A stretch of 34,218 nt of DNA, from NCBI GenBank assembly GCA_017436255.1, contig JAFSDK010000046.1, forward strand, positions 1 through 34,218, read 5' to 3'. The notes under the pieces were generated by a model. It worked only from the letters and a program-made list of their open reading frames with translations. It was not told the DNA's origin and searched no databases. A program made the position numbers and the translations under genes. The stretch's first letter is position 1. Each line of letters begins with the position of its first letter. Below are positions 1-34,218 of this stretch, piece by piece. Source of the DNA: Clostridia bacterium (lineage in GTDB: Bacteria > Bacillota > Clostridia > Oscillospirales > Acutalibacteraceae).

Positions 1-53
1 CTGAATTAATTGCTATTATTTAAATAGGCGGTCGGGGAAACCCGACCGCTTTT
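1..53 (+). repeat. Direct repeat copy 1 with intrinsic terminator
   Basis: First of three copies of a 36-base direct repeat (others at 850 and 1577); bases 1-36 are identical in all three. It ends in a hairpin with arms GCGGTCGGG (28-36) and CCCGACCGC (41-49), a GAAA loop and a T run, so it reads as a Rho-independent terminator for whatever lies upstream of the window. Being cut by the window start, the array may continue to the left. Confidence 0.85.
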
Positions 54-60
54 AAATAAA

Positions 61-89
61 TTGACAAAAATTAAAGCAAAAGTTATAAT
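61..89 (+). promoter_or_regulatory. Consensus SigA promoter of cassette 1
   Basis: TTGACA at 61-66 and TATAAT at 84-89 are separated by exactly 17 bases, both hexamers being perfect consensus. It lies just after the repeat/terminator and drives the gene at 274, with a leader of roughly 180 bases. The equivalent promoter at 910-938 has the same hexamers and spacing. Confidence 0.85.
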
Positions 90-100
90 ATTTATAAAGT

Positions 101-140
101 GGACGGCATAAACAACACAACAGAACCGTCCCATTGTGTT
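101..140 (+). promoter_or_regulatory. Structured leader element of cassette 1
   Basis: GGACGG (101-106) can pair with CCGTCC (126-131), and AACACAA (114-120) with TTGTGTT (134-140). The two helices interleave, so they form either a pseudoknot or two mutually exclusive folds. The same two pairings exist in cassette 2 (950-999). AGAACCGTCCC (122-132) is also the exact reverse complement of GGGACGGTTCT (825-835) after the gene, so the ORF is framed by an 11-base inverted repeat. Confidence 0.55.
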
Positions 141-273
141 ATTAAAGTGTAATGCAACAGTAATAGTAAATAATATAGGGTATTTGTTGCAAGCAGTAAA
201 ATTTATTAAACCATTCAAATGGAAATATGGTTTTCCTATAGAATATTATGTTTATTAAAGGCGGTCAATTAAA

Positions 274-813
274 ATGAAAAAATTCCTAATAGCAACAATA
301 GCAATTAGTATTGTATTGATTACCGTTTTTGCAATGTTAATAATTTTTGAAGAAGATAATCCAAGTGATAGGGTTTTGAAAAATCTAAATAAAAAAACGG
401 GTATTAATATAAGTATAACAGATTATGACGTTGATTTATATCATGAAACCGATATAAATACATTTGGGGAAGGTAATATAGCTTTAGTTATAAAAATTTG
501 TAGCTATGAAACTAAGAGGGAACTTGACCAGCTTGTATCTGGAGAGGAGTGGCAGGGCCTTTCTGAGTGGGATGATGAAGCTCGGGCGGTCGTTATAGGC
601 TCGCTTGAAGATGCTAAAAAAATAGATAGCATTGATATATCTGTTATTGACCCTATGCATTCTAATTATTTGGTTCCAAACAGCAACAGTGGGTATGCAT
701 ATTTATATATGAATTCAGACGAAGATGCTTCTAACCCACACAGGTATATTTTAATTGAATATTTAGATGATATAGATGTAGTATATATTTTTGCACATAA
801 TATATATATATAA
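274..813 (+). CDS. Small membrane-anchored extracytoplasmic protein, unknown function
   Basis: 179 aa. I do not recognise a named family. Residues 1-26 are a Lys-start hydrophobic segment that is either a signal anchor or an uncleaved signal peptide. The rest is acidic and soluble, with many Asp/Glu/Tyr, so the protein is probably tethered to the outer face of the membrane. The ATG at 274 follows a ribosome site AAAGGCGG (257-264). It has its own consensus promoter (61-89) and is closed by the repeat/terminator at 850. The next gene (1055) shares the layout of one N-terminal segment and an acidic domain, and an NPHR motif about 25-30 residues before the C-terminus (here starting at about residue 154), so the two look like highly diverged paralogues. 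AT-rich codon use is stronger than in proBAC, which would fit accessory DNA. Confidence 0.75.
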   Translation: MKKFLIATIAISIVLITVFAMLIIFEEDNPSDRVLKNLNKKTGINISITDYDVDLYHETDINTFGEGNIALVIKICSYETKRELDQLVSGEEWQGLSEWDDEARAVVIGSLEDAKKIDSIDISVIDPMHSNYLVPNSNSGYAYLYMNSDEDASNPHRYILIEYLDDIDVVYIFAHNIYI

Positions 814-820
814 CTGAGAG

Positions 821-842
821 ACAGGGGACGGTTCTCTGTGTT
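821..842 (+). repeat. Inverted-repeat element after cassette 1 ORF
   Basis: A short palindromic element with core GGGACGGTTCT (825-835), the reverse complement of the leader core at 122-132. An equivalent sequence follows the second ORF (1542-1567). It could be one end of a miniature mobile element, or a 3' UTR segment able to pair with the leader of the same transcript. Confidence 0.6.
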
Positions 843-849
843 GACAAAA

Positions 850-904
850 CTGAATTAATTGCTATTATTTAAATAGGCGGTCGGGTTTCCCGACCGCTGT
901 TTTT
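850..904 (+). repeat. Direct repeat copy 2 with intrinsic terminator
   Basis: Bases 850-885 are identical to 1-36. The hairpin arms GCGGTCGGG (877-885) and CCCGACCGC (889-897) enclose a TTT loop instead of the GAAA loop of copies 1 and 3, and a T run follows. It terminates the gene at 274 and directly precedes the promoter of the next cassette. Confidence 0.85.
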
Positions 905-909
905 GTAAA

Positions 910-938
910 TTGACAATTTTTTGTGTTAAAGGTATAAT
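910..938 (+). promoter_or_regulatory. Consensus SigA promoter of cassette 2
   Basis: TTGACA at 910-915 and TATAAT at 933-938 with a 17-base spacer. It is the positional equivalent of the promoter at 61-89, at the same distance from the terminator hairpin, although the spacer bases have diverged. Confidence 0.85.
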
Positions 939-949
939 AATTAGTATAA

Positions 950-999
950 GGACGGCGGTTATAACACACACACACAGAACCGTCCCATTGTGTTATAAC
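950..999 (+). promoter_or_regulatory. Structured leader element of cassette 2
   Basis: GGACGG (950-955) can pair with CCGTCC (980-985), and GTTATAACACA (958-968) with TGTGTTATAAC (989-999). Cassette 1 has the same interleaved arrangement, but here the second helix is longer (11 bp against 7 bp) and its bases differ while pairing is kept. AGAACCGTCCC (976-986) is matched in inverted orientation by 1549-1559 after the ORF. Confidence 0.55.
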
Positions 1000-1054
1000 A
1001 AGAAAATAATTAAAATTAAAATACCGAAATTAATTAGAAGGTAGGTTGATTTTT

Positions 1055-1498
1055 ATGTTAAAGAAAGTATTTATAATTACTTCAATGGTTTTATTATTGG
1101 CAGTTGGTGTTGTCGCAATGATTCTTATGTGTAATAAAAGAAGTGTAATAAACAGAACTATGGATGTATCATTATCGTCATCAACGGAAATATTAGGATT
1201 TTATAATGATCGTCAGCTTTTTGCTGCAAAGGTACAAGTGGATGTTGCTGATTATGAAAAATTTGTTCAGAATTTGCCAAAAGAATATTTAACGGGTGAA
1301 GACGGTTGGCACAACTTTAATGATGAATATGTTGAAGATGATATGAATTCTTGGTGGACTTTAAAAGATGATGAAATCAGCACAGACTATCATCGTTATG
1401 ACGTAAATCCGCATCGTGCAAAACACCCTTGGTGTAGAAGAATATATGTTGTTGAAAAAGAAGAAAGGGTAATTTTGTATTTGTATTCTATGAAATAG
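1055..1498 (+). CDS. Small membrane-anchored extracytoplasmic protein, paralogue-like
   Basis: 147 aa from the ATG at 1055, chosen because AGAAGGTAGG (1036-1045) sits at normal distance from it; a TTG at 1046 abuts that site and is unlikely. Residues 1-25 are a hydrophobic export or anchor segment ending in a Cys-containing stretch (MILMC). That is only weakly like a lipobox, so lipoprotein status is uncertain. The remainder is acidic, rich in Trp and Tyr, with a GEDGW segment and an NPHR motif at about residue 118. The same motif appears at a similar distance from the C-terminus in the gene at 274. No function can be assigned. It has its own promoter (910-938), structured leader and terminator (repeat copy 3), so it is an independent transcription unit with the same flanks as its neighbour but a different coding payload. 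Confidence 0.75.
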   Translation: MLKKVFIITSMVLLLAVGVVAMILMCNKRSVINRTMDVSLSSSTEILGFYNDRQLFAAKVQVDVADYEKFVQNLPKEYLTGEDGWHNFNDEYVEDDMNSWWTLKDDEISTDYHRYDVNPHRAKHPWCRRIYVVEKEERVILYLYSMK

Positions 1499-1541
1499 GG
1501 TGACGGAGACAAAAGAGACAAGGAAAAACACAGAGGGACAA

Positions 1542-1567
1542 AACACAGGGGACGGTTCTCTTGTGTT
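1542..1567 (+). repeat. Inverted-repeat element after cassette 2 ORF
   Basis: AACACA (1542-1547) and TGTGTT (1562-1567) bracket a core GGGACGGTTCT (1549-1559) that is the reverse complement of the leader core at 976-986. It matches the element at 821-842. The preceding 40 bases contain purine-rich fragments resembling degraded copies of the same element. Confidence 0.6.
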
Positions 1568-1576
1568 GATGAAAAA

Positions 1577-1632
1577 CTGAATTAATTGCTATTATTTAAA
1601 TAGGCGGTCGGGGAAACCCGACCGCTGTTTTT
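1577..1632 (+). repeat. Direct repeat copy 3 with intrinsic terminator
   Basis: Bases 1577-1612 are identical to 1-36. Hairpin arms are 1604-1612 and 1617-1625 with a GAAA loop as in copy 1, then a T run. It ends cassette 2. Downstream sequence no longer resembles the cassette leader but is the promoter region of proB, so this marks the right edge of the array. Confidence 0.85.
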
Positions 1633-1652
1633 ATGCGAATATTTAATTTTTC

Positions 1653-1680
1653 TTGAAAAAAGCGTAATTTGTGCTATACT
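1653..1680 (+). promoter_or_regulatory. proBAC promoter
   Basis: TTGAAA (1653-1658), 16-base spacer, TATACT (1675-1680) preceded by a TG dinucleotide one base upstream (extended -10). It is the only plausible promoter between the terminator at 1604-1632 and the proB start. No leader structure or T-box is visible in the 34 bases before the ATG. Confidence 0.6.
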
Positions 1681-1714
1681 TTAAATAAAGAATTTTTAAT
1701 TGGGGACATAGTTT

Positions 1715-2482
1715 ATGAGAATTGTTGTAAAGGTTGGTACTTCTACCTTGGCTTACGCCTCGGGCAGACTTAATATCAGGCATATGGAAGAATTCTGCAA
1801 GGTGTTGAGCGACCTTAAAAATGAGGGACATGAAATTATTGTTGTATCAAGCGGTGCTATTGGTATGGGTATGGGTAAGTTATCACTTAAAAAACGCCCT
1901 GAAGATATACCGACACGTCAGGCTGCTGCGGCGGTTGGCCAATGCGAGCTTATGTATACGTACGATAAACTGTTTTCGGAGTATAATCATATTGTTGCAC
2001 AGTTACTTATAACCAACCACGTTGTACATAACGAGCAGATGCATATCAACTTTAAAAACACAATCAACCGCTTGCTAGAGATGGACGTTATACCGATTAT
2101 TAATGAGAATGATACGGTAGCAACCGAAGAAATTGGTATAGGCGATAACGATACCTTAGCGGCAATTGTTACAGCTTACGCCGATGCAGATTTACTTGTA
2201 CTGCTTTCTGACATTGACGGACTTTACACCGCCGACCCACACAAGGTAAAAGACGCAAAGCTTATTGAAGAAATAAAAGAACTTACCGACGAAATAACCG
2301 CGCTTGCCGGCGGTAAAGGTAGTGAGAACGGCACGGGTGGAATGGTTACCAAGTTACAGGCGGCAAAAATCTGTATGGATAGCGGTTGCGATATGATAAT
2401 TACCAACGGTGCGAATCCTTATGTTTTGTACGATATAACCGAGGGTAAAAATGTTGGTAGCCGTTTTATAGGAAAGAGATAA
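1715..2482 (+). CDS. proB: Glutamate 5-kinase
   Basis: 255 aa. It phosphorylates L-glutamate to gamma-glutamyl phosphate, the first and usually feedback-controlled step of proline synthesis. The amino-acid kinase fold is clear: VKVGTST near the N-terminus (phosphate loop), SSGAIGMGMG around residues 46-55, NENDTVA near 130, and a C-terminal GTGGMVTKL substrate/nucleotide segment near 208-216. It lacks the C-terminal PUA domain of the E. coli enzyme (367 aa) and so is the short, kinase-only form found in many Firmicutes. The ATG at 1715 follows TGGGGAC. It is first in a tight operon, with two bases separating its stop from proA. Confidence 0.95.
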   Translation: MRIVVKVGTSTLAYASGRLNIRHMEEFCKVLSDLKNEGHEIIVVSSGAIGMGMGKLSLKKRPEDIPTRQAAAAVGQCELMYTYDKLFSEYNHIVAQLLITNHVVHNEQMHINFKNTINRLLEMDVIPIINENDTVATEEIGIGDNDTLAAIVTAYADADLLVLLSDIDGLYTADPHKVKDAKLIEEIKELTDEITALAGGKGSENGTGGMVTKLQAAKICMDSGCDMIITNGANPYVLYDITEGKNVGSRFIGKR

Positions 2483-2484
2483 TT

Positions 2485-3726
2485 ATGACAACTATTGAAA
2501 TTTTAAAGGGTGCTAAATCGGTTGTTAAGGATATTGCGCTTTTAGATACCGAAACAAAAAATAAGGCGCTGCTTTTTTTGGCGGACGCCCTTTTAGAAAA
2601 TGCCAACGATATTTTAGCGGCAAATGCTATCGACGTTGAAAAGGCACGAGCAACCGTTAGCGAGGTAATGCTCGACCGCTTAACATTAACTATGCCGCGT
2701 ATTGAGGCTATGGCAGACGGTATACGTCAGGTAGTAGCACTTGATGACCCCGTAGGCGAGACCATATCGGAATACGTAAGAAACGGTATGACCATTAAAA
2801 AGGTGTCGGCACCGCTGGGTGTTGTGGCGATTATATATGAAAGCCGCCCCAACGTAACTTCGGATGCGGCGGCATTGGCACTTAAAAGTGGTAATGTTTG
2901 TGTTTTGCGCGGTGGTAAAGAGGCGTTTAATTCAAACTACGCCATAGTTAAGGCTTTGCGAAAAGGTCTTAAAAAGTGCGGACTTAAAGAAAATCTTATA
3001 AATATAATTGAGGATACAACACGTCAGAGTGCTACTGAAATTATGACGGCGACTTCTTACGTTGACCTACTTATACCGCGTGGCGGCGCAGGTCTTATTA
3101 ACGCCTGCGTTGAGGGTGCTAAGGTACCCTGCATACAGACGGGTACCGGCATTTGTCATATATACGTTGATAAAAAAGCCGATTTTGATATGGCTCTTAA
3201 TATTATTGAAAATGCCAAAACCAGTCGTCCTTCGGTCTGCAATGCGGCAGAGGTCTGCCTTATAGATAGTGCCATTGCAGATGAGTTTTTACCGCTTCTA
3301 AAGGAACGCCTTGTCGATAGCCGAGAAAGGTCTGTTGAGTTAAGGCTTGATGAAGTTTCATCTAAGATTATAGACGGTGTTAAGGCTAATGAAAATGACT
3401 TTGATACCGAGTTTTTAGATTATATTTTAGCCGTAAAGGTTGTTGATGGTGTAGCGCAGGCGGTTACTCATATAGCGACACATTCAACGGGGCATAGTGA
3501 GGCTATTATAACAGAAGATAAAGATGCGGCGGCGTTTTTTACGACGGCAGTTGACAGTGCGGCGGTTTACGTTAATGCATCAACTCGATTTACCGATGGT
3601 GGTGAATTCGGCCTTGGTTGTGAAATGGGTATTTCAACCCAAAAACTTCACGCACGCGGACCTATGGGGCTTAAAGAACTTAATACCTACAAGTACGTAA
3701 TTACGGGTACAGGTCAAATAAGATAG
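2485..3726 (+). CDS. proA: Gamma-glutamyl phosphate reductase
   Basis: 413 aa, the usual length. It uses NADPH to reduce gamma-glutamyl phosphate to glutamate-5-semialdehyde, which cyclises to pyrroline-5-carboxylate. It belongs to the aldehyde dehydrogenase superfamily. Visible signatures are ESRPNVTSDAAALALKSGN (about residues 120-138), the GG..N coenzyme segment, and the active-site cysteine in SRPSVCNAAEV near residue 250. The C-terminal region with EFGLGCEMGISTQKLHARGPMG is typical of ProA. The start lies two bases after proB, with a purine-rich site in the proB 3' end, and translational coupling is likely. The labile acyl phosphate is normally channelled between ProB and ProA, consistent with this adjacency. 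Confidence 0.95.
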   Translation: MTTIEILKGAKSVVKDIALLDTETKNKALLFLADALLENANDILAANAIDVEKARATVSEVMLDRLTLTMPRIEAMADGIRQVVALDDPVGETISEYVRNGMTIKKVSAPLGVVAIIYESRPNVTSDAAALALKSGNVCVLRGGKEAFNSNYAIVKALRKGLKKCGLKENLINIIEDTTRQSATEIMTATSYVDLLIPRGGAGLINACVEGAKVPCIQTGTGICHIYVDKKADFDMALNIIENAKTSRPSVCNAAEVCLIDSAIADEFLPLLKERLVDSRERSVELRLDEVSSKIIDGVKANENDFDTEFLDYILAVKVVDGVAQAVTHIATHSTGHSEAIITEDKDAAAFFTTAVDSAAVYVNASTRFTDGGEFGLGCEMGISTQKLHARGPMGLKELNTYKYVITGTGQIR

Positions 3727-3736
3727 GAGAATACAA

Positions 3737-4534
3737 ATGGCAGTAATCGGTTTTATCGGTGCGGGTAATATGGGTGGTGCGCTTGCGCGTGCCGCGTCAA
3801 AATGTGACAAAAACAGAATATTGCTTGCCGATAATGATGCCTCAAAGGTAAACGCCTTGGCACAAGAAATTTCGGCACAGGTTAGTACAAACTTACAAAT
3901 TTGCGAAACGGCAGATTATATCTTTTTGGGAGTAAAGCCACAGGTTTTATCGTCACTTTTAAATGATATACGCGACGTTTTGAGCGCACGCAAAGACCGC
4001 TTTGTATTGGTTTCAATGGCGGCAGGTGTAACTACCGAAAAAATTACCGAAACGCTAAATTTCCACGCGCCTGTTATAAGAATTATGCCGAATTTACCTG
4101 TATCAGTAGGCACAGGTATGATTTTATATACTACAAATAATGATGTAAAAACAAGCGAAACCGAAACACTTGTTGATGCAATGCAAAGTTCGGGCATTTG
4201 GGATAAAATTGATGAGCAACTTATTGATGCGGCATCGGCAGTTTCGGGTTGTGGCCCTGCATTTGCCTTTATGTTTGCCTCTGCTTTGGCAAAGGGCGGC
4301 GTTCAAAATGGTTTAAGTTATGAACAGGCAATAAAATATGCCGCGCAGACTTTAAAAGGTGCGGCAGAAATGTTGCTTTGCGGCGGTGATGCCGAGAAAC
4401 TTACCGATGCGGTTTGCAGTCCCGGTGGCAGTACAATTGAGGGCGTTAAGGTACTGCGCAAAAACGATTTAGACGGTATTGTGGGTGAAACGGTTAAAGC
4501 ATCATACGACCGAACAGTTGAATTAGGTAAATAA
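3737..4534 (+). CDS. proC: Pyrroline-5-carboxylate reductase
   Basis: 265 aa, normal length. It catalyses the last proline step, NAD(P)H-dependent reduction of pyrroline-5-carboxylate. The N-terminal Rossmann motif GFIGAGNMGGALARA occupies residues 5-19. The C-terminal dimerisation/active-site region is recognisable from VSGCGPAFAF (about 160-170) and CSPGGSTIEGVK (about 222-235). The ATG follows AGGAG ten bases after the proA stop, completing a proB-proA-proC operon that covers the pathway from glutamate. The stop codon lies directly against the inverted repeat at 4535, so any insertion there left the gene intact. Confidence 0.95.
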   Translation: MAVIGFIGAGNMGGALARAASKCDKNRILLADNDASKVNALAQEISAQVSTNLQICETADYIFLGVKPQVLSSLLNDIRDVLSARKDRFVLVSMAAGVTTEKITETLNFHAPVIRIMPNLPVSVGTGMILYTTNNDVKTSETETLVDAMQSSGIWDKIDEQLIDAASAVSGCGPAFAFMFASALAKGGVQNGLSYEQAIKYAAQTLKGAAEMLLCGGDAEKLTDAVCSPGGSTIEGVKVLRKNDLDGIVGETVKASYDRTVELGK

Positions 4535-4571
4535 AAAAGCAGGTTCATACGGGTTGTACTCTAAAGGATAG
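4535..4571 (+). repeat. Left 37-bp inverted repeat (IR-L)
   Basis: Pairs with 5098-5134 in inverted orientation, 31 of 37 positions identical. It begins directly after the proC stop codon. Shared cores include AAAAGCAGGTTC and GTACTCTAAAGGA. Four of the six differences would be G-U pairs in an RNA spanning the whole segment, so a selected RNA structure is possible as well as a mobile-element end. Confidence 0.8.
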
Positions 4572-4589
4572 TTTTCAAAAACGAATTTT

Positions 4590-4621
4590 GCCCGTGATTT
4601 TCCGGAATCACGGGCATTTTT
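4590..4621 (+). terminator. Terminator of proBAC
   Basis: Stem GCCCGTGATT (4590-4599) with AATCACGGGC (4606-4615), six-base loop, then a T run. It lies inside the inverted-repeat-bounded segment rather than directly after proC, so it may have arrived with that segment. Confidence 0.9.
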
Positions 4622-4631
4622 AAATATTCTC

Positions 4632-4660
4632 TTTAAAAGTCGGTTGAATTATGATATAAT
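4632..4660 (+). promoter_or_regulatory. Extended -10 promoter of the small gene
   Basis: TTTAAA (4632-4637), 17-base spacer, TATAAT (4655-4660) with TG one base upstream of the -10. It follows the terminator hairpin closely, the same terminator-then-promoter order as in the cassettes at 1-1632. Confidence 0.6.
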
Positions 4661-4701
4661 ACAACAAAACGATAAATATGAATTTATGAGGGTTTTTGAG
4701 C

Positions 4702-4959
4702 GTGGAAAATAAAGCATTTATTATTTATTTAAACGATGGCATGTTGCTAAGTAAAAAAGAATATTCCTGTTGGGAAGAAATTCAGGATGAGTATTATGAA
4801 AAGTATATAGCAAATCTTGGGCCTATGTCCTGTGATGAAATGATTTTTTTCTTTGAAAATGATTTTATGCAAGAAGAAAACTGGCCATTTTCACGTAAAA
4901 GAATTATTGAATTTTTTGAAAAAGATGAAATGATTATTCAACAGAGAGATAAATCTTAA
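4702..4959 (+). CDS. Small acidic orphan protein
   Basis: 85 aa from the GTG at 4702, preceded by GAGGG at good distance; a TTG six bases upstream is too close to that site. No signal peptide or membrane segment is visible. The protein is acidic, rich in Glu, Phe and aromatic residues, with a YSCWEEIQDEYYEKY stretch and predicted mostly alpha-helical character. I do not recognise the family. It is the only coding sequence in the 600-bp segment bounded by inverted repeats and has its own promoter (4632) and terminator (5066). It therefore reads as an independent cargo-like gene wedged between the convergent proC and carboxypeptidase genes. An immunity or toxin-regulator role cannot be inferred from the sequence. 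Confidence 0.65.
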   Translation: MENKAFIIYLNDGMLLSKKEYSCWEEIQDEYYEKYIANLGPMSCDEMIFFFENDFMQEENWPFSRKRIIEFFEKDEMIIQQRDKS

Positions 4960-5003
4960 TTTACCGAATATATAAAATGATTATAACGGGTTTTAGGTTC
5001 TCC

Positions 5004-5044
5004 TAACAAGTGGAAAATGAGATGTACATTTTCCCTGCTTGTTA
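5004..5044 (+). other. Long 3' UTR hairpin
   Basis: TAACAAG (5004-5010) pairs with CTTGTTA (5038-5044) and GGAAAATG (5012-5019) with CATTTTCC (5027-5034), leaving a small asymmetric bulge and a seven-base loop. No T run follows, so it is not a terminator by itself; the terminator is 22 bases further on. It could stabilise the message or be part of a small RNA. Confidence 0.5.
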
Positions 5045-5065
5045 CGGTATGCGACAAAATTAAAA

Positions 5066-5096
5066 GGAAGCACGAAAATTTCGTGCTTCCTTTTTT
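5066..5096. terminator. Bidirectional terminator
   Basis: Stem GGAAGCACGAA (5066-5076) with TTCGTGCTTCC (5080-5090) followed by six T on the + strand and flanked by AAAA on the other side. It can therefore end both the small + strand gene and the - strand carboxypeptidase transcript. Confidence 0.9.
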
Positions 5097-5097
5097 A

Positions 5098-5134
5098 CTG
5101 TCCTTTAGAGTACGATTCTTACGAACCTGCTTTT
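5098..5134 (-). repeat. Right 37-bp inverted repeat (IR-R)
   Basis: Partner of 4535-4571. On the - strand it follows the carboxypeptidase stop codon almost directly, so each repeat abuts the stop of one of two convergent genes. The segment between is 600 bp including the ends. Confidence 0.8.
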
Positions 5135-5136
5135 AA

Positions 5137-6474
5137 TTATTCGTCTTTGCCGTGTTTATTGTATGGTATATACTTTACTTTTCTGCGCTTTTTACGGCTC
5201 TTGTAGGTAAGATACACGCATATAAGAACATAAATAACAATTGCTCCTACAATAACAATTAAAATTATTTTAAAAATGCTTGAAGTAAATATATTTTTAA
5301 TAACACGTCCTGATTGTAAAAATACGTTAGCTTTTATATCTTCATTTGAAACAAGTTTAACGGTGCCTATAATTTCGCCTGCATATATTACGTCGGCAGT
5401 ACCCAAAACGTCACCTTTTTTAATTGGGGCGTCAACACTTTCATGTTTTAGGTGAGGTTTTATGGTGATGGTTGATGAGTCGGCGGTCTTAGGTAAAATC
5501 TGTGTTATATTATTGCTTGGGTACAACTTCAAATAATCGGTTTCCATTGATAGTTCAAGCGGTATTTCGGTGACAGGTTTTGATATATCAAGTAATTCTT
5601 TATATTCGAAATCATTAAATGCCCAACGGTAAAGGTTACGACTATCTACAAACTCGTTGCGTTGGCCGCCTGTACCATCACAACCCATTATAATACACAG
5701 GTAGTTATATCCGTTATAAGAAGCTGTGCTTACAACACAACGTCCCGCTTCATCGGTAAAACCTGTCTTAACACCTGAAGCATAGGCGTAATAATAGTTT
5801 GTTGACGGGTCAATAAGAAAGTTTGTTGTTGATAATATGCGTTGTGGCGACTTGTTTGTTTTAGGCATATAATAGCGCGTTGTGGATGTGATTTCTTTAA
5901 AAACATCAAACTTTAATGCGTGTTTTGCAAGAATTGAAATGTCGCGTGCGGTGGTGTATGTTTTATCATCGTGAAGTCCTACGGGGTTACCAAAACTTGA
6001 ATGTTCCATGCCAAGTTCCTTAGCACGCTTATTCATCATATCCATAAAGTTTTCGGTGTTGCCGCCAATATACTCGGCTATTACGTAGGCTACGTCACCA
6101 CCCGAAGATACAAGCAGACAATAAAGCGCCTGACGAACTGTAAGCACTTCGCCCTCTTTAAGACCGATTACGCTGGCACCCGTGCCCATTATGGCGGTAA
6201 GAGCCGACTTGCTTACGGTGATGGTGGTTTTATCGATATCATCAACCTGTTCAAGCACTAAAACTGCCGCTAACATTTTAGTAAGCGAGGCGGGATACAT
6301 CTTTTTATCGGCATTTTTTTCGTGCAAAATTTGGTCTGTATCAAGGCTTATAAGCATGGCGGCCTTAGCGTTAAGTTGAAATCCACTTATCTGAAAAGCC
6401 GAAACGATATTTGAGGAAAATATTGCAAATATTAATATAAATGTTATAATATACTTGTATACTCTTTTAGACAT
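5137..6474 (-). CDS. dacF: D-alanyl-D-alanine carboxypeptidase (low-molecular-weight PBP)
   Basis: 445 aa. It trims the terminal D-Ala of peptidoglycan pentapeptides. Signal segment at residues 1-26; catalytic SxxK is SLTK at about 63-66; the third motif is KTG in GVKTGFTDEAGRC. The second motif, normally SxN (SGNDA or SANDA), reads SGGD here, so the Asn is replaced by Gly. A PBP5-like C-terminal beta domain follows. A second hydrophobic stretch (about 401-424) and a very basic tail give a C-terminal transmembrane anchor, longer than the usual amphipathic helix. The symbol follows the Firmicutes DacF/DacB group and could equally be dacA or dacB. The ATG follows AGGAG. It is divergent from the phosphoesterase at 6571. 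Confidence 0.88.
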   Translation of the reverse strand: MSKRVYKYIITFILIFAIFSSNIVSAFQISGFQLNAKAAMLISLDTDQILHEKNADKKMYPASLTKMLAAVLVLEQVDDIDKTTITVSKSALTAIMGTGASVIGLKEGEVLTVRQALYCLLVSSGGDVAYVIAEYIGGNTENFMDMMNKRAKELGMEHSSFGNPVGLHDDKTYTTARDISILAKHALKFDVFKEITSTTRYYMPKTNKSPQRILSTTNFLIDPSTNYYYAYASGVKTGFTDEAGRCVVSTASYNGYNYLCIIMGCDGTGGQRNEFVDSRNLYRWAFNDFEYKELLDISKPVTEIPLELSMETDYLKLYPSNNITQILPKTADSSTITIKPHLKHESVDAPIKKGDVLGTADVIYAGEIIGTVKLVSNEDIKANVFLQSGRVIKNIFTSSIFKIILIVIVGAIVIYVLICVYLTYKSRKKRRKVKYIPYNKHGKDE

Positions 6475-6570
6475 CTTATAACTCCTATAGGAATAAGTTT
6501 ATTTATATATTGATTATACATTAAATTAAGCAAAAATGAAAGAATAAATATAAAAAGGCGGTGAAAAAAT

Positions 6571-7251
6571 TTGATATATATTACAGGCGATATGCACGGT
6601 GCTGAAGAGAGGCTCTATACAAAGGATTGGTTAAAACTTAAAAAGGGTGATATTCTTATTGTATGCGGCGATTTTGGATATTTGTGGAATGGTGACGCCA
6701 AAGAAAAAGAATATATCGAATATTTGGGCAGCCGCAAATTTACCGTCGCATTTATTGACGGTACTCACGATAATTTAGATTTAATTAATCGTTGCCGTAC
6801 TACCTATTGGAAGGGCGGTATGATACACCGAATAAGCGGTAACCTCATTCACCTTATGCGCGGTCAGATTTTTGATATAGATGGTACCCGTATATACACG
6901 TTTGGTGGGGGAGAGAGTACCGACAAAGATATGCGTATAGAAAACAATCTTTGGTGGAAGGAAGAAATACCATCACCAGAAGAGATGACCGAGGGAGCTA
7001 AAATTCTTGATGACTGCGGCAGACGTGTTGACTATATTATTACCCATGAGCCGCCTTCACTTGTAAAAAGTGCAATGCTTTTTAGATGGGGACTCCCTGA
7101 TAGAGTAAATAAATTAAACGGATATTTTGAAGAAATAGACGAAATGTGCGAATATAAGCATTGGTTTTTCGGCTCGCTCCATGAGGATAGGCTTGTCACA
7201 CCTAAACATACCTGCGTGTTCAAAAAATATCTTAGAATAGATAAATATTAA
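6571..7251 (+). CDS. Calcineurin-like metallophosphoesterase
   Basis: 226 aa, cytosolic. Metal-binding signatures occur in order: GDMHG (residues 6-10), GDFGYLW (about 33-39), a GTHDN segment near 64-68 where the family normally has GN-H-(D/E), and THEPPS near 156-161. The usual Asn of the third motif is therefore Thr. This subgroup resembles the phage-like or diadenosine-phosphatase-like metallophosphoesterases; the substrate is unknown. The TTG start at 6571 is chosen because AAAGGCGGTG lies seven to eight bases upstream and no ATG occurs before the GDMHG motif except within it. It is divergent from the carboxypeptidase. Confidence 0.85.
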   Translation: MIYITGDMHGAEERLYTKDWLKLKKGDILIVCGDFGYLWNGDAKEKEYIEYLGSRKFTVAFIDGTHDNLDLINRCRTTYWKGGMIHRISGNLIHLMRGQIFDIDGTRIYTFGGGESTDKDMRIENNLWWKEEIPSPEEMTEGAKILDDCGRRVDYIITHEPPSLVKSAMLFRWGLPDRVNKLNGYFEEIDEMCEYKHWFFGSLHEDRLVTPKHTCVFKKYLRIDKY

Positions 7252-7276
7252 AATACTGTACATTTTGTGAAATTTA

Positions 7277-7285
7277 TGGTAGAAT
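7277..7285 (+). promoter_or_regulatory. Extended -10 promoter of the pseudokinase gene
   Basis: TGGTAGAAT forms a TGN-TAGAAT extended -10 in the 76-base gap before the next gene. No good -35 hexamer is found 17 bases upstream (weak TGTACA-like), so the call rests on the -10 alone. Confidence 0.4.
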
Positions 7286-7327
7286 GTATATATACAGATA
7301 TTTTGACTTTTAAAAGAGGAGAAAAAT

Positions 7328-9115
7328 ATGCTAAATACTGAGAGATTATGCCTTGGCTGTATGACTGATAATGGTGGCGAAAAGATTTGTTCAATCTGTG
7401 GGTTTGATAGTTCAGAGTCTAATGACAAAGAATATCTTAAACTTGGCTACTGGATTAGGGAAAGATATTTAGTAGGCCGCGTTATTGAACATAATGGCGA
7501 GGGCGTTACATACATTGGTTGGGATAATAAAGAGGACAGTATTGTTAATATACGTGAATATTATCCAAAGGGTGCGGCTGCTCGTAAAGAGGACGGCACC
7601 GTTGCCATTGTGGATGGTAGTGAATATACCTTTAATGAAGGTATAATGAGCTTTTTAGAACTCAATCGTAAAGTTGCTAGCCTTATGGATTTACCTTCAC
7701 TTTTGCCTACGGTTGATGTTTTTGAAGAAGGCGGTACCGCCTACAATATTACAAAAGCAGTACCGGGCATTACACTTCGTGAGTTTCTTATTCGCAACGG
7801 CGGTGATTTAACGTGGGAACAAGCACGTCCATTATTTTTACCGCTTATTACAACGATATCTGGGTTGCATGATGCCGGAATTATACATCGCGGTATTTCA
7901 CCCGACACTATTTTTGTTGGTCGTGACGGCAAGTTAAGAATTAAGGATATTTGTATCCGCTCAGTTCGTATGTCTAACAGTAATATGGCAATACAGCTTT
8001 TCCCTGGTTTTTCGGCGGTTGAGCAGTATGGTTACGACGTACAGTATCGTGACGGCAAATATACAGACGTTTATGGTATGGCAGCTACGCTTTTCCGTGT
8101 GCTTATGGGAAAGGCACCAACCGACGTTACAGAGCGTATTTCTAACGATAATATGCAAATACCTGCACGTTTTGCCGACGTTTTACCTAAATATGTTTTA
8201 GCGGCACTTGCTAATGGTTTGCAGTTGTTGCCGATTGACCGTATTCAAGATATGGATAGTTTCCGTATCGCCTTAACACCTATTTCGGGTGAATCAACAG
8301 TGGCATTTACTCCTGTTGCAGCCCCTGTTAAGCCTAAGACTACACCTTCAACGGTTAAAACGGGTTCGACGTCTGCTCCAAAGCCGGCGGCAAAACCTAC
8401 GTCAAAGCCGGCGGCAAAACCTGCGCCAAAGCCTGCACCAAAACCTGCACCAAAGCCTGCTGAAAAACCACAGAGAAACTATGCGGTGCTTTCATCACTA
8501 ATAACTGCACTTGTATTTATAATTATAGGCGTTGTACTTTACTTTGGGTTTGGCGTTGGTAAAGTAGTAGAAAAACCTGAAGAGCCTTCTAAACCTACTT
8601 CAGTGGTTGAACCGCCAAGTGAACTTGTATCTATTGATACAGGTGATCCAAACGTAAAACTCTATCAGGTTCCGAACCTTGTTGGCAAGAGATATGCGGA
8701 TATTATTGGTAATATCGATTATATTACCGTATTTGATTTTGAAATTGTTTCAAAAAAATATAGTGATAAACATCCACGAGGCTATATAATATCACAAGAA
8801 CAGACTTCTGAGCAAACTGTGAAAAAAGGAACAACAATTAAAATAGTGGTAAGTCTTGGACCTAAAACCGTTAAAATACCTTCATCAATTATTGGTAAAT
8901 CCTATGATGAAGCAGTTATAGAGTTATTAAAATTAGGTTTTAATTACAATAGTATTGAAAAACGTGAAATTTATGACGAAAACCAAACTCCGGGTGTAGT
9001 AGTTGATACTGAACCGGGGGTTGGTTCTGGCATCGACCTCGATGCAGGTGTTGTTTTAAGAGTAAATACTTATACAGGCGAAATTCCAACCCCACCTGAA
9101 AGTACCGAAGAATAA
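7328..9115 (+). CDS. Membrane pseudokinase with N-terminal zinc ribbon and two PASTA domains
   Basis: 595 aa. Order of parts: zinc-ribbon cysteines C8, C11, C21, C24; a Ser/Thr kinase-like domain at about 40-316; a Lys-Pro-Ala-rich linker (about 334-381); one transmembrane helix (385-410); and two PASTA repeats (about 446-511 and 514-580) outside the cell. PASTA domains bind muropeptides or beta-lactams in PrkC/PknB-type kinases. Every catalytic signature is altered: the beta-3 Lys is Arg (R76 in VNIREY), HRD is HRG (187-189), the loop Asn is Thr (T194), and DFG reads DIC (207-209). It should therefore be a pseudokinase that senses or scaffolds rather than phosphorylates. ATG follows AGAGGAG. 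It stands apart from a PP2C gene, unlike classic prkC-prpC loci. Confidence 0.85.
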   Translation: MLNTERLCLGCMTDNGGEKICSICGFDSSESNDKEYLKLGYWIRERYLVGRVIEHNGEGVTYIGWDNKEDSIVNIREYYPKGAAARKEDGTVAIVDGSEYTFNEGIMSFLELNRKVASLMDLPSLLPTVDVFEEGGTAYNITKAVPGITLREFLIRNGGDLTWEQARPLFLPLITTISGLHDAGIIHRGISPDTIFVGRDGKLRIKDICIRSVRMSNSNMAIQLFPGFSAVEQYGYDVQYRDGKYTDVYGMAATLFRVLMGKAPTDVTERISNDNMQIPARFADVLPKYVLAALANGLQLLPIDRIQDMDSFRIALTPISGESTVAFTPVAAPVKPKTTPSTVKTGSTSAPKPAAKPTSKPAAKPAPKPAPKPAPKPAEKPQRNYAVLSSLITALVFIIIGVVLYFGFGVGKVVEKPEEPSKPTSVVEPPSELVSIDTGDPNVKLYQVPNLVGKRYADIIGNIDYITVFDFEIVSKKYSDKHPRGYIISQEQTSEQTVKKGTTIKIVVSLGPKTVKIPSSIIGKSYDEAVIELLKLGFNYNSIEKREIYDENQTPGVVVDTEPGVGSGIDLDAGVVLRVNTYTGEIPTPPESTEE

Positions 9116-9120
9116 GTTAA

Positions 9121-9154
9121 ACGACCGAACGGAAAATTCCGTTCGGTCGTTTTT
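9121..9154. terminator. Bidirectional terminator
   Basis: Perfect stem with arms 9121-9134 and 9137-9150 (core ACGACCGAACGG), followed by TTTTATTT on + and flanked by A-rich sequence on the other side. It separates the pseudokinase gene from the convergent 9157-9342 gene. Confidence 0.9.
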
Positions 9155-9156
9155 AT

Positions 9157-9342
9157 TTAAAAATTAATATAAAAATCAAGTATTCGTATCGAATCTTTAC
9201 TTATTTCAATAGCGCTAATATATTCGCCGTAACTAATGCGTCGTATATTCACGTAGGATGTGCAAATACCATAGGTAAGCAGCGCTAAATTACCTATTAT
9301 TACAAACGATAATATAAAACTTCTAAAAAAACTTCTCATCAT
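9157..9342 (-). CDS. Small single-pass membrane protein downstream of spoIIP
   Basis: 61 aa: an N-terminal basic segment (MMRSFFRSF), one hydrophobic helix (about 9-30), then a short polar tail with a SYGEYISAIEI segment. The ATG directly follows the spoIIP stop with no spacer base, a second ATG comes next, and no independent ribosome site is visible, so translation probably depends on termination of spoIIP. No function is known to me. Tight coupling to spoIIP suggests co-expression in the mother cell during engulfment, which is inference. Confidence 0.6.
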   Translation of the reverse strand: MMRSFFRSFILSFVIIGNLALLTYGICTSYVNIRRISYGEYISAIEISKDSIRILDFYINF

Positions 9343-10380
9343 TTATTTTAACGTATTTAAAAGACTTACAAGTGCTTCCCCCGCATATGCCGCACCGCGC
9401 TTGGCCTCGTCAAGGGTGTTGGCTTCGGTGCCAACCTCAAGCAGTATCGACCCTTTTGTGAGATTTTGATTATATTTGCCGCTATTAAGTGTTATGGCGC
9501 GTGCAAGTCCCGGATACATAACCTCCAATGTTTGTTGATATTTTAGTGCTAAACTCAGGTTTTCTTTCCAATTGGGATAATTAGTGATACCGCCTGTTTG
9601 ACTACCCATAACAAGCATAACCTGTGCTGCATTTTTACCATCGATTTTAACTACCGGTTTTATCTTTTCTTTATTATTGGCAGTTATGGAATCTCTATGT
9701 ATGTCAATTACAATTTTTATTGATGGGTAGGCTTTTAGGTCGTCTGTTATTGTAGCGGCACTTCGCGTATAACTGCCTGAGTAGGCGGGATAGTCATGGA
9801 TTGTTGTGTCGTGAATTACTCCAATACCTGCCGCTTTTAACTTTTGCTCAATAATATCACCAATGGCAATCATATTTTTTTTACTATCGCGTGTGCGTGA
9901 TGCGTCATCCTCGGTATAGTAATCGCGTTCCTCAAGCATAAAACTTTCGGTTGTATGGGTGTGCATAATAAGTACTTGCGGTTTGTTGTTTTTATCAATT
10001 TTGAAGGATAACTTTTTTTCAAGTAGCGTTTTAATATTTATAGTGCTACCCGTATTATTTTTTAAATATACCTTATTATACTTTGTGCCGGCAGTATAAG
10101 GACTTATAAATTTTGCAGTTATGTTTCCAACTGCCTGTCCGCTTGCAGAAACTGTAGTACTTTGTGTGTCTTTATTGTTGGAACTACTGCTTGTGTTATC
10201 GGTGGCGCTTATTGTAGATGATGTATCAATATTGTCTGATAGGGGTTCTATCGGCAAAAAGTTTGTGTTGCTATTCGATATTGGCATAGAATAATTTACA
10301 TATTTTAAAAAGCAATGTGCGGTGGTGTATACAGATGCTAAAAGAACGCAGAAAATCAACATAATCCCTTTAAATTTCAT
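9343..10380 (-). CDS. spoIIP: Stage II sporulation protein P
   Basis: 345 aa. SpoIIP is a peptidoglycan amidase/endopeptidase that works with SpoIID and SpoIIM to thin septal wall and drive engulfment of the forespore. There is an N-terminal membrane/signal segment (about 5-25) and a Ser/Thr-rich low-complexity linker (about 38-82). The catalytic domain follows, with IMHTHTTESF (metal-binding His and Glu, about 138-147), IVIDIHRDS, a MVMGSQTGG segment and a C-terminal LLEVGTEANTLDEAKR. The ATG has GGTGAT just upstream and a SigE-like promoter (10398-10426). The gene is divergent from rpsT, matching the conserved rpsT/spoIIP neighbourhood of Firmicutes, though gpr is absent here. Confidence 0.93.
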   Translation of the reverse strand: MKFKGIMLIFCVLLASVYTTAHCFLKYVNYSMPISNSNTNFLPIEPLSDNIDTSSTISATDNTSSSSNNKDTQSTTVSASGQAVGNITAKFISPYTAGTKYNKVYLKNNTGSTINIKTLLEKKLSFKIDKNNKPQVLIMHTHTTESFMLEERDYYTEDDASRTRDSKKNMIAIGDIIEQKLKAAGIGVIHDTTIHDYPAYSGSYTRSAATITDDLKAYPSIKIVIDIHRDSITANNKEKIKPVVKIDGKNAAQVMLVMGSQTGGITNYPNWKENLSLALKYQQTLEVMYPGLARAITLNSGKYNQNLTKGSILLEVGTEANTLDEAKRGAAYAGEALVSLLNTLK

Positions 10381-10397
10381 AATAAATCACCGATAAT

Positions 10398-10426
10398 ATA
10401 GTATGATTTTATTAAAAATTTTATTC
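10398..10426 (-). promoter_or_regulatory. Candidate SigE promoter of spoIIP
   Basis: On the - strand GAATAAA (10426-10420), 14 bases, then CATACTAT (10405-10398). The B. subtilis SigE consensus is about KMATATW-N14-CATACAHT, so this agrees at 13 of 15 defined positions with the right spacing. It lies 18 bases upstream of the spoIIP start, consistent with known mother-cell expression of spoIIP. Confidence 0.55.
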
Positions 10427-10472
10427 TTAATTTTATTTATGTTGTAAATGTTGATTAAAATTAAAAAAAGTA

Positions 10473-10501
10473 TTGCATTTTTAATTAAAAAGTGGTAATA
10501 T
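10473..10501 (+). promoter_or_regulatory. rpsT promoter
   Basis: TTGCAT (10473-10478), 17-base spacer, TAATAT (10496-10501) with TGG just before it (extended -10). The leader before the rpsT start is only about 30 bases. Confidence 0.65.
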
Positions 10502-10535
10502 ACTATTACGCGAGAATTTTTGAGGAGGTGCGACA

Positions 10536-10799
10536 ATGCCGAATATTAAATCTGCAAAGAAGCGTGTTCTTGTTAGCGAGGCTAACAATCAGCGTAATAA
10601 GGCTTATCGTTCAGCGCTTAGAACAGCAGTTAAAAAGGCTGACGCTGCAATCGCTAATAACGATGCTGATGCCGCTATGGCAGTTAAGGCTGCAGTTAAA
10701 AAGATTGATCAGGCTGCTTCTAAGGGTATTCTTCATAAGAATAACGCAGCACATAAAAAATCAGCTTTGGTTAACCGTTTGAACAAGGCTAATGCGTAA
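10536..10799 (+). CDS. rpsT: 30S ribosomal protein bS20
   Basis: 87 aa, normal length. It binds the 5' domain of 16S rRNA early in 30S assembly. It is recognised from the N-terminus MPNIKSAKKRV and the Lys/Ala-rich three-helix pattern ending HKNNAAHKKSALVNRLNK. A strong GAGGAGG ribosome site lies eight bases before the ATG, as expected for a highly expressed ribosomal gene. It is a single-gene unit with its own promoter and terminator. Confidence 0.97.
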   Translation: MPNIKSAKKRVLVSEANNQRNKAYRSALRTAVKKADAAIANNDADAAMAVKAAVKKIDQAASKGILHKNNAAHKKSALVNRLNKANA

Positions 10800-10811
10800 G
10801 TAAAGCAATTA

Positions 10812-10837
10812 AACCACGGATTTTTCCGTGGTTTTTT
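10812..10837 (+). terminator. rpsT terminator
   Basis: Stem AACCACGGA (10812-10820) with TCCGTGGTT (10825-10833), TTTT loop, followed by TTTT. It lies five bases before the end of the convergent DUF4363 gene. Confidence 0.9.
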
Positions 10838-10841
10838 ACTT

Positions 10842-11222
10842 TTAAAATAGAGTGTGCAGACTTACGCTGCAATATTCTTTCATTTCTAATAAATTAAGTT
10901 TAATTATTTCACATTCGGCTAAAAAATGCGCTTCGTTTTCTTTGTTTGCAAAGGAGGCAAGTTGTGTTATAGATTCGTCTATCTGTTCAACTGTGCCGTG
11001 ATTTATAAATACAGATAGCGCGCCGCGTTTCTTACGCCAACTTTTTGCTGTGTCGAAACTTAGTTTCTTCGCGGCATCGTAATTCTTATTTTCAATTTCA
11101 ATTTTACATTTTTCAATATCGTTACTAAAATCATCATACGAGTTGCCTACAAAAATTATACTCACCGTACAAAGTGCCGCAAGGGTTATTATTAAGACAA
11201 TTGCTGCAATTAGTCTTTTCAT
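10842..11222 (-). CDS. DUF4363 family protein
   Basis: 126 aa. N-terminal hydrophobic helix (about 4-26) as signal anchor, then an extracytoplasmic helical domain with a SWRKKRGALSVFINH segment characteristic of DUF4363. Function unknown. The ATG overlaps the stop of the upstream DUF421 gene by four bases (ATGA arrangement), so the two are translationally coupled. These two families are commonly paired in spore-forming Clostridia. Confidence 0.8.
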   Translation of the reverse strand: MKRLIAAIVLIITLAALCTVSIIFVGNSYDDFSNDIEKCKIEIENKNYDAAKKLSFDTAKSWRKKRGALSVFINHGTVEQIDESITQLASFANKENEAHFLAECEIIKLNLLEMKEYCSVSLHTLF

Positions 11223-11890
11223 TTTTCTTCTCCTTTGGTCACAAGGTAACAGTTGCCGTATTGGTCTAACGTCATTAAAAATATGTCTTCACATTTTGTA
11301 TGTCGCATACTTGCCAATTCTCTAATTGTGTTTTCACTTAAAGATAATTGGCGTAATGATTCGTTAACTATTTTGCCGTCAGAAACAACGGGTAGCGGCA
11401 GTCCGTCTTTTTTCATCTTAATTTTCATATCCTTTGGTGTTACGGTGCGATGCTCAGGCTTTAAAATTACGCTTAAATTGCCGTTAACTTCAAGGATGGC
11501 GAATGAAACGGTGCTTATATCAAAAACGTTTTGCCCACGCAATAATTCAACCAAATCAATTATTGTAAGGCGCACACGCTTCATTGCCTTTTGATCGATT
11601 TTACCATCCTTTATCAGTATTACTGATTTACCGCTTAATAGCTTGTGTAACGGCATATATTTCATTGATAATACCGAAATAATTATTTCAACAATTACAA
11701 GTATAAAAATAGCCACAATGCCGTTAAGTATAGGTTGATTAGCGTCCTGTAAGGGGATAGCGGCAATTTCAGATATAAGCAATGTTACAACAAGTTCATT
11801 TGGTTGCATATCGCCAATTTGTCGTTTTCCCATAAGGCGAATGGCTATTGTTACAAATAAATAGAGAATAATTGTACGAATAATAGTCAC
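11219..11890 (-). CDS. DUF421 (YetF-like) membrane protein
   Basis: 223 aa from the GTG at 11890. Three N-terminal transmembrane segments (about 3-80), with the RLMGKRQIG and QPNELVVTLLISE signatures of DUF421. A cytosolic mixed alpha/beta domain follows, with a LLRGQNVFDISTV segment. The exact role is unknown; family members include B. subtilis YetF, YdfR and YkjA. The frame is open back to a GTG at 11908, but that codon lies in the Rex terminator stem. With GGTGA in the stem as ribosome site, the GTG at 11890 (or TTG at 11896) gives the usual MTIIRTIIL-type N-terminus. It is coupled to the DUF4363 gene. Confidence 0.82.
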   Translation of the reverse strand: MTIIRTIILYLFVTIAIRLMGKRQIGDMQPNELVVTLLISEIAAIPLQDANQPILNGIVAIFILVIVEIIISVLSMKYMPLHKLLSGKSVILIKDGKIDQKAMKRVRLTIIDLVELLRGQNVFDISTVSFAILEVNGNLSVILKPEHRTVTPKDMKIKMKKDGLPLPVVSDGKIVNESLRQLSLSENTIRELASMRHTKCEDIFLMTLDQYGNCYLVTKGEEK

Positions 11891-11894
11891 TAAC

Positions 11895-11930
11895 AAAAAA
11901 ATCACCACACGTTTATTATGTGTGGTGATT
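11895..11930 (-). terminator. rex terminator overlapping the DUF421 start region
   Basis: On the - strand, arms 11929-11920 and 11910-11901 form a 10-bp stem (core ATCACCACAC) followed by a T run (11900-11895). The same T run and distal arm contain the putative ribosome site and early codons of DUF421, so folding of the terminator would also hide the start region. Confidence 0.85.
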
Positions 11931-11933
11931 TGA

Positions 11934-12569
11934 TTATTTATCCATATTTTTAATATTGTATGACAGCGTCATAAGGTTGTCACCAAAGTGAACGTTTTCA
12001 ACTACTATGCCGTCAAATTTAAGCGCCAAATCGTAGTGACTGAAATTTAAAAAACCTTTAACACCAAGTTTAATAAGGTGCTCCGCAATTTCAGGAACAG
12101 CGGTTTTAGGTATGCAAAGTATAGCAGCTTCGGGCTTGTTTTCACGGCAGAAATCATCAAGTGAATTGGTTGAACGAACGGGTGTATTTCTTATAACGGT
12201 ACCAACAAGTGATTCCTTACTGTCAAAAAGACCTATAAGATTAAAACCTTTATCTTCAAAGTTAAGGTGTAAAGCTACGGCGCGCCCTAAATTACCAAGA
12301 CCAATAAGTATTGCTTTTTTTGGTTTGTCAATGCCTAAAATATTGCCAATTTCCTCGCGTAAAATATCGGTGTTGTAACCATAGCCTTGTTGACCGAATC
12401 CGCCAAAGCAGTTAAGGTCTTGTCTTATTTGGCTTGCGGTAAGTCCCATACGGCGGCTAAGTTCTGCCGATGAGATGCGTTTTATACCTGCATTTGAAAG
12501 TTCGCCTAAAAATCTATAGTATCGCGGTAGTCGTTTAATTACGTGGGATGATATATCCTTTTTGAGCAT
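11934..12569 (-). CDS. rex: Redox-sensing transcriptional repressor Rex
   Basis: 211 aa from the ATG at 12569, matching the usual 210-215. Rex senses the NADH/NAD+ ratio and represses fermentation and NADH-reoxidation genes. N-terminal winged helix (about 1-80) with SAELSRRMGLTASQIRQD as the DNA-reading part; C-terminal Rossmann domain with GLGNLG (90-95). The start is set by GGAAGG upstream. The longer frame to 12617 overlaps the promoter -10 (12606-12611), so it cannot be the start. Rex is divergent from perR, with the two promoters in a gap of about 160 bases. Confidence 0.95.
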   Translation of the reverse strand: MLKKDISSHVIKRLPRYYRFLGELSNAGIKRISSAELSRRMGLTASQIRQDLNCFGGFGQQGYGYNTDILREEIGNILGIDKPKKAILIGLGNLGRAVALHLNFEDKGFNLIGLFDSKESLVGTVIRNTPVRSTNSLDDFCRENKPEAAILCIPKTAVPEIAEHLIKLGVKGFLNFSHYDLALKFDGIVVENVHFGDNLMTLSYNIKNMDK

Positions 12570-12605
12570 TAACGTACCTTCCTTCTTAAATGATGCAACA
12601 TTAAC

Positions 12606-12634
12606 ATTATCATACAAAATAAAACAATTGTCAA
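12606..12634 (-). promoter_or_regulatory. rex promoter
   Basis: On the - strand TTGACA (12634-12629), 17 bases, GATAAT (12611-12606). It gives a leader of about 30 bases before the ATG at 12569. No TTGTGAA-type Rex operator was seen overlapping it. Confidence 0.7.
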
Positions 12635-12659
12635 TAAGAAAAAATTTTTTAAAAAGCTA

Positions 12660-12687
12660 TTGACATTTATAAAAAGTGTGCTATAAT
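12660..12687 (+). promoter_or_regulatory. perR promoter
   Basis: TTGACA (12660-12665), 16 bases, TATAAT (12682-12687) with TG one base upstream of the -10. The inverted repeat at 12702-12716 lies just downstream of the expected start of transcription. Confidence 0.75.
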
Positions 12688-12701
12688 ATAGTTGTAAAAA
12701 G

Positions 12702-12716
12702 TAGTAACGATTACTA
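12702..12716 (+). promoter_or_regulatory. Candidate PerR/Fur-family operator
   Basis: Perfect inverted repeat TAGTAA-CGA-TTACTA, flanked by A-run and T-run that extend the symmetry. It sits between the perR -10 and its ribosome site, where a bound repressor would block transcription, so autoregulation is likely. Its AT-rich form resembles PerR boxes, but the exact match to the TTATAAT-type consensus is partial. Confidence 0.5.
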
Positions 12717-12732
12717 TTTTGAGGTATAGCTT

Positions 12733-13116
12733 ATGAGAAACTATTCAAAACAAAGGGAAGTAATAGTTGAAGTTTTACGCTCAACCGATACACATCCGAC
12801 GGTACAGTGGGTTTACGAAAAATGCCGAGAGAAATTACCTAAAATTAGTCTTGGCACAGTTTACCGTAATCTTACCGAGTTAAAAAAAGATGGTGATGTT
12901 TTAGAACTTTCGGTTGGCGATGGATTTCAACATTACGACGGTGACGTAAAAGAACATATGCATTTTTACTGTCACAATTGCGGCACGATATTAGACTGTG
13001 AGATGCCTAAAAACAATCTTAAAGACTTTCTGCAGAATAAACTTAACTGCGAAGTCAATTTAAGTGGTTATGTTTTTAGCGGTCTTTGCAGTTCTTGTAT
13101 AAATTTAAATGGATAA
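12733..13116 (+). CDS. perR: Fur-family peroxide-type repressor (PerR-like)
   Basis: 127 aa. Winged-helix N-terminal domain with [17 protein letters not shown] as the recognition region. C-terminal metal-binding domain with structural zinc cysteines C80/C83 (CHNC) and C119/C122 (CSSC), and regulatory ligands H75, H77 and D88. The Asp at position 88, rather than Glu, is the usual PerR-versus-Fur discriminator, so a peroxide sensor is favoured. The ATG follows GAGG. It is the first gene of a perR-rubrerythrin pair: the rubrerythrin starts 22 bases downstream, matching the clostridial pattern in which PerR represses reverse rubrerythrin. Confidence 0.88.
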
Positions 13117-13138
13117 TTATTTTTTAGGAGATGTTTTT

Positions 13139-13681
13139 ATGAAAAAGTTTGTTTGTACAATTTGCGGTTATACTCACGAAGGTACCAGCGCACCCGATAA
13201 GTGCCCCATTTGCCAGGCTCCGGCTACTAAATTCCAAGAGCAGGCAGGCGAAAAGACCTGGGCAGCAGAACACGTTGTAGGTGTTGCTAAGGGCGTTGAT
13301 GAAAGAATATTAGCAGGTCTTCGTGAAAACTTTATGGGCGAGTGCACCGAGGTTGGTATGTATCTTGCAATGGCAAGAGTAGCACACCGTGAAGGCTATC
13401 CGGAAATTGGTCTTTATTGGGAAAAAGCAGCTTATGAAGAAGCAGAACACGCTGCAAAGTTCGCAGAACTTTTGGGCGAAGTAGTAACAGATTCTACCAA
13501 GAAAAATCTTGAAATGAGAGTTGATGCCGAAAATGGCGCTACCTTAGGTAAGTTTGAACTTGCAAAGCTTGCTAAAGAGTTAAATCTCGACGCTATACAT
13601 GATACAGTTCATGAGATGGCACGTGATGAGGCTCGACATGGCAAAGCGTTTGAAGGACTTCTCGCTCGTTATTTCAAATAA
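13139..13681 (+). CDS. Reverse-order rubrerythrin (N-terminal rubredoxin domain)
   Basis: 180 aa from the ATG at 13139, set by TTAGGAG; a longer open frame to 13109 overlaps perR. Rubredoxin-type iron centre C6, C9, C22, C25 comes first, then a four-helix diiron domain with E68, E101/E103-H104 and E164-H167. That order is the opposite of classical rubrerythrin and matches the clostridial enzymes that reduce H2O2 and O2 with NADH-derived electrons. It is probably cotranscribed with perR. Its last 20 codons (from R162) are the sequence that recurs as fragments at 14754, 15369, 16448 and 16604. Confidence 0.93.
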
Positions 13682-13688
13682 TATTCGA

Positions 13689-13740
13689 TTGAAAAACACG
13701 TAAAGATGTGCTATCATAATGGTAGCACATCTTTTGTTTT
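13689..13740 (+). promoter_or_regulatory. Overlapping terminator/promoter module, copy A
   Basis: Hairpin GATGTGCTATCA/TGGTAGCACATC (13705-13731) plus TTTTGTTTT terminates the rubrerythrin message. TTGAAA (13689-13694), 17 bases, TATCAT (13712-13717) with TG one base before it also forms an extended -10 promoter whose -10 lies inside the left arm. Transcripts started here would lack that arm and so escape termination. The same arrangement recurs at 14821 and 15436. Confidence 0.6.
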
Positions 13741-13752
13741 GGGGTGATTAAA

Positions 13753-14613
13753 GTGAAAAAGATAATGGCAACTATTATTTCAACCGTTGTTTTGATTTTT
13801 TGCTTTTCAACTGTTTGTTATGCTTTTAGTCCGTCGGTCTATTTCTACTGTTGTGTTGCAACAAAAAAATTGCCTGAAAATACCGCTTACATTGATATTC
13901 TTTTTCCTATAAAGGAAACCGACCAAGATTATACTGACTATAACCTATCGAATGGACAGAAACACGGAATTTCAAAAAATAGTGAGATTGTAAAATATAA
14001 TAAAGATGGTTATGTGAGTTACACTTTTCATAATCAAAATTCAGAAAGCATAATAAAACCATTTTATCAAATAGACTTTATATGTGATAACGAATTTTAC
14101 AATAACAATACCACTTTATTTGATGGCCTAAATGAATTTGATATGGGAAATCCGATTAAAAAACAATATATGTTCACGGTGCCTATGAACAGCGCCCTTG
14201 AGGAAAAAGTGGATAATTTATTTATGTTCGCCCAAATGGATATAAGCACGGAAAAAGAAGATGTGTATGTTGAATTTTCAATGAAAGAAAAATTGAATAA
14301 AAACAGAATTAATGATTTTTCTGATTTAAGAGAAAAATACAAAACTGCAAAATTAGCCTATATTGACCAAAACGGAAATGTTATATCTGTAAGTAATTCA
14401 GCAGAGATTTATAGTAATAAAGAAAAGTTGTTGGGCTCTACCTACATTGAAATGAAATTAAACGGCGACAATCTTGATGTTTCTTTGAACTATGGACCAC
14501 CAATATTTTTAGGCGTGTTAGGATTGATGGTTTTTGCGATAGTGTTTTTTCTTGCAATAATCATTGCAATTATTTTCATATTTAAAATGAGCAAAACTAA
14601 GCGTGTTAATTGA
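13753..14613 (+). CDS. Secreted-domain membrane protein, unknown (cassette payload 1)
   Basis: 286 aa from the GTG at 13753, with GGGGTGA five bases upstream; the GTG at 13744 lies within that site. N-terminal signal peptide (about 1-24, ending near CYAF), a polar ectodomain of about 220 residues rich in Asn, Lys and Tyr, one C-terminal transmembrane helix (about 253-280) and a short basic tail. The topology is therefore type I membrane protein facing outside. I do not recognise the family. It is preceded by the rubrerythrin terminator/promoter module and followed by a fragment of the rubrerythrin gene, so it occupies the first cassette slot. It has no visible terminator of its own. Confidence 0.75.
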   Translation: MKKIMATIISTVVLIFCFSTVCYAFSPSVYFYCCVATKKLPENTAYIDILFPIKETDQDYTDYNLSNGQKHGISKNSEIVKYNKDGYVSYTFHNQNSESIIKPFYQIDFICDNEFYNNNTTLFDGLNEFDMGNPIKKQYMFTVPMNSALEEKVDNLFMFAQMDISTEKEDVYVEFSMKEKLNKNRINDFSDLREKYKTAKLAYIDQNGNVISVSNSAEIYSNKEKLLGSTYIEMKLNGDNLDVSLNYGPPIFLGVLGLMVFAIVFFLAIIIAIIFIFKMSKTKRVN

Positions 14614-14643
14614 CCCTAGTGTGGAAGGATATAATTTTTTTAC

Positions 14644-14753
14644 ATTGGTTTTCCTCATATCAAAATTTTCTATACTATGGGAATAGTTTTAGTGTGTATC
14701 AAAGTGTGTAACCCATAAAAAGTAGCTTGGAATAAGGCTTTTTTATGACTTTT
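14644..14753 (+). repeat. 110-bp repeat block, copy 1
   Basis: Matches 16338-16447 with a single difference (T for C in the stretch before AACCC). It runs directly into the rubrerythrin fragment at 14754, as does its partner into the one at 16448. It includes two direct AGTGTG hexamers 12 bases apart; a similar pair 11 bases apart is found just before the fragment at 15369. Confidence 0.85.
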
Positions 14754-14813
14754 CGTGACGAGACCCGTCACGGCAAAGCTTTCGAGGGACTCCTCAACCG
14801 TTATTTTAAGTAA
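14754..14813 (+). pseudogene. Rubrerythrin 3'-end fragment, copy B
   Basis: Encodes the last 19 residues plus stop of the rubrerythrin at 13139 ([19 protein letters not shown] against [19 protein letters not shown]). DNA differences are mostly at third codon positions, so the fragment diverged while it was still part of a coding gene. There is no upstream reading frame or start: homology begins exactly at the Arg-Asp-Glu codons. CGTGACG and CGTCACG at its start form an inverted repeat. Confidence 0.88.
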
Positions 14814-14820
14814 TGTCTGA

Positions 14821-14872
14821 TTGAAAAATCACCTAAGATGTGCTATCATAACGGTAGCACATCTTTTGTTTT
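14821..14872 (+). promoter_or_regulatory. Overlapping terminator/promoter module, copy B
   Basis: TTGAAA (14821-14826), 17 bases, TATCAT (14844-14849) with TG at 14841-14842. The hairpin 14838-14863 and TTTTGTTTT overlap the -10. Hexamers, spacing and hairpin match copy A while the spacer has changed. It drives the gene at 14884. Confidence 0.6.
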
Positions 14873-14883
14873 GGGGTGGTTTA

Positions 14884-15297
14884 GTGAAAAAAACTAAAAA
14901 GTTTATTTATCCCGTTATTTTTTCTGCACTTTTTTTGATTCTTTATATATCCTTTGTGCTTTTACTTACTACAGTTATTTCTTTTCCAAACGGAAGTTAT
15001 GCGCCTGCGGCTTTAGCAGTGTTGTTTACGTTTGCATGGCTTATTATTGCATTACCAATTTACTGTATAAGATATAGTAAAATAATTGTTGACGAGAAAT
15101 TAAAATTTCTGTTTCCCGTTTACAATTCTCTGCTAATTATATTGTCACATATGTTACCTTTTAATCTGCAAGGCGAAACAAGAATCATTACCCACTTTGT
15201 ACTTTGGGTGTTATTTTGGAATATGGTTCCGTTAATTTGTCGATTGATTTCTCGTAAATACGAAGAAAAAGACGCCGAAAAAGAAACTCAAGAATAG
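14884..15297 (+). CDS. Four-helix membrane protein, unknown (cassette payload 2)
   Basis: 137 aa from the GTG at 14884, with GGGGTGG (14873-14879) as ribosome site. The frame is open back to a TTG at 14821, but that codon is the -35 of the module promoter. Four hydrophobic segments (about 7-30, 40-60, 74-95, 103-122), short loops and a very acidic/basic C-terminal tail (about 124-137). It is an integral membrane protein with no recognised family. It shows no similarity by eye to payloads 1 or 3 beyond being a membrane protein, although its 5' leader is nearly identical to theirs. Confidence 0.7.
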   Translation: MKKTKKFIYPVIFSALFLILYISFVLLLTTVISFPNGSYAPAALAVLFTFAWLIIALPIYCIRYSKIIVDEKLKFLFPVYNSLLIILSHMLPFNLQGETRIITHFVLWVLFWNMVPLICRLISRKYEEKDAEKETQE

Positions 15298-15368
15298 TGT
15301 GACAAAAGTGTGATTTTGAAAAATCAAATAATAAAACCTTGATTTCAAGCAGTTTTAGGGCATGGTTT

Positions 15369-15428
15369 CAAGATGAAGCTCGCCACGGCAAGGCATTTGA
15401 GGGCCTGCTGAACCGTTATTTCGGTTAA
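15369..15428 (+). pseudogene. Rubrerythrin 3'-end fragment, copy C
   Basis: Encodes [19 protein letters not shown] plus stop. It starts at the same codon as copies B and D but carries R-to-Q and K-to-G changes and several synonymous differences, making it the most diverged of the full-length fragments. The sequence just upstream differs from that before B and D, but shares a paired AGTGTG motif (15297-15313). Confidence 0.85.
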
Positions 15429-15435
15429 TATCTGA

Positions 15436-15487
15436 TTGAAAAATCACTGGGGATGTGCTATCATAATGGTAGCACATCTTTTGTTTT
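15436..15487 (+). promoter_or_regulatory. Overlapping terminator/promoter module, copy C
   Basis: TTGAAA (15436-15441), 17 bases, TATCAT (15459-15464) with TG one base before. The hairpin 15452-15478 and TTTTGTTTT are as in copies A and B. It fronts the gene at 15502. Confidence 0.6.
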
Positions 15488-15501
15488 AAGGGGGTTAATT
15501 T

Positions 15502-16131
15502 GTGAATAGTTTATTTAAAAGCAAACCTAAAAATATAATAGCAATTTGCTTTACGGCATTTTACACTTTAATGCTTATTTTGGACGTGGAATTTTTGCAA
15601 TTTCCATTTATTACACATCCTAGATATGCGGTAAACTCTTTGGTCATATATTTAGTACCTTTAATAACTCCTGCTTTGGTTTTGATTTATCTAATTTTTG
15701 TAAACAAGGAATATAAATTAAAAAAATGGCTCTTTCCCATTGCATTTGCGGTAAAAATCATTACTGCCTTTCTAGCGACCTATAATTTGTTTGGAAGGTT
15801 AGCTTTAATTGGTGTGATGCCGGCATATATATTACTTATCTTTTGTTCGCTCTTAACATTAGTTGCCACTGTATTTATGTTTGTAGGAACACTTTTTAAT
15901 TTTAAATACATCATATTTTTAAAATATGGAGCAATTAGCTGTGCGGTTTTGCTGTTTATGGCACCTGTTATAAACTACATATTGTTTAAAGCTTTCGCAT
16001 ATATGCCAAGTGCCTTGTTAGGAGTGCCTGATGTAGGCTTGCCTGTATTGATAGAAACTTTAATAGCTACACTCCTATACGTTGGCATATTCCTTTTAAC
16101 CACCAATAAAAAGAGCATTGATTCGATATAA
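15502..16131 (+). CDS. Six-helix membrane protein, unknown (cassette payload 3)
   Basis: 209 aa from the GTG at 15502, with AAGGGGG (15488-15494) upstream. About six transmembrane segments (roughly 9-27, 41-64, 74-92, 100-130, 137-160, 177-199) and a short polar C-terminus. No family is recognised. It has the same GTG start and leader style as the two preceding payloads. Unlike them it has its own strong terminator (16134-16159), after which a fragment of the isomerase gene is found instead of a rubrerythrin fragment. Confidence 0.7.
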   Translation: MNSLFKSKPKNIIAICFTAFYTLMLILDVEFLQFPFITHPRYAVNSLVIYLVPLITPALVLIYLIFVNKEYKLKKWLFPIAFAVKIITAFLATYNLFGRLALIGVMPAYILLIFCSLLTLVATVFMFVGTLFNFKYIIFLKYGAISCAVLLFMAPVINYILFKAFAYMPSALLGVPDVGLPVLIETLIATLLYVGIFLLTTNKKSIDSI

Positions 16132-16133
16132 TA

Positions 16134-16159
16134 AAAAAGAGCCTTTACGGCTCTTTTTT
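16134..16159 (+). terminator. Terminator of payload 3
   Basis: AAAAAGAGCC (16134-16143), five-base loop, GGCTCTTTTT (16149-16158) and further T. The A-rich 5' arm makes it usable from both sides. Confidence 0.88.
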
Positions 16160-16167
16160 ATGCTTAT

Positions 16168-16342
16168 TTATTTTATTATTTGCTCTATAATATATCTGCC
16201 TGTTTGCTCCATAAATTTAAGGGCGGTTGGTAGAAAATCATCGGGCACGTTATGCAAAAAGTTATCGGTTTCAAAGGTCATATCACCCATATAGTCTATA
16301 TCCCTATATCCCTTAATCCCTTAATAAAGGGATCAAAATTGG
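16168..16342 (-). pseudogene. 3' fragment of sugar-phosphate isomerase gene
   Basis: Corresponds to the last 55-60 codons of the gene at 18678-19553. Identity is near complete across most of its length, but the final 13 codons differ clearly (ending IIEQIIK instead of FIAQIKKYK). An extra eight-base unit (TATATCCC duplicated near 16305) breaks the frame. It keeps its own stop (16168-16170) but has no 5' part: homology ends at AAAACCAATTT, where it joins the 110-bp repeat block through the shared sequence ATTGGTTTTC. It is a diverged 3' end, not a simple recent duplication. Confidence 0.88.
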
Positions 16343-16447
16343 TTTTCCTCATATCAAAATTTTCTATACTATGGGAATAGTTTTAGTGTGTATCAAAGTG
16401 TGCAACCCATAAAAAGTAGCTTGGAATAAGGCTTTTTTATGACTTTT
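16338..16447 (+). repeat. 110-bp repeat block, copy 2
   Basis: Near-identical to 14644-14753 (one difference seen). It overlaps the end of the isomerase fragment by the common ATTGG bases and leads straight into rubrerythrin fragment D. Together with copy 1 it forms long direct repeats around payloads 2 and 3, a substrate for deletion or expansion by homologous recombination. Confidence 0.85.
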
Positions 16448-16507
16448 CGTGACGAAGCTCGTCACGGCAAGGCTTTCGAGGGACTTCTTAACCGTTATTT
16501 CAAATAA
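16448..16507 (+). pseudogene. Rubrerythrin 3'-end fragment, copy D
   Basis: Encodes [19 protein letters not shown] plus stop, about 80 percent identical at DNA level to the intact gene end, with changes mainly synonymous. Its first 19 bases form a perfect 8-bp inverted repeat, CGTGACGA-AGC-TCGTCACG. It is not followed by the terminator/promoter module; a miniature palindromic element comes next. Confidence 0.88.
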
Positions 16508-16522
16508 TAAATAATTGTAATC

Positions 16523-16593
16523 GTAGGGCGGGGGCTTGTCTCCCGCCGTTTTGTTTTTGTGATACTTTCGGCAGGACCAAGGCCCTGCCCTAC
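16523..16593. mobile_element. Miniature palindromic element (MITE/REP-like)
   Basis: About 71 bp bounded by GTAGGGC (16523-16529) and GCCCTAC (16587-16593), with two internal hairpins (GGCGGG with CCCGCC; GGCAGG with CCCTGCC). It is strikingly GC-rich against an AT-rich background and has no coding capacity. It lies between rubrerythrin fragments D and E, which suggests it inserted into this debris. Form and composition resemble non-autonomous repeats common in Clostridia; no transposase is present. Confidence 0.65.
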
Positions 16594-16603
16594 AAAATAT
16601 AAG

Positions 16604-16654
16604 CCTCGTCACGGTAAGGCTTTTGAGGGTCTTCTTAACAGATACTTCAAATAA
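16604..16654 (+). pseudogene. Rubrerythrin 3'-end fragment, copy E (shorter)
   Basis: Encodes [15 protein letters not shown] plus stop in frame, but the Arg-Asp-Glu-Ala codons are missing: homology starts at the right arm of the inverted repeat seen in copy D. It has its own synonymous differences (AGA for CGT, TAC for TAT). A weak GGGAGA/TCTCCC hairpin (16669-16689) and T-rich tract follow. The rest of the 655-base gap before 16787 holds nothing else I can identify. Confidence 0.8.
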
Positions 16655-16734
16655 GAGTTTTAAATGGGGGGAGACATCTGTTTTCTCCCGTTATTTTTAT
16701 ATGATGCATTTTGATTAGTAAGAATACAGTTATA

Positions 16735-16779
16735 AATACAAAACGGCTATTGCAAAATTTATGCTTTGCAATAGCCGTT
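16735..16779 (-). terminator. Terminator of the beta-helix gene
   Basis: A 15-bp perfect stem (16742-16756 with 16765-16779, core ACGGCTATTGCAAA) with a short loop. On the - strand it is followed by TTTTGTATTT. It lies seven bases past the gene's stop codon. Confidence 0.88.
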
Positions 16780-16786
16780 AGTGTTT

Positions 16787-18547
16787 TTATTTATAATTTA
16801 ATCTGTCAAGATTGTTGCCCTTAGAGTCTTTTGTCAATACAAAGTTTTTAGTAAAGGCATTACCATTTCGGTCCCAAATCTGGCCATCTATGTTATTGTT
16901 GATAAAGGTACAGTATACCTTGTTTTTATCGGCGTTATCAAAAAGGCCTATCAAAGTGTAGGGACATAGTGCATTGGATTGTTTTGATTTCATGGTACTG
17001 TTCTTCACAATCAAATAGGAGTCACCCTTCGCACCTATACTGTCGTGGAAATATAGCGCACCTAAAGAACCTTGCGGTACATAATTTCCTCGACCTGCCA
17101 CTTGATTATTGATTAACTCACAGTTGTCGATGATGCAGGTGAAATCCTTACGCACGCCCATACCGAGAGCGGGGAAGAAGTCGGATATAAGTGTGCAATT
17201 GCGGAACTCTAGAGTTTTTCCTACACCGTACTCATCCTCGCAGTGGAAGGCGTATGCGCCGTTAACAGTTCCAATTTCATTGCTTACACCTTTTACATAT
17301 TCTGAATGTAGTGTCAAGTTAGTGAGGAAACCGCACGAGCCGTTAATAACGGGCTTTTCATAGCGTCCGTCATAGGATTTGAGTAAGCAAGTTTCTCTGT
17401 CTACACCTACCAGGATGATGTTCTTTTTAAATGCCTCTATTGTGCCTTCATAAGTGCCGGGCAAAATTACAATAACTGTGCCTTGAGGCTCTTTAGCAAC
17501 GGCATCAACTACACTTTTATAATCGCCTTGGCCTTTGCTATCTACTATTTTATAGGTATAGTCAGGCGTGGGTTTTCCAAATTTGTGTAGCGAAATAGAC
17601 CAGCCGCCACTTGGCGCTTTTACAGGCTGATTAGTATCAGATGAGTAAAAACAGAATGATATAGCATATTTGGTTAGACCCTTAGATTTAATTTTGTCGG
17701 AATCATAAACAAAAGTCGAATCTCCTGAATATTGAGTCCAATCAGTAGTGATTGGGGTGGAAGAACTACCATATCCGTATGTAAAGTATTTTACATAATA
17801 ACCCTTAGGAATGTTGGTTACGGTAGCGTATAGGTCTACTTTCACGTCTTCAACGTTAAAAGCTAAATTTAGACCGAACTGCTTTAGCTGACTTGTCGCC
17901 TTGTTAGCAGGTGTAACTACGCCGCTCGCTAAGTTCTTTTCGGTAAACATTGTGTTGGTTGGTAGTTCTACAACTGTTTTTTTGTTGTTTTTTTGAATAA
18001 TGGTCATTACATTTTTATTGAAGGATACGCCGCACGCTTTTTGCTCTACACAAATTTGTAGGTGTGCTACATTTGTATCTTTTAATGTGTAAAAAGCAGA
18101 CTCGTCATCGTTCTTTGTCTTGGGATCGTCAAATAGTGCCTTTAATGCGGCGCTTGCGCTATCATATACGCCTGTGGCTTTGCCGTTTTTAACGGTGACA
18201 AATTGACTGCCATACTCATAAACGAATGATGAACTCGACTGTTTTGGATTGTCTTTAATATACTTATCATATGCTGTTTTTGCTATCTGCTTAACGTCAT
18301 CCTTTGTGCTGCTGTTACCGCCGCTTGAAGTATTGTTATTACCATTACCGGAAGCATTATTGCTACCATCATCGGGAACTGATACAACAGAACTATTACC
18401 TGATGTCGGCTTACTGTTATTGTCGTTGTTTTTACCGCCTGCATTACCAAAGATAAGTATTAACGCGGTTGCTATTAATGCAACTATTGTAACGGCAGCT
18501 ACAATAATTATGATTGTTAAAGATTTTCCTTTTTCATTGTTTTCCAT
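16787..18547 (-). CDS. Membrane-anchored beta-helix protein, pectinesterase-like fold
   Basis: 586 aa. An N-terminal cytosolic tip and transmembrane helix (about 9-33), a Gly/Asn/Ser-rich low-complexity linker (about 35-82), a unique middle region (about 83-330), and a C-terminal right-handed beta-helix. The beta-helix starts at a DSKGQGDYKSVVDAVAKEP segment (about 339-357), then LPGTYEG. These two stretches resemble the beginning of carbohydrate esterase family 8 (pectin methylesterase). The later catalytic motifs QDTL and DFIFG are not found, so activity is doubtful; a glycan-binding or divergent esterase role is possible. The ATG follows AGGAG. It lies between the intact isomerase gene and its displaced 3' fragment. 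Confidence 0.75.
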   Translation of the reverse strand: MENNEKGKSLTIIIIVAAVTIVALIATALILIFGNAGGKNNDNNSKPTSGNSSVVSVPDDGSNNASGNGNNNTSSGGNSSTKDDVKQIAKTAYDKYIKDNPKQSSSSFVYEYGSQFVTVKNGKATGVYDSASAALKALFDDPKTKNDDESAFYTLKDTNVAHLQICVEQKACGVSFNKNVMTIIQKNNKKTVVELPTNTMFTEKNLASGVVTPANKATSQLKQFGLNLAFNVEDVKVDLYATVTNIPKGYYVKYFTYGYGSSSTPITTDWTQYSGDSTFVYDSDKIKSKGLTKYAISFCFYSSDTNQPVKAPSGGWSISLHKFGKPTPDYTYKIVDSKGQGDYKSVVDAVAKEPQGTVIVILPGTYEGTIEAFKKNIILVGVDRETCLLKSYDGRYEKPVINGSCGFLTNLTLHSEYVKGVSNEIGTVNGAYAFHCEDEYGVGKTLEFRNCTLISDFFPALGMGVRKDFTCIIDNCELINNQVAGRGNYVPQGSLGALYFHDSIGAKGDSYLIVKNSTMKSKQSNALCPYTLIGLFDNADKNKVYCTFINNNIDGQIWDRNGNAFTKNFVLTKDSKGNNLDRLNYK

Positions 18548-18677
18548 AATTACACTCCTATAAAATTATATAACCGAAACAACACGTAAATAACGTATAA
18601 TTCCAAATTATGTACTAGTCTATTTTACTGTAGTTTTAAAGTCAAGTCAAGCAAATCTGTTATAGCGGATTTTATGC

Positions 18678-19553
18678 TTATTTATATTTCTTTATCTGCG
18701 CTATAAAATATCTACCCGTCTGCTCCATAAATTTAAGGGCGGTTGGTAGAAAATCATCGGGCACGTTATGCAAAAAGTTATCGGTTTCAAAGGTCATATC
18801 ACCCATATAGTCTATATCCCTTAATCCCTTAATAAAGGGATCGAAATTGGTTTTCGACATAAAGGGAAGCGTATGTTGGTCATTTAAATAATCGTTATCG
18901 TGCAGATGTATTGCCTGTAAACGCTTCTGCCCTAGTGTGATAATTGCATCGTACATTGGCTCATCAACAAGTCCTAAGTGGCCGATATCAAGGCAACCTA
19001 CAATCCACTCACTGCCAACCGCATCAATATAGCGGCTAAACTCTTCTGCGTGTGAGCAGGGTGCGTGGACGATTTTATTTGTGCCTAGTACACGTTGCCA
19101 CATGTTTTCGGTGGCAACCTTAATACCAAATTTTTCGCAATAGGGAACAAGGCGATTGTAAAAATCAACGTTCATTTTAAAAAGCTCGAACTTGTTGTCG
19201 GCATATCTCAAATGTTGCATAGGATGAACAACAATAATTTTGGCACCAAGAATGGCGGCAATTTCCATTGCCTTTACGATAAGCTCAAATCGATTTTTAT
19301 CCCACTCCTCATCGCCCTTGCTTGAGGGGTAGGGGGCGTGAGATTGATTACAAACGATACCTAATTTATCGGCAAATTCACGTAATTCTTTAGCAACCGA
19401 CACGTAATTTTCACAATTAAGTGCGTAGTCGTCGTCTACCAGTCTCGTCAGCGAAATATCATAAGCATCAAAACCGGCATTAGCTATCAATTCAATAGCC
19501 TTTTCATCCCCAAATTTTTTACTTAGAGGTAGTGTTAGTGTTGATAGAAGCAT
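18678..19553 (-). CDS. Sugar phosphate isomerase/epimerase (xylose isomerase-like TIM barrel)
   Basis: 291 aa from the ATG at 19553, where AGGTGA gives good spacing; a GTG at 19562 is closer to that site. AP-endonuclease-2/xylose isomerase-like barrel: N-terminal AIELIANAGFDAYDIS, NQSHAPYPS, IIVVHPMQH, ATENMW, GCLDIGHLG and IHLHDND place the usual Glu, Asp and His metal ligands along the barrel strands. The substrate is unknown. It is a single gene with a TTGACC-N17-TATAAT promoter (19583-19611). Its last 55-60 codons are partly duplicated at 16168-16342. Confidence 0.85.
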   Translation of the reverse strand: MLLSTLTLPLSKKFGDEKAIELIANAGFDAYDISLTRLVDDDYALNCENYVSVAKELREFADKLGIVCNQSHAPYPSSKGDEEWDKNRFELIVKAMEIAAILGAKIIVVHPMQHLRYADNKFELFKMNVDFYNRLVPYCEKFGIKVATENMWQRVLGTNKIVHAPCSHAEEFSRYIDAVGSEWIVGCLDIGHLGLVDEPMYDAIITLGQKRLQAIHLHDNDYLNDQHTLPFMSKTNFDPFIKGLRDIDYMGDMTFETDNFLHNVPDDFLPTALKFMEQTGRYFIAQIKKYK

Positions 19554-19582
19554 AAAGGTCACCTACTTTAATTTATAAAATA

Positions 19583-19611
19583 ATTATACTACCATAGTTT
19601 TTTTAGGTCAA
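19583..19611 (-). promoter_or_regulatory. Promoter of the isomerase gene
   Basis: On the - strand TTGACC (19611-19606), 17 bases, TATAAT (19588-19583), placing transcription start about 25 bases before the ATG at 19553. Confidence 0.75.
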
Positions 19612-19642
19612 GTTTATTGATAGTTATATTTTATTAAATCAC

Positions 19643-19671
19643 TTGAATAAAGCCTTTTTGTGTGATATAAT
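19643..19671 (+). promoter_or_regulatory. serS promoter
   Basis: TTGAAT (19643-19648), 17 bases, TATAAT (19666-19671) with TG one base upstream. The leader is only about 25 bases, so a serine T-box riboswitch, frequent before serS in Firmicutes, is absent. Confidence 0.75.
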
Positions 19672-19702
19672 ATTCACAATAATCTTCTTTGGGGGAAAGA
19701 AA

Positions 19703-21001
19703 ATGTTAGATATTAAGTTTTTGCGAGAAAATCCTGATATTGTAAAAGAAAACATTAAAAAGAAGTTTAAGGATTCTAAACTTCCGCTCGTTGATGAAGC
19801 AATTGAATTAGACGCTGAAAAGCGTGCTGCCAATAATGAGGCTAACGACCTTCGTGCAAATCGCAACAAGGTTAGTAAACAGATTGGTATGCTTATGGCA
19901 CAGGGTAAGCGTGACGAGGCTATGGATATGAAGAAATTAGTATCCGAGCAGGCTGACCGTCTAAAAGAACTTGAGGAGCAGGAAAATGAGCTTACCGCAA
20001 AACTCAATCAGGTTATGATGAAGATTCCCAACATAATTGATGACAGCGTGCCGATAGGCAAGGACGATAGCGAAAACGTTGAGGTTCAGCAGTATGGTGA
20101 ACAGACAAAGGTAGATTTTGAAATTCCTTATCACACCGACATTATGGCGCATTTCTGCGGCATTGACAAAGAGGCTGCAGGTCGTGTTGCTGGCGAAGGT
20201 TTCTACTATCTTATGGGCGACATCGCTCGTCTTCACAGTGCGGTACTCTCATACGCTCGTGACTTTATGATTGATAAAGGTTTTACTTATTGCATCCCGC
20301 CCTTTATGATTCGTTCAAACGTTGTAACAGGTGTTATGAGCTTTGAAGAAATGGATGCTATGATGTATAAGATTGAGGGCGAAGACCTTTATCTTATCGG
20401 TACCAGTGAACACTCAATGATTGGTAAGTTCATTGATACAATCACACCCGAAACTTCGCTACCGCTTACATTAACAAGTTATTCGCCCTGTTTCCGTAAA
20501 GAGAAGGGTGCGCACGGTATTGAAGAACGCGGCATTTACCGTATACATCAGTTTGAAAAGCAGGAAATGATAGTTATCTGTAAACCCGAAGAGAGTATGG
20601 AATGGTTCAACAAGATGTGGAGTTACTCGGTTGAGTTGTTCCGTTCACTCGATATTCCCGTACGTACGCTTGAATGTTGCTCGGGTGACCTTGCAGACCT
20701 AAAGGTTAAATCGTATGACGTTGAGGCGTGGAGTCCGAAACAGCAGAAATACTTTGAAGTTTGCTCTTGCTCAAACCTAGGAGACGCTCAGTCACGTCGA
20801 CTCGGTATTCGTATTAAGGGTGAGGACGGACAGAAATATCTACCACACACACTCAACAACACCGTTGTTGCTCCACCTCGTATGTTAATTGCCTTCCTTG
20901 AAAACAACCTTGATTTTGATGGCAAGAATTACACCATACGCATTCCCGAAGCACTTCGTCCTTATATGGGTGGCAAGACCGAAATAAAATCAAATAACTA
21001 A
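19703..21001 (+). CDS. serS: Serine--tRNA ligase
   Basis: 432 aa from the ATG at 19703 (GGGGGAAAG ribosome site); the frame extends 60 bases upstream only through the promoter. Class II synthetase charging tRNA-Ser. The N-terminal long coiled-coil arm (about 30-100) clamps the tRNA long variable arm. The catalytic core shows TSEHSMIGKF, motif 2 around CFRKEKGAHG, the RIHQFEKQE segment, and motif 3 near NNTVVAPPRMLIAFLENN. Length and motifs are ordinary. Single-gene unit with a strong terminator. Confidence 0.96.
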   Translation: MLDIKFLRENPDIVKENIKKKFKDSKLPLVDEAIELDAEKRAANNEANDLRANRNKVSKQIGMLMAQGKRDEAMDMKKLVSEQADRLKELEEQENELTAKLNQVMMKIPNIIDDSVPIGKDDSENVEVQQYGEQTKVDFEIPYHTDIMAHFCGIDKEAAGRVAGEGFYYLMGDIARLHSAVLSYARDFMIDKGFTYCIPPFMIRSNVVTGVMSFEEMDAMMYKIEGEDLYLIGTSEHSMIGKFIDTITPETSLPLTLTSYSPCFRKEKGAHGIEERGIYRIHQFEKQEMIVICKPEESMEWFNKMWSYSVELFRSLDIPVRTLECCSGDLADLKVKSYDVEAWSPKQQKYFEVCSCSNLGDAQSRRLGIRIKGEDGQKYLPHTLNNTVVAPPRMLIAFLENNLDFDGKNYTIRIPEALRPYMGGKTEIKSNN

Positions 21002-21005
21002 ATAA

Positions 21006-21046
21006 AAAACGCTCGTATTTTCATATTTAATACGAGCGTTTTATTT
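21006..21046. terminator. Bidirectional terminator between serS and AEC gene
   Basis: AAAACGCTCGTATT (21006-21019) pairs with AATACGAGCGTTTT (21029-21042); A and T runs on both sides serve the two convergent genes. Confidence 0.9.
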
Positions 21047-21972
21047 TATATTGCTTGTGCCAATGCTACAATTACGGGCATTGTTAAGATTGAAAATAGT
21101 GTTGTTAGTGAGGTGATTTTAGAGCCAAGTTGCGCATCCAAGCCGTATTTTGTAGCAAACATTACAGGGGCCGCCGCACTTGGCGCACTTGCCGCAACGG
21201 TGCAGGCTATAAGCGGTAAGCCTCGTACGCCGAGTAAAAGCATAATACCAAGCGATAGTAGCGGCATAACAATCAACCTTAATATACCAGGGAAGTAAAC
21301 CCTTTTATCGTTAAAGAGTTGGATAAAGGGGAAACAGGATATGTTAAAACCAATTATAATCATCGGTAACGGGGTATTTAGGTTCCCAAGTCCTGATACC
21401 GCATCAGATATGAAACCCGGCAGTTTAATGCTAAAAGCATAAAGTAAAATCGATACGATTACGCTTATGATGGTTGGATTAAGTATTACCCGTTTGATGC
21501 TAAGGTTTTTCTTATCGCCGCTTGCCACAAAAATGGCATACGTCCACATAAATATGTTAAATATTGCAACAAACATTGCGCCGTAAAAAACACCTATGTC
21601 TCCTAAAATTGCCTTTTGCAAGGGGAATGCCATATATCCCGAGTTTGAAAATATTACCAAAAGGCGCATTATTCGGTTGGCTCTATCGTCCTTATTGCGT
21701 ATTAGTAGTTTTGCAAGTAAAATCATTACTACGTGCAAAACAATAGTTATTACAGCAACAATAATTAAGTTTTTGGTCTTTTCGGGTGTTTTGGCTTCAA
21801 TGGTAAAAGCCTGCAAAATTACGGCAGGCGTAGCAACGTATAAAACAACGTTGGCAAGCCCCTTAACGGCTTTTTCATTAAGCAATTTTGTCTTACCGAG
21901 CGCAAAGCCGACCGCAATCATAATAAATAGCATTGCGACCTGCAAAGCAACGGTAATTAAATTTTGTAACAT
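21046..21972 (-). CDS. AEC family transporter
   Basis: 308 aa, about ten hydrophobic segments. Auxin-efflux-carrier/malonate permease-like protein of the AEC family. Typical features are the N-terminal MIAVGFALGKTKLLNEKAVKGL segment, the YVATPAVIL helix, NSGYMAFPL near the middle, and the C-terminal ASAPSAAAPVMFATKYG region. Family members export or import small organic acids or amino acids; the substrate here is not predictable. It lies 16 bases downstream of the Nif3-like gene and looks like the last gene of the gltX operon, though membership may be incidental. Confidence 0.87.
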   Translation of the reverse strand: MLQNLITVALQVAMLFIMIAVGFALGKTKLLNEKAVKGLANVVLYVATPAVILQAFTIEAKTPEKTKNLIIVAVITIVLHVVMILLAKLLIRNKDDRANRIMRLLVIFSNSGYMAFPLQKAILGDIGVFYGAMFVAIFNIFMWTYAIFVASGDKKNLSIKRVILNPTIISVIVSILLYAFSIKLPGFISDAVSGLGNLNTPLPMIIIGFNISCFPFIQLFNDKRVYFPGILRLIVMPLLSLGIMLLLGVRGLPLIACTVAASAPSAAAPVMFATKYGLDAQLGSKITSLTTLFSILTMPVIVALAQAI

Positions 21973-21988
21973 TTATAAATCATCTCAT

Positions 21989-22738
21989 TTAAATACAGTT
22001 GATATAACTTTTATGGTTTGTAACAAAAGTTATATCGGGGAATTTTTCGCTCAAGACGGTTTTGAGCGGCTCAATAACTACGTCTTCAGTATTGAAGTGA
22101 CCGCAGTCAATAAGTGTGAAGCCCATATTTGCCGCATCAACAAATACGTTGTGTTTTACGTCGGCAGTAACAAGCGCATCGGCATTTGCATTAACCGCAT
22201 CATAAAGCATATCACCACCGCTGCCGCCACAAACGGCAACGGTTTTAATTTTAGTTTTACCGATAGTAAATCGGGGTGAGAAGTTAAGCGCTTCCTTTAC
22301 GTAAAGTGCAAACTCATCGGGTGTATATTCCTTATCGAGTACGCCTTTGCGAAAACTAAAGCCGTCCTCGCACACGATTTTTTCTACGTTTCTTAATTTA
22401 AGCGCCTTTGCCAAACAGTCGTTAACACCGCCGTCGGTAATATCCAAATTGGTGTGTGCGCTTATAACCGAAATACCACTTTTTATAAGACGGTAAGCAA
22501 TGCCATCTGCCGTTACACTCTTTAAAGGTGAGAATATAACGGGGTGGTGGGTGATAATAAGCTCGGCACCGATTTTTGTAGCCTCGTTTATCACGTCTTC
22601 GGTACAGTCAAGCGCAACAACAACCCTTGTCACATCGCAATCCTTATCACCAATAAGAAGACCTGCGTTGTCAAAGTCACAAGCGGTATCAAAGGGGCAA
22701 AACTCATTCAAAAACTCAAAAATATCATTAACTTTCAT
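21989..22738 (-). CDS. Nif3-like dinuclear metal centre protein
   Basis: 249 aa, the short bacterial form without the inserted PII-like domain. Metal-binding signatures include ITHHPVIF (about 60-67), SAHTNLD (about 93-99), and CGHFNTEDVVIE near the C-terminus. Also called YqfO/YbgI or GTP cyclohydrolase I type 2 homologue; its biochemical role is unsettled. In many Firmicutes it neighbours trmK, which is absent here. It begins four bases after glnS stops, with AAGGGTT as ribosome site. Confidence 0.9.
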   Translation of the reverse strand: MKVNDIFEFLNEFCPFDTACDFDNAGLLIGDKDCDVTRVVVALDCTEDVINEATKIGAELIITHHPVIFSPLKSVTADGIAYRLIKSGISVISAHTNLDITDGGVNDCLAKALKLRNVEKIVCEDGFSFRKGVLDKEYTPDEFALYVKEALNFSPRFTIGKTKIKTVAVCGGSGGDMLYDAVNANADALVTADVKHNVFVDAANMGFTLIDCGHFNTEDVVIEPLKTVLSEKFPDITFVTNHKSYINCI

Positions 22739-22742
22739 TTAA

Positions 22743-24434
22743 TTAACCCTTTTTACTGAAAGAATCTTTAAGAGCTACGGTACGGTTGAAAATAATGTTG
22801 TTTTCACTTGAATCCTTATCAAGGCAGAAATAACCCTGACGCATAAACTGGAAGGTATCTCCTGCAGCAGCATCGGCTAAATCAGCCTCAATTTTACAGT
22901 TTTCAAGTGTTATAAGCGATTCGGGGTTAAGGTTGTCGGCAAATGATGCAACACCCTCTTCATCCGACGGGTTTTCAACGTTGAAAAGACGGTCATAAAG
23001 ACGAATTGTAGCGTTCTTGCAGTGGTCTGCGCTAACCCAATGTAGTGTACCCTTAATCTTTCTGCCGTCAGGTGTTTCACCGCCGAAAGATTCGGGGTCG
23101 TAGGTTGCGTGAACAACCGTAATATTGCCGTTTTCATCGGTTTCGTGTGAAGCATACTTAATGTAGTAAGCACCCTTTAGGCGAACCTCTTTTGCAGGGC
23201 AAAGACGAAAATATTTACCGGGTGGGTCTAACATAAAGTCGTCCTGTTCAATGTAAATTTCCTTTGAGAAGGTAACCGTCTTTTTGCCAAGTTCAGGCTT
23301 ATTCGGGTTAATATCAACGCTGATTGCATCGGTCTTACCATCGGGGTAGTTATCAATAACAACCTTTAGAGGACGAAGTACCGCCATAGCACGTGAGGCA
23401 TTTGTGTTAAGGTAATCACGTACACAAGATTCAAGTAAAGCGTAGTCAATAACACTATATGCCTTTGAAACACCAATCTTGTTTACAAACTCTCTAATTG
23501 CTTCGGCAGGATAACCTCTACGGCGCATACCGCAGATAGTAGCCATTCTGGGGTCGTCCCAACCCGAAACAAGATTGTCGGTAACAAGTTTTAAGCATTT
23601 ACGTTTACTTGTTAATGTGTAGTTTACATTCATTCTCGCAAACTCAATCTGACGGGGCGGGGTAGGGATGTCGAGCACCTTCAAGAACCAGTCATAGAGG
23701 GGTCGGTGATTTTCAAACTCTAACGAGCAAAGCGAGTGGGTTACACCCTCTTTAGCATCGGATAACGGATGTGCAAAGTCGTACATTGGGTATACACACC
23801 ACTTGTCACCTGTGCGGTGGTGTGTAGCCTTCATAATACGGTATATTATGGGGTCACGCATATTGATGTTTGAAGAAGCCATATCAATCTTTGCGCGAAG
23901 TACCATAGCGCCGTTTTCGAATTCGCCTGCAGTCATACGGGCGAATAAGTCTTTAGTTTCTTCTATAGGTCTGTTGCGATATGGACTTTCCTTACCAGGC
24001 TCGGTCAATGTGCCGCGGTATTCACGAATTTCGTCGGGTGAGAGTTCATCAACGTAAGCCAAGCCTAAATCAATAAGTTTTAATGCACACTCATAAATAA
24101 AATCAAAATAGTCGGATGCATAATAAACGTTATCCCACTTAAAGCCAAGCCATTCAATGTCTTCTTTAATGGCATCAACGTATTCAACGTCCTCTTTGGT
24201 GGGGTTGGTATCGTCAAGACGAAGATTACATTTACCGTTATATTTCATAGCGGTACCAAAGTCTATGCAGATAGCCTTGGCGTGACCAATATGAAGATAT
24301 CCGTTGGGTTCAGGCGGAAAACGTGTCTGAACGCAATTATAAACACCTTCTTTAAGGTCTTCGTCAATAAAATCATGTATAAAGTTAGAAGGGGAGGTGT
24401 TTTCCACTTCATTTACGTTTTTGATTTCTTCCAT
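22743..24434 (-). CDS. glnS: Glutamine--tRNA ligase
   Basis: 563 aa. Class I synthetase charging tRNA-Gln directly. HIGH motif intact (H48-H51 within PPEPNGYLHIGHAKA). The KMSKS loop appears as LTSKRK. Both beta-barrel anticodon domains are recognisable in the C-terminal half, with the characteristic LRLDDTNP and DWFL segments. It is distinguished from GltX by its length and C-terminal barrels. Most Firmicutes lack GlnRS and make Gln-tRNA through GatCAB, so its presence is a lineage marker. It starts four bases after the gltX stop, with AGGGGTAAG, indicating a coupled gltX-glnS unit. Confidence 0.96.
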   Translation of the reverse strand: MEEIKNVNEVENTSPSNFIHDFIDEDLKEGVYNCVQTRFPPEPNGYLHIGHAKAICIDFGTAMKYNGKCNLRLDDTNPTKEDVEYVDAIKEDIEWLGFKWDNVYYASDYFDFIYECALKLIDLGLAYVDELSPDEIREYRGTLTEPGKESPYRNRPIEETKDLFARMTAGEFENGAMVLRAKIDMASSNINMRDPIIYRIMKATHHRTGDKWCVYPMYDFAHPLSDAKEGVTHSLCSLEFENHRPLYDWFLKVLDIPTPPRQIEFARMNVNYTLTSKRKCLKLVTDNLVSGWDDPRMATICGMRRRGYPAEAIREFVNKIGVSKAYSVIDYALLESCVRDYLNTNASRAMAVLRPLKVVIDNYPDGKTDAISVDINPNKPELGKKTVTFSKEIYIEQDDFMLDPPGKYFRLCPAKEVRLKGAYYIKYASHETDENGNITVVHATYDPESFGGETPDGRKIKGTLHWVSADHCKNATIRLYDRLFNVENPSDEEGVASFADNLNPESLITLENCKIEADLADAAAGDTFQFMRQGYFCLDKDSSENNIIFNRTVALKDSFSKKG

Positions 24435-24438
24435 TTTC

Positions 24439-26100
24439 TTACCCCTTTATAGTGTTTATCATTTTTTCAATACGGTTGGTACATTCTTCTTTACCCAAAA
24501 CCTGCATAATACTGCAAAGGTCGGGTGTGTTGCGTCTGCCTGTAATGGCAATTCTGAGTATAGTGCTAAGGTCACCCGCACTGCCTTTATATGCATCGGG
24601 ATTTGCCTTATATTCCTTAGTTTCGGCCGCAAAGTTAAGTTCGGGTGCGAGTGTCTTAATTCTATTAAACCACTCTTGGCGGTCATCCTTAGGATTATAT
24701 ACTTCTAAATATTTTGTAAGGAATTTAGCGGCATCGTCTGCTGCTATATTCTCGGGTAATTCATAATTGTTAGAGTAAAGACCATCAAAGAAGTAGGCGT
24801 AGAATTCTTTTGCCTCGTTCCATTTAGCAAGGTCTTTTCTCGGCTTTGCACTGTCATCACGGTCAATGGCGAGCATTGCTTTTGTAAAGTTGGGATTAGC
24901 GGTGAGCATATCGTAAAATTCGCCGTCAAACTCTTTTGCCCAAGCGGTGAGTTTATCGTAAACCTCGCCTGATTTCAGTCTTGCGATACGATTTTTACTA
25001 ACGTCAAGCAACTTATTTTCGTCAAATAATGCGCCCGAAACACTCATCTTTTTAAGATTAAACTTAAAGGTCTTGTACGAAGCATCGGGGTTACATTTAC
25101 GCCAATCTTCAAAGTCGGATGCCGCAATGGTCATAAGATACTCAATAACGTTTTCGCTTTCATATCCTTGCTCTGCAAAGAAACGAACTGCAGCCTCAGG
25201 GTCTTTACGCTTTGAAATCTTACGTTTTGCGCCGTTATCCAATTTCATAATGGGCGCTACGTGTGCGTATTTCGGCGGTTTAAAACCGAGTAAACAGAAA
25301 AGTTGAATATGCTTCGGTACCGATGAAATCCACTCGTCACCACGTATTACGTGTGTGGTGTGCATTAGGTGGTCGTCCACCGCGTGTGCAAAGTGGTAGG
25401 TAGGTATTCCGTCAGATTTAAGTAAAACAAAATCTTCATCATTTTCAGGCATTTCGATTTTACCCTTAATGCCGTCGTCAAATGTAATGCGATTTTCCTC
25501 ACTGCCGGGCGACTTTAGTCTCACAACGTAAGGCTTACCTTCGGCTATAAGAGCCGCCGCCTCGTCAACCGTTATATTGCGGTGACGGGCATATTCGCCG
25601 TGGTATCCCGTGCGGATTTTATTTTTCTCTTGGCTCTCGCGTACTGCCTCTAATTCTTCGGCGGTACAAAAACAAGGGTAGGCAAGACCTTTACTAATTA
25701 AATCCTTAACGTAGGTTTGGTAAATCTCGGCGCGTTTGCTTTGCTGGTAGGGACCATGTTCGCCGCTTTCGTGAGTACCGCTTACAAAACCTTCATCAAT
25801 GGTTATACCAAAGCGGTTAAGACCGTCGATAATATCCTCAATACCGCCCTCAATCTCACGTTTTTTGTCGGTATCTTCAATACGGGTAAAGAAAATACCG
25901 TTGGTCGAGGTTGCGGTAATTCTATTTACGAGTGCCGCAAAAAGTGTACCTAAATGTAAATATCCGGTAGGTGACGGAGCAATACGTACAACCCTTGCAC
26001 CCTCGCTCAATTTTCTTGCAGGGTAAAGGTTTTCGTAATATTCGGGTGTTTTGTCAATGTTGGGCAAAAGAAGTTCTGCCATTTTTTTAAATTCTGTCAA
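24439..26100 (-). CDS. gltX: Glutamate--tRNA ligase
   Basis: 553 aa from a TTG at 26100; the GTG at 26109 overlaps the GAGGTGA ribosome site and is unlikely, and an ATG at 26082 is an alternative. Class I synthetase. The HIGH equivalent is HLGT in APSPTGYLHLGTL, KMSKS appears as KISKRKDPEAA, and the class I ENRITFDDGIKGKIE/HVIRGDEWISS segments are present. It is longer than the roughly 480-residue bacterial norm because of an extended C-terminal anticodon region. First gene of an operon with glnS, nif3-like and AEC genes. Confidence 0.94.
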   Translation of the reverse strand: MTEFKKMAELLLPNIDKTPEYYENLYPARKLSEGARVVRIAPSPTGYLHLGTLFAALVNRITATSTNGIFFTRIEDTDKKREIEGGIEDIIDGLNRFGITIDEGFVSGTHESGEHGPYQQSKRAEIYQTYVKDLISKGLAYPCFCTAEELEAVRESQEKNKIRTGYHGEYARHRNITVDEAAALIAEGKPYVVRLKSPGSEENRITFDDGIKGKIEMPENDEDFVLLKSDGIPTYHFAHAVDDHLMHTTHVIRGDEWISSVPKHIQLFCLLGFKPPKYAHVAPIMKLDNGAKRKISKRKDPEAAVRFFAEQGYESENVIEYLMTIAASDFEDWRKCNPDASYKTFKFNLKKMSVSGALFDENKLLDVSKNRIARLKSGEVYDKLTAWAKEFDGEFYDMLTANPNFTKAMLAIDRDDSAKPRKDLAKWNEAKEFYAYFFDGLYSNNYELPENIAADDAAKFLTKYLEVYNPKDDRQEWFNRIKTLAPELNFAAETKEYKANPDAYKGSAGDLSTILRIAITGRRNTPDLCSIMQVLGKEECTNRIEKMINTIKG

Positions 26101-26135
26101 GATTTTCACCTCAAAACATATTTCTACAAATATAT

Positions 26136-26164
26136 ATTATCGCAGATTTTGCCAATAATTACAA
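26136..26164 (-). promoter_or_regulatory. gltX operon promoter
   Basis: On the - strand TTGTAA (26164-26159), 17 bases, GATAAT (26141-26136) with TG one base upstream. The leader is about 30 bases, with no T-box. Confidence 0.6.
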
Positions 26165-26175
26165 GTGTTATGTAA

Positions 26176-26210
26176 TAAAAAAGCGTAGTATTTTATTAAA
26201 ATACTACGCT
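26176..26210 (-). terminator. nrdR terminator
   Basis: AGCGTAGTATTTT (26182-26194) pairs with AAAATACTACGCT (26198-26210). On the - strand the stem is followed by TTTTTTATT. It separates nrdR from the gltX promoter just downstream. Confidence 0.9.
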
Positions 26211-26220
26211 TAAAGTTAAA

Positions 26221-26673
26221 TTATTTTGAAATTAACTTATTAAGTTCGTCCATAAAGGTGGTTATGTCCTTAAATTGACGGTAAACAGATGCAAAACGTA
26301 CGTATGCAACCTCGTCAATATTTTTAAGTTTATCCATAACAAGTTCACCAATTTTATCACTTGTAACCTCGCGGTCGAGCGAGTTTTGAATGGTAACCTC
26401 AATCTCATCAATCATATTATCAAGTGTGTTAATTGAAATCGGACGTTTTTCACAAGCACGCAAAATACCGTTCATCAACTTATCGCGGTTAAAACTTTCG
26501 CGTGATTTATCCTTTTTAATTACGATAATCGGCAAACTTTCGATTATTTCATAGGTTGTAAAACGTTTACCGCAGTTAAGACACTCTCTGCGTCGGCGAA
26601 TTCGCTCTCCCTCGTCGGTCGGGCGTGAGTCAATTACCTTGCTTTCTTCGTCACCACAAAAAGGACATTTCAT
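26221..26673 (-). CDS. nrdR: Transcriptional repressor NrdR
   Basis: 150 aa from the ATG at 26673 with GGGGGAT upstream; this gives the invariant MKCPFC N-terminus. The longer open frame to 26739 runs through the promoter. It has a zinc ribbon with CPFC and CLNC, a [13 protein letters not shown]-contact stretch, and an ATP-cone domain (about 49-139) that binds ATP/dATP to sense deoxynucleotide levels and repress ribonucleotide reductase genes. No RNR gene is in the window. Confidence 0.96.
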
Positions 26674-26710
26674 ATTGTTTATCCCCCACATCATATTGTA
26701 TACATTGAAT

Positions 26711-26739
26711 ATTTTATCATAATATCTTGAATTTATCAA
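26711..26739 (-). promoter_or_regulatory. nrdR promoter
   Basis: On the - strand TTGATA (26739-26734), 17 bases, TAAAAT (26716-26711); this supports the downstream start at 26673. Confidence 0.6.
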
Positions 26740-26754
26740 GTGGCAATTTTTTTG

Positions 26755-26783
26755 TTGCTAAAAGCGGCAAATCAAGGTATAAT
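26755..26783 (+). promoter_or_regulatory. Promoter of the cyclophilin gene
   Basis: TTGCTA (26755-26760), 17 bases, TATAAT (26778-26783), about 20 bases before the ribosome site GGAGG. Confidence 0.7.
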
Positions 26784-26809
26784 TAAGAAAAACAATTGGA
26801 GGCAAAATT

Positions 26810-27412
26810 ATGAGTATTCAAACAGCGTTACCCGTAAAAGGTGATACAGTTGCAGTTATGCACACCAATATGGGCGATATTAAAATTAAACTTTTTGGCA
26901 GTTACGCACCCAAAACGGTTGAAAATTTTACAACCCACGCTAAAAATGGCTATTATAACGGTCTTATCTTTCACCGCGTTATAAATGATTTTATGATTCA
27001 GGGTGGTGACCCCACGGGTACCGGTATGGGTGGTGAAAGTATTTGGGGCCATTCATTTGAGGATGAGTTTGCGCCCGAGCTTCACAACATCCGTGGCGCT
27101 TTATGTATGGCAAACGCAGGTCCTAATACCAACGGCAGTCAGTTTTTTATTGTTCAGGCAAATACTTGCCCTGCACAGATGCTTTCGCAAATGAAGCAAA
27201 TTGGCGCCGAGGGCGGCTTTACTGATGACGTAATCAATGATTACGAAATACTTGGCGGTACACCTTGGCTTGATTATCGTCATAGCGTTTTCGGTTACGT
27301 TTATGAGGGTATGGACGTTGTTGATGATATCGCACGTGTAAAGGTAGGTCCTAACGATAAGCCAATGTACGACGTTACTATCGACTCGCTTGAGATTATT
27401 ACGGTCGAATAA
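26810..27412 (+). CDS. Peptidyl-prolyl cis-trans isomerase, cyclophilin type
   Basis: 200 aa with no signal peptide, hence cytosolic. It catalyses proline isomerisation in folding proteins. Cyclophilin signatures: [19 protein letters not shown] (about 56-74) with the catalytic Arg, [19 protein letters not shown] (about 101-119), and a terminal [15 protein letters not shown] segment. An insertion of about 20 residues between the last two ([18 protein letters not shown] region) is longer than in the minimal enzyme. The stop TAA shares its last base with the ATG of the next gene, so the two are translationally coupled. Confidence 0.93.
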
Positions 27413-27771
27413 TGATTTCTCAAAATATTAAACATATCTATGAACCGACACCCCTTCAGTGTGGACAGGCGGTACTTGCAATGGCGACGGGTGTCGACGT
27501 TTCGCAGATAGTTGAACTCTGCGGTACCGAGAATGAAACCGACCTAAAAACCATGAAGCGTGTTTTTGCCGAATTTAATATTTCGGTTTCGCCTAATAGA
27601 TGTGAGGTAAAAGATAAAAAAGATTTGCCGAATGTAGCGCTATTAAGCCTTGAAACACCAAAGTGTTGGCATTGGTCGCTATATGCTTATGGCAAATTTT
27701 ACGACCCCGAATACGGTCTTATAGACGATTTCCCACCATCCAACCGCCGCTATTATTGGGAATTAAAGTAA
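27412..27771 (+). CDS. C39-like papain-fold peptidase domain protein
   Basis: 119 aa. LQCGQAVLAMATG (about 15-27) resembles the active-site Cys helix of C39/bacteriocin-processing and related papain-like peptidases. HWSLY (about 87-91) supplies the His, and YDPEYG (about 97-102) the Asp. There is no membrane or ATPase domain, so unlike bacteriocin exporters it is a free-standing domain. Start TAATG overlap with the cyclophilin gene implies coupled synthesis. It could be a peptidase or an inactive binding domain; assignment rests on the Cys-His-Asp pattern and size. Confidence 0.65.
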   Translation: MISQNIKHIYEPTPLQCGQAVLAMATGVDVSQIVELCGTENETDLKTMKRVFAEFNISVSPNRCEVKDKKDLPNVALLSLETPKCWHWSLYAYGKFYDPEYGLIDDFPPSNRRYYWELK

Positions 27772-27773
27772 AA

Positions 27774-27812
27774 AAACATCCTGTAAGGATTTCCTTACAG
27801 GATGTTTGATTT
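27774..27812. terminator. Bidirectional terminator between C39-like gene and asnS
   Basis: Long stem AAACATCCTGTAAGGA (27774-27789) with its complement (27792-27807), then T-rich sequence. It also serves the convergent asnS. Confidence 0.9.
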
Positions 27813-27813
27813 T

Positions 27814-29208
27814 TTAGAATTCTGCGTAACCGGTTGTTCTTGGGAAGGGGATAACGTCGCGGATGTTTTGAATACCTGTCATATACATAATAAGTCTTTC
27901 AAAACCAAGACCGAAACCTGCGTGCTTAGCACCGCCGTAACGACGAAGGTCAACGTACCAGTCGTAATCTTTAATATCGGCACCAATTTCTTCAATACGC
28001 TTGGTGAGTAGGTCGATACGTTCTTCACGTTGGCTACCACCAATGATTTCGCCAATACCGGGTACAAGTACGTCAACTGCGGCAACGGTCTTGCCGTCGT
28101 CGTTGAGTCGCATATAGAATGCCTTAATCTCTTTCGGGTAGTTGGTAACAAATACCGGCTTATTAAAGATTTCTTCGGTTAGATATCTTTCGTGCTCGGT
28201 CTGTAAATCACAACCCCAACTTACAGGGTATTGGAACTCGTGACCGCTTTCCTCAAGTAGTTTTATAGCGTCGGTATAGGTAACGGTAGCAAACTCTGCA
28301 TTGATAACCGAGTTAAGTTTATCCTTAAGACCCTTTTCAAAGTGTTGCTCGAAGAAGTCAAGTTCAGCGGGGCAGTTGTCTACAACGTATTTAAGCACAA
28401 ATTTAAGCATATCACGTGCAAGTTCCATATCATCGGCCAAATCGGCAAAAGCAATTTCGGGCTCAATCATCCAGAACTCTGCGGCGTGGCGTGCGGTGTA
28501 GGATTTTTCGGCTCTAAATGTCGGACCGAAGGTGTAAACCTTACCAAAAGCAAGCGCCATACATTCAGCCTCAAGCTGACCCGAAACGGTAAGTGAAGTA
28601 GCCTTGCCGAAGAAGTCCTCGCTAAAATCAACCTTGCCGTCTTCGGTCATGGGCGGATTTTGTGCGTCAAGTGTGGTAACTCTAAACATTTCACCTGCAC
28701 CCTCAGCATCCGAAGCGGTGATAAGGGGTGTGTGAGCATAAACGAAACCTCTTTGCTGGAAGAAGGTGTGAATAGCGAAAGCCGCAACACTACGTACTCT
28801 GAAAGCAGCCGAGAAGGTGTTTGTTCTCGGTCTTAAGTGTTGAATGGTACGTAAAAACTCAAGTGAGTGACGTTTCTTCTGTAACGGATAGTCGGGACTT
28901 GAAGCGCCGTCAACAACTATTGTCTTAGCCTGTAATTCGCAGGGTTGTTTCATTTCGGGTGTAGCAACAAGTAAACCTTCAACCGAAACTGCTGCACCTA
29001 CGTTCTGTGCAACGATTTCGTCAAAGTTGCTTAAGTTCTCTTTATCAAGAATAACCTGTAGTCCTTTAAAGGCGCTACCGTCGTTAATCTCCATAAAGGC
29101 TATATTTTTTGATTGACGAATTGTACGTACCCAACCGCATACGGTAACGGTGGTATCTTTTAATTCGTCGAGTTTTGCAAAAACGTTTACGATTTCTGTT
29201 CTTTTCAT
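27814..29208 (-). CDS. asnS: Asparagine--tRNA ligase
   Basis: 464 aa from the ATG at 29208, set by GGGAGAG; a longer open frame to 29238 lies next to the promoter. Class IIb synthetase. The N-terminal OB-fold anticodon domain (about 10-110) includes [13 protein letters not shown]. The catalytic domain carries motif 2 ([19 protein letters not shown]) and motif 3 ([12 protein letters not shown]) near the C-terminus. The [11 protein letters not shown] stretch favours AsnRS over AspRS. Direct Asn charging complements the direct Gln charging implied by glnS. Monocistronic. Confidence 0.96.
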
Positions 29209-29243
29209 AAGAATCTCTCCCATTACGTAACAATACAAACTAT

Positions 29244-29272
29244 ATTATACACATAAATTGTCAAAAGGTCAA
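29244..29272 (-). promoter_or_regulatory. asnS promoter
   Basis: On the - strand TTGACC (29272-29267), 17 bases, TATAAT (29249-29244). It runs back to back with the pcrA promoter at 29281. Confidence 0.7.
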
Positions 29273-29280
29273 TTTGATTA

Positions 29281-29309
29281 TTGCTATATTATTAAAAATA
29301 TTGTAAAAT
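29281..29309 (+). promoter_or_regulatory. pcrA promoter
   Basis: TTGCTA (29281-29286), 17 bases, TAAAAT (29304-29309). A plausible but weaker match than the asnS promoter on the other strand. Confidence 0.45.
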
Positions 29310-29335
29310 ATTTTTATATTAGCGGAGGATTTACC

Positions 29336-31684
29336 ATGACTGAGCAAGATTTTATTACACTTAGAGACAAAATTATAGAAAAAGACTTTTCACGTATGAA
29401 CGATATGCAGCTTCGTGCAGTAACAACTGTATCGGGGCCTGTTTTGGTGCTTGCGGGTGCAGGTAGTGGTAAAACAACCGTACTTGTTAACCGTATTGCC
29501 TGTATCGTTAAATATGGCGACGCCTATGGTAAACCACTAATTTTACGTGAAGAAGAATACAATCAGGGTGTAGAGTATCTAAACGACCGCAGTGTTTTTT
29601 TACCCGACGTATTTACCGCCAATGCCGTAAAACCATGGCATATCTTGGCTATTACCTTTACCAACAAGGCGGCTAATGAATTAAAAGAGCGTATCGCACA
29701 AAAATTGGGTGAAGATGCGTCGGATATTTGGGCAGGTACCTTCCACTCGGTTTGTGGTAAAATTTTAAGGCGATTTGCCTCAAAAATCGGTTACACCTCA
29801 CACTTTACAATCTACGATACCGACGACCAAAAAAAGCTTATAAAAGAAATTATGAAGCAGGAGAATATTGACGAGAAGTTGTTACCTGTAAAGGCGGTGC
29901 TTAACGCAATTTCTTCGGCTAAGGATAAACTTATAACCCCCGAAAAATTTGCCGAAAATGCGGCGGGTGAATATAATCAGTCCTTAATTGCAAAAATATA
30001 TAAACTATACACAGTTCGACTTATAAACAATGACGCGATGGACTTTGACGATATGATAAACAATACCGTTAAATTATTCCGCGAAAATGAGGATGTATTA
30101 GAGTATTACCAAGATAAATTCCGCTATATTATGGTGGACGAGTATCAGGATACCAACCACGCGCAGTATGTTTTAGTAAGTATGTTGGCAAGTAAATATC
30201 GCAATTTTTGCGTTGTGGGTGATGACGACCAAAGTATCTACCATTTCCGCGGTGCTACCATTGAAAATATCTTGAATTTTGAAAAACAGTATAAGGAAGC
30301 AAGGGTTATCCGCCTTGAACAAAACTATCGTTCAACAAGCAATATTTTGGACGTTGCCAATGCTGTTATAAAGAATAACCAAGGGCGAAAGGGTAAAATG
30401 CTCTGGACCGAAAACGGTGAAGGCGAAAAGGTGACCCTTTACACAGCTGAGGATGAGCGTGCCGAGGCACGCTATGTAGCGGATGAGATACTTAAAAATG
30501 TACGCGGTGGCGGTAAATTTTCTGACCACGCCATACTTTACCGAATGAATGCGCAGTCAAACGCACTCGAAAACGTTTTTGCACGTAGCGGCATTTCTTA
30601 TAAGGTTATAGGTGGTATGCGCTTCTTCGAACGCAAAGAAATTAAGGATATGCTCGCATATCTTACAGTAATCAATAATCCGTACGATGACCTAAGATTA
30701 AAGAGAATAATTAACGAGCCCAAAAGGGGAATAGGTGAAACAACCCTTAAAAATGCAACGCAGATTTCGGATAGTTTAGGGTTATCACTTTTTGAGGTCT
30801 TTAAAACGGCGGGTGACTATCCGTTGCTTTCACGCTCTGCCGATAAGTTAAAAGATTTCTGTGATATGATTGACGGCCTTCGCGCATCGGCAGAAGATAC
30901 ACCTATTCACGAATTGTTAGATAACGTTATCGGTAGTTCGGGATACGTTTCGGCACTGCAGGCGGCGGGCGAAAACGAGCAGGACAGAATTGATAATATC
31001 TACGAACTTGCATCAAGTATTATTCAGTACGAGCAAGAAAATGAAGAGGCAACCCTTTCGGGCTTCCTCGAAGAAATTGCACTTATAAGTGATATAGATT
31101 CTATGGACGACAGCGACGATAGGGTAGTTTTAATGACCATACACTCGGCAAAGGGACTTGAGTTTAATAACGTATTTATCGTAGGTATGGAGGAAGGGGT
31201 ATTCCCGGGATACCAAACCATATATGACGGACCGCAGGCAATAGAGGAAGAAAGGCGTCTGGCATATGTTGCCATTACGAGAGCACGAAAAAATCTTACC
31301 ATAACCAATACGGCTATGCGTATGCTTTTTGGTTCTACCACACGCAATATGCCTTCACGTTTCCTAAAAGAGGTACCCGAAGAATTTTGCAATGTAATAA
31401 GGCCATTCGGTAATTATAATTACAGTTCGTCGCTGTATAACGATACTCTCCGTGGCGGTTATTCGTATACTCCAAAATCCACATTTGTTGCGGCAAGTCC
31501 CACACCGAAATTCAAAGATACCAATGTGTATAAAGTGGGAATGAATGTTAGCCACGCGACATTCGGTGAAGGTGTTGTGCTTGCGGTAAGCGTTATGGGT
31601 GACGATTCATTGCTTGAAGTGAATTTCGCAAAAGCGGGCAGAAAAAAACTTATGGCAAACTATGCAAAGTTAAAGATTATTTAA
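29336..31684 (+). CDS. pcrA: ATP-dependent DNA helicase, UvrD/PcrA family
   Basis: 782 aa from the ATG at 29336 (GCGGAGGAT upstream). A 3'-to-5' superfamily 1 helicase that acts in nucleotide excision repair and clears replication and transcription conflicts. Walker A GAGSGKT (41-47), motif Ia AITFTNKAA, motif II VDEYQDTN, motif III GDDDQSIYHFRGA, motif IV EQNYRST, and motif VI VAITRARKN are all present. A roughly 40-residue insertion lies between Walker A and motif Ia (about 60-100), where typical PcrA has a short loop. The C-terminus keeps the Tudor-like domain (VSHATFGEGVV) that in PcrA contacts RNA polymerase. Confidence 0.93.
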   Translation: MTEQDFITLRDKIIEKDFSRMNDMQLRAVTTVSGPVLVLAGAGSGKTTVLVNRIACIVKYGDAYGKPLILREEEYNQGVEYLNDRSVFLPDVFTANAVKPWHILAITFTNKAANELKERIAQKLGEDASDIWAGTFHSVCGKILRRFASKIGYTSHFTIYDTDDQKKLIKEIMKQENIDEKLLPVKAVLNAISSAKDKLITPEKFAENAAGEYNQSLIAKIYKLYTVRLINNDAMDFDDMINNTVKLFRENEDVLEYYQDKFRYIMVDEYQDTNHAQYVLVSMLASKYRNFCVVGDDDQSIYHFRGATIENILNFEKQYKEARVIRLEQNYRSTSNILDVANAVIKNNQGRKGKMLWTENGEGEKVTLYTAEDERAEARYVADEILKNVRGGGKFSDHAILYRMNAQSNALENVFARSGISYKVIGGMRFFERKEIKDMLAYLTVINNPYDDLRLKRIINEPKRGIGETTLKNATQISDSLGLSLFEVFKTAGDYPLLSRSADKLKDFCDMIDGLRASAEDTPIHELLDNVIGSSGYVSALQAAGENEQDRIDNIYELASSIIQYEQENEEATLSGFLEEIALISDIDSMDDSDDRVVLMTIHSAKGLEFNNVFIVGMEEGVFPGYQTIYDGPQAIEEERRLAYVAITRARKNLTITNTAMRMLFGSTTRNMPSRFLKEVPEEFCNVIRPFGNYNYSSSLYNDTLRGGYSYTPKSTFVAASPTPKFKDTNVYKVGMNVSHATFGEGVVLAVSVMGDDSLLEVNFAKAGRKKLMANYAKLKII

Positions 31685-31694
31685 CAAATAGTCA

Positions 31695-31723
31695 TTGACT
31701 TTTTAATTATTTAATAATAAAAT
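31695..31723 (+). promoter_or_regulatory. Promoter of the DUF975 gene
   Basis: TTGACT (31695-31700), 17 bases, TAAAAT (31718-31723), followed by a leader of about 37 bases. Confidence 0.55.
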
Positions 31724-31766
31724 TTCCTATGTAAGACCCTTATTTTATAAGGTAAGGAGTTAACTT

Positions 31767-32564
31767 ATGTTTCCAAATAGTAAGGTAATTAAAATTAATG
31801 CACTATCGGCACTTAAAGGTAATTGGGCAACTGCAGTTTCAGTAATTATGATTTGGGTGTTATTTACCTTTTTGCTAATTGTCGTGGGCGCACTTATTTG
31901 CAGTTTTATTGAGTCGGCGATAATTACAACAATTTTTATAACAATGTTAATGTTGATTGCTTTTTTAATAGGTGCACCATTATTTTTAGGCGTATTAAAG
32001 TATATATGGCATATAACTGATAGCGGTAAAGGTAATATAGAAGATGTGTTTCTCTATTTCAGTTCGCGAAAGATGTATTTCAGAGCTTTTAACCTAATGC
32101 TACAAATTTTATCAAAATTTGTAATTGTTGGCTCTATTTTAATTGTACCGTCATTGGTTATAGAATATATAGCAAATGGTGGCTTTCAAGAAATTTTTAG
32201 CGCTATACCACTATGGCTTACTAATTTTTGGATAATAGCCTTGTTTTTGCGTGCTTTGGGTATTATGCTTACCATTATTTTGACCGCGAAATACTATTTA
32301 GCACCATTTATCTTCATAATAAATGATGAAATTGAACCTCTTAAAGCAATGCATTTATCGCAAAAAGCATCAAAAATAAGCATATGGAATTTTATAGGTC
32401 TTATTTTCACCTTGATGGGTTGGTTTGTTGCATCTATTTTAGGTGTTACGTTGTTTTTCACAGTACCATATTTAATTACTTGTTATATCATTCATTCGCG
32501 TTTTGCGGTATACTACTATAATGAATGGGTTAAAAACGCACCTAATTTATCTTTTCAGGTTTAA
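31767..32564 (+). CDS. DUF975-like integral membrane protein
   Basis: 265 aa with about six hydrophobic segments (roughly 20-45, 50-78, 108-132, 152-178, 180-195 and 215-245). The N-terminal pattern in which a charged lead-in is followed by ALKGNWATAV is typical of DUF975, a family of unknown function common in Firmicutes, sometimes near stress or envelope genes. TAAGGAG precedes the ATG. It ends 48 bases before the rubrerythrin gene, with no terminator seen between, so read-through into it is possible. Confidence 0.7.
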   Translation: MFPNSKVIKINALSALKGNWATAVSVIMIWVLFTFLLIVVGALICSFIESAIITTIFITMLMLIAFLIGAPLFLGVLKYIWHITDSGKGNIEDVFLYFSSRKMYFRAFNLMLQILSKFVIVGSILIVPSLVIEYIANGGFQEIFSAIPLWLTNFWIIALFLRALGIMLTIILTAKYYLAPFIFIINDEIEPLKAMHLSQKASKISIWNFIGLIFTLMGWFVASILGVTLFFTVPYLITCYIIHSRFAVYYYNEWVKNAPNLSFQV

Positions 32565-32566
32565 AT

Positions 32567-32582
32567 TTTGCAATTATGCAAA
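32567..32582 (+). promoter_or_regulatory. Inverted repeat before rubrerythrin, possible operator
   Basis: TTTGCA-ATTA-TGCAAA, a perfect 6-bp inverted repeat starting three bases after the DUF975 stop and 31 bases before the rubrerythrin start. It could be a regulator binding site controlling read-through or a local promoter. It does not resemble the TAGTAA/TTACTA repeat at 12702. Confidence 0.4.
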
Positions 32583-32612
32583 TAATATAAAAAACACAAG
32601 GAGGAAATTACA

Positions 32613-33149
32613 ATGGAACTTAAGGGCTCAAGAACCGAGGCCAACTTGATGGCCGCATTTGCAGGTGAATCACAGGCAAGAAACAAGTACACATATTATG
32701 CTTCAAAAGCAAGAAAGGACGGCTACGTTCAGATTGCCGAAATTTTTGAAGAAACAGCAAACAATGAAAAGGAACATGCTAAAATTTGGTTTAAGCTTCT
32801 TCATGGTGGTATTCAGAATACTGAAATTAACCTTGAAGATGCCGCAGCAGGTGAAAATTATGAGTGGACAGAGATGTACGCTGAATTTGCAAAGGTAGCC
32901 AAGGAAGAGGGATTTGATAAGATTGCAGCACTTTTTGAGGGCGTAGCACTTATTGAAAAAGAACACGAAAAGCGTTATTTAAAGCTTCTTGAAAACGTTA
33001 AGGGCGGACTTGTTTTCTCAAAAGACAACGACGCTATCTGGCAGTGCATTAACTGTGGTCATATCGTTATCGGTAAGCAGGCTCCTGAAGTTTGCCCTGT
33101 ATGCGCTCATCCACAGGCTTACTTCAAACTTAAAGAAGTTAACTATTAA
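32613..33149 (+). CDS. rbr: Rubrerythrin (classical order)
   Basis: 178 aa. The N-terminal diiron four-helix domain has E19, E52, E54-H55 and E115-H118; the C-terminal rubredoxin domain has C145, C148, C161, C164. It reduces hydrogen peroxide to water in the cytosol of anaerobes. The domain order is the opposite of the enzyme at 13139, and the two are only distantly similar in sequence. AAGGAGG gives a strong ribosome site. The only candidate control element is the inverted repeat at 32567. Confidence 0.95.
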
Positions 33150-33153
33150 AATC

Positions 33154-33187
33154 AAAATGCCGAAGAACTCAGTTCTTCGGCATTTTT
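33154..33187. terminator. Rubrerythrin terminator overlapping the araC 3' end
   Basis: Stem AAATGCCGAAGAA (33155-33167) with TTCTTCGGCATTT (33173-33185) and T run. The distal arm is also coding sequence for the last residues (MPKN) of the convergent AraC-type gene, whose stop lies at 33169. Confidence 0.9.
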
Positions 33188-33945
33188 GTTTTACAGTATT
33201 TGCCGGGAGAAATCCCGGTTTCTTTTTTAAAGTAGCGAATAAAGTGGTATATATTTTTATATCCTACCTCTTCGGCTACTTCTCCTACAGAGTAATTGTC
33301 GGTTAACAATAGGCTTTTTGCCATATTCATCCTAAATTTGATAAGTGTGTTAATGGGGGATGAACCATAAATTGATTTGTAAACCGTAAAAAAACGTGAT
33401 TTACTCATATTTGCATTTTTTGCCAGATTAGCAATCGTCCAATCTTTGTTATATTCACTTAACATAATCTTGTGTGTGTGTTTGACCGCTTCGGCGGTGC
33501 TAAATGAAAAACTATTATTTTCATTTGATAATTGGCGTATCAATATAAGCAGTTCCTCAATTTTGATTCTGCAAAGCCATTCGGCAAATGGTGATTCACT
33601 GTAAAAATTATTGCTTATATCAGAGAAAATGCCTATTATTTTAGTAGGTGAGTAGGGATAGTAAATTTTACCAAACTCAAGCGAAAAATTAGTGATGTCA
33701 GGGAAGCTTTCAGCATCTACATGAAACCAATCGTGTACTGTATCGTCAGGCATACGATACCATTGAGGGGCGTGAACATCATAAACGATAAAAGCGCCGG
33801 GTCTTGTAAGTATTATGTTACCGTTTATTTCAATTTCAACGGGGTTTCTAAAGAAAATTACAGTATATGTATCTATACCAAGAGGTCTGTTAATAGTAAA
33901 ATTCTTTTTTTCCAGCCAATTATAACCAACCGAAGTAATTATCAT
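33169..33945 (-). CDS. AraC-family transcriptional regulator
   Basis: 258 aa from the ATG at 33945 (GGTGAT upstream); a longer open frame to 33990 covers the promoter. The N-terminal cupin-type sensing domain (about 1-140) has a DVHAPQWYRMPDD segment as possible ligand pocket. The C-terminal double helix-turn-helix (about 160-258) has WTIANLAKNANMSKSRFF and the family signature through VGEVAEEVGYKNIYHFIRYFKKETG. It probably responds to a sugar. It is divergent from the lipoprotein gene at 34098, the usual placement for a regulator of a carbohydrate uptake operon. Confidence 0.9.
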   Translation of the reverse strand: MIITSVGYNWLEKKNFTINRPLGIDTYTVIFFRNPVEIEINGNIILTRPGAFIVYDVHAPQWYRMPDDTVHDWFHVDAESFPDITNFSLEFGKIYYPYSPTKIIGIFSDISNNFYSESPFAEWLCRIKIEELLILIRQLSNENNSFSFSTAEAVKHTHKIMLSEYNKDWTIANLAKNANMSKSRFFTVYKSIYGSSPINTLIKFRMNMAKSLLLTDNYSVGEVAEEVGYKNIYHFIRYFKKETGISPGKYCKTKMPKN

Positions 33946-33961
33946 TTTTATCACCAATATT

Positions 33962-33990
33962 ATTATATGCGTTTCAGTAGAAAAAGTCAA
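33962..33990 (-). promoter_or_regulatory. araC-type gene promoter
   Basis: On the - strand TTGACT (33990-33985), 17 bases, TATAAT (33967-33962). It starts 22 bases away from the divergent promoter at 34012, so one bound regulator could affect both. Confidence 0.75.
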
Positions 33991-34011
33991 TTTTTTAAGT
34001 AGTATTATGCA

Positions 34012-34040
34012 TTGAAATAGCCTTTTTTATATTTTATAAT
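34012..34040 (+). promoter_or_regulatory. Lipoprotein gene promoter
   Basis: TTGAAA (34012-34017), 17 bases, TATAAT (34035-34040), about 50 bases before the ribosome site AGAAGAGGG. Confidence 0.75.
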
Positions 34041-34097
34041 AGCAGTATAAGTCAAAACAGCAGAATGCTTTAAATTTAAAGAAGAGGGTTATAAACT

Positions 34098-34218
34098 ATG
34101 AAATGTTTTAGCGCGACTAAACTTGTTTGTCTCTTGTTATGCAGTTGCTTGTTGCTCTGCAGCTGTAGTATGAATTCAGGTGCAAACAATAGTAATAGTA
34201 ACAGCAACAGTAACAGTA
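34098..34218 (+). CDS. Lipoprotein, N-terminal part only (cut by window end)
   Basis: The ATG at 34098 follows AGAAGAGGG; 40 codons are visible before the window ends with the frame still open. There is a short basic start and a hydrophobic core rich in Leu and Cys. The lipobox LLCSC predicts cleavage before, and lipidation of, one of the Cys residues near position 21-23. An Asn/Ser repeat linker (SNSNSNS) follows. That layout is common for extracellular solute-binding lipoproteins of ABC sugar importers, and the divergent AraC regulator supports this, but the binding domain lies outside the window. Confidence 0.75.
   Translation, partial: MKCFSATKLVCLLLCSCLLLCSCSMNSGANNSNSNSNSNS

Follow-up and report, generated by a model that had tools for sequence, protein, structure and literature searches.

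Displaced rubrerythrin gene ends in an Acutalibacteraceae genome: a probable array of small integrase-less integrative cassettes

Results

The rubrerythrin locus

The window (W) is the whole stretch of DNA analysed here, contig JAFSDK010000046.1 (34,218 nt, plus strand) of GCA_017436255.1, the 1.61 Mb, 98.5% complete genome of a Clostridia bacterium (Acutalibacteraceae) labeled G000; other genomes and loci compared carry G, L or SIG numbers. It contains a rubrerythrin gene (rbr) that is followed by displaced copies of its own 3' end and by small genes lying between them (Table 1). The DNA pattern of the rbr C-terminus was found at 13634, 14766, 15381, 16460 and 16607, in all cases on the plus strand and without mismatch, and it did not occur in any of 100 shuffles. 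A search of the complete G000 genome allowing up to three mismatches returned the same five sites and no others. The recurrence of the gene end that was reported in the initial annotation is thus confirmed, with five same-strand copies where none is expected by chance. With the copy at 16458 as reference, identity among the copies is 80-88% over 50 nt. The window had no Rfam match at gathering scores.

Table 1. Features of the rbr locus and of the array (window coordinates)
Feature	Position	Strand	Remarks
perR/fur-type regulator gene	12733..13116	+	Pfam FUR 3.3e-22; context, upstream of rbr
rubrerythrin (rbr) gene, 180 aa, proposed integration target	13139..13681	+	Pfam RUBY_RBDX 7.7e-15, Rubrerythrin 3.8e-11
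cassette 1	13625..14756	+	1132 nt, core to core
promoter-like pair, cassette 1	13689..13717	+	TTGAAA-17-TATCAT, TG before -10
terminator-like hairpin, cassette 1	13702..13734	+	encloses promoter -10; -19.7 kcal/mol, z -6.5 for 13700-13742
payload 1, 286 aa	13753..14613	+	by eye, signal-peptide-like start and membrane segment at the C-terminus; no family above a cut-off
right arm of cassette 1, class b	14644..14756	+	repeat GTGTGTATCAAAGTGTG at 14692-14708
cassette 2	14757..15371	+	615 nt
displaced rbr 3' end 1, 18 codons + stop	14757..14813	+	opens cassette 2; repeat comparison
promoter-like pair, cassette 2	14821..14849	+	TTGAAA-17-TATCAT; hairpin 14835-14865
payload 2, 137 aa membrane protein	14884..15297	+	by eye; relative in L066
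right arm of cassette 2, class a	15297..15371	+	repeat GTGTGACAAAAGTGTG at 15297-15312
cassette 3, composite	15372..16450	+	1079 nt
displaced rbr 3' end 2, 18 codons + stop	15372..15428	+	opens cassette 3; repeat comparison
promoter-like pair, cassette 3	15436..15464	+	TTGAAA-17-TATCAT; hairpin 15449-15481
payload 3, 209 aa membrane protein	15502..16131	+	by eye
3'-end copy of isomerase-type gene (18678-19562)	16156..16346	+	within cassette 3; 90% identical to window's own copy, 18670 onward
right arm of cassette 3, class b	16338..16450	+	repeat at 16386-16402
displaced rbr 3' end 3, 18 codons + stop	16451..16507	+	repeat comparison
displaced rbr 3' end 4	16607..16654	+	homology from R166 only
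terminator-like hairpin after displaced end 4	16663-16692

The repeat had been described as the last 20 codons of rbr, with three fragments starting at R162. The three long fragments do have a common start, but homology with rbr begins at D163 (GAY). Fragments 1 and 3 have CGT as the preceding codon and fragment 2 has CAA; we assign this codon to the upstream arm and not to R162 of rbr. The extent of the repeat also had to be revised, the shared unit being longer than 20 codons: the ends with stops at 13681, 14813 and 15428 run into one common promoter/terminator block of 144 nt, the copies of which are 73-78% identical to the first one, and the segments 14644-14826 and 16338-16520 are 92% identical. 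We read the last 18 codons and the stop of rbr itself (13625-13681) as supplied by cassette 1, which would have replaced the original end.

The rbr stop is separated from the -35 box of cassette 1 by 7 nt, and most promoter-bearing units are ordered alike: the rbr end is followed after 7 nt by the -35 box, then by the -10 box, which a terminator-like hairpin encloses, by one small gene, by an arm and by the next core. TTG precedes TATCAT by 17 nt in all of the 24 hairpins compared, in 18 of them the -35 box lies 6-7 nt past an rbr stop, and in 14 another core follows within 1.5 kb downstream. The remaining ten (one of them, L063, at a contig end) have no following core within this distance, so some of the payloads may be resident. 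An exact hairpin scan of the genome contig collection detected 19 stretches, all at rbr loci. The hairpin cassettes that were measured are 0.43-1.24 kb long with one gene each, and this single-gene format with one promoter block is largely uniform across genera.

As first annotated, the array holds three different small membrane-protein genes and no recombinase: judged by eye the ORFs encode membrane or secreted proteins, and none of the three window payloads matched a recombinase, integrase or transfer gene family. PADLOC, PHROGs and NCBIfam gave nothing for these payloads, Pfam gave only DUF4064 for payload 1 with an E-value of 0.037, below the cut-off, and none of ten further payloads (0/10) passed the curated Pfam cut-off. 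Members of the payload 3 family were also found in L045, L065, L068, L069 and L081. Cassettes 1-3 carry a core on both sides, which may serve as an active att site; in cassette 2 the final base of the payload stop codon is the first base of the arm repeat. The suggestion that the array is an ordered record of acquisitions holds loosely. It is weakened by the fusion of cassette 3 to a neighbouring chromosomal gene end and by payload-3-like genes that lie 3' of rbr and are not followed by a displaced end (L067, L068, L069, L081); moreover, some comparisons between genomes do not break at the core.

Comparison of rbr loci

The 70 rbr ends collected, which include related cassettes and are not independent, were classified by their upstream match to rbr as full or long (at least 7 of 13 residues, 38 ends), middle (2 ends) or displaced (at most 3 residues as the class limit, 30 ends). 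One displaced end, L129:13709, is a chance match, leaving 29. The motif D-E-[A/T/L]-R-H-G is present in 25 of these 29, and 24 of the 25 have no more than one of the 13 upstream residues matching. Displaced ends that start at D163 recur in many Clostridia genomes.

Tandem duplication of rbr with a neighbouring gene, the extra copies then decaying, would agree with the location of all repeats on one strand, and two longer rbr copies are present in each of G208 and G029. This origin is highly improbable: it does not predict a start common to 25 of 29 displaced ends, non-homologous arms abutting that start, or payloads that differ between the repeats. Nor was a graded series of decaying copies, named in the initial annotation as a refuting outcome, seen among the fetched loci.

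A relative with a single rbr 3' end and relatives with different contents were both found, the former being G002 of the same genus, which has one rbr end only, and the latter loci with other payloads or single cassettes. Plain vertical divergence, the other refuting outcome, is at variance with two pairs of loci whose payloads are far more alike than their rbr genes, with the proviso that the loci compared are mostly draft MAGs, hence chimeras are possible. Payload 1 is 97.8% identical between the window and L080, which is another species, as against 78.8% for rbr codons 1-162 (Fisher 9e-31). Between L074 and L077 the payload is 98.0% and rbr 83.5% identical (Fisher 5e-9). In the first pair identity drops at the right core, cassette 1 being shared as one unit. 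On the left side, the final codons of rbr and of the displaced copy in L080 are nearly alike, and the -35 box lies 119 nt past the stop, so this side is not a clean replacement of the gene end.

Some of these observations would also fit homologous recombination via the conserved rbr end and the promoter block flanking a payload, a route needing no integrase. The repeated 57-nt ends and the promoter blocks offer homology; the L074 and L077 arms (83% identical, below the 98% of the payload) have a history different from that of the payload; the similarity of L071 and L078 (98.3%) extends across the displaced end and falls off only beyond it; and in cassette 3 the isomerase-type gene DNA is joined to the arm at a 9-nt match. 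We nevertheless consider this route unlikely, because it explains neither the D163 start of 25/29 displaced ends nor the use of this site by integrase elements, of which three have related arms.

Integrases at the rbr site

Using the G001 integrase as query at E<=1e-50, matches were obtained in 4 of 398 family genomes and 5 of 384 order genomes, two partly overlapping sets. All nine integrases (9/9) adjoin rbr or its displaced 3' end, and two further integrases, those of G365 and SIG601, were found at the rbr site beyond these nine. They are tyrosine integrases. The best match of the catalytic domain is the Int of PDB 6en0 (E 3e-14), which we take to be the Int of Tn1549, a conjugative transposon; the match to IntI4 is weaker (1.2e-6), and by match score the rbr-site integrases are therefore not of the IntI type. 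They resemble Tn1549 Int in the catalytic domain and differ from it in target choice.

The arms of the cassettes resemble those of the integrase elements of G001 (z 12.7), SIG601 (z 5.5) and G526 (z 4.9), the scores being reached by 0/300 shuffles in each case. Likeness was weak for the G365 and G670 arms (score reached by 3/300 and 5/300 shuffles) and absent for those of G254 and G147 (z 0.0 and -0.1). By eye, arm-type repeats are present at both ends of the G001 element and at the right end only in cassettes. The Rep of the G001 element matches PF23343 (3e-12) and phrog_3584 (1e-64). A 495-aa ORF of the same element has a Mob-like look but no match in Pfam, PHROGs or NCBIfam; it was rejected as a relaxase, and we do not claim that the element is an IME.

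A search of array carriers for a shared tyrosine or serine recombinase had been proposed as a check. A tyrosine integrase clade does occupy the same site, but G000 itself has no relative of the rbr-specific integrase, its tyrosine recombinases being only XerC/XerD-like, and 14 of the 15 other carrier MAGs searched had no integrase of the clade at E<=1e-15. The three serine recombinases of G000 are on contigs other than that of the array. A tblastn search of phages and plasmids with the integrase gave nothing at 1e-20, blastn of the array against plasmids gave no match, and IMG/VR scans with the hairpin, the arm and two integrase queries yielded no confirmed locus. Three phage records matched by blastn contain a full rbr among ordinary-looking bacterial genes; they were taken as host DNA, and a phage or plasmid origin of the array was rejected.

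It is possible, although we favour it less, that the cassettes are decayed IME remnants (ordinary CIMEs or microCIMEs) that do not move by themselves and spread with a whole integrase-bearing island or by descent. The class b arms contain a leftward promoter-like pair (9/12 matches), as an integrase upstream region might have; the G001 integrase element lies immediately upstream of a hairpin-payload 3 unit; and G353 has a 169-nt unit without payload, which resembles the microCIMEs described in the excerpted text of PMC7563491. Remnants would not be expected to have a largely uniform one-gene format with a single promoter block across genera, or to be shared as one unit with identity ending at the right core, as cassette 1 is with L080. 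No intermediate between integrase elements and cassettes was seen among the loci compared, though the G001, G526 and SIG601 arms are related to those of cassettes.

Discussion

The common breakpoint, the shared arms, the sharing of payloads between species, the use of this site by an integrase clade and the fixed format argue that the array probably consists of small site-specific integrative cassettes in series, CIME-like and without integrase, which would be moved by rbr-specific tyrosine integrases. The earlier proposal, in which payload-plus-gene-end cassettes integrate site-specifically at the end of rbr and the recombinase is encoded elsewhere, is supported by several comparisons: relatives with other payloads or single cassettes, the common D163 start, the integrase elements at the site and the absence of both refuting outcomes among the loci compared.

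A cassette would be made up of the rbr 3' end from codon 163 through the stop, a 7-nt spacer, the promoter/hairpin, a ribosome site, a small gene, a right arm of ~75-110 nt and the next core. A tyrosine integrase of the rbr-specific clade, acting in trans or by accretion of the cassette with an integrase element, would recombine the cassette core with the core at approximately codons 163-166 of rbr. The incoming copy would repair the rbr reading frame, and the old end would be displaced downstream. The payload would arrive with its own promoter; the hairpin is predicted to halt read-through from rbr, and the embedded promoter may fire past the left arm of the hairpin. Such a terminator-nested promoter would neatly insulate the inserted gene.

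More tentatively, and with somewhat less than even confidence, we suggest an independently evolved integron-like system, in which the integrase clade of the rbr 3' end captures and shuffles single-gene cassettes with terminator-nested promoters from a pool shared across genera. The layout recalls that of an integron, but the sites it is built from are of the phage-type integrase kind. The integrase gene of SIG601 may itself be in cassette format, heading an array. If these interpretations are true, a conserved oxidative-stress gene of Clostridia is a compact gene-capture site, with cassettes simple enough to assay; mobile units of less than a kilobase form a natural class that stands between microCIMEs and gene islands; the repeated origin of integron-like shuffling becomes testable; and an integrase/target pair is suggested for gene insertion in gut Clostridia that leaves the target intact. 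In the open-licence literature we found no paper on rubrerythrin with an integrase and attachment site.

Several known systems share some of these features. SCC elements insert at the 3' end of rlmH/orfX and form tandem arrays, some without recombinase genes; they are much larger and use Ccr serine recombinases. The likeness lies in insertion at one gene 3' end, in the tandem arrays and in members lacking recombinase genes, whereas here the target is rbr and the elements found there carry tyrosine integrases. An IME differs from the array, which has no integrase of its own in a genome without a clade member. Integrons use a tyrosine recombinase and cassettes with attC sites. Unlike these, the rbr cassettes with a hairpin carry their own promoter, and the junctions observed are composed of a gene 3' end and arm repeats. 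One-gene cassettes in arrays, and arrays without integrase, are common to the rbr loci and to integron cassettes and CALINs as presented in excerpts of PMC11389934. The ssrA islands of Dehalococcoides are, in the part of PMC3146451 consulted, likewise tandem units divided by repeats of a gene 3' end, and 15 of them, without integration module, were proposed to be CIMEs; they differ in having a tmRNA target, Ccr-like serine recombinases and many genes each. A close parallel, in the excerpts of PMC7563491, is found in Streptococcus salivarius, where CIMEs of 1.2-13 kb that bear cargo and microCIMEs of 130-220 bp that lack genes are in accretion with ICEs and IMEs. Like those CIMEs, the rbr cassettes are flanked by putative att sites, have no integrase or transfer genes, and follow one another at a protein gene's 3' end beside integrase elements; unlike the CIMEs and microCIMEs of that text, the hairpin cassettes measured span 0.43-1.24 kb, and each combines a single gene with a standard promoter/terminator block.

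Layout of the rubrerythrin array

The window corresponds to contig 42 in a genome assembly of 1.61 Mb and 98.5% completeness. Copies of the 3' end of the rubrerythrin gene (rbr), running from codon D163 to the stop codon and called displaced ends, follow rbr itself. Each cassette consists of an rbr 3' end, a promoter/hairpin block, one small payload gene and a right arm, which reaches to the next core, the putative crossover site at about rbr codons 163-166. A degenerate rbr-end pattern gave five matches at 0 mismatches in the window versus none in 100 shuffles, and when up to three mismatches were allowed, no site besides these five was found in the genome.

Features of the rbr region in the window
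Feature	Position	Remark
perR	12733-13116	upstream of rbr
rbr	13139-13681	downstream of perR
cassette 1	13625-14756	rbr 3' end at start, arm at end running into next rbr 3' end
cassette 2	14757-15371	rbr 3' end at start, arm at end running into next rbr 3' end
cassette 3	15372-16450	rbr 3' end at start, arm at end running into next rbr 3' end
additional displaced rbr ends	16451 and 16607	beyond the three cassettes

In all three cassettes the stop codon of the leading rbr end is followed, after 7 nt, by TTGAAA, and TATCAT, preceded by TG, stands 17 nt further downstream. These promoter-like pairs were three of the four top-scoring ones in the region (10/12 matches). The -10 box lies within a hairpin of 13-15 pairs, which ends in a T-rich tail. 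Transcripts coming from rbr would form the entire hairpin; those initiated at the promoter within it would miss the left arm. Then come a ribosome site and a single ORF of 286, 137 or 209 amino acids (cassettes 1, 2 and 3), none of which matched a family over the cut-off. The right arms carry the direct repeat GTGTG-N3/4-AAAGTGTG at 14692, 15297 and 16386, with no further site in the window; the stop codon of payload 2 and its repeat share one base.

Inspected by eye, the stretch of approximately 85 nt that separates displaced end 3 from displaced end 4 (16515-16600, termini GTAGGGC...GCCCTAC) resembles a small inverted-repeat element, and 32613-33149 looks like a second, different rubrerythrin-type gene.

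A common breakpoint of the displaced ends

An rbr-end match was present in 201 of 398 genomes of the family. Among the matches listed, at least 12 genomes had more than one copy on the same strand and contig inside an 11-kb span; four of the 12 are doubtful (G208 and G029 with longer rbr copies, G252 and G379 with a degraded second end). We classed 70 rbr ends of the fetched loci by their match to rbr over the 13 upstream residues; as the loci were picked for clustering or hairpin and related cassettes were counted separately, the events are not independent. Seven or more residues matched in 38 ends (including L078:2863, which is truncated near residue 155), two were intermediate (L050, L128), and 30 had three or fewer matches. 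One of the 30, L129:13709, was discarded as a chance match. D-E-[A/T/L]-R-H-G could be read in 25 of the remaining 29, and 24 of these 25 had at most one upstream match; the L048 end has three and is rbr-like from about residue 155. The core is degraded in the other four (window 16598, L047:1472, L052 and L140:804). Two further degraded ends (L051, L142) lie outside the pattern-matched set of 70. Genome G548 (L129) holds a longer rbr piece, starting at residue 124.

Hairpin cassettes in other genomes

An exact hairpin scan of 84,980 species genomes yielded 19 stretches in 18 genomes, all titled Clostridia or Oscillospiraceae MAGs; most loci come from draft MAGs. For 13 of the 19 the title gives the gut of a goat, sheep or deer as the sample; the six SIG-numbered titles state no source. 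Eighteen contain rbr or a fragment of it; the remaining one (L068) covers the beginning of contig G297:C8, where rbr lies about 260 nt beyond the end of the stretch. The 21 hairpins of these stretches and the three of the window all have TTG at -35 with 17 nt spacing (24/24). In 18 of the 24 the -35 box is 6-7 nt downstream of the rbr stop codon (17 at exactly 7), and in 14 another core follows within 1.5 kb. Cassette size, where both ends were measured, ranged from 428 to 1243 nt. With relaxed criteria, 29 distinct hairpin promoters were recovered from the fetched loci; their stems differ on both sides (GATGTGC/GCACATC, GATATGC/GCATATC, AGCATGC/GCATGCT) with the -35 and -10 boxes kept.

The same payload families were found in different arrays: that of payload 1 in L080, of payload 2 in L066 and of payload 3 in L045, L065, L068, L069 and L081. 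A lipoprotein payload is common to L073, L075 and L076, and other families recur too. Cassettes that lack this hairpin and have one small ORF occur as well (G252, G055, G353).

Several single loci deserve mention. In L093 (G226, minus strand 2172) and in L072 past the first payload, a second gene follows the same plan with a different palindrome (TTGACA, 17 nt, TATCTT within a hairpin). In L140 (G353:C33), two rbr cores enclose a unit of 169 nt (50-219) that has no ORF payload; by eye its foldback GGGAGAG...CTCTCCC looks like half a tRNA, and ARAGORN found no tRNA in the unit. Just beyond a displaced end in L139 (G365, 9702-10214, opposite strand) lies what appears by eye to be a P-loop kinase-like gene closely resembling the L064 payload. 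Three records filed as bacteriophage (L042, L043 and L044; MT835489, MT836870 and MT835718) carry full rubrerythrin genes among ordinary-looking bacterial genes and are probably host DNA.

Transfer between species

Between the window and L080, payload 1 is 97.8% and its arm 97.2% identical, versus 78.8% for rbr codons 1-162 and 66.7% for the displaced end past GACGAG; the right-hand drop is at the core. The left side is less clean: the promoter blocks are 88.7% alike, and an insert in L080 between the rbr stop codon and the promoter places the -35 box at 119 nt. Over their last codons, the rbr end and the displaced end of L080 hardly differ. L074 and L077 share 98.0% in the payload, 83.5% in rbr and 83% in the arms. 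In L071 and L078 the payloads are 99.2% identical and the likeness continues through the displaced end (98.3%), then drops; no full rbr adjoins in L078. Payload 3 of the window and of G001, a genome of the same genus, is only 65.8% identical, the flanking genes 86-88%. Judged by these identities, species have exchanged a cassette-sized unit, rather than inherited it vertically, in at least one clear case.

Integrases at rbr

In G001, G147 and G254 two cores 5-10 kb apart enclose a tyrosine integrase, with its start set about 90-160 nt off the displaced end according to which start codon is chosen; the G526 element measures only about 2.2 kb core to core. Four integrases have the Pfam domains Phage_integrase and Phage_int_SAM_3 (SAM_3 once just below the cut-off), and the closest solved structure is 6en0 (3e-14). 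At E<=1e-50 the G001 integrase matched in 4 of 398 family and 5 of 384 order genomes, sets that overlap in part. The integrase adjoins rbr or its 3' end in 9/9 matches, with a 3' piece alone visible in G449, G548 and G670 and the rbr side alone in G318 and G586. A further rbr-adjoining case is the G365 integrase (4e-26 with another query, internal stop). Exclusiveness to rbr is established for close relatives (E<=1e-50) only. In a tree with XerC and XerD of the window's host as sole comparison, without other phage integrases and with half of the inner branches open, 11 rbr integrases group together.

Two integrase elements have, by eye, a small resolvase-like gene near their rbr side (L048 oriented, 6604-7212; L131, 3578-4177). 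The G001 element encodes a rolling-circle type Rep (L045 oriented, 7929-8732; PF23343, phrog_3584), and no conjugation gene was recognised in the three ORFs scanned out of this element.

Over the 85 nt left of the core, 17 cassette arms, some of them related, were compared with the integrase arms and with 300 shuffles. Likeness was strongest to the G001 arm (mean score 32.6 vs 15.7, z 12.7, 0/300), followed by those of SIG601 (z 5.5, 0/300) and G526 (z 4.9, 0/300); it was weak for G365 (3/300) and G670 (5/300), and the arms of G254 and G147 gave no match in this test.

The host genome has no integrase of the rbr clade: its tyrosine recombinases are XerC/XerD-like only, and three large serine recombinases lie on contigs other than the window's. 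An integrase relative at E<=1e-15 was absent from 14 of 15 hairpin-carrying genomes searched; of the other three of the 18, G001 carries the integrase, and no match at 1e-50 came from G233 or G003. The exception among the 15 is SIG601 (G742), where the C-terminal part of an integrase opens a contig bearing two cassettes, is read in the direction of the array and ends some 70 nt short of the first core. Because a second SIG601 contig ends directly after rbr and the promoter block (L063), the leading cassette of that array may be the integrase.

Order of the cassettes

The initial annotation proposed the array as an ordered record of acquisitions. Cassette 3, which holds a copy of the 3' end of an isomerase-type gene (90% identical to the window's own, 83% to that of G001), speaks against this: the gene end is joined to arm b, one of two arm classes, at ATTGGTTTT. 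Illegitimate joining therefore also shapes the array, and its order is not a clean record. In L067, L068, L069 and L081 payload-3-like genes stand downstream of rbr or rbr-ferritin with no core in the next 1.5 kb; these genes may therefore be long-established residents that gave rise to cassettes.

Relation to known systems

A search of the open-licence literature for rubrerythrin as an integration target found no report. What appears new, going by that search, is the standard, single-gene, promoter-bearing cassette with the rbr 3' end as target. The closest known kinds are CIMEs in accretion with IMEs (PMC7563491) and the ssrA islands of Dehalococcoides (PMC3146451). Integrons have a similar layout but a different enzyme, the rbr integrases being nearest, among solved structures, to 6en0.
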